Assembly: GCA_022842585.1 (NCBI GenBank)
Contig: JALHPI010000007.1
Span: forward strand, 1 to 37,375
Reading direction: 5' to 3'
DNA length: 37,375 nucleotides
Origin: Minisyncoccota bacterium
Lineage (GTDB): Bacteria; Patescibacteriota; Minisyncoccia; Phycocordibacterales; Phycocordibacteraceae
Shown one piece after another: positions 1 through 37,375 of the stretch. Both the position numbers and the translations under genes were made by a program. Below the pieces are notes generated by a model. The model saw only the letters and a program-made list of their open reading frames with translations. It searched no databases and was not told the DNA's origin. Each line of letters opens with the position of its first letter. Position 1 is the stretch's first letter.

Positions 1-504
1 CCCTATCGCTTGGATGAGGTGCGTCTTGCCGCGGCCCGTGTCTCCGTAGATGAAGAGCGGGTTGTAGGTGATGCCCGGACGCTTTATTGCTGCTTGGGCG
101 GCAGTGTAGGCAAGCTCGTTGAAAGAACCCACGACGAAGGTGTCAAAGGTGTAGCGCGGGTTTAGGTTGTCGCTCTTGTTTATGTAGAACTCATCAAGCG
201 GGAGCTCCTGATTCTGTACGACACGCTTTTCCGCCTTTGGTTTACGCGCGTCTTTCACTATCAGGTACTCGATATTGCGGTACTCATAGGATACGGAGCG
301 GAGAATTTTAAGGAGAAGCGCGTTGAACTTCTTTAAGTACCAGTCGCGGAAGAATTGGCTTGGGACGCCGATGTACACAATCCCCTCCTCTATTTTTACT
401 ATGTGGCTTTCGCGAAACCAGGTGTTGAAATTCGCAGGAGAAATGGACAGCTCGACTTGTGAAAGTATGTATTCCCAAAGTTCGTGCGGATCCGAGCGGT
501 TCAT
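1..504 (-). CDS. dnaA: Chromosomal replication initiator DnaA, N-terminal part (runs off the window edge)
   Basis: Reverse translation from ATG at 504 reads [36 protein letters not shown]...[54 protein letters not shown]: DnaA domain I plus Walker A. Missing from the ORF track because it is truncated. Confidence 0.95.
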
Positions 505-526
505 CGTGGGCGTATTATACGTGCCC

Positions 527-594
527 TGTGGATTAGCGGAAGTACGGACATTCCTTGCCGAGGCGGGGAGAACTTGTTACTATCCTGTGTATAA
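527..594. promoter_or_regulatory. dnaA-rpmH intergenic region with DnaA boxes; probable origin or autoregulatory region
   Basis: TGTGTATAA at 586-594 is the reverse complement of TTATACACA (perfect TTATNCACA) and overlaps the rpmH -10 (TATAAC). TGTGGATTA at 527-535 is an 8/9 match. Confidence 0.6.
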
Positions 595-603
595 CTTTTG
601 CCT

Positions 604-756
604 ATGCCAAAACGAACCTACCAGCCAAAAAAGCGTAAGCGCGCAAAGACCCACGGCTTCCTCTCCCGTACCAAGACCGTAGGGGGTAAGCGTGTCATCG
701 CCGCTCGCCGCCGCAAGGGCCGTAAGTCCCTCACCGTTTCGTCCGAAAACAAGTAG
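604..756 (+). CDS. rpmH: 50S ribosomal protein L34
   Basis: Translates to [50 protein letters not shown]; canonical L34 beside rnpA. Below the ORF-track length cut-off. Confidence 0.97.
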
Positions 757-759
757 TCC

Positions 760-1077
760 ATGCTCCCCCGCCGGAACCGCCTTTCGAGGGTAACGTTCCC
801 GGGAGGAAGGACGGGAAACCGTGCGGCATCCCCCCACTTCTCTATCCTCTGGGGAAAGGCCAAATCAGGGGGTGCCGCCGCAGTTATCTCTAAGAAGGTT
901 GCGCGTCGCTCCGTAGACCGCCATCTCTTAAAACGTCGCATGTTGGCCGTTATACGGCCATTTGCGGCCGAAGACAGGTTCTTAGTGGTATATGCCCGTG
1001 CCGGAAGTCCTTCTCTTACCTATAAGGCACTTCAGGAAGAGCTCTCATCCTTACTTATTCGCGTTACCGCTCATTAA
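760..1077 (+). CDS. rnpA: Ribonuclease P protein component
   Basis: Position between rpmH and yidC; ISKKVARRSVDRHLLKRRMLAVIRP resembles the RnpA signature. Confidence 0.88.
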   Translation: MLPRRNRLSRVTFPGGRTGNRAASPHFSILWGKAKSGGAAAVISKKVARRSVDRHLLKRRMLAVIRPFAAEDRFLVVYARAGSPSLTYKALQEELSSLLIRVTAH

Positions 1078-1086
1078 CATCTTTTT

Positions 1087-1809
1087 ATGGAATCCTTCTT
1101 TCATCACTTCGTCTACCTCCCCATCTATAACCTCCTCGTCTTCCTCTTGGACGTTATTCCAGGCGGCGACCTCGGTCTTGCGGTCATTGGAGCGACGATT
1201 GTGGTGAAGATCGTACTTCTCCCCCTCTCTCTTGCGGCGGTACGCACCCAGCGGGCGATGAAGCTTCTTGAGCCGGAACTGAAGGAACTACGTGAGAAAT
1301 ACAAAGACGATAAGGAAACGCAGGCAAAAGAGATGTTTGCCCTCTACAAAAAACACAACGTAAAACCGTTTGCGAGCATCTTGATGCTTTTCATACAGCT
1401 CCCCATCCTCTTCGGGCTCTACTATGTCTCGCAGCATGCCACGGCACAGATAGACCCGAACCTCCTCTATTCGTTTGTTTCTGCTCCGGAAACGTTCTCC
1501 CCGCTTTTCCTTGGCATATTTGCGCTCACGAGTTCAAGTATCGTTCTCGCGCTCGTTGCGGCCGCCTCACAGCTCCTTCAGGCGTGGTATATGATTCCAA
1601 TTCCTCCAAAAAGCACCGAAGCAATCCCTTCAATGCAGGAAGAGTTTGGACGCGCCATATCGCTACAGGCACGCTTCGTATTCCCTATCCTTATAGGATT
1701 TATTGCGGCTACCTCCGGCGTACTCGCGCTCTACTTCATCGCCTCAAACCTCTTTATGGTCGCGCAGGAATTTGTCGTGCGGAAAATGCATCCGGAGCAC
1801 AATGTGTAG
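1087..1809 (+). CDS. yidC: YidC/Oxa1-family membrane insertase
   Basis: Multiple TMs; GATIVVKIVLLPLSLAAVRTQRAMKLLEPELKELREKYKDDKETQAKEMFALYKKHNVKPFASILMLFIQLPILFGLYYV is typical of Oxa1/YidC. Confidence 0.95.
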   Translation: MESFFHHFVYLPIYNLLVFLLDVIPGGDLGLAVIGATIVVKIVLLPLSLAAVRTQRAMKLLEPELKELREKYKDDKETQAKEMFALYKKHNVKPFASILMLFIQLPILFGLYYVSQHATAQIDPNLLYSFVSAPETFSPLFLGIFALTSSSIVLALVAAASQLLQAWYMIPIPPKSTEAIPSMQEEFGRAISLQARFVFPILIGFIAATSGVLALYFIASNLFMVAQEFVVRKMHPEHNV

Positions 1810-1827
1810 TGTGTAAGTACTTTCGCA

Positions 1828-2625
1828 CTAGTATTCGCAGATAGGGAGATTAGTGTTTACGTGGACGTTCACGTCGTTTCCGTTCGAAAGGACGCAGTCA
1901 TGGATGCGGACTGGATTTTCCGCGCCGACATCCGTAAGGTAGGTAGTGAGTGCCGTCTGGCATGCTTGTGCTGTGGCTGCAGCCGCAGCATCAAGCGCGT
2001 AGCAGTTGACCCCTTCTTCTGGGCTTCTGATTTCTTCCCCTACCACGTAGAAGTATTGTCCCGCTGCAAAACGATACACCCAGTTTAGTCCTGCTGGGCC
2101 GTCGCCTTCCTGACCCACCCCGCCTCCAGGATCCCCTACCCCGTCCCCGAGGAACTCACCGTCGTCCGTATAGTCTTCTGCGGTCGGCTGAGGCGTCACT
2201 GGCCCTGGCGTAAGCCCCGACACATCCACATCAAGCCTCAGTATCCTCGGGTCAATCACGCTAAACACAAGATAGGGGGTAAGAAGAAATAGAAGCCCAA
2301 GTACTGCCATAGTGATATGGTGCTTCGCATCTTTCTTCTCGGTAATGCTGTCCCCGAGCATGTAGATGACACCCCCTTGGACAATCTTTAGGACCGCGAT
2401 TACGGCAGCGGCTCCGATACAAAGCCGGTAGAGGTTATTTAAGAGAATAGCGAGCGACTGTGAGTTTGCTGCTTCCTGTACTCCAGGGATGGAGGTAAGA
2501 GCGGTGAAAGAAGGCGCTTCTGCGGCAAAGACGAACGATGGAATCGTCGCATAGCCTGCAACCAGTACTACGAAAACAGCAAGAACAATTTGAGCAACCC
2601 GCGAAAAATATGAATTAGAGGTCAT
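1828..2625 (-). CDS. VirB2/TrbC-like pilin-type membrane protein with C-terminal extension
   Basis: Signal peptide (IVLAVFVVLVAGYATIPSFVFAAEA), then two hydrophobic helices (LCIGAAAVIAVLKIVQGGVIYMLGDS..., HITMAVLGLLFLLTPYLVFSVI). Start taken at internal ATG 2625. Confidence 0.6.
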   Translation of the reverse strand: MTSNSYFSRVAQIVLAVFVVLVAGYATIPSFVFAAEAPSFTALTSIPGVQEAANSQSLAILLNNLYRLCIGAAAVIAVLKIVQGGVIYMLGDSITEKKDAKHHITMAVLGLLFLLTPYLVFSVIDPRILRLDVDVSGLTPGPVTPQPTAEDYTDDGEFLGDGVGDPGGGVGQEGDGPAGLNWVYRFAAGQYFYVVGEEIRSPEEGVNCYALDAAAAATAQACQTALTTYLTDVGAENPVRIHDCVLSNGNDVNVHVNTNLPICEY

Positions 2626-3862
2626 ATGCCCAGAGTGAACCATCTTTCTTATTGGTAAACAATAACACATCCGAGTTCGCATCAATTGCGAGTGACACGC
2701 CGTCTATGGCGGTGTTTGCGATCGCGACCGGGTCGACTATGAGAATCGCGGTGCGACTTACCAAATCTATCTTCCAAATCCGGTCTGAAAATGAAATTGC
2801 GCCCTGGTACCACGAATCAGGCCAGGTACCACCGATAGCGCGCGGGACAGCGCAATATACAGAAAGCTCATCGGCAGCCCACACACACTTCTCAGGAAGC
2901 AATGCTACCGGAAGCGCGGTTTGTGCGCGCGTCGTCGTATCCATTGCGCTTGCGGTAACCGTCTGCCCGGAAAGATAGCTGTAGATTACCTGCTTTCCAG
3001 ACGGACTTGGAAGCATGGTGAATCCCCGGTACGGGCCAAGTATGCGGTCGAAGACACCCGATGCATTCACAAGGAAGCCGAAGCCATCCATTTGCGCAGA
3101 GGGTTTCGTGAACGCGCCCACTCCCTGTCCGGAAGGGGTAAGCCGAAGCGAGGAGAGGTTTGAAGTGAAGAGCGTCTTTGCGTTTGCCCCATCAGCGCGC
3201 GCAATGGTCGCGATAGAGCCGGTAGTACTTGGCAGGAGTGTGACGACAGTAGAGGTTCCGCTTACGATAACCTGGTCAAGCCCGCTTTCAAGCAGGTACC
3301 CGCCCTCTGTTTCTGTAGGGAGCGCATAGGTCTCTATCATCTCGGTCCCGGATTCGTTTGCAGAAAGGAAGCGCAGGAATGCGGTCGTGCCGTCCTTGGT
3401 CCAGGCGGCTTCCTGTATACCCGGAAGAGTGCGGTTTGAAATACGGGAAAGAAGCTTTTCGTTGAACTCGTACTTGTATACGTTTCCGCTTTTACGCTCC
3501 ACGTAGCGGACCTCCGGAACAAAAATGGTCTTCGTTGCTTTTGGTGCGGAACTCGTGCCGGTGTCAGACCCTCCCTCCTCCGTAATTTCTTTGGGTGCCA
3601 AAAACACCAAGGAACCGAACGCGACCGGGCCTTCCGTTATACGTATCAAGTTTGGTGCGACCTCTTCCCCGCCCGTAACCGTACCGTCAGTGGGCGGCTG
3701 CTCTGTATCCGTTCCCGTATAGTCGCCACCTGTTTGGAAGGGATTCTCCCCGGTATCTACGACAATGCCCCCGCCTCTTGGAGCGAAGAAAAAGAAATAT
3801 ATGCCTAGCGCAATGAGTATGAGCGCAAGCACTACTCCGGCGATAATGAGATAGCGTTTCAT
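2615..3862 (-). CDS. Membrane-anchored hypothetical protein (possible beta-propeller-type extracytoplasmic domain)
   Basis: N-terminal TM (YLIIAGVVLALILIALGIYFFFF) and repeated beta-rich segments; overlaps neighbours in the T4SS-like operon. Confidence 0.6.
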   Translation of the reverse strand: MKRYLIIAGVVLALILIALGIYFFFFAPRGGGIVVDTGENPFQTGGDYTGTDTEQPPTDGTVTGGEEVAPNLIRITEGPVAFGSLVFLAPKEITEEGGSDTGTSSAPKATKTIFVPEVRYVERKSGNVYKYEFNEKLLSRISNRTLPGIQEAAWTKDGTTAFLRFLSANESGTEMIETYALPTETEGGYLLESGLDQVIVSGTSTVVTLLPSTTGSIATIARADGANAKTLFTSNLSSLRLTPSGQGVGAFTKPSAQMDGFGFLVNASGVFDRILGPYRGFTMLPSPSGKQVIYSYLSGQTVTASAMDTTTRAQTALPVALLPEKCVWAADELSVYCAVPRAIGGTWPDSWYQGAISFSDRIWKIDLVSRTAILIVDPVAIANTAIDGVSLAIDANSDVLLFTNKKDGSLWAYDL

Positions 3863-4839
3863 AGGCCGAATATGCCGGTAGAGCGCGCCTGACCAAATTG
3901 TAAGGTGAACCGGGTCTCGGCATTATTTATCACTTTTGAATCCTGGGCGCGCACACCGATAACTGCCGTCCCTTTTGTGGCGCCGGTCGTGCGTACCGTC
4001 AAATCTGGGTCTTGGTCGCTGTCCGTCCCATTCAAGGTCCAAGCGTTTTTAGGAAGCGCGGCGTAATAGTACGGGACCGCGCGGAACGTTTGCTCGTCGC
4101 CAAGCATCGCAAACGTCCCCGAGAGGATATGTGCAAAGTCCACACTACCAAGCGGGTCGTGTTTATATACGCGGACGAATGGATCTACCGGGCTCACTGA
4201 AGTTGCTCCCTGCGCCACCATAGTCCTGTCTTGTGTCGTTACCGTCACCGTAATACGAGCATCACGATAGCGTATAGGTGCTTTCGCCCGCAGGATGTTT
4301 TTTCCAATACCAGACTCTGATTCAAGTATTTTATCGCCAAACCTCCAGGTATATACGAGGTTTGCAGCGGGGATTTTGGTACCGGAGGTAGTCTGGAAGT
4401 CCGGAAGCGCTATCAGGGTGACCGGTCCTTCAGAAGCGACCAGCTTTGCGCCCTTATAAAACGGAGGGACCGTTGAACTTGCCTCTACGACAAGTGCAAC
4501 ATCCGCAGGAAAGAGAGTTTGGGTCGCTTCATGAGTACCGTCTACGTCGGTCGTTACCACCTTTACCACCGACTTACTTCCCGGTCCTCCCATAGTGAAG
4601 GTAGCTTTTCGCTCGTTTTCCCCTACCACGACCCCGTTTACCGATATAGAAATAGTGCTTGCACTTAAATCAAGTTGCGAACTTGAAACGGTGAGCGTTA
4701 CGCGGTCATAGGGGCGCGGATATTGCGGAGAGAATGAGAATCGCAACTCCTCACCCACCGGGAGTTCTTGCGCGAGTGCGGGCGCTTCCATTGGGAACAG
4801 AAATGTGAAAAAGAGTAGAGAAAACGCAACGATACGCAT
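3859..4839 (-). CDS. Exported hypothetical protein with Ig/PKD-like repeats
   Basis: Signal peptide ending APALAQ; repeated beta-rich segments (FSPQYPRPYDRVTLTVSSSQ, LVYTWRFGDKILESESGIG). Confidence 0.55.
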   Translation of the reverse strand: MRIVAFSLLFFTFLFPMEAPALAQELPVGEELRFSFSPQYPRPYDRVTLTVSSSQLDLSASTISISVNGVVVGENERKATFTMGGPGSKSVVKVVTTDVDGTHEATQTLFPADVALVVEASSTVPPFYKGAKLVASEGPVTLIALPDFQTTSGTKIPAANLVYTWRFGDKILESESGIGKNILRAKAPIRYRDARITVTVTTQDRTMVAQGATSVSPVDPFVRVYKHDPLGSVDFAHILSGTFAMLGDEQTFRAVPYYYAALPKNAWTLNGTDSDQDPDLTVRTTGATKGTAVIGVRAQDSKVINNAETRFTLQFGQARSTGIFGL

Positions 4840-4901
4840 AGTGCTAGTATAGCGCGCAAAATATATCGAAAACTATTTTTTAATGACTCCGTGGGTACTA
4901 C

Positions 4902-5648
4902 TTACGCTGCTTCACGTACATCTTCGGTATACGGGTCTCTACGTGCTGGGGGAGAACCGGGTCGTGTGGCGCTCTTGCGTCTTTCTTTATCCCTGCGATA
5001 GGCATCAAGGGCAAGTACCGAACCTGCGACGGCTTTTACGGGCAGCGGCGCTCCGGAAGCGATGATGCCAGCGGCCTTCATTCCTATATTTTCGTCTTTT
5101 TCTTGTTGGCGTCTTTGAATTTCTCGCCGGTCTTTTCCGGGTTTCGCATCCGCAACTGCCTTTTGCCGAAGTTGTTCCCTAGTTTGCTCCGCGCCGTCTG
5201 GTCCATATCCACGATATCTACGGTCGAGCTTTCGTTGCTTTCCCGCGCTCAACTCCTTCCCTTCCGCCTCTTGTTCGGCAAGTTTGTTTGCTTTTACATC
5301 CCCTGCCCAAGAAATCAAGATGCGGGACAACACCCCGAACGTTATGGCAGGGAAAAAGTCTAATCCCGGTATGAACTCAACCACGAGGGCTCCGTAATAC
5401 GCGAGAACGCGCATCAGGATGAAGTGGTTTTGGGTATTGTTGTCAGCGAGCTTGAACCATATCCATAGGACGACGAAAGCAAGAAGGCTGAGCATCCACG
5501 CGACCACAAGCCCCACTCCTAGTACGGCGGTCAATGCCAGACCCACAAAGAACTGTAATGCGTCAATACAGATTGCAAACGCAATCATAAGCACCGCCGT
5601 CATCGGGCTCGGGCTTAGTTTGAAGGGTTTCTTCGGCTCTTCCGCCAT
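4902..5648 (-). CDS. Hypothetical membrane protein of the T4SS-like operon
   Basis: Several N-terminal hydrophobic helices and a charged C-terminal tail; collinear with the VirB4-like genes. Confidence 0.6.
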   Translation of the reverse strand: MAEEPKKPFKLSPSPMTAVLMIAFAICIDALQFFVGLALTAVLGVGLVVAWMLSLLAFVVLWIWFKLADNNTQNHFILMRVLAYYGALVVEFIPGLDFFPAITFGVLSRILISWAGDVKANKLAEQEAEGKELSAGKQRKLDRRYRGYGPDGAEQTREQLRQKAVADAKPGKDRREIQRRQQEKDENIGMKAAGIIASGAPLPVKAVAGSVLALDAYRRDKERRKSATRPGSPPARRDPYTEDVREAA

Positions 5649-5651
5649 ACC

Positions 5652-7487
5652 TTACGAAGCACCTCCGGTTTCAAGACGATTCTTTTCGTTCTTTATGGCA
5701 AGCAATTGCGACGGGTCGCTCGTGATGATTTGGTCCTCGGTATAGGACGCGACGACTTTAATCGCGACGTGTTTCAAGCCCGCGAAGAAAAGCCCCTCCC
5801 CCACCCCGGATTCAAGAAGCAGGAATTTCTCCTCGTCGGTCAGGTTGAAGATGTCTTTCAGAAGGTCGATAGTGGTCGGTGATTGTTTCAGGAGAAGCTG
5901 GATGGATGAGTTCGTGAGAATAGGCTTGCCGTAAGGACTTCGGAGGAAGTCTTCCACGTCCTGCGTGATGGTGGAGACACCCAGGTAGTATTTACGTCCG
6001 CGCTTCGCGAGACTGAAGAGGAAGGACGCGGTGTCTTCGGACTTCATCATCCACCATGCCTCGTCGATGATGAGAAGGCGTTTCTTCAATTCATGGCGCA
6101 CCGCGTTCCATATGAAGTGGGTCACGATGTACATTGCGACCGGTTTAAGCTCGTCCTCCATATCGCGCACCGAGAAAACGATGAACTGCTTGTTGATATC
6201 CACGTTCGTCGGCTGGTTTATGAAGCCGGCCCAGGTGCCCTTCGTGTACTTGGAGAGGCGCTGGACGAGGGACTCCGAGCCTTGCATACCCGAAAGCACG
6301 TTCTCAAAGTCGGAGAGAAGCGGTGCTTCTACACCGGTGAAGTCTGCATCTCCGGTGATGTCTTTTAAGGCGTACGTTTCCGTAATGGCGCGGTCGACGA
6401 TGGCGTCTTCCTCCGGAGTGAGGCCGCCGAGCATGATGCGGAAAAGACCGACGAGGTTGATGATGTTTGAGCGGAGGATGTCGGACGGGTTCTCATCTTC
6501 CTTCACGGGTGGTAGGTCAAACGGATTGATATGGTGCTCGCTTGAAAGCGAGATGTTGAACATGCGCCCGCCGGTCGCCTCCGCAAGCGAGGAATACTCC
6601 TGCTCCGGGTCGATGACGATGACAGTGGTATCAAACATCAGTGAGCGGAGAATCTCGAGCTTCACCGCATAAGATTTACCGGAACCGGACTTCGCAAACA
6701 CGACAGAGTTGTAGTTTTCAAGCGAGAAGCGGTCGAAGAGGATGAGAGAGGCGTTGTGGCGGTTGATGCCGTAGAGGATGCCTCTATCGCTCGTGAGGTC
6801 AAAGGAAACGAATGGAAAAATGGAAGAAAGCGGAGAGGAATTCAGTTTATGATTTACGGAGAGCTCATCAAGCGCAAGAGGAAGCGTGGAGCGGAAGCCC
6901 TGTTCCTGCTGGAAGAGTGCCGGCTTCGTGTAGATGAGGCGGGAATCGAGGATACCGCGCACGTCCGCCTCGATTTTATCGAGCTCCTCTTTGGAATTTC
7001 CGTAAATGGTGAGGTAGAGACCCACTTCAAACAGCTTCTCCTGCGCCTGCTGGAGATTGTCGCGAAGCGCCTCAAGGTCCTGGTAGGCGGTATCGAGCAT
7101 CGGGTCGCGCACGAGCCCCTTCTCTTCCCTGTCCGCTATCTGGCTCTGCACCTCGGCGACTTTCCTTTGGAAACTGCGGAGCGCCGCTTCAGTCTCTACC
7201 GGATGTATGAAAATGCCCGCGTCAAAGACGCGTGAGAGGTTCACGATAGGGGTAAACCAGCTATCGGTGAGATAACGCGGGTAGGAAATGGTATAGAACG
7301 AGCGGGCGAACTGCTCGCCAAGCTCTATCTCCTTTGCACTTACCTTTAGTGCGGCGGGAGCGATGGTATCTGCGAGATTCAAGGCACCCTCCGCGTAGAT
7401 GTCTTTTGGGAGTACCGGGACGATTTGCGGCATGCTCATAGCCGCACCGTCTTTTTGTTTCTTGTTGAGAAAGTCGAGGAGGGCCAT
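5652..7487 (-). CDS. VirB4/TraC-family conjugative ATPase
   Basis: Walker A VFAKSGSGKSYAVKLEILRSL, Walker B KKRLLIIDEAWWMM, VIDPEQEYSSLAEATGGRMFNISLSSEHHINPFDLP, GVSTITQDVEDFL. Confidence 0.92.
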   Translation of the reverse strand: MALLDFLNKKQKDGAAMSMPQIVPVLPKDIYAEGALNLADTIAPAALKVSAKEIELGEQFARSFYTISYPRYLTDSWFTPIVNLSRVFDAGIFIHPVETEAALRSFQRKVAEVQSQIADREEKGLVRDPMLDTAYQDLEALRDNLQQAQEKLFEVGLYLTIYGNSKEELDKIEADVRGILDSRLIYTKPALFQQEQGFRSTLPLALDELSVNHKLNSSPLSSIFPFVSFDLTSDRGILYGINRHNASLILFDRFSLENYNSVVFAKSGSGKSYAVKLEILRSLMFDTTVIVIDPEQEYSSLAEATGGRMFNISLSSEHHINPFDLPPVKEDENPSDILRSNIINLVGLFRIMLGGLTPEEDAIVDRAITETYALKDITGDADFTGVEAPLLSDFENVLSGMQGSESLVQRLSKYTKGTWAGFINQPTNVDINKQFIVFSVRDMEDELKPVAMYIVTHFIWNAVRHELKKRLLIIDEAWWMMKSEDTASFLFSLAKRGRKYYLGVSTITQDVEDFLRSPYGKPILTNSSIQLLLKQSPTTIDLLKDIFNLTDEEKFLLLESGVGEGLFFAGLKHVAIKVVASYTEDQIITSDPSQLLAIKNEKNRLETGGAS

Positions 7488-7488
7488 A

Positions 7489-8124
7489 TTATTTTTGGTT
7501 CATTTGTATCGGAGTCTCAAGCGCGCCGACGTTAAACGAACGGTACAAAAGCTCTATCACCTCTTCGGTTCCAAGCTGTACCGCACGCACCCCGCTTGAG
7601 CTGAGGCTTGAGGCGACGAGCGCCATGCGCTGTTCGAGCTGCACTTTATGTTCGTCAAATGATTGCGACATCCCTTCTGACTGCGCGGCAGGCTTCCCGC
7701 CAAACAAAGGAAACGAAGTTGGAATCTGAGTGATGCCGGCCGGTTCAAACGGAACGACGACATAGAAGAGCTTGGTCATGATGTCCGAGCCCTCGATGAA
7801 ATTCTTTACGAACTGTATGTACTCGCGCACCTGGATACGCATCAGTTCCGTTGCCTGGGAATCCACACGCTCTTCAAGGAGTGCGAGGTACGGACGGATG
7901 TCCATGCGGCGGGAGTGCACGACGATTTCCACCGAGAAATCAAGCGTATTCAAAAATGTTTGGAACCCGCCGATGACGGCCTTCTGCTCGTCCTCGCTTT
8001 TAAGCGCGAAGTTTACGGAAGAACACATGAGAATACCTCGATACCCTCCCTGTTTTAGGATGACGATACCATCGCGTACTTCCTTTACCGGTACAAATGA
8101 CTGGGCTGATTTTGCTTCGGGCAT
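7489..8124 (-). CDS. TraC-like / VirB4 N-terminal-domain protein (separate ORF)
   Basis: VKEVRDGIVILKQGGYRGILMCSSVNFALKSEDEQKAVIGGFQTFLNTLDFSVEIVVHSRRMDI..., directly upstream of the VirB4-like ATPase. Confidence 0.75.
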   Translation of the reverse strand: MPEAKSAQSFVPVKEVRDGIVILKQGGYRGILMCSSVNFALKSEDEQKAVIGGFQTFLNTLDFSVEIVVHSRRMDIRPYLALLEERVDSQATELMRIQVREYIQFVKNFIEGSDIMTKLFYVVVPFEPAGITQIPTSFPLFGGKPAAQSEGMSQSFDEHKVQLEQRMALVASSLSSSGVRAVQLGTEEVIELLYRSFNVGALETPIQMNQK

Positions 8125-8127
8125 ATA

Positions 8128-8535
8128 TTATTGCGGGTTCTGCCCGGTATCGCGCACATCAAGCGACCACGCGAGCTCTTCAAGCTTGCGACGCGAAAGC
8201 GGTGCTTTCGGAAGGGGTGCAGGTGCCGCTACCTCTATCTTCGGTGCGACCTGCTCCTTTTCCTTCTTCCAGAGGTAGAGGCGACCACCGAGGAAATAGA
8301 CAAGACCTGATTCAAGTATTTCTATGAACGGCTTTCCGTTTACCTTGTAGAACGCGAGCGCAAGTGCAAGACCTGCGATAGGGGCGCCGAGAATGATTGC
8401 GAATACAAGCGGAAGGGAGAGCACCAGAATAGTCACAATCCCCGCCCCGCCTGCGAGGTATATGAATTGTTTTATGGTCAGTGGACCAAAAATCTTGTCT
8501 TCAACCTCGATAAATTGCGGGACTTGGTACTCCAT
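8128..8535 (-). CDS. PrgI-family (VirB3-like) membrane protein
   Basis: MEYQVPQFIEVEDKIFGPLTIKQFIYLAGGAGIVTILVLSLP...VNGKPFIEILESGLVYFLGGRLYLWKK; typical PrgI layout beside VirB4. Confidence 0.8.
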   Translation of the reverse strand: MEYQVPQFIEVEDKIFGPLTIKQFIYLAGGAGIVTILVLSLPLVFAIILGAPIAGLALALAFYKVNGKPFIEILESGLVYFLGGRLYLWKKEKEQVAPKIEVAAPAPLPKAPLSRRKLEELAWSLDVRDTGQNPQ

Positions 8536-8589
8536 TTGCTTTCAGTATAGCAGTCCGCATATACCGATTTGCACAGAGTGCTGTGAACG

Positions 8590-9807
8590 CTAGTGTCCGT
8601 GACTCTCGCCACCTCCGCCTCCACCACCTCCCCCACCCTTTCCGAAGAAGGCGCTAATTCCTTTAACCGTTTCTCCGGGGAACGAGAAGAGCGAACCAAA
8701 GAAACTCATCCAAGCACCGAAAAGGCCTTTCTTCTTTTCGCCATGTGCATGCGAACCATGTCCTCCCTCACCATGTCCGCTATCATGTGAATCGTGCCCG
8801 TGCCCGTGCCCGTGATCACCATGCCCATGGTCGTCGTGCGCGTGTGCATGTGCAGTGTGCGGCCCGCGTTCTTCTGGGTGCTCGGGGGCTGTTTCATCGT
8901 CATCCCCACCTCCGCCCTCGCCGCCTCCCCCACCTCCTGCGGCAGGCAAGTACTCATCTTCTTCATAGAGGCTAACAGCTCCATTTTGTGTAGGAGTTTC
9001 AGCACTTGCGGGAACAATGTCTCCCGAAAATGATGACTCTACTACAACTACCGCTCTCCCCGGTTCTTCAGTTGCTTCTTCCTCGGGTGACTCTCGTACG
9101 ACCACTACGCCCTGACTTGGCGGTTCTGTAGGATCGTCAATAACTTCCCCCTGGGGAACTACGGCTTTACCGGTGACCACCGGTTCTTCTTCGGTTTGTG
9201 TACCCTCTGTTTCAGCTGGTTGTTCGGAGGCACCCGCCTCTTCCTGTTTTCTCGTCGCCTCAACTCGTTCCAGGCGTTCCTGTTCTTCTTTGGCTGCCGC
9301 TTCTTCCCTCTCCTTTCTTTCTGCTTCTATTCTCTCCTGGTGGGCACGGTCTTCTGCGGCAGCAACCCTTGCTTCTTCAGCCTCTAATGCTTGCACTCGT
9401 ACGGCGATGAGTCGAAGACTTTCTTGGTACCGTTGTATTTTTACAGGGTCAGAATTTGGTTTTTTTTGTTCCCTTTTCAAGTCCGCTTCCACACTCAATT
9501 GCTCGGTCCGCAATGTTTGGAGCGTTTCTTTCGGTCGAGCCTCACCCCCCCTCTCGTCCCACCTGTTCTCAATGCGAGCCACCCCTTCAACATATGCTTT
9601 TTCTATAACATCGTAATGTGCTCTCGAATTATTCTGTACATCCGGATGATATTTTATTAGAGCTTTATGGTACGCGGTTTTTAACTTTTTAGGATCTTTC
9701 GCGTCTTCCGCCGTAATACCGAGCACCGTATAAAAGTGTTCTTTTTTCCCCTCAGGATTCTTTGGGGGCCAAATGTGCCTTTGTCTAGGAGGTCCTTCTG
9801 CTGACAT
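8590..9807 (-). CDS. J-domain protein with low-complexity middle and His/Gly-rich C-terminus
   Basis: FYTVLGITAEDAKDPKKLKTAYHKALIKYHPDVQNNSRAHYDVIEKAY (J domain with HPD); tail HTAHAHAHDDHGHGDHGHGHGHDSHDSGHGEGGHGSHAHGEKK...GKGGGGGGGGGGESHGH. Confidence 0.8.
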   Translation of the reverse strand: MSAEGPPRQRHIWPPKNPEGKKEHFYTVLGITAEDAKDPKKLKTAYHKALIKYHPDVQNNSRAHYDVIEKAYVEGVARIENRWDERGGEARPKETLQTLRTEQLSVEADLKREQKKPNSDPVKIQRYQESLRLIAVRVQALEAEEARVAAAEDRAHQERIEAERKEREEAAAKEEQERLERVEATRKQEEAGASEQPAETEGTQTEEEPVVTGKAVVPQGEVIDDPTEPPSQGVVVVRESPEEEATEEPGRAVVVVESSFSGDIVPASAETPTQNGAVSLYEEDEYLPAAGGGGGGEGGGGDDDETAPEHPEERGPHTAHAHAHDDHGHGDHGHGHGHDSHDSGHGEGGHGSHAHGEKKKGLFGAWMSFFGSLFSFPGETVKGISAFFGKGGGGGGGGGGESHGH

Positions 9808-9836
9808 ACCGAAAAGTATACCCCATCAACGTAGCG

Positions 9837-10721
9837 CTAATCCAAAGGTTCGTGGTACGGGTCAATGCCGTATTTTTTTAGGGTGTCCGTTATTTCTTTG
9901 CGTTCCGGCAAGGTGTCGGACGATGGTTGTTTCGGTGTGAGAGGATCAGGGCGAAGCGCGTTTATCGGCGGTGGGACATACGCCGGGCGCGGAGGTTGTG
10001 GGGCCGACATCGGGGCTGGAGTCGGAGTGAAAACAGGCGCTGGAGGCACTGCTTGTGGCATTTTATAGGCTACGGGAGCTTGTGGTTGCGAGAAAGAGGT
10101 AGGTACGGAAAAAGCAGGAGAAGGGTTTTGCGGCGCTACGGGCGGAGTCCATGCGGATGGTTGATGACCATCCTTCATAGCCTCCACATCATGCGCCATC
10201 GTGCGAGCTACTGGCATAGCGACAGGGGCAGGAGGGATATATGGCTCTGGAGCCATTGGCGGTTGTGCCGGAGGCGTATAGATAGGTGCTGCGGGTTGTG
10301 GCGCCGGAGCTTGTGGCATGGCAATAGGGGTTGGCACCGATACGAGCGGTGTCGCAGGTGAGCTTGGGGCTTGTGCTGGGATTTGTTGCGGTGCAGGTGT
10401 CTGTGGCGCAGTACGCATCTCCTCGCGAAGCGGGAGGAAGATAGCATCGTTTGCAGCCTTTAGCACCTCGTCTATCTGTTCGTCAGGCACGCCTGCCGCT
10501 TTCAGTTCCGCCGGGAGCTCGTTTGGAGAGAGTACACCAAGGAGTGTGAGGAGTATGCGGTTTGACACCTCCCCCGCCACGTCCACCTGCATTTTTTTCG
10601 TCATCTGCAGATTTATCATGAAGTCAGCGAGACGCTCGTCGTCTATGAACGCCTGTATCTGCGGAGGCGCTGCGTCATATGCTTTCACAAGGAGGTCGTC
10701 GAGATTATGGTCGTTGTCCAT
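9837..10721 (-). CDS. Proline-rich hypothetical protein
   Basis: Helical N-terminus (DLLVKAYDAAPPQIQAFIDDERLADFMINLQMTKKMQVDVAGEVSNRILLTLLG) and long Pro/Ala-rich linker; same operon. Confidence 0.6.
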   Translation of the reverse strand: MDNDHNLDDLLVKAYDAAPPQIQAFIDDERLADFMINLQMTKKMQVDVAGEVSNRILLTLLGVLSPNELPAELKAAGVPDEQIDEVLKAANDAIFLPLREEMRTAPQTPAPQQIPAQAPSSPATPLVSVPTPIAMPQAPAPQPAAPIYTPPAQPPMAPEPYIPPAPVAMPVARTMAHDVEAMKDGHQPSAWTPPVAPQNPSPAFSVPTSFSQPQAPVAYKMPQAVPPAPVFTPTPAPMSAPQPPRPAYVPPPINALRPDPLTPKQPSSDTLPERKEITDTLKKYGIDPYHEPLD

Positions 10722-10726
10722 ACGAG

Positions 10727-13066
10727 CTAAGGGTTAGGGATGTTGAGGCCTCGCGTATTCAGGTTTGCCTTCAGCGTCTTTGAAAGCTCATCATTAAGAT
10801 TTTTAAACGCTTTTTGCGCACCCTTCATACTCATAGCTGCGTCACGAAGTGCATCGCGGTCGACTATGCTGAAACCTTGAACGTTCCGTTCACGCAATGC
10901 CTCCACGTTTCTTCGATACTCGGTTCGTTGCGCCTTTATGGTTTCTCTCAGTCCGACGATATCGTGCCCGAGACTGCTGATAGAATCCTCCAACCGCTCT
11001 TGTTCTTTCGTTTCAGTAGAAATTTCTCCTGCATACTTCTTCTTTTCATTATCGAGCTCAAGTATCCGTTTTGAATTTTGTGATTCTTTTGCTTGCTCTG
11101 CAGCTAGTTTTTGTGTAATCTCTCCGACTTTTGCAAGAGATGCCGTTGCCGCCGCCAAATTATTTTGAAGCAGGGTAACTTGTGCCGGTGTCGCGTTCCC
11201 CGCCACTGCTGCCGCCAAATCACTTTGAAGCTTAGCAACTAGTGTAGGTGTCGCAGCAGCATTCAAATTATTTTGATGCTCGGTAATTTTCGCCGCAATT
11301 TCTTGAGAGCGCACCTGCTCTGAATCAAGGTCACGGGTAGCTTTTGCAAGATTCGCACTCGCCTCTTTAAGTCTCGCACCCGCATCGTTCCAGTCTTTTA
11401 TTTTTGCATCAAACTCAGCTTTCTTCTCCTGTTCCTGTACAGTCCTGTATTCCGTCGTGGACTGCATCTTATCGCGCTCCTTGTTGTACTGCTTGAACGT
11501 ACCGCCAAGTTTTGCACCGGACGCCAGACCCTTAGCCAACTGCCCGCCAAGAATTTCTTTTTCGTACTTCGCTTTCTCGTATTTATCCTTATCCGCCTTC
11601 GCAAGTGATGCGTCGTACTCTACATGGCGCTTCTTCGCGTCTTCGATTTCACCGATACGGCCACCTTGCGCTGCGTCGCTCGCCTGGCCTAAGCCGCTGC
11701 TCTTTCCGCGTATGTCGTAGCTTGCGCGCGCACCGCGGTCGGCTATGCCGGCGAGCGTGCTACCGAGAATCGGTATTTTTCCTACACGGCTGTTGCGTAT
11801 GCCGCTTGCCGCCGCAAGTGAAGCGCTACCAAGCGTCCGGCGACCCATCCACCCCATGACCCCAAGTGGTGCTCCTCCTACCCTTCCTATGACCGCCTGA
11901 GCATTTTTCATTACTGCGTCGGAACCATAAATGCCAAACTGCTGGGCCATCGCAAGTGAGGCGACCATGAAGCCCATGGTGATGATAAAGAACATGAGTA
12001 CACCAGTGGTATTGCCTACGTCTTGCAACGACAGTGCAGCCAAAAGCCCACCATCACCAATGAGTTGATTAAGACCGTCACTCATTTTAAGTGAAGCCAA
12101 AAGGAGAATTAAGAACACAGGAGCGAAGAGAGCTTGGTCTATGAGTTTTTTCCACCATCTGTTCGCCAGGTTCTCAAGGAATGGAATAGCCATACCCGCA
12201 AACCCGATAGGAGAAATCACCATAAGGAATGCGAGCGTAATACCCCGAGAAATAAGCATAAATGCCGCGCCGAAGAAGACAACCGCAGCGACCGTAGTCA
12301 CGAGCGAAAGTAAGACATACTTCAAAATATTCTCCACTGGTTGTGAAAGCTGGGCGCCTATTCCACTCAATGTGTTTTGTAGCGTTTCGGCGTCGTACAG
12401 GGATGATAGTTGTATCTGCTGGAGGATAGTTCCCGCAAGACCATTATTTATAGCGCAGGCAACCCCCGCCACCCCGTCGGGGCATGTTTGCGCCGGTCCG
12501 TAGGTTTGTTGGTAGAGCGAGGCGGCGACAACGTTTGTAGAGTCAATGATTGCTTGACTTACAAAGAGGCTAAAGTTCAGCAACACGGCGAAGATGACGA
12601 GCTTTGGGAGCGCATGGGTCCATGGGTATTTATGTAAATCAAGGATGGTCGCAATGCCCATGAAGACGAAGCCGAACAAGAGGGCGATATTTCCGAAATC
12701 GCGCAGTATCCCCCATGCAAGCGTCATACCTGGGGAGTTACCGAAGTATGTAGAAAAATCAAACACGACTACAAGCATTGCCCAGTTGAAAATAATACCC
12801 GCGAGTCCTAGCAGAACACTGGTTATCTTGAAGATAATCCACATCACTACCGTGATTGGGGAGGTGACTGTTCCAAGAACTGCGCCAGCAGTAGTATCAC
12901 CAAGCCAAGCCCCAAAATCATCCAGAACGTTAGCGTGTGCGGTCGCTGGCAAAAGTGCTAGGGAGCAAATAAAAAAGAAGGCAAACGTACCCGCCCAAAA
13001 GCCCTTCTTTTGAGAGAAAAAATCTGAGACCGAAAGAAGCAGGCGCCTCATAGGTATTATTCGCAC
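10727..13066 (-). CDS. VirB6/TrbL-like polytopic membrane protein with C-terminal coiled-coil extension
   Basis: Signal peptide and multiple TMs (residues ~50-400: VVMWIIFKITSVLLGLAGIIFNWAMLVVVFDFSTYFGNSPGM...), then ~370 residues of charged coiled coil. Confidence 0.75.
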   Translation of the reverse strand: MRIIPMRRLLLSVSDFFSQKKGFWAGTFAFFFICSLALLPATAHANVLDDFGAWLGDTTAGAVLGTVTSPITVVMWIIFKITSVLLGLAGIIFNWAMLVVVFDFSTYFGNSPGMTLAWGILRDFGNIALLFGFVFMGIATILDLHKYPWTHALPKLVIFAVLLNFSLFVSQAIIDSTNVVAASLYQQTYGPAQTCPDGVAGVACAINNGLAGTILQQIQLSSLYDAETLQNTLSGIGAQLSQPVENILKYVLLSLVTTVAAVVFFGAAFMLISRGITLAFLMVISPIGFAGMAIPFLENLANRWWKKLIDQALFAPVFLILLLASLKMSDGLNQLIGDGGLLAALSLQDVGNTTGVLMFFIITMGFMVASLAMAQQFGIYGSDAVMKNAQAVIGRVGGAPLGVMGWMGRRTLGSASLAAASGIRNSRVGKIPILGSTLAGIADRGARASYDIRGKSSGLGQASDAAQGGRIGEIEDAKKRHVEYDASLAKADKDKYEKAKYEKEILGGQLAKGLASGAKLGGTFKQYNKERDKMQSTTEYRTVQEQEKKAEFDAKIKDWNDAGARLKEASANLAKATRDLDSEQVRSQEIAAKITEHQNNLNAAATPTLVAKLQSDLAAAVAGNATPAQVTLLQNNLAAATASLAKVGEITQKLAAEQAKESQNSKRILELDNEKKKYAGEISTETKEQERLEDSISSLGHDIVGLRETIKAQRTEYRRNVEALRERNVQGFSIVDRDALRDAAMSMKGAQKAFKNLNDELSKTLKANLNTRGLNIPNP

Positions 13067-14481
13067 CCGTTATCTGCGATATCGGTTATGAGCTCTGTGA
13101 GCGTACTGGTAGGAGCGTCAACACCGCCTGACGTAAGTACACCGTTATAGGCGGTGGTCATTTGTTGAATAAGCGCGCTACGCGCGCTTCCGGTAAGGGT
13201 GTTTAGTCGACCCAAATCGGTAATGATGCCATTCAACGTAGTTAGAGACCGCGTGGCGCGCGCAAGCATTGCGTCTGCTTGGGTTAGTGCGGTGGTCGCA
13301 TTAGTTGTTTTCTGCGGGTTACCAACTCCACTTGTACATGCAGAAACTGCTCGGGCTGCGGTAGCGCGGAAGGTTTGCCACAAAGCCTGGTTCGTAGTAA
13401 TTCGGGACTGTTCCGCGCGTACGGTCTGCTCAAATCCGTCGACTAGAGTTGCAGGAGTACCCTGTCCCGCGACTTGTTCGAGGTATGAACGACCACCTCC
13501 TGTGCTTGGTTGAGACGTACCAAGAAGCCCCGTGCCCCCAAGGACCTGGCTTACGAGCTGGCTTGCAAGAGCGCCGACAATTTCATTGATGGAGTCTGCA
13601 AGCTGGAGTTCACGTAGTGGTGAATCAAGGTTCTGTATAAGTGCGTTTTCTATAACAGATCCCGGAGTACTTATAGGACAGTCAATAGACGAGTCTGCGT
13701 CAGATAAACTAGTAAGAGTCCCTCCCGAGTCAGCTCCCTCTGCCTGGGGTGCATCCGGACAATTCCTCCACGCAAGAAATCCCCTCCCCCAACCAAGCTC
13801 CTCAAGCCGTCCGCGCGTATCGGCATTTATCCGTCTCATAAGCTCATCACGAGTACTTGTTTCCACACAGAAAGGATCGTTGCCACAATCACGGGTGGCC
13901 GCAAACCACGCATTAAAGCCGCCTTGGTTAAACTGCCCCCGACGAAACGCCTCCTCGTTTTGCGAATACTCGCTAAGCGTGTACCGTAATTGGCTTACGA
14001 TGGCGTCTCGACTCGTGTATAAGAGATAGCCTGTTGCAACCGTACTTAACGCACGCTCGAGGTACGGTGAATTAATGGAGGTATTGTTTACAAGCTCCGT
14101 AACGAAATTCGTAGCAACCGCGTCCCCCATCTGTCTAAGCATGCGGTTTAGGTCGGTCGCAAACGCTGGCGAACCCTCAAACCCAGAATTTATCCAATTC
14201 ACTACGCTACGGGTCATCGTGCGTATAGCCTGTTTTGCTACCGCCCATGCAACGCCATTCAATACTTGTTGGATAGTGAGACCGGACGTTTCTACTGCTA
14301 AAGTGCCCGCAACAGCCGCTAAAAGTGGTCCAGGTGCCTCAATGGTTACTGTGGCACCCACTGCCTGTGCGTGTCGGACGGAACGCTCACCAAGAAAAGG
14401 CGCATAGAAGATGCTCCCTACAACAGTCAGTGCAAGTACGCTCGCGACAATTCTTCTACCGATGGTATGAGATGCGGTCAT
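13057..14481 (-). CDS. Exported hypothetical protein of the T4SS-like operon
   Basis: Signal peptide (IVASVLALTVVGSIFYAPFLGERSVRHAQA), paired cysteines (ATRDCGNDPFCVET); overlaps the VirB6-like gene. Confidence 0.6.
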   Translation of the reverse strand: MTASHTIGRRIVASVLALTVVGSIFYAPFLGERSVRHAQAVGATVTIEAPGPLLAAVAGTLAVETSGLTIQQVLNGVAWAVAKQAIRTMTRSVVNWINSGFEGSPAFATDLNRMLRQMGDAVATNFVTELVNNTSINSPYLERALSTVATGYLLYTSRDAIVSQLRYTLSEYSQNEEAFRRGQFNQGGFNAWFAATRDCGNDPFCVETSTRDELMRRINADTRGRLEELGWGRGFLAWRNCPDAPQAEGADSGGTLTSLSDADSSIDCPISTPGSVIENALIQNLDSPLRELQLADSINEIVGALASQLVSQVLGGTGLLGTSQPSTGGGRSYLEQVAGQGTPATLVDGFEQTVRAEQSRITTNQALWQTFRATAARAVSACTSGVGNPQKTTNATTALTQADAMLARATRSLTTLNGIITDLGRLNTLTGSARSALIQQMTTAYNGVLTSGGVDAPTSTLTELITDIADNGCE

Positions 14482-15473
14482 TGTGGTGTGTCAGATAGGC
14501 GTGATGCATTTACCAGAAAGGCTTCAACAGTTCCCGGAGCCGGCTCGCCGTTTTTGAGAATAGTTGTCGCGATACCCTTTAGCGCAACTACTATGTTTTT
14601 TGAGGCTGGCTGGTATATGGCAAGTGAGCCGAGAGTGGCGATAGGGTCTCTTTCGTACGACACCACAAGTAAGGTGGCTTTCGAAAGGGTGTCAAACGAT
14701 TGTAAAAGCAGAAGATGGTCTTCCTTGTTTTCAATCGGTACCGGCATGCGGGCAAGGTCTTTGGCAATTGCAGCGTATGACTGCGCGAGTCCTTCGAGCG
14801 GTGCACGGGCGCTCTCATCATTATCTTCCAAAAATGCCTGCATTAATGCTACAGGGTCTCCTTGCCCCTGTGGTACCTCGTGTACGGTGAGTGCTTGGTA
14901 GAGCACATCTGAATACGTGTCGATAGTCGTATCTGGTGAGGTGCGTACTGAAGAAAGTGAGTACTCTGAAGCAACGAGTGCGCTTGCCTTAGTGGTGAAT
15001 ACCTTAAGCAGATTCTCTATAAGTTTTTGTTGATCATCTTGGTTTAAAACCTGTCCTCCCCCTGCTGAAAGGTAACTCTCCAAGAATGCTCGTGAAAACT
15101 GCTCAGTAAGACTCCCGGGAGCCGCGCTCGGAGCACCGCCGAAGCTGTCGTCGGCCGCGGGAGTGGCTATTGATTGAGTGTCGGACTTGAATTTCGGCTC
15201 TACTTTCCCTTGGTCTACCGCCTCCTTGTCGGTAAGTTTTGGATCAACGGAGTGAGGGTTAGTAAGGTCCGTGCCATAGAGCGATTCCTGCCAGTCCGGG
15301 AGCCCGTCACTATCCGTATCCTTTGCGGCATAGGCTTTCAGGAGTTCCTCGGTAGACGTCGCGTTTGCGATGCTGGTGCGAAGCGGTGAGGAGAAGTAGT
15401 ACCCTGCCGCAATAAAGGAGAGCGATACCAAAAGTGCAAGTGAGATGCGAATAATTTTTGGTGAAAGGGTCAT
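14478..15473 (-). CDS. Membrane-anchored protein with thrombospondin type-3-like Ca-binding motif
   Basis: TM (IIRISLALLVSLSFIAAGYYFSS) followed by KDTDSDGLPDWQESLYGTDLTNPHSVD. Start taken at internal ATG 15473. Confidence 0.6.
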   Translation of the reverse strand: MTLSPKIIRISLALLVSLSFIAAGYYFSSPLRTSIANATSTEELLKAYAAKDTDSDGLPDWQESLYGTDLTNPHSVDPKLTDKEAVDQGKVEPKFKSDTQSIATPAADDSFGGAPSAAPGSLTEQFSRAFLESYLSAGGGQVLNQDDQQKLIENLLKVFTTKASALVASEYSLSSVRTSPDTTIDTYSDVLYQALTVHEVPQGQGDPVALMQAFLEDNDESARAPLEGLAQSYAAIAKDLARMPVPIENKEDHLLLLQSFDTLSKATLLVVSYERDPIATLGSLAIYQPASKNIVVALKGIATTILKNGEPAPGTVEAFLVNASRLSDTPQ

Positions 15474-15530
15474 AAAAGTTACTAAAATAGTACCACGCAC
15501 CCGCGTCCATCCCTGCCCGTGTGTGTATTG

Positions 15531-16421
15531 CTACTCTAGTGCGTTTGCAATCGTCTGCCAATCGGATACCGAAAGGTCTTCAGAACGTGCTTTTTCTGGA
15601 AGTGTTGCGGAAGCAAATGCGTTTTTGATGCGTTCTGGAGACGCTATCGCCTCGAGATTGCGTGCGAGAAGCTTCCGCTTATGCGCGAAGCCCGCATGAA
15701 GTATGGAAAAAAAGCGGTCTTCGGCCTTTTTTGAAGCGAATGCATCGGAGCGTATTCCAAATATGGAAAGGACGGCGGAATCGACGTTTGGCGCAGGCAC
15801 AAACGCGCCGCGCGGGACGGTGAATTGATACTTCGGTACCCCATACGCTTTTATCGAGAGCGAGAGCAAGCTCTCTTTCTTGGAGCGGGCGACGCGTTCC
15901 GCCACCTCTTTTTGTACTAAGAGCGTCATGGAGGTCGGCTTGTGTGCGGCAGTGAGGAACGTGCGGATGATTTCGCCCGTGATGTAATAGGGGATATTCG
16001 CAACCACCGCATAATTCAAAAAACCATCCCGACTGCTTTGTTGCGGGTCCCGACTCATCGCTTCGCCGTATATCAATACGTCTTCGCTCTTCGTCTTCCC
16101 GCGCCTCGCATTCGGGCGTTTTTTTGAATTTTGCAGATGCATGGTGATATCGAAATTGCGGATATCCCCCTCGACAAGCTCTAACCGCCCATCTGCAATC
16201 TCCTGCGTAAATGTCTCCTGTAGTGGCGCAATAAGCTCGTGGTCCGCCTCAACAGCGATGACTTTTTTTGCGCGCGCCAAGAGTGCACGGGTAAGCTTCC
16301 CTGTTCCCGGACCTATCTCAAGTACCGTATCGTTTTTTGAAAGTCCTGCGGCGTCCGCAATCCGCTCAGCGATGCGTGCATGCATCAGAAAGTTCTGACC
16401 TAATGATTTTTTCGGCCTCAT
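15531..16421 (-). CDS. rsmA: 16S rRNA (adenine1518/1519-N6,N6) dimethyltransferase
   Basis: PKKSLGQNFLMHARIAERIADAAGLSKNDTVLEIGPGTGKLTRALL..., VVANIPYYITGEIIR, VQKEVAERV. Confidence 0.95.
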   Translation of the reverse strand: MRPKKSLGQNFLMHARIAERIADAAGLSKNDTVLEIGPGTGKLTRALLARAKKVIAVEADHELIAPLQETFTQEIADGRLELVEGDIRNFDITMHLQNSKKRPNARRGKTKSEDVLIYGEAMSRDPQQSSRDGFLNYAVVANIPYYITGEIIRTFLTAAHKPTSMTLLVQKEVAERVARSKKESLLSLSIKAYGVPKYQFTVPRGAFVPAPNVDSAVLSIFGIRSDAFASKKAEDRFFSILHAGFAHKRKLLARNLEAIASPERIKNAFASATLPEKARSEDLSVSDWQTIANALE

Positions 16422-18364
16422 AGCTCGATAATATCCTCGCCTGGCCGGTCTGCATATGCGTACTCAACCAGCGAGCCATGGATATCGTTTAGGAACGACG
16501 ACGGGTCCTGCAGGTAGTCGGTACCGTAGATACGGCGTACGCGCGCAAGCGTGAGATAGAGCGCGTTTTTTGCGCGAGTCACTGCCACATAGAAAAGCCG
16601 CCGCTCCTCTTCCTGGTCGCGCTCTTCTTCCGGATTCATGCCTTCGTGCGGGAAGAGCCCCTCCTCCATGCCGGTCACGAATACGATATCGAACTCCAAC
16701 CCTTTCGCCGCATGCACGGTCATAAGCGTGACGCCTTTTTTGGTTTTCCGGTCGTCGCTTTTCGGGCGGTCCATCTCGTCCTGGTCGCCAACTAACGCGA
16801 TGTCTGCGAGGAATGCTGCAACGCCCTCTTCTCCCGGTGTCTCGTCGTGCCGGCTCGCAATAGTCGCAAGTTCCTGCGCGTTTAGGAGACGCTCCAAATC
16901 ATCTTCCCCTCCCTTTTCATATGCCGCCTTCATACCGCTTTGCTCAATGATGAGACGGATGAGTTCGGAAGGTGGAAGCGTCTTTGCCGCTTCATGGAGA
17001 TTGGCAACGGTTTTTTCAAATGCTTCCACTTTCGCGCGCTCCGCCGGTTTGAATGTGTCCCGCTGTCCCGCGATGATTTTTCCGAGCGTTACTTTCCCGA
17101 TACCGCGCGCGGGAAACTGCACGGCACGCACCAGGTCCGCTTCCCTCGAAGGATCAAGCGCAAGTCTCGTCCACGCGATGACATCTTTCACTTCCTTCCG
17201 GTCGTAGAACTGAGTACCAAGGAGGCGGTACGGAATCCCGCGTTGTAAAAACGCTTCTTCAAGCGCACGGCTCTGGAAGTTCGTGCGGTACAAGACCGCG
17301 ATGTCTTCGGGCTCTGCGCCTTCGCGTATGCGTCGTGCTGATTCTTCTGCAACAAACCGCGCCTCCTCTTCCGCAGTTCCCGCCATATGCACTTGGATGC
17401 GCTCGCCTGGGCCGTTGTCGGTGACTGACGACTTCTCTTTTCGATTTTTATTTTTCTCTATGATTTGATTTGCCGCTTCTACGATGGTCGAGCTTGAGCG
17501 GTAGTTGTGCTCGAGCACGATGGTTTTCGCAGAAGGATACGCGCGATCAAACTCAAGCAGGTTGTCTATGGTCGCTCCGCGCCACGTGTATATAGTTTGG
17601 TCGATATCACCCACTACGAACAAATTTTTCCGGTCGCCGGTCAAAAGCGCCGCGAGTTTCCCTTGTAGTTCATTGGTGTCCTGGTATTCGTCGATATGGA
17701 TATAGTGGAAGCGTTCTTGCACGAGGCGTCTTGCTTCTGCATCTGTCTCTAAAAGACGCACCGATTTTGCAATCAGGTCGTCGAAGTCGAGCGCTTTTTC
17801 TTTCGCGAGTGCCGCATCGTATTTGTGCCACGCATCGCTTGTAACGCGTGCGCGGAAGCTTTGGCGCCCGTGCTTTTCTCCATACTCCCCTGCAGTCATC
17901 CCGTCCCCTTTTGCTTTTGAGATGAGGGAGAGAATTGCGCGTGGAGCGAGCTCCTTCGGGTCTATCCCGAGCTCCTTGAGTGCGTTTTTTATCGCTCGTT
18001 CGGAGTCGTCCCGATCAAAAATGGTGAAATGCCGAGGGATACCCATGGAGCGTCCGTAGGTTTCAAGCAGTTCCCGGCCAAGGCCGTGGAAGGTGGCGAC
18101 AAACGGTATGGAACCCTTCTTCCACACCGCTACCTGCTCCCCAAGCTTGGCCCCCAGCCGCTCGCGCATTTCGCGGGCGGCCTTGTTGGTAAAGGTAACG
18201 GCGAGGATTTTCTCCGGTGCCACACCGGTGCGTATTAAGTGGTATATGCGGGTGGTGAGCACGCGGGTTTTCCCGGAGCCTGCGCCGGCGAGCACCGAGA
18301 CCGGTCCGTCAGTCTGAAGCACCGCCTCCTTTTGGCGTTCGTTGAGCCCATCGAGATAGTCCAT
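16418..18364 (-). CDS. UvrD/PcrA/Rep-family SF1 DNA helicase
   Basis: LNERQKEAVLQTDGPVSVLAGAGSGKTRVLTTRI, FHYIHIDEYQDTNELQ, VVGDIDQTIYTWRGA, VTLMTVHAAKGLEFDIVFVTGMEEGLFPH. Confidence 0.95.
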   Translation of the reverse strand: MDYLDGLNERQKEAVLQTDGPVSVLAGAGSGKTRVLTTRIYHLIRTGVAPEKILAVTFTNKAAREMRERLGAKLGEQVAVWKKGSIPFVATFHGLGRELLETYGRSMGIPRHFTIFDRDDSERAIKNALKELGIDPKELAPRAILSLISKAKGDGMTAGEYGEKHGRQSFRARVTSDAWHKYDAALAKEKALDFDDLIAKSVRLLETDAEARRLVQERFHYIHIDEYQDTNELQGKLAALLTGDRKNLFVVGDIDQTIYTWRGATIDNLLEFDRAYPSAKTIVLEHNYRSSSTIVEAANQIIEKNKNRKEKSSVTDNGPGERIQVHMAGTAEEEARFVAEESARRIREGAEPEDIAVLYRTNFQSRALEEAFLQRGIPYRLLGTQFYDRKEVKDVIAWTRLALDPSREADLVRAVQFPARGIGKVTLGKIIAGQRDTFKPAERAKVEAFEKTVANLHEAAKTLPPSELIRLIIEQSGMKAAYEKGGEDDLERLLNAQELATIASRHDETPGEEGVAAFLADIALVGDQDEMDRPKSDDRKTKKGVTLMTVHAAKGLEFDIVFVTGMEEGLFPHEGMNPEEERDQEEERRLFYVAVTRAKNALYLTLARVRRIYGTDYLQDPSSFLNDIHGSLVEYAYADRPGEDIIEL

Positions 18365-18456
18365 TCCCTCCTACTATACTCTCTCCTGGCTAAATTCAGA
18401 AAAAATGGCTTAAAATAAGGTCAAAAGTAGTTTTCCCCACCCAAAAAACACCCTCA

Positions 18457-18484
18457 TTGACCCTCTTTGGAGAGACGGTATACT
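18457..18484 (+). promoter_or_regulatory. Sigma70-type promoter for the M23 peptidase transcript
   Basis: TTGACC (18457-18462), 16-nt spacer, TATACT (18479-18484). Confidence 0.6.
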
Positions 18485-18515
18485 CCCCTAGTCGGTAGAT
18501 ACGATTGAACTCAAG

Positions 18516-18539
18516 AAATGGCTTACCTAAGCCATTTTT
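18516..18539 (+). terminator. Intrinsic-terminator-like hairpin in the 5' leader of the M23 gene (possible attenuator)
   Basis: AAATGGCTT-ACCT-AAGCCATTT perfect 9-bp stem followed by a T5 tract. Confidence 0.55.
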
Positions 18540-18560
18540 GTACGCGAAAGAAACGCCTGA

Positions 18561-19661
18561 AGTTCCCTGATACCCCTTATCTCAAACAAAACTCATACTT
18601 CTTATACTCGGCCCGAAAGCGAGCGTAAGAACACATACTTCGTCCCTCTCGCGATAACCGTCGCAGGAGTCTTCGTTGCCCTTCTTTTCATACTGGTACC
18701 GGTAAAAGCGGTAGCTTCTTGGCCGTTTTTCACTGCAAAGGCAGAGGATTCTGGGGAGCCACCTATTATCCATGACGCAAGTATCGGTCTTTTGGTCGCC
18801 GCTACAAACAGCGACCCGAACCCTCATAAGGGAGACATGGATATTGAGATAACGAGCGGTTCGGCTCTCATACCAAATTCAGGCCCTGATGGTACCCTGC
18901 CTCCTTCCTCAAGCAACGCATCCGGCGGAAGTATTTCCCTCTATGAGGTACGTGAAGGAGATACGCTTTCAGGCATAGCGGATATGTTCGGCGTGTCCAC
19001 AAACACCATCCTTTGGGCAAACGACATAAAAGATGCGAAAACCATACAGGTCGGCGATACCCTCCTCATCCTTCCTGTGTCGGGGGTACGCTACACGATT
19101 AAAAAAGGCGGCACACTCTCGGACGTTGCGAAACTCTTTGATGCCGATGTAGAGGAAATCGCGCTTTTCAACGGAATCGACCCTACCTCGCCTCTTTCGG
19201 CAGGTACTGAACTCATTATCCCTGGCGGGAACCTCTCTACGCCAAAGACAGTAGCAAAGGCGCCCGCATCTAGTCCAACCCGTACTGCTACGGCACTTCC
19301 TGCACTTACCGGCTACTTCGGTAATCCTGTTCCCGGAGCGCGCATTACCCAAGGTATCCACGGGTATAACGGCGTTGACCTCGGTGCCCCAAACGGTACC
19401 CCGGTCTACGCTTCGGCAGGAGGCACCGTCATCGTCGCGAAGAATAACGGCGGGTATAACGGCGGGTACGGCAACTACATCGTTATCAAGCATGACAACG
19501 GTACGCAGACGCTCTATGCGCACTTAAGCAGTGTAAGTATTTCGGTCGGTCAGACGCTTGAAAAAGGTACGCGTATCGGTGGTGTAGGAAATACGGGCCG
19601 TTCGACGGGAAACCATCTCCACTTTGAAGTGCGTGGCGCGAAAAACCCTTTCGCCAAGTAA
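18561..19661 (+). CDS. Membrane-anchored LysM-domain M23-family peptidase (5' end uncertain)
   Basis: Two LysM-like repeats (YEVREGDTLSGIADMFGVSTNTILWANDI; YTIKKGGTLSDVAKLFDADVEEIALFNGI) and an M23 domain (GYNGVDLGAPNGTPVYASAGGTVIVAKNNGGY...TLYAHLSSVSISVGQTLEKGTRIGGVGNTGRSTGNHLHFEVRG). The track starts at TTG 18792; the frame stays open upstream to 18561 and encodes a TM segment. Confidence 0.85.
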   Translation, partial: SSLIPLISNKTHTSYTRPESERKNTYFVPLAITVAGVFVALLFILVPVKAVASWPFFTAKAEDSGEPPIIHDASIGLLVAATNSDPNPHKGDMDIEITSGSALIPNSGPDGTLPPSSSNASGGSISLYEVREGDTLSGIADMFGVSTNTILWANDIKDAKTIQVGDTLLILPVSGVRYTIKKGGTLSDVAKLFDADVEEIALFNGIDPTSPLSAGTELIIPGGNLSTPKTVAKAPASSPTRTATALPALTGYFGNPVPGARITQGIHGYNGVDLGAPNGTPVYASAGGTVIVAKNNGGYNGGYGNYIVIKHDNGTQTLYAHLSSVSISVGQTLEKGTRIGGVGNTGRSTGNHLHFEVRGAKNPFAK

Positions 19662-19668
19662 AGCGGTT

Positions 19669-19770
19669 AAAGTCTCGAGCTACTTCGTTCTGGGTCCCAT
19701 CCGACTCGTTCGCGGTACTAGCTGTACTGGTCACTCGTCGGATTTCCCACGCCTTGTATCTCGACACTTT
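19669..19770 (-). ncRNA. Candidate structured RNA, copy 2 of a 102-nt two-copy element
   Basis: P1 AAAGTGTCGAG/CTCGAGACTTT, P2 TGGG/CCCA, P3 ATCCGAC/GTCGGAT; loop sequences shared with 28404-28505. Confidence 0.65.
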
Positions 19771-19799
19771 TCCTCGCTTTCCCAGGTAGTGCAGTTTAT

Positions 19800-21332
19800 T
19801 TACTCGAAGCCGAACATGCCGCGGGGGCGATACTGCAGTGCTTCCATGATGTGTGCGGGCGAAACCTCTTCCTCATCGGCGAGGTCCGCTACCGTGCGCG
19901 CCACCCGCATCACGCGGTGATACGCGCGAGGCGAAAGGTCGAGTTTTTTTGCCGCTTCAAGTAACGCTTCTTTTGCGGCGGCGGTGAAGCCTGAATTTTC
20001 ATCAAGCTCTTTGCCGTTCAAGCGACCATTTGTGTTTCCGGAACGCGCATGCGCCTTTGTGCGCGCACGCAGTACGCGCTCTCGTACTTTCTCCGACTTC
20101 TCCCCTTCTGCGAGCGTCGCGAGTACCTCATGCGGTAGGTGCGGTACCTCCATCCAAAGGTCGAGCCGGTCGGCTATCGGCCGCGAAATTTTGCGTGCCT
20201 GCTTGCGTGTTTGGCGTACGACTACTTCGCTGTCCGCGGTCAAGGTGTCGGCGGGATTCATCGCGGCGACAATCATGCAGTCGGCGGGAAAGGTGATGCT
20301 TCCGCGGGCGCGCGATACGGTGACCTGTCGGTCCTCAAGCGGCTGGCGGAGTGCCTCGAGCGCACGCGCCTCGAACTCTGCAAACTCATCGAGGAACAGC
20401 ACACCCTTGTGCGCGAGTGTTACTTCGCCCGCTTTTGGTACAGCGCCTCCGCCAACCATGGCCGTGTGCGAGGTCGTATGATGCGGAGAACGAAACGGCG
20501 GCCAGTACACGGCACCCTCGCGCAATTCTCCCGCCGTTGAGTGTATGGCGGTGACCTCAAGCACTTCGTCCGGGGTTAGGGGTGCAAGTATTCCTGGAAG
20601 CGCACGGGCAAGCATGGTCTTCCCCGTTCCGGGAGGCCCGTAGAGTACGAGGTTGTGGCGGCCCGCGGCTGCGATTTCAAGCGCGCGCTTCGCGCTCTCC
20701 TGCCCTTTTATTTCGCATAGGTCTATGGAAGGTGGCGGGATGAGCGGTATCTTTTCACGTGCTTTCGGTGCGAGCGTTGGTGAGCCCTGCAAATGAGACA
20801 CAAGCTCTTTCAAATTTTTTGGCGCATACACATGCATGCCTTCGGCAAGTTGCGCCTCGTGCACATTCTCCGGTGGTACGAATACCGCTTTCATGCCCGC
20901 ACGCTTTGCCGCAACCACTTGCGGGAGGATACCGCGCACCGCGCGTATGGTGCCATCAAGCGCGAGCTCTCCCGCAAACAAAGCCGGCTCCTTCGGGAGC
21001 TCCACGTCACCCGCCGCGGCAAGGTAGCAGAGTGCGAGCGCGACGTCGTAGTGCGAGCCTTCCTTTTTTAAATCCGCGGGAGAAAGCGATAGCACGATAC
21101 GACGGTTCGTGGCTTTGGGTGACTTGAATCCCGCATGCCGGATAGCTGCGGCGACGCGGTCGCGCGCTTCTTCTACTGCTTTATCCGCAAGCCCGACAAT
21201 GGAAAACGCGTGGAGTCCACGCGTGAGGTCGGCTTCTATTTCGACGATTTCGGCACTTCCGCCAACCGGCTGCGCCGCATACAGTTTTGCGTATCCGCCC
21301 GTTTCTTTTTTCTTCGGTGCCCCGCCTGGCAT
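19800..21332 (-). CDS. YifB/ComM-family magnesium-chelatase-like AAA ATPase
   Basis: [101 protein letters not shown]. Confidence 0.93.
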
Positions 21333-21352
21333 GTAGGGGCATTGTACACCGC

Positions 21353-21703
21353 CTAGGTATCTAAATGCGTATGTTGATCGCTAGTCCAAGGAGGACTGCT
21401 GGAAACCAGAAGCTTCAAATTTTTCCCAATAATCGCATATGCGTTTCCTTTTGGAATATGAACCATATCGCCCGCCGACACGTTTAGATTTTCCGATTCC
21501 ATCTCAATACTTCCCTCTCCTGACTCGACATACCATACTTGCTCAATGCTCATATCAACGTCGAATCCTGTTTCTGGATACCGACCGTTAATTTCTGAAA
21601 TGCCGACTGAGAGTGACTCAAACGGCAATGGGTATTCAGTAAATGTAGAGACAGAGTGTTCTGCTACCTGTTTCGTCTCAGACTTTCGAATAATCGTTAT
21701 CAT
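21353..21703 (-). CDS. Cupin-domain protein
   Basis: [41 protein letters not shown]; begins 8 nt downstream of the AclA-like stop. Confidence 0.75.
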
Positions 21704-21711
21704 TTGGAGAA

Positions 21712-23499
21712 TTATTTTTCCGGCTTGCGGGTAAAGAGGAGGTCTTCCGGAAGGCGGAAGAGGCCTTCATCGTTTTCCTTTTGTTCGAGGAAGTGCGAAA
21801 TGAATCCAACCGTGCGCGGAATGATGAACAATGCGTTGAAGAACTCCGCGTCGATGAGTGCTTTGAGTTCTGCGTCGGTGAAACCTTCGCATTCGGAAAG
21901 AATGTCCGTGAAAAGAGATGCGATGATGCCGTCCACGTTCAATATAAGCGAACCGCTTTTCGCCGTCGTCACCTCTTCCACCTGACGTGCGAAGTCATAG
22001 CGCGGATGATTCTTAAGGAGTGTAGCGAACTGCGAGAGCGCAGCGACGCGCGGGTCAAGAAGTCCGATGCGGTATTTCTTGTGGCCGATACCAAGGATAA
22101 GGCGGCCGGCTTTTGTTTCTTGCTCGACGAATGCAGACGCGGTGACGCCTGAAGCGAAGCCCGCGTTCCACGTGCGCGCGGATTCATTGATGGCGCCACC
22201 GAACCGCGGACCGATGGTGAGAAGGCCTGATGCAAGAGACGACACCATGTCTTTGCCTGCGCGCGCGGTGACCATCGTGTTTACGGCACCTGAGACCGCT
22301 CCGCCGTGGTCGATAAGGAGACTAAAGACCGCGTCCGCGAATGCGACCGTCACCTCCGATTTCGGTTTGCGCGCAAGCAGTGCGGAAAGTATGTTTCGGC
22401 TGAACGAGCCCGTCTGTGAAACGAGCGCGCCGTTTTTTACGTACTCGGGAGCGGTGTCTACGTTGATAATTTCACGCGTGGAAAGAATGCTCTCGCGTCG
22501 GCTTTTCAAGTCGTCAGCTATACCCATGGGTGCCACTATATCCCCGCCAGGCGTTTTTCGAAATGCCGCAAGAAATTCAGGGAAGGTGTCGGGTGCAATC
22601 GCACCAGCGGCCCTAAGCGCCTCGCGCTTTGCCCGCGCGCTCTCATCCTGGCGAGCCACGAGCGCTTTCGCGTGGCCGAACTGCATATGCTCGTCAAACG
22701 CTTCGTCGATGATGCCCGCGATGTATGCGATGACCGGCTTTGTGAACTTTTTTGACTTTAGAAGTTCCACAATCTCGTACTCATCCACGCCGCCGAGTTC
22801 TCCGAAGTACGCGAGCGCTTTTGAATGCGGGTCGTTCTCGATGACCGCAAGCACTTCGGAGAGGGATGCGACCGGAAACCGGTCGCCACCAATCGCAAGC
22901 GCAAAGGAAACCCCCTTCCCGCTTGCGGCCACACCGTGAATCAGCTCATTCGTCATACCACCTGAGGTAGAGACAACGGCGATAGAACCTTCTAAGGTCA
23001 GATGACTTTTTTCTATCTGTACGGCATCCACGCCGCCGATGGCACCAAGCTTCAACGCGCGTGGAACAAGTATGCCCACTGATGCGGGGCCTGACAGGAG
23101 TTTCGTCGCGCCGTATCGAGCAATGAGTTCGGTCGCGTGTTTCTCAGGGACATTTTCCGCAAAGATAGTGCCACCAAATGCTTCGGGGAATGCCTCAAAA
23201 AAAGAAACGGTCGAGTCAAACGCGCGTCGTCCCGACTGTACGTTCAACATCCATCGTACGCGTTTCGCACGCTCTTCCGGCACGAGTGACACGTTTGCGT
23301 AGCACGGTATGAGTATTTCTTTTTTACCCCAGAAGCACTTGAGCGCTTTACGGTTCCCGGTAATGAGGGCGCGTACGCTCGGGGCGTTTTTTCCAGAGAG
23401 GTAATCAAAATCAAGCATGGACTGGATAATGCGCGGGTGGTTCCCCATCACGAGCACACCGTCTTCTCCCGCACGGACTTGTTCCAAAAAGCTTTTCAT
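21712..23499 (-). CDS. aclA: ATP-citrate lyase, CoA-ligase alpha + citryl-CoA lyase subunit (AclA-like)
   Basis: AIGGDRFPVASL..., GELGGVDEYEI, phosphohistidine motif MQFGHAKA, and citrate-synthase-like block DHGGAVSGAVNTMVTARAGKDMVSSLASGLLTIGPRFGGA...GRLILGIGHKK...LILNVDGIIASLFTDIL...TVGFISHFLEQK. Confidence 0.88.
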   Translation of the reverse strand: MKSFLEQVRAGEDGVLVMGNHPRIIQSMLDFDYLSGKNAPSVRALITGNRKALKCFWGKKEILIPCYANVSLVPEERAKRVRWMLNVQSGRRAFDSTVSFFEAFPEAFGGTIFAENVPEKHATELIARYGATKLLSGPASVGILVPRALKLGAIGGVDAVQIEKSHLTLEGSIAVVSTSGGMTNELIHGVAASGKGVSFALAIGGDRFPVASLSEVLAVIENDPHSKALAYFGELGGVDEYEIVELLKSKKFTKPVIAYIAGIIDEAFDEHMQFGHAKALVARQDESARAKREALRAAGAIAPDTFPEFLAAFRKTPGGDIVAPMGIADDLKSRRESILSTREIINVDTAPEYVKNGALVSQTGSFSRNILSALLARKPKSEVTVAFADAVFSLLIDHGGAVSGAVNTMVTARAGKDMVSSLASGLLTIGPRFGGAINESARTWNAGFASGVTASAFVEQETKAGRLILGIGHKKYRIGLLDPRVAALSQFATLLKNHPRYDFARQVEEVTTAKSGSLILNVDGIIASLFTDILSECEGFTDAELKALIDAEFFNALFIIPRTVGFISHFLEQKENDEGLFRLPEDLLFTRKPEK

Positions 23500-24650
23500 G
23501 ATTTCAAGTACGTTATGGCGTCATCAACGGCGCTCGTGATGACCGCGTCTGAACCGTACACGGAGCCGAGCAGACGTTCCTTTTCAAGGAACGTTCCCAT
23601 ACGTGCAAGCCCTTCCGTTTCGTTTGGTCCTCCGCGGCGTACGTAGACGCGTACGTTTCCGGCACGAAGCGCATCAGCGTATTCCGTGAGCGCATCAATG
23701 ATGCCGCCGAACGTCGTTTTCACATCCGTGAAGTTTGCGACCCCACCCGCTATGACCAGCGCTTTTTTCGGTGCCGAAGAAGCAAGCATCAGTGCAAATA
23801 CTTCTTTGGCGTACAGGTACGTTTCTTCGCGGGTAGGTCCGCCACTGTATTCCCCATAGTTTGCAATCTCCTTCCCCATCCCAAGAAGCTCTGCTTCGTC
23901 AGCAATGACGATGGAACCCCCGCCGCCTGAAAGCAGGAAGTAAAGCGAACCGTCGGGATTGATGACATTCAGTTTGAGCGAGGCTGGCGTCGTTTCGGCA
24001 AGCGCCTCTACGGCCGCTTCGCGCGGATGCTTTTTCGCCTGCTTCACGATATCGCTTGCGCTCCAGCCGTTTGCGAAGAATTGCGCAGAGCTATCAACGA
24101 GTACCGCCGCGTCCAACAGGTGTATCTCTCCGTTTTGTATGACAAGCGGATTGATTTCAAGGAACGCGAAATATTCTTTTTCAAACGCACTCAAAACAGA
24201 CTCTATGAATGTATGTGGTATGCCGGTTTTGGTAGAAACCACAGAAACATCGCCTGCACCCCGTATGAGAAATGTCTCGACCTTATCCGGGTGTTCTTCA
24301 ATCTCGATACCGCCCTCGCGCGCGTAGAGTACGCGGATGCCGTCGCGCACGCGCTCAAACGACACGTAGCGTTCTTCCGACGCATCGTGCGGGAGCATGG
24401 GCTCCACGATAAAGTTCGCGAATCCCTTCCCTTCCCATGCGTTCGTCGCCGATACGCAGTCTGTTCCGGCAACGTTGAGCGCAAGCAACCCCTGCTTCAT
24501 GCGCTTCTTTATACCTTGGTCTACTTTCACCACGAACGGTCCGTCTCCGGAGACCGTAGGCGTTTCTCCGGAGGAAAACGAAACACCGCTATAGGCGTCG
24601 CCGAGCAGGATACGCTTCGCCTGATATTCGGTGAGTTTTACTCTGGGCAT
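23496..24650 (-). CDS. aclB: ATP-citrate lyase ATP-grasp subunit (AclB-like)
   Basis: FIVEPMLPHDASEERYVSFERVRDGIRVLYAREGGIEIE, YFAFLEINPLVI, SLKLNVINPDGSLYFLLSGGGGSIVIADEAELLG...EIANYGEYSGGPTREETYLYAKEVFALM, ANFTDVKTTFGGIIDAL, VYVRRGGPNETEGLARM; colinear with the N-terminal half of animal ACLY. Confidence 0.88.
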   Translation of the reverse strand: MPRVKLTEYQAKRILLGDAYSGVSFSSGETPTVSGDGPFVVKVDQGIKKRMKQGLLALNVAGTDCVSATNAWEGKGFANFIVEPMLPHDASEERYVSFERVRDGIRVLYAREGGIEIEEHPDKVETFLIRGAGDVSVVSTKTGIPHTFIESVLSAFEKEYFAFLEINPLVIQNGEIHLLDAAVLVDSSAQFFANGWSASDIVKQAKKHPREAAVEALAETTPASLKLNVINPDGSLYFLLSGGGGSIVIADEAELLGMGKEIANYGEYSGGPTREETYLYAKEVFALMLASSAPKKALVIAGGVANFTDVKTTFGGIIDALTEYADALRAGNVRVYVRRGGPNETEGLARMGTFLEKERLLGSVYGSDAVITSAVDDAITYLKS

Positions 24651-24651
24651 A

Positions 24652-25281
24652 CTACTCTTTTACCATAATCGTCTCTTCCGTGTCGGAAGCAAATGACTCA
24701 CGTATAGCAAAACCGAGCCCGGTCGCAAGACCAATGCTTGCCGGGTTTGCTCCATAGATGCCCGCCCAAAGCTTCGCTTTCGGATGACGCTTCAGGTACG
24801 TATCCATGCAAAAGCGGACGAAGTCTTTCATGATGCCGGTACCCCGAAACGGCGGGTAGGAACGGTAGACGATGGTGTGCCAATTGTGTGAATCCATCGC
24901 GCGCTCATCTTCAGCGCGCTCATCTGCCGAGAGGTGCTTCATTGATTTCCTGCCAAGTGGCTTAGGGCCAAACCACGCAAGGGCTGCAAGCGTACCCGTG
25001 TTTTCTTCTATGAGTGCAAACAACGTCCGTTCCTTCGAGCGATACCAATCTTCGTAGGAGCCTTTGCCGAACCGCTCAAAGTCTGAAGTTTTTTGAAGTT
25101 CCGCATCCGACGTATCAAGCGAGTACTTTTTCAATTGATTGATGCCAGACGCGTCGAGACCCTCGCGTATGACGAAAGCTGTTCCGGTTGTCCCGAACGC
25201 CTTCCCGATTTCCCGAGATTCAAATAGTGGCAACATGCCCGTATCGCGCGAAGGCGTATGCGCGCTAATGGATAGACCCAT
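24652..25281 (-). CDS. GNAT-family N-acetyltransferase
   Basis: TIVYRSYPPFRGTGIMKDFVRFCMDTYLKRHPKAKLWAGIYGANPASIGLATGLGFAIRES; ends 1 nt before the AclB-like start codon. Confidence 0.7.
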   Translation of the reverse strand: MGLSISAHTPSRDTGMLPLFESREIGKAFGTTGTAFVIREGLDASGINQLKKYSLDTSDAELQKTSDFERFGKGSYEDWYRSKERTLFALIEENTGTLAALAWFGPKPLGRKSMKHLSADERAEDERAMDSHNWHTIVYRSYPPFRGTGIMKDFVRFCMDTYLKRHPKAKLWAGIYGANPASIGLATGLGFAIRESFASDTEETIMVKE

Positions 25282-25295
25282 AGGAGGACAAGTGC

Positions 25296-25958
25296 TTATG
25301 CCTCAGGAGTTGGTACCGAGGCGGGTGGTTCGTCTGATGAGGCGGTGGCTGGCACAGGTGTCTCGGCTGCTTTTTCAAGTACGCGGTAGGCATGGATGCC
25401 GGCAAGCATCGATATCGGGCCGATTACGAGAAGTCCGAGGAAGAATGGGAGAGCGCCGAGAAACGTGAGGACGATCAACACGACTCCGAGCAGGAGAAGT
25501 TTCCAGCGGTTCCCTTTCGTGATGCGGGCGCTTTCTTTCAAAGCCGCAACGGGATTCATGCCCTTATCGACGACGAGGTAGCCGGTGAACGCAAACGCAA
25601 GCGCGAGGAAGATGCCCGGTACGATGAGGAGGATGAAACCGACCATGACGATGACCGCAAGAATGATGGATGCGGCGAGGTAGCGCCAAAAAAGCTCAGG
25701 ACGCCAGAAATCGGAAAACTCCGGCGATTTCGGGTCGGCGTGTGCTTTGAGGTAGATGGTGATGAGGCCGATATAGAGGAGTGTCGAAGCGATCATTGAG
25801 AGCAAGAAGCTTACAAAACCCGGAAGATAGTTTTGCACTACTGACAGCATGATTTGTATGACGGCATACAGCGCGAACGTTCCCACAAAAAACCACGGAC
25901 GTGCCTTGAAGGTGTTCCAACCAAATGCGAGAGATTCTTTTACCGATAGGGTGTTCAT
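25296..25958 (-). CDS. Polytopic membrane protein of unknown function
   Basis: MNTLSVKESLAFGWNTFKARPWFFVGTFALYAVIQIMLSVV... with several TMs. Start taken at ATG 25958, 8 nt after a TATACT box. Confidence 0.65.
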   Translation of the reverse strand: MNTLSVKESLAFGWNTFKARPWFFVGTFALYAVIQIMLSVVQNYLPGFVSFLLSMIASTLLYIGLITIYLKAHADPKSPEFSDFWRPELFWRYLAASIILAVIVMVGFILLIVPGIFLALAFAFTGYLVVDKGMNPVAALKESARITKGNRWKLLLLGVVLIVLTFLGALPFFLGLLVIGPISMLAGIHAYRVLEKAAETPVPATASSDEPPASVPTPEA

Positions 25959-25990
25959 ATAAGGTAAGTATACGTGAATGCGGTCAAATG

Positions 25991-26347
25991 CTAACTCGTG
26001 AGATGTGCTTTGCAAGTGTTCGCTGCCGGGTCGGCGGCGAGACGGTCATCCTCTATTTCTTCGCCCGAAACCGAACAAATACCGTACGTCCCGGTTTCTA
26101 TGCGAGTAAGCGCACCCAATACCTCATTGTAGCGGGTCTCAAGGTCTTTCAGAATCGCGGTATTCGTCTCGTACCCGTCTATCTGGTCGGCAGTGTCGCT
26201 TGGGTCGGCTTCAAGACCGGTTTCGCTCGGAAGCGCTTCCCAGTCCGCAGGGTTCGAAGGGTTCCGTCGGCCTACGGTCGAAAGTTCTTCCTCAAGGCGG
26301 ATTTTTTCAGCTTCAAGCACGCTTTTATATGCGGTGGTGTCTTTCAT
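25991..26347 (-). CDS. DksA/TraR-family protein with degenerate zinc-finger cysteines
   Basis: Coiled-coil region and YGICSVSGEEIEDDRLAADPAANTCKAH, matching the DksA/TraR C-terminal pattern. Confidence 0.75.
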   Translation of the reverse strand: MKDTTAYKSVLEAEKIRLEEELSTVGRRNPSNPADWEALPSETGLEADPSDTADQIDGYETNTAILKDLETRYNEVLGALTRIETGTYGICSVSGEEIEDDRLAADPAANTCKAHLTS

Positions 26348-26376
26348 TAGCCGAAAGTGTAGCACACTGCGATTTT

Positions 26377-27723
26377 TTAGTTGGAACGGGTCGAGGAAAG
26401 TCGTGCGAGCAGTTCCGAGAACGCTTTTTCGCTGCGCGCGATGATGAGGGTCTCTTTGTCGCGGTACCCGTAGATCATGAGCTGTCTTCCCTGTTCGTCC
26501 TTTAAGACACGCACGTCATGATTATCTATCACCGCGTCTATGAATATGCGCGGCATGCGTATCGGAGCACGTTGGGTACTGGTAGCAGTAGAAGTGCCAA
26601 GAGGCGCTTCCTCAGGATAGTCTGGATAGAAACGGGAAAGGTCGCGCGCGATAGTGCTCTCCCACTGCAGCATGCCCGCAAAGGTCCGCTCATAGGAAGC
26701 GACACGGAACATGAAGAACGGATGGGTTTCGGCATCCGCGCGCACGACACCTACCGTGCTTTGCGGCTCGACGTTGCGAAGAAGGATTTCCGGTGCAGAA
26801 AGCCCCATGCCGGAAATAAGTGCGCCCCCTTCAGCAGGTAGCATCACAGTGGTATTTTTCCCTGTTGTAGATGCATAGGTTACGTACGCGACCGCCACGC
26901 CGCCTTCAGGAAGATTTTCGTTTCGGAGTTCGGAGAGTCCCTGCTGAAGCTCAAACCCGGTTCCTTTTAGTTCTCGGTGTACGTCGGCGAAGATGAGGGA
27001 CGGAACGGACGGAGCGACGATAATCGGTGGGCGCCCGGTGACGAAGAGTACGGAAAAATAGATGCTCGCACCTCCGGCAATCAGAAGCGCGACGGCACCC
27101 GCTATCATTGGGACGTAATTTTTCTTCGGCGCCTTCAGTTGATGCGGCTGGAGTGCGGTTCCCCGTGCATTTTGTTCCGCAGCGAGGATGGAAATCGGAG
27201 TCGCACGTTCCGTCTTCGCCTTTTCGGAGAAATCGCTCTTGTACGTATGGACTGCGGCAGGAGCTTGCACCACTTCTGGTTTTTTCGTTACGGGCGGAAT
27301 GCCAACGGGAGGCGGAGGCGGTGCCGGGGGTCTCATCGATGCTGTAGGCGCAGGCCTTGGTGCTGCATTTTTTTGGAGACGTTTTAGCACTTCTTCCCGT
27401 GTCTCGGCGGTCGACGGGGCTGGTGGGGCTGGGACAGGATCGGGAGCGGCCGGTACGGCTACGGTCTTCCCCGCTGCTTTTGCGCGCAAGCGCTCAAGCA
27501 CCGCTTCCCGCGATTCCTCGGTCGTTGGCGCTTTCGGAATTATCTTTGCCGGAGGAGGAGGTGCGGGAGTAGTAGGGACGGGTGCCGGCGTATTTTTTAC
27601 GTTTGGAGGAAGCGGTTTGCCGGTCAGATGTGCAACGTCGCTTGCGTAGGTTCGAAACGCCGGTTTCGAATCTTCCTGCACTGGCGAAGGCGCATCGTCT
27701 TTGGGTACGACAGGGTCATCCAT
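26377..27723 (-). CDS. Hypothetical protein: Pro-rich cytoplasmic N-terminus, single TM, extracytoplasmic domain
   Basis: Pro-rich N-terminus, TM YVPMIAGAVALLIAGGASIYFSVLF, globular C-terminal region. Confidence 0.6.
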   Translation of the reverse strand: MDDPVVPKDDAPSPVQEDSKPAFRTYASDVAHLTGKPLPPNVKNTPAPVPTTPAPPPPAKIIPKAPTTEESREAVLERLRAKAAGKTVAVPAAPDPVPAPPAPSTAETREEVLKRLQKNAAPRPAPTASMRPPAPPPPPVGIPPVTKKPEVVQAPAAVHTYKSDFSEKAKTERATPISILAAEQNARGTALQPHQLKAPKKNYVPMIAGAVALLIAGGASIYFSVLFVTGRPPIIVAPSVPSLIFADVHRELKGTGFELQQGLSELRNENLPEGGVAVAYVTYASTTGKNTTVMLPAEGGALISGMGLSAPEILLRNVEPQSTVGVVRADAETHPFFMFRVASYERTFAGMLQWESTIARDLSRFYPDYPEEAPLGTSTATSTQRAPIRMPRIFIDAVIDNHDVRVLKDEQGRQLMIYGYRDKETLIIARSEKAFSELLARLSSTRSN

Positions 27724-27802
27724 AAAGGGCTATGACTAAGTATAACCGCAGTGCGCACTATGCGTGCCTACTATTTCTGGAAAACCTAAATGGTAACGAG
27801 CT

Positions 27803-28318
27803 CTAACCGCGATGACCGATAAGAAACTTCTTTGGGTCGTCACACATATCAGTAAATGCGTGCGCCGCTTCCTTTAGTTTTGCGGAAGAAGACTTTCCGA
27901 AAGAAATAACCTCCACCTGGCACCCTTCATTCATATCTAGGTACTCGATAAGCGGCACGAAGTCGCCATCACCTGAGGCAATGATGATGGTATCTAGTTT
28001 CGGGGCGAGCTTTACGGCGTCAATTGCGAGTCCTACGTCCCAGTCAGCCTTCTTGGCGCCGTCTGCGAAGATTTGGAGGTCTTTGACCTTGGTCTCGATA
28101 CCGATTTTCGTAAGCGCATCAAAGAATCCGGTCTCTTCCCCGCTGTCGGTCGAGATGACGTAGGCGATAGCGCGTACGAGGACGCGGTTCCCCACTGCTT
28201 CTGCAAGGACGTTTGCGAAGTTTACGCGGGATTTATAGAGGTGCTTAGCACTGTGATAGAGGTTCTGTGTGTCTATGAAGACGCCAACGCGCTGCGCTGG
28301 ATGTTTTATAACGGGCAT
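27803..28318 (-). CDS. NYN-domain (LabA/DUF88-like) protein
   Basis: RVGVFIDTQNLYHSAKHLYKSRVNF..., KADWDVGLAIDAVKLAPKLDTIIIASGDGDFVPLIEYL. Confidence 0.85.
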   Translation of the reverse strand: MPVIKHPAQRVGVFIDTQNLYHSAKHLYKSRVNFANVLAEAVGNRVLVRAIAYVISTDSGEETGFFDALTKIGIETKVKDLQIFADGAKKADWDVGLAIDAVKLAPKLDTIIIASGDGDFVPLIEYLDMNEGCQVEVISFGKSSSAKLKEAAHAFTDMCDDPKKFLIGHRG

Positions 28319-28344
28319 AAAAAGTAAATATTAAAAATCTTTTA

Positions 28345-28365
28345 AAAAGCGAACGAAGTATCGCT
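28345..28365 (-). terminator. Possible intrinsic terminator between rpsO and the NYN gene
   Basis: Minus strand reads AAGCGA-TACTTCGT-TCGCTT followed by TTTAAAAGATTTTT. Confidence 0.4.
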
Positions 28366-28403
28366 TATATCATACTAGCATTTGCGTCCTTAATCCTAGC
28401 CGG

Positions 28404-28505
28404 AAAGGGTGCAGATACGAGGCACGGGAAGTTCGTTTTTGGAGGCGTATGTGGGTATACGACGGAGAAAACGAACGGGACCCGTAACGAAGTAGCTGCC
28501 CCTTT
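28404..28505 (+). ncRNA. Candidate structured RNA, copy 1 of a 102-nt two-copy element
   Basis: P1 AAAGGG(T)GCAG/CTGCCCCTTT, P2 ACGGG/CCCGT, P3 GTTCGTTTT/AAAACGAAC, P4 CGTAT/ATACG; shares ATACRAGGC and GGGACCCNNAACGAAGTAG with 19669-19770. Confidence 0.65.
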
Positions 28506-28513
28506 ACGGCGGA

Positions 28514-28780
28514 TTACTTCTTGAGGCCGAGTTTTTTGACTACTGCCGTATAGCGGCGCTTGTCGTTCTTTTCCAAATAACGGAGATGGGAACGACGGTC
28601 AGCGACCATCTGGAGAAGACCACGGCGGGAATGATTGTCCTTGTGGTTTTTCTTGAGGTGCTTGGTCAATTCTTCGATTTTGCGACTAAGTAGGGCAACC
28701 TGAACATCCGGAGAACCGGTGTCAGAGTCATGGCGGGCCGAATCTTTAACGACGGCCGTCTTTACGCGCTTGGTTAGCAT
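28514..28780 (-). CDS. rpsO: 30S ribosomal protein S15
   Basis: DTGSPDVQVALLSRKIEELTKHLKKNHKDNHSRRGLLQMVADRRSHLRYLEKNDKRRYTAVVKKLGLK. Confidence 0.97.
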   Translation of the reverse strand: MLTKRVKTAVVKDSARHDSDTGSPDVQVALLSRKIEELTKHLKKNHKDNHSRRGLLQMVADRRSHLRYLEKNDKRRYTAVVKKLGLKK

Positions 28781-28844
28781 GGTCCCCGTACTCTAGCACA
28801 CCTTGCTAAAAAGAGCAAGTGTTTCCTAGTGCTACCTTGGCTCC

Positions 28845-29591
28845 CTAGGGCTTCTTGAATCCCTCAATAGCCTTCAGTATCTCAAGAGGAACGGTAAATA
28901 CGATGGTATTCGACTTGTCTGAGGAGATGTCGTTTATCGATTGCAAGGTTCTCAAGTGGAGGGCGCCAGGTACTTCTGAGAGCATTTTGGCCGCTTGTGA
29001 GACGTTTTGGGCAGCTGCGAGCTCTCCTTCGGAATTGATGATGACTGCACGCTTTTCACGCTCCGCTTCCGCCTGCTTTGCTATGGTGCGTTGCATGTCT
29101 TCCGGCAGGCTGACGTCCTTAAGTTCCACATTCTGAACCGTAAGTCCCCACGCACCCGTCTCTTTTTCGACGATTTCGCGGATTCTGTCTGCAATCCGGT
29201 CACGGCCGGAGAGGAGCTCATCGAGCGTCACTTCGCCCACGATGTTGCGCATCGTGGTCTGGGCATACTGGGAAATGGCATAGCGGAAGTCCTCCACCTC
29301 GATAATGGCTTTCTCCGCATCCGATACCTTGTAATAGATAACGGCATTTACCTGAACGGAGACGTTATCGCGGGTAATGGCGTTCTGGTCAGGCACGTCT
29401 ATGGCCTTAGTGCGCATGTCCACCTTCTGGTAGCTCTGGAAGACGGGGATGATGACGCTCCAGCCCGGACTCATAATTCCTGAAAACTTACCCATAGTGA
29501 ATCGCACGCCACGTTCGTATTGGTTTATCTGGCGAATGCCCGAAATAATAATAAAAAGAATAACCGCAAGGACAGCGATAGGTAGTTCCAT
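28845..29591 (-). CDS. SPFH-domain / stomatin-like protein (slipin)
   Basis: INQYERGVRFTMGKFSGIMSPGWSVIIPVFQSYQKVDMRTKAIDVPDQNAITRDNVSVQVNAVIYYKVSDAEKAIIEVEDFRYAISQYAQTTMRNIVGEVTLDELLSGR. Confidence 0.93.
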   Translation of the reverse strand: MELPIAVLAVILFIIISGIRQINQYERGVRFTMGKFSGIMSPGWSVIIPVFQSYQKVDMRTKAIDVPDQNAITRDNVSVQVNAVIYYKVSDAEKAIIEVEDFRYAISQYAQTTMRNIVGEVTLDELLSGRDRIADRIREIVEKETGAWGLTVQNVELKDVSLPEDMQRTIAKQAEAEREKRAVIINSEGELAAAQNVSQAAKMLSEVPGALHLRTLQSINDISSDKSNTIVFTVPLEILKAIEGFKKP

Positions 29592-29670
29592 ATGTATTTA
29601 GTATATCAATAAACGATACATATGAAGGATATGTACGATATTGTGCGACGCGCAGGATATACTTATATGT

Positions 29671-30579
29671 ATGGATGCAGCCACGATGAAACGGCAATTT
29701 CTCGAATATATCGAGATTGAGCGCGGCCGTGCCGTGAAAACGGTAGAAAACTACGACCACTACCTCACTCGCTTTATGGAATGGGGTCAGATAAAGGGCT
29801 TGGGAGACATAACCGAGGAGAAAATCCGCGAATTTCGTCTCTGGCTGAACCGTCAGCAAGGTACGGCTGGAGGCGCCATGAAGCGTCGGACGCAGAACTA
29901 CTACCTCATCGCCATACGTGCCTTCTTGAAGTTCCTCCGCAAGCGCGGCATGGAATCCATCTCCCCGGAGCGTATCGAGCTCGCGAAACTTCCCGAGCGC
30001 TCGCTCGACCTCATCACGGACGCAGAGCTTGGCCGGCTTCTGAAAGCGGCAGAAGGTACAGATCAGCGCCATTTGCGCGATAAGGCGATGCTCGAACTCC
30101 TCTTTTCTACCGGACTTCGCGTCTCCGAGCTCTGCGCCCTCAATTCCGACATAGACCTCTCGCGCGACGAGGTGTCGGTGCGCGGAAAGGGCGACAAGGT
30201 GCGCGTGGTATTCCTCTCCCCTTCCGCAAAGGATGCAGTCGCCCGCTATCTCAAAGCTCGGAAGGATATGGAAGAAGCGCTTTTCGTAAACATCCTTACG
30301 GTCGGAAAAAATTCTAAGAAAGCCCCTACCCGTCTTACGCCACGCTCCGTGGAACGGATGATAAAGACGTATGCGGCAAAGGCAGGCATCACGAAAAAAG
30401 TCACCCCGCACGTGCTTCGCCACTCGTTTGCGACCGACCTCCTATCAAATGGCGCTGACCTCCGCTCCGTTCAGGCGCTTCTCGGTCACGCTTCTATCAA
30501 CACGACGCAAATTTATACGCACGTCACCGACGCCCATCTGCGCGAGGTGCATAAGAAGTTCCACGGGAAGAATCGCTAA
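29671..30579 (+). CDS. XerC/XerD-type tyrosine recombinase
   Basis: LLFSTGLRVSELCALNSDIDL, TPHVLRHSFATDLLSNGADLRSVQALLGHASINTTQIYTHVTDAHLREVHKKFHGK; full R...HxxR...H/Y set. Start taken at ATG 29671. Confidence 0.95.
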   Translation: MDAATMKRQFLEYIEIERGRAVKTVENYDHYLTRFMEWGQIKGLGDITEEKIREFRLWLNRQQGTAGGAMKRRTQNYYLIAIRAFLKFLRKRGMESISPERIELAKLPERSLDLITDAELGRLLKAAEGTDQRHLRDKAMLELLFSTGLRVSELCALNSDIDLSRDEVSVRGKGDKVRVVFLSPSAKDAVARYLKARKDMEEALFVNILTVGKNSKKAPTRLTPRSVERMIKTYAAKAGITKKVTPHVLRHSFATDLLSNGADLRSVQALLGHASINTTQIYTHVTDAHLREVHKKFHGKNR

Positions 30580-31479
30580 CTACTTAAGGATGATGTTTTT
30601 CGGAGTACCGGTAAGGTAGCTTTCAACGTTCTGAATAAGGAACTCGGCTCCGTTGGCGCCTGCTTGCTCTGTAGCAAATGCGACGTGTGGTGTTACGAGT
30701 ATCTTTTCGTTTGCAAACATCATCTTATAAAAATCATTCTCTATGTCGCCATGAGGCTGTGGGTCGCAATCTATCGCAGCTCCTGCGACGATGCCAGCAT
30801 CAATTGCTTTTATAAGGCCCGCGGCGTCGTATGTGTGAGGTCGCACGAACGAAACGAAGTATGAACCTTTCTTAAATGCCATAAACGCACTCTCGTCGAT
30901 AAGGTTTTTACTCGTAGGGTTTGAGTTGAGTGCGTTTATGACCAAATCTGCAGACTCGGCTTTCTTTCTAATATCGTCGCCACGTCCGAAGAAGTCGACA
31001 TCCATACCGAACGCCTCGCATACTTTCCCTATCTGAGTGCCGATACTCCCCTTCCCTACAATTAATGCCTGTTTTCCTACTAAACTCTGGTGTCGGGCAA
31101 ACGGCACTGGCGCGGTCGTGCGCACTGTGGGTATGAACTTACGGAAGAGAGCCAACACCATAAACATAACCCACTCGACAATGGAGTCCCGGTTGCTCCC
31201 GGAAGTATTCGCGACATATACGCCACGTTCCGCGAGTTTTTTAGAATCGAAACTCCCGAGTTCTATATAGGGGTACGTTACCAAGACATTCTCCAGCTGC
31301 TCGAGATTCTCAAGAAGATAGTCCCCGTCGCTGCAAATGACATCCATTCCCCGCACTTCCTCGAGCCATTTGTCCGAAGAATCAGGAATCGGAATATACG
31401 ACACTTCGCCCACCGCCCCAAGACGTTCTTTTTGCTCTGTTGAAAACCCAAGGTCGCCCACGACTACAATTTTTTTCAT
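30580..31479 (-). CDS. D-isomer-specific 2-hydroxyacid dehydrogenase family protein
   Basis: LVGKQALIVGKGSIGTQIGKVCEAFGMDVDFFGRG, YFVSFVRPHTYDAAGLIKAIDAGIVAGAAIDCDPQPHGD, ILVTPHVAFATEQA. Confidence 0.88.
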   Translation of the reverse strand: MKKIVVVGDLGFSTEQKERLGAVGEVSYIPIPDSSDKWLEEVRGMDVICSDGDYLLENLEQLENVLVTYPYIELGSFDSKKLAERGVYVANTSGSNRDSIVEWVMFMVLALFRKFIPTVRTTAPVPFARHQSLVGKQALIVGKGSIGTQIGKVCEAFGMDVDFFGRGDDIRKKAESADLVINALNSNPTSKNLIDESAFMAFKKGSYFVSFVRPHTYDAAGLIKAIDAGIVAGAAIDCDPQPHGDIENDFYKMMFANEKILVTPHVAFATEQAGANGAEFLIQNVESYLTGTPKNIILK

Positions 31480-31488
31480 GGAGTAATA

Positions 31489-32319
31489 CTACCCCATCAC
31501 CTGATGTGCTTCCTCCTTTGTGGGCACGTGCGCGCCTTCAGCGTCCGTGAAGTACACGATGGCCCAGCGCGCCGCATTTTCTCTAAATACGTTCTCTGAA
31601 GCCTGTACGACGTCGTGCCACGCGGGGCGAAAGCGCATGTCAGTGAGTTCTGGAAGCTGGTATGCAGGCATAAAGAGCGCGATGCCGTCTTTGTGCTCCA
31701 CGGGTGTAAGTGCCGCTTCATCCTTCCCTATCCGGAGCCCGGGTGCACTCTCTGCGAGCGCGAGCGTGGCGCATCCGCGGTCGTAGTGGGCACGTGCGAG
31801 GAAATTCCCCTCCCCGCTTGGCTCGTACTTGAGGAAGCGGAGCGCCGCATACTCCACATATTCTTCGGTTCTCGGGAAGAAACGACCGTACACCTCTGGA
31901 AACTCCACAGAGATGATTTCAAAAAGCTTTTTGCTCGCGCGGAACGCCTCCGCGTGTATTTCTTCTGCGGCTTCAAGGTATGCGGCGGTCTTCGGGTTCT
32001 TGAGGAGGTTACTTCCGGCGAATTCCTTCAAAAGCTTCGGATGGTAGTGGAAGTATTCCTTGAAATCCATCCGTCCTACCTCGTCTTCCTCCCCTGCTTT
32101 GCGTACGTACCCTATTCCCTGTCGGTTTTCCGGACGGTCGTAGAAGTGGAGAGCCTCCTTTTCTTCCTGAGAGACGGTCAGATAGTCGAAAAAGCGCTCG
32201 GCGGCGCTTTCAAGCTTTGCGCGCGAGAGTGTGCACGGTATTTCTGCATAATTCTTGGCCGCAAGCTCGGCGACGAGCGCGTCAAATGACTCTCTATCTG
32301 CTTTTTCAATGCTTTGCAT
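31489..32319 (-). CDS. 2-oxoglutarate/Fe(II) oxygenase-like (isopenicillin N synthase-like fold) protein
   Basis: FLARAHYDRGCATLALAESAPGLRIGKDEAALTPVEHKDGIALFMPAYQLPELTDMRFRPAWHDVVQ: HxD and distal His of the facial triad. Confidence 0.6.
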   Translation of the reverse strand: MQSIEKADRESFDALVAELAAKNYAEIPCTLSRAKLESAAERFFDYLTVSQEEKEALHFYDRPENRQGIGYVRKAGEEDEVGRMDFKEYFHYHPKLLKEFAGSNLLKNPKTAAYLEAAEEIHAEAFRASKKLFEIISVEFPEVYGRFFPRTEEYVEYAALRFLKYEPSGEGNFLARAHYDRGCATLALAESAPGLRIGKDEAALTPVEHKDGIALFMPAYQLPELTDMRFRPAWHDVVQASENVFRENAARWAIVYFTDAEGAHVPTKEEAHQVMG

Positions 32320-32360
32320 ACGCGCATGCTAGCACGTGGCCTTCGGCGTATGAAAAGAAA

Positions 32361-32384
32361 CCGCCGACGCGAAAGCGTCGGCGG
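32361..32384 (-). terminator. Intrinsic terminator of the 33508-32392 operon
   Basis: Perfect 10-bp stem CCGCCGACGC/GCGTCGGCGG with 4-nt loop; minus strand continues TTTCTTTTC, 7 nt after the stop of the last gene. Confidence 0.8.
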
Positions 32385-32391
32385 CAAGTCT

Positions 32392-32775
32392 TCAGTCTGA
32401 GCTAACAGTGTAGTCCGGATATTGCTTCCGTATGAGAGTGACCGAAAGTGCTCGGTCGTCTTCCCTTCCGTATGTCCTGCTTTCTCCGTACAGCTCAATT
32501 CGCTTCCAGTCCACATCTATCCTGAGAAACCCTCCGCCGCTCACTGAAACCCGACGTAGTCTGCGATTCATGACGAGTTCTCGCGGCTCGCCGATATGAA
32601 TCGCGAGATCCTGTAGAAGGTTAAAGTGTCCTCCGGCGCCGGTTGCCCAGACAAGAGTCTTCTTTTCCCCTTGCTCCGATTGGTCGTCCTTGTGGGCGTG
32701 AGCCAGGACGAACGGGAGCATGCGTTGGTTTTTCTCCAGCCAGATGTTCGCTGTCGGCAGCGTTGCAATGTCCAT
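32392..32775 (-). CDS. PHPT1/Janus-Ocnus-like protein (putative protein-histidine phosphatase family)
   Basis: [11 protein letters not shown]...[15 protein letters not shown]...[49 protein letters not shown], compared with human PHPT1 ...AEYHADIYDK...[46 protein letters not shown] (recalled). SD AGGAG upstream of ATG 32775. Confidence 0.7.
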   Translation of the reverse strand: [127 protein letters not shown]

Positions 32776-32807
32776 CTCATTTCTCCTAGTAAGAACAATT
32801 GCTCGAC

Positions 32808-32860
32808 GGATTTTCGAATCGCTTCGAAAACCCGATAGAGGGGAGAAGTTGCCTTCTCCC
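32808..32860 (-). ncRNA. Double-hairpin intergenic element, copy A
   Basis: Minus strand GGGAGAAG-GCAA-CTTCTCCC CTCTATC GGGTTTTCGAA-GCGA-TTCGAAAATCC. Confidence 0.65.
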
Positions 32861-32868
32861 AAGTTCCG

Positions 32869-33210
32869 TCAAAGACGGTTGCTGCGTCTCATCTCGTTGC
32901 GTCCCGGCCTTGTTTGCTTGAGAAGTTCCCAACCAAGCAAGGGCGAAAGCGCGTTTTCGATGAGCCAGACGGCTGCTTCGCCGTAGCTTTCGAAAGCGGT
33001 GCTGCAGTAGGAGCACTTGTTCCCGAGGCCCATCGGCAAGTCGTCCTCGCCGATAAGGACCGCGAGATCGTCGGGCTTCATCGCAAGCAGGTCCGCTACG
33101 GATTTCCTGCCGTCCGCCAGCAAGCGTTGCTGGGCTCCGGGTGCTAGCCGAAGCTCTTCGATTGGAAGCGTTTCAAGGAACTGCTTCATGGTGTCGAGCT
33201 GCATAGTCAT
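32869..33210 (-). CDS. Small protein with an RpoA-CTD-like helix-hairpin-helix segment
   Basis: LPIEELRLAPGAQQRLLADGRKSVADLLAMKPDDLAVLIGEDDLP resembles the alpha-CTD pattern (IEEL-LS-R--N-L---GI-TV-DLL--S--DL). SD GAGGAG before ATG 33210. Confidence 0.5.
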   Translation of the reverse strand: MTMQLDTMKQFLETLPIEELRLAPGAQQRLLADGRKSVADLLAMKPDDLAVLIGEDDLPMGLGNKCSYCSTAFESYGEAAVWLIENALSPLLGWELLKQTRPGRNEMRRSNRL

Positions 33211-33225
33211 GCCGTTCTCCTCGAT

Positions 33226-33278
33226 GGGCTCTCGATTGATTTCGAGAACCCAATAGAGGGGAGAAGTTACCTTCTCCC
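33226..33278 (-). ncRNA. Double-hairpin intergenic element, copy B
   Basis: Minus strand GGGAGAAG-GTAA-CTTCTCCC CTCTATT GGGTTCTCGA-AATCAA-TCGAGAGCCC. Confidence 0.65.
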
Positions 33279-33301
33279 GAGCCAAGCGCCTTTACTCGTG
33301 T

Positions 33302-33508
33302 CTATGCGACACGGATAAAGACCTCATAGCTCCAGTCAGGCTCGCTATCCTTCTGATGCTCAATCCAGGCATGGACGTTAGGAAAATCTCTCCTGACCTC
33401 CATGAATGAAAGGCGCACCGGGGCGCAAGCCACGAAGTAGGTCACGAGATGAATCTCGAGATCTTCTTCGTTTACGTACTGCACGAGTACGCCGACCTGG
33501 TATGTCAT
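33302..33508 (-). CDS. Small hypothetical protein (68 aa), first gene of the structured operon
   Basis: MTYQVGVLVQYVNEEDLEIHLVTYFVACAPVRLSFMEVRRDFPNVHAWIEHQKDSEPDWSYEVFIRVA; SD AGGAGG before ATG 33508. Confidence 0.6.
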   Translation of the reverse strand: MTYQVGVLVQYVNEEDLEIHLVTYFVACAPVRLSFMEVRRDFPNVHAWIEHQKDSEPDWSYEVFIRVA

Positions 33509-33545
33509 GTATTCCTCCTCTGGAAATGACTTTACTTCTGCATAA

Positions 33546-33622
33546 AGTATGGCTTTATACTTGCGTAATGTCAAATATATGTGATGATAAAATATTGACA
33601 TTAAAACGAGCAAATATATAGT
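33546..33622. promoter_or_regulatory. Divergent promoters with shared dyad between TrmB and the three-gene operon
   Basis: Plus: TTGACA 33595-33600, 16 nt, TATAGT 33617-33622. Minus: TTGACA (33574-33569), 17 nt, CATACT (33551-33546). Both -35 boxes lie in the inverted repeat AATGTCAA (33567-33574)/TTGACATT (33595-33602). Confidence 0.7.
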
Positions 33623-33633
33623 ATTTAGGAAAT

Positions 33634-34404
33634 ATGTCAGGAAAAACTGATGAAATATCTGACAAGGATTTACTCCAGCAACTGGAAAGCATTGGCCTTA
33701 CGGAGAAGGAGTCCCGGGTGTACCTTGCCCTTCTGCCCCGCCACGACGTCGGTTCCTCGAAGCTCATAAGCGCTACGGGCCTTCACGGGCAGTTCGTGTA
33801 TGTGGCGCTCGAGCGTCTCGAGCAGTTAGGGCTCGCCAAGCACGTCATTCAGAACGGTCGGAAGAAATTCAGTGCCAATCCCCCGCTTCGCCTTCTCTCT
33901 ATCGTCGAGGAGAAGCGCCTAGCGGCGCAAAACATCGCACGCCAGCTTCAGGAGCGCTATAGCGGCAAACATGAACAAGACTTTGAGGTGTTCCAAGGAG
34001 AGACTGCGTTCATGATGCATCAGTACGATATGCTCGAGCGCGTTCCGCAGGACAGTGAAGTGGTAGCAATCTGCGGTCCAACGGAAAACTTCCTCGCAAC
34101 GCTAGGCGAAGGAGAAAGCGATGAATTTGAGGCGGCGAGGGTTAAGAAAGGACTTCGCGTTCGCTATATAGGCATGGAGTCGATGCGTCCACGCCTCGCA
34201 GAGGCACGCAAATGGCGAAAGTTATGGGAATACCGCATCTTCCCCGGGACCTCCACAGGGCTCGTTGATACCGACATATGGCCGGATAACCTCACGTTCA
34301 ATATCTTCGGTGACCCGGTCCTTTCATTCACCATCACCAACAAAACAGTCGCTGAAGGGTATAAAGAATTTTTTGAATCGCTGTGGAAACTTTCTAAGCC
34401 ATAG
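33634..34404 (+). CDS. TrmB-family transcriptional regulator
   Basis: LLQQLESIGLTEKESRVYLALLPRHDVGSSKLISATGLHGQFVYVALERLEQLGLAKHVIQNGRKKFSANPPLRLLSIVEEK. Confidence 0.82.
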   Translation: MSGKTDEISDKDLLQQLESIGLTEKESRVYLALLPRHDVGSSKLISATGLHGQFVYVALERLEQLGLAKHVIQNGRKKFSANPPLRLLSIVEEKRLAAQNIARQLQERYSGKHEQDFEVFQGETAFMMHQYDMLERVPQDSEVVAICGPTENFLATLGEGESDEFEAARVKKGLRVRYIGMESMRPRLAEARKWRKLWEYRIFPGTSTGLVDTDIWPDNLTFNIFGDPVLSFTITNKTVAEGYKEFFESLWKLSKP

Positions 34405-34422
34405 CTTTGCTATAGTGCATCT

Positions 34423-35214
34423 ATGCGTATTATCTCGTGGAACGTGAACGGCATACGCGCCGTGCATAAGAAAGGCTTGCTCCTCCCCTTTCTGAAGAAA
34501 TACAAGCCGGATGTGTTTTGTATCCAGGAAACCAAGGCACAGGAGCATCAGTCCGAGGTGGATTTGCCTGACTATGAGGAATACTGGTGCTCTGCGGAGA
34601 AAAAGGGCTATAGCGGCGTCGCTATTTTCACGAAAACTACCCCGCATGATGTGCGTTTTGGTTTCCCCGAGGACATTACGGAAAAATATGGCATGGAAAA
34701 GGACCCTTATGGGGACCCAAACAAGGAGGGGCGTGTGATAGCGGCGGATATAGGGGATATCTTCGTAGTGTCCGTCTATACCCCAAACGCAAAGGACGAC
34801 CTCTCCCGCGTACCGCTTCGCCACAAGCAGTGGGACCCTGCATTCCTCGAATACATGAAACAACTTGAGGAAGAAAAGCCCGTTATCTTCTGTGGGGACC
34901 TGAATGTGGCACACACCTCAGACGACCTCGCTCGCCCAAAGGAGAATGAAGGCAAAAAAGGCTATACGCTCGAGGAGCGCGAAGGCATACAGGCATATGT
35001 GGATTCCGGTTTCGTGGATACGCTTCGTCTTTTCTCTAAGGGAAATGGCTTTTATACCTGGTGGAGCCACTTCGGGGGCGCACGGGAGAGAAACGTAGGA
35101 TGGCGTATCGACTACATCTTCGCTTCTAAGAAAATAGCGGTGAAAGTGAAGAAAGCGGAAATACACCCAGAGGTGTATGGGTCAGACCACTGCCCTGTCT
35201 CCATCACTCTTTAG
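34423..35214 (+). CDS. xth: Exodeoxyribonuclease III / AP endonuclease
   Basis: MRIISWNVNGIRAVHKKGLLLPFLKKYKPDVFCIQETKAQ...VIFCGDLNVAHTSDDLARPKEN...WRIDYIFASKK...YGSDHCPVSITL. Confidence 0.95.
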   Translation: MRIISWNVNGIRAVHKKGLLLPFLKKYKPDVFCIQETKAQEHQSEVDLPDYEEYWCSAEKKGYSGVAIFTKTTPHDVRFGFPEDITEKYGMEKDPYGDPNKEGRVIAADIGDIFVVSVYTPNAKDDLSRVPLRHKQWDPAFLEYMKQLEEEKPVIFCGDLNVAHTSDDLARPKENEGKKGYTLEEREGIQAYVDSGFVDTLRLFSKGNGFYTWWSHFGGARERNVGWRIDYIFASKKIAVKVKKAEIHPEVYGSDHCPVSITL

Positions 35215-35228
35215 GCTATATAGGACAT

Positions 35229-35258
35229 AAAGGACAGTTATGCACAGGCATGTCCTTT
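35229..35258 (+). other. Hairpin downstream of xth carrying a DnaA-box sequence in its loop
   Basis: AAAGGACA (35229-35236)/TGTCCTTT (35251-35258); loop contains TTATGCACA (35238-35246), matching TTATNCACA. Confidence 0.5.
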
Positions 35259-35427
35259 ACTCTGTCTTTAAGCATTCTATGATAGTTGAAGAGTTCTGAA
35301 GTTGTTCTTTGCGCGCTCTTTCAATCCGTATACATCCCTCACGCTAGTCCGTGCCTTCCAACGATTCGGGGCGTATCCCCTATAAAAACATTGGGAATTG
35401 CACATGTTCCACGTGAAAGGATCAGAC

Positions 35428-35519
35428 GCGAAAAGCCGTCAGCCGCATTCTCCTTGGTACTGCCAAACATATTGCCCGCCCCATTTATTGGTACCAAAAC
35501 AGGCTCGACGGCTTTTCGC
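35428..35519. repeat. Nested inverted repeat between two parS-like sites
   Basis: Outer arms GCGAAAAGCCGTC (35428-35440)/GACGGCTTTTCGC (35507-35519), perfect 13 bp; inner arms TTGGTAC (35454-35460)/GTACCAA (35491-35497). Confidence 0.8.
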
Positions 35520-35559
35520 ATACCTAACTATCAATTCACGTTCCACGTGAAAGCTGAAG

Positions 35560-35587
35560 AAAAAAGGCCCTCATTAGGGCCTTTTTT
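35560..35587. terminator. Bidirectional intrinsic terminator at the 3' end of cca
   Basis: AAAAAAGGCCCT-CATT-AGGGCCTTTTTT; perfect stem with A-tract and T-tract. Confidence 0.85.
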
Positions 35588-35588
35588 C

Positions 35589-37052
35589 TTAACAAACGTG
35601 GTGCTTATCCAGAATCTTTTTAAGCTCTTCCTCTTCTTTTTCTTCACGAACCTTCTTCCCTGCCTCACCTTTTGCCCTAAGTTCAGTATCAGAAAGCTCA
35701 AGCAACTCAGCAGTCTTTTTATGCAGGTACTCTTTGGTGTTCTTTTTAGGTTCCTCAAGGACATCTTCAAGTAGTGCGTTCAGAGTCCAGCCTATACGAG
35801 GCCCTGCTTTCACGTGGAACGTCTCCATGATGGTATTCCCATCTATCTTGAGCATCCCTACGGATATAGGGTCACGAAGTGCCTCCTCTACCATCGCCTT
35901 GTACTTACGGAATCTAAACGGCTGTTCCTTTGGTCTACCAGTGCCTATGCGGTCGCATATGCGTAGATTGAGCAAATCCCATATATTTTCCTCACCTACG
36001 TTCCGTATCATCCTACGGACTGCTGAAAGGGTTATTTGGTCCGGATCCGAGAAAAACATGTGCCAACGCACCAGTTTCACCACTTTCTCAGTCGTTTCAC
36101 GTGAAAAGCGCAAGTCATGGAGAATCTTCTCCGTTACACGTGCACCAACCACTTCATGCCCATGGAAGGTCCAGTCTCCTTTCTCCTTAGACCAGCGGCG
36201 GGTCTCAGGCTTAGAGACGTCGTGCAACAGGGCTGCGAGGCGCAAATCGAGATTCCAACCCTTGTCTGCGGCATGTTGCATAGAACGCATCAGGTGGCCA
36301 AATACGTCGTAGCTATGGGCTTGGTTTTGCTCTATACCAATACCGCGCACAATTTCTGGAGATATCATTTCAAGTATTCCTAACTGCTGTGCAAGCACCA
36401 AAGCCATCATCGGCTGGTCAGAATTAAGTATCCGTATGAGCTCATCCCGTATCCTTTCACGTGAAACGTGAGCTAAATTAGAGGCTTTTTTCTGTATTCC
36501 CGATGCGGTATCTGAATCTAGGGCAAAATTGAGCTCTGCCATGAGGCGTACGGCCCGCATGAGGCGCAAACCGTCTTCCTCGAAGCGTTCTTCGGGGTCT
36601 CTTACTGTACGGAGAACCTTAGCCTCAATGTCTTTTTGTCCTTTATAAGGGTCAATTATCTGTCCTTTAGACTCATCATAGGCAATGGCATTTATGGTGA
36701 AGTCCCTCCGAGCCAAGTCTTCCTCGAGGCTCTGACCAAACTCCACCTTATCCGGGCGGCGCTTATCCGTATATTCCGACTCTGTGCGGTAGGGAGTAAC
36801 TTCAATGATTTTGACTGTTTCGTCGTCCGTTTCACGTAGAACACCTACGGTCCCAAACTCGTTTGTATAGTAGGAATCGGGGAAGATACGCTGTATATCC
36901 TCAGGCTTTGCGTTCGTGGTGATGTCCCAGTCCTTTGGTTTCCTGCCTATGAAGAGGTCACGCACGCATCCGCCCACCAAATAGGCCTCAAAGCCCTCTT
37001 TTCGGAGTCCTTCAGCCACGGAGCGTACTTCTATAGGAACTGGGAAGTGCAT
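35589..37052 (-). CDS. cca: CCA tRNA nucleotidyltransferase / poly(A) polymerase family with HD domain
   Basis: EAYLVGGCVRDLFIGRKPKDWDITTNAKPEDIQRIFPDSYYTNEFGTVGV, RRDFTINAIAYD, RFEEDGLRLMRAVRLMAELNF, LAALLHDVSKPETR. Confidence 0.93.
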   Translation of the reverse strand: MHFPVPIEVRSVAEGLRKEGFEAYLVGGCVRDLFIGRKPKDWDITTNAKPEDIQRIFPDSYYTNEFGTVGVLRETDDETVKIIEVTPYRTESEYTDKRRPDKVEFGQSLEEDLARRDFTINAIAYDESKGQIIDPYKGQKDIEAKVLRTVRDPEERFEEDGLRLMRAVRLMAELNFALDSDTASGIQKKASNLAHVSRERIRDELIRILNSDQPMMALVLAQQLGILEMISPEIVRGIGIEQNQAHSYDVFGHLMRSMQHAADKGWNLDLRLAALLHDVSKPETRRWSKEKGDWTFHGHEVVGARVTEKILHDLRFSRETTEKVVKLVRWHMFFSDPDQITLSAVRRMIRNVGEENIWDLLNLRICDRIGTGRPKEQPFRFRKYKAMVEEALRDPISVGMLKIDGNTIMETFHVKAGPRIGWTLNALLEDVLEEPKKNTKEYLHKKTAELLELSDTELRAKGEAGKKVREEKEEEELKKILDKHHVC

Positions 37053-37130
37053 ATACCTATTCTATCAGCTAGGTGTGCTAATCTGCTGTAGTTGGGCCTG
37101 CGGAGCTGTACACTCATAGACCCTCACTTC

Positions 37131-37205
37131 GCTCCTGTGGTGAAATGGATATCATTACTGTCTTCGGAACAGTCGTTGTGGGTTCGAATCCTGCCGGGTG
37201 CACCA
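37131..37205 (+). tRNA. tRNA-Arg (anticodon TCG), CCA encoded
   Basis: Anticodon arm ACTGT-CTTCGGA-ACAGT, T arm GTGGG-TTCGAAT-CCTGC, 3' CGGGTGC-A-CCA. The acceptor has one apparent T-T mismatch. Confidence 0.8.
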
Positions 37206-37257
37206 GCGCGTAATAAGAAAAGAGTGTCAAATACGTGCTAGTGGGGTTTCCTAATAT

Positions 37258-37328
37258 GCGGGTATGGTTTAGTGGTAGAATGACTGCCTTCCAAGCAGTA
37301 GACGGGAGTTCGATTCTCCCTACCCGCA
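37258..37328 (+). tRNA. tRNA-Gly (anticodon TCC), CCA not encoded
   Basis: GCGGGTA...ACTGC-CTTCCAA-GCAGT...GGGAG-TTCGATT-CTCCC-TACCCGC-A. Confidence 0.93.
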
Positions 37329-37375
37329 CAAAAGTAATAGTTTCCTTTTGTGCCTGAGAATCGAAAGCCGGAATA

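Follow-up and report, generated by a model that had tools for sequence, protein, structure and literature searches.

A predicted two-subunit ATP-citrate lyase linked to GNAT-type N-acetyltransferase genes in Kaiserbacteria

The minus strand of positions 21712-24650 of the window (the whole stretch of DNA that was analysed, 37,375 nucleotides) carries a gene pair for what is, judging from its domains and motifs, a complete ATP-citrate lyase (ACL) of two subunits; the pair follows a GNAT gene, the three genes forming the unit GNAT-aclB-aclA. The window is contig C7 of genome G000, a Kaiserbacteria/Paceibacteria genome of 657 kb (95.6% complete, 35 contigs), in which ACL is the sole acetyl-CoA source found among the families searched. 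New in this case is a known enzyme in a conserved genetic partnership with a GNAT; ACL in CPR has already been reported (Saccharimonadia). We lean, with modest confidence, towards the explanation that citrate is imported and cleaved outside any TCA cycle, and that the acetyl groups so obtained serve a linked N-acetylation.

The ACL gene pair and the GNAT gene upstream

The aclB-type subunit (23496-24650, minus strand, 384 aa) combines an ATP-grasp domain with the ACL-specific citrate-binding domain, as indicated by the Pfam matches PF16114 (Citrate_bind, 174.1 bits, cut-off 26.8) and PF24948 (Citrate_synth_N, 102.5 bits, cut-off 83). In the aclA-type subunit (21712-23499, minus strand, 595 aa), a CoA-ligase alpha part with a putative phosphohistidine is fused to a C-terminal citryl-CoA lyase domain featuring the expected His/His/Asp residues, and the Pfam families Ligase_CoA, Succ_CoA_lig and Citrate_synt, the latter covering the lyase part, all score above cut-off. 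Both open reading frames, described as overlapping in an earlier sequence-only reading, are present and share 4 nt (ATGA, 23496-23499, minus strand), as read directly from the sequence, an arrangement typical of translational coupling. The naming of the two subunits as AclB and AclA was likewise borne out by the Pfam domains and by searches against the PDB. Here, the best matches of AclA were human ACLY (344 bits) and Methanothrix ACLY-B (343 bits), with no succinyl-CoA synthetase (SCS) alpha scoring above 83 bits, while AclB reached 202 bits with human ACLY and 170 bits with Methanothrix ACLY, but 30 bits with SCS beta. A misannotated succinyl- or malyl-CoA ligase is ruled out by these scores together with the tree described below.

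Moreover, the catalytic elements noted earlier as intact were all found in the 595-aa subunit, namely QFGHA (H276), DHGGAVSG (H398), GIGHK (H473) and LNVDG (D523). The gene pair also has the citrate-binding motifs ANFT (N306/T308) and RRGGPN (R338/R339). In the alignment, these catalytic and citrate-binding motifs are conserved across the full-length homologues. Based on alignments and general knowledge of ACLY, we take the motif residues to be equivalent to those of the human enzyme; the predicted activity of AclAB is a CoA- and ATP-dependent cleavage of citrate.

The first gene of the unit encodes a GNAT N-acetyltransferase, here referred to as type A (24652-25281, minus strand, 209 aa), and its stop codon lies 1 nt before the start of aclB. 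The sequence-only reading, correct on the ACL pair itself, had overlooked this gene, which is the most informative feature of the locus. Its Pfam matches (Acetyltransf_3/_1, E 2e-4 to 8e-4) fall slightly below cut-off, several orthologues exceed it, and the AlphaFold model (pLDDT 81) matched GNATs in Foldseek with a probability of 1.00; among these matches were PaiA, SpeG and ribosomal-protein acetyltransferases, all at ≤17% identity. An acetyl-CoA-binding RGxG motif occurs in GNAT-A as well as in a second kind, GNAT-B, found at related loci, so that the GNAT domain and this motif place both in the GNAT superfamily. They have the fold and the motif in common with SpeG, RimI, PaiA and GNA1, but GNAT-A matched none of the named NCBIfam families at E 0.01 and its profile gave no match to GNA1 chains. 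GNAT-B resembles RimI-type GNATs (NCBIfam, 64.8 bits, below cut-off), and its profile scored 38-47 bits with GNA1 chains, with other GNATs scoring better. No close relative of GNAT-A is characterised and its structural matches do not name an acceptor either, so that any acceptor proposed for it is a guess.

Directly after aclA, a 116-aa cupin-domain protein is encoded (21353-21703, minus strand; Pfam Cupin_2 slightly below cut-off). It was considered as an ACL partner and rejected, as it forms a single-locus cluster that is not conserved at other ACL loci and is probably incidental.

Phylogeny and distribution of ACL

In the maximum-likelihood tree of the large subunit, the window ACL falls within a Patescibacteria-only clade of 29 rows, which is split with 100/100 support from the group containing the human, Methanothrix and Sulfurovum enzymes. 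The tree of the small subunit, AclB, sets the SCS-like rows apart from all ACLs on a branch of 4.9 substitutions/site (100/100). The comparison with ACLY and succinyl-CoA synthetase, which had been proposed earlier as a check, consequently places the families of both subunits with the ACLs. Four further CPR loci (L068, L069, L071 and L072, the last one on a long branch and of unsure placement) cluster with the canonical ACLs and not with the Patescibacteria-only clade, which suggests that ACL probably entered CPR more than once. Loci related to the window mostly come from genomes named Candidatus Kaiserbacteria or Paceibacterota. Within the genus of the window, the enzyme is patchy (4/35 genomes), and in a phylum sample 24/380 genomes gave a citrate-binding-domain match above cut-off; about half of these matches are weak, and some at least resemble succinyl-CoA synthetases. 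At one locus (L078:8716-10478, genome G067), aclA is split into two ORFs, either by mutation or by sequencing error.

Horizontal acquisition, raised by the sequence-only reading, is not upheld if it is meant to be recent: despite the patchy occurrence in the genus, the protein belongs to a deep ACL clade made up of Patescibacteria only, and the codon use of the ACL genes is like that of the remainder of the window. The window and its relative G001 (locus L006) furthermore have flanking gene families in common, and together with the ordinary codon use this makes misassembly or a very recent transfer unlikely and speaks against contamination. A viral or plasmid origin was rejected as well, since no relative was found among viral contigs and the phage matches were only sucD-like; the sole plasmid match was a Sulfurovum plasmid with an ordinary ACL (34% identity).

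Linkage of GNAT genes to ACL

The clade was counted as 18 intact Kaiserbacteria-type loci plus L024 and L079, and neighbour reading combined with Pfam revealed a GNAT at all 20 of them. It lies directly upstream on the same strand in 17/20 loci, at a distance of -14 to +8 nt, whereas in the other three it is found directly downstream (L010) or behind a divergent phosphotransacetylase gene (L009, L017). The orthologue of L007 has no Pfam match of its own, yet is 48% identical to the window protein. Two dissimilar kinds occupy this position, i.e., type A of about 200 aa, as in the window, and type B of about 145 aa. When profiles of both were run on 45 genomes, type A scored above 170 bits in 11 genomes and type B above 139 bits in 10, in every case at the ACL locus, while neither profile gave a match above 42 bits in 23 ACL-negative congeners. 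The corresponding Fisher test (p = 1e-12) ignores relatedness and is indicative only. This strict co-occurrence turns the acceptor of the GNAT into a directly testable question.

On the ACL tree, parsimony requires at least 5 changes between A and B, as exemplified by the sister genomes of the window (A) and L006 (B). Since the L017 genome has both kinds, this pattern could stem from repeated replacement or from an ancestral A+B pair of which one member was lost, and the fact that A and B persist as alternatives points to selection for the presence of a GNAT at this place. A metabolic operon around ACL in Kaiserbacteria was considered and rejected, because the long conserved neighbours proved on sequence reading to be informational genes (ileS, recO, glyS, metG, uvrA/uvrB), which leaves the GNAT as the only specific neighbour of ACL. 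At L022:5636-6808, the type-A protein is a fusion with an N-terminal phosphatase-like domain of the HAD family, which may hint that the acceptor is phosphorylated.

Some ACL loci of the wider clade are devoid of a GNAT. In sister lineages of this kind, glmS lies immediately downstream of ACL (L077), and glmM (L070, 443.6 bits, slightly short of the cut-off of 447.55), murB (L073) or an acetate-CoA ligase (L076, above cut-off) beside it; at L075, sequence reading revealed a glmS-like gene two genes downstream. Pta, i.e., phosphotransacetylase, was detected in 2/38 genomes searched, exactly those in which it flanks ACL, and these genes (L009:5815-6771 and L017:5796-6776, divergent from aclB) are the only copies. 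The GNAT linkage and this set of neighbours (glmS, glmM, murB, acetate-CoA ligase, Pta) suggest that ACL acts as acetyl-CoA supplier with N-acetylation as its main use.

Metabolic setting and possible role

Family searches in G000 gave no match for Ldh/MDH (PF02866), POR_N (PF01855, pyruvate/2-oxoglutarate:ferredoxin oxidoreductase), Pta, ADP-forming acetate-CoA ligase (ACD), AMP-forming ligases or PDH E1alpha; as a control, the same searches detect these families in most well-known genomes. Within this set of families, ACL is the only source of acetyl-CoA in G000. No citrate synthase separate from ACL was found in the 16 ACL-positive genomes searched, in each of which the one family match is ACL itself, and citrate must consequently probably come from outside. 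The scan for citrate synthase and malate dehydrogenase suggested along with the sequence-only reading thus found neither in G000, and its remark that no other TCA gene is in the window agrees with our finding none there. Of its interpretation as a whole, the true ACL and the standalone cytosolic source of acetyl-CoA/oxaloacetate gained support, the latter from the families missing in G000, and a recent horizontal acquisition did not.

Among the relatives, two have real E1alpha matches (about 200 bits), namely G449, which is ACL-positive, and G029, which is ACL-negative. On account of G449, ACL is not always the sole acetyl-CoA source. The weak PF00676 matches in many relatives cover part of the profile only and look like transketolase halves. 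As ACL-negative congeners live without the enzyme, it is not essential.

In the explanation favoured here, citrate would probably not be made by the cell but be taken from the host or the surroundings, and ACL would use ATP and CoA to cleave it to acetyl-CoA and oxaloacetate. GNAT, aclB and aclA could be located on one transcript, and the acetyl-CoA would be passed to the partner GNAT, the three genes forming a supply line from citrate to acetyl groups. The acceptor would most likely be a sugar destined for the cell envelope, namely an amino sugar or a nucleotide sugar, with a protein N-terminus or a polyamine as alternative; envelope sugars are the likeliest class because ACL lies beside glmS, glmM and murB in sister lineages. 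Acetylation of envelope amino sugars would bring the GNAT and these three genes together, though this reading is post hoc and draws on few loci. More tentatively, and with somewhat less than an even chance in our estimate, one could speak of a dedicated module of ACL and N-acetyltransferase by which TCA-less, host-dependent CPR bacteria turn borrowed citrate into acetylated envelope sugars or proteins. An analogy is provided by eukaryotic ACLY, which feeds acetylation reactions outside mitochondria.

Alternatively, the GNAT could be a regulator that responds to rising acetyl-CoA by acetylating ACL or other proteins, either as feedback control or as a protein-acetylation signal. The strict linkage would suit such a role, as would the RimI-like character of GNAT-B and the protein and ribosomal-protein acetyltransferases among the Foldseek matches of GNAT-A. 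Nevertheless, we regard it as unlikely, since two dissimilar kinds at one place are easier to reconcile with a shared small acceptor than with the recognition of one protein, and sister lineages place sugar genes beside ACL instead. Fermentation of citrate for energy, with acetyl-CoA converted to acetyl phosphate and ATP and oxaloacetate to pyruvate, would fit the Pta genes beside ACL in L009 and L017, but is improbable given that Pta is missing from G000 and 35 others of the 38 genomes searched, that no ADP-forming ligase was found and that ACL itself costs an ATP.

The ACL reaction is reversible in principle, and the enzyme could form citrate and ATP from acetyl-CoA and oxaloacetate in place of the citrate synthase missing from 16/16 ACL-positive genomes searched. 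This direction is very improbable, as G000 features no acetyl-CoA source to feed it among the families searched and the linkage to acetyl-CoA users fits the forward reaction. Carbon fixation by the reductive TCA cycle, from which bacterial ACL is best known, has a negligible chance: with POR/KGOR and malate dehydrogenase missing and no TCA genes at the locus, such autotrophy is excluded for G000, unless the missing ~4% of the genome hides all these genes.

Comparison with known systems shows where the window ACL departs from them. Domain order and the phosphohistidine, citrate-binding and lyase motifs are the same in Chlorobium AclA/AclB, Methanothrix ACLY-A/B and human ACLY, and the two-subunit enzymes of Chlorobium and Methanothrix are split at the same place, while human ACLY has DHGP where the window protein has DHGG. 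The differences from canonical ACLs lie in the separate deep Patescibacteria clade (100/100), the lack of a surrounding TCA cycle and the link to a GNAT. The CCS/CCL pair of Hydrogenobacter performs the same overall chemistry in two steps with citryl-CoA lyase as a separate protein, whereas in the window the lyase domain is fused to the CoA-ligase alpha part in the 595-aa ORF; AclB, moreover, scored 54.7 bits with the CCS large subunit in the PDB, far below its ACLY scores. In G057, a CPR genome of the same order, SCS-beta-like, SCS-alpha-like and separate citryl-CoA-lyase-like proteins are encoded in a row (L005:1-2790; L087:3653-6442), which is the layout of the Aquificales CCS/CCL.

The presence of ACL in a bacterium is commonly taken to indicate that carbon is fixed through the reductive TCA cycle. 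The clade described here is phylogenetically distinct and belongs to small-genome bacteria; in its case, such an interpretation is excluded, and acetyl transfer is what the enzyme is linked to. If the citrate-fed acetyl supply holds true, it would explain how some CPR bacteria obtain acetyl-CoA, predict their dependence on host or environmental citrate and caution that aclAB by itself is no proof of autotrophy in a CPR genome. Enrichment of ACL (aclAB) has been described for Saccharimonadia MAGs, likewise small-genome Patescibacteria, in a study that, in the parts available to us, lists Saccharimonadia only and discusses neither gene linkage nor function (PMC12577380). In the open literature, which leaves most subscription papers and all bioRxiv preprints outside, we found neither ACL in Kaiserbacteria nor a GNAT-ACL unit described.

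Apart from this clade, the CPR genome G097, which carries a canonical-type ACL (L068:1249-8566), features a eukaryote-type NADP isocitrate dehydrogenase directly upstream, a probable aconitase by sequence reading and several ferredoxin-oxidoreductase matches, which makes it a CPR candidate for a genuine TCA route, be it reductive or partial. Elsewhere in the window, positions 2615-14481 form a T4SS-like region, in which a DnaJ-domain protein (8590-9807) is encoded along with several large proteins that match no Pfam family. The T4SS mentioned in the sequence-only reading finds support in a VirB4-type ATPase of the CD1110 family encoded there (5652-7487, 374.6 bits, above cut-off).
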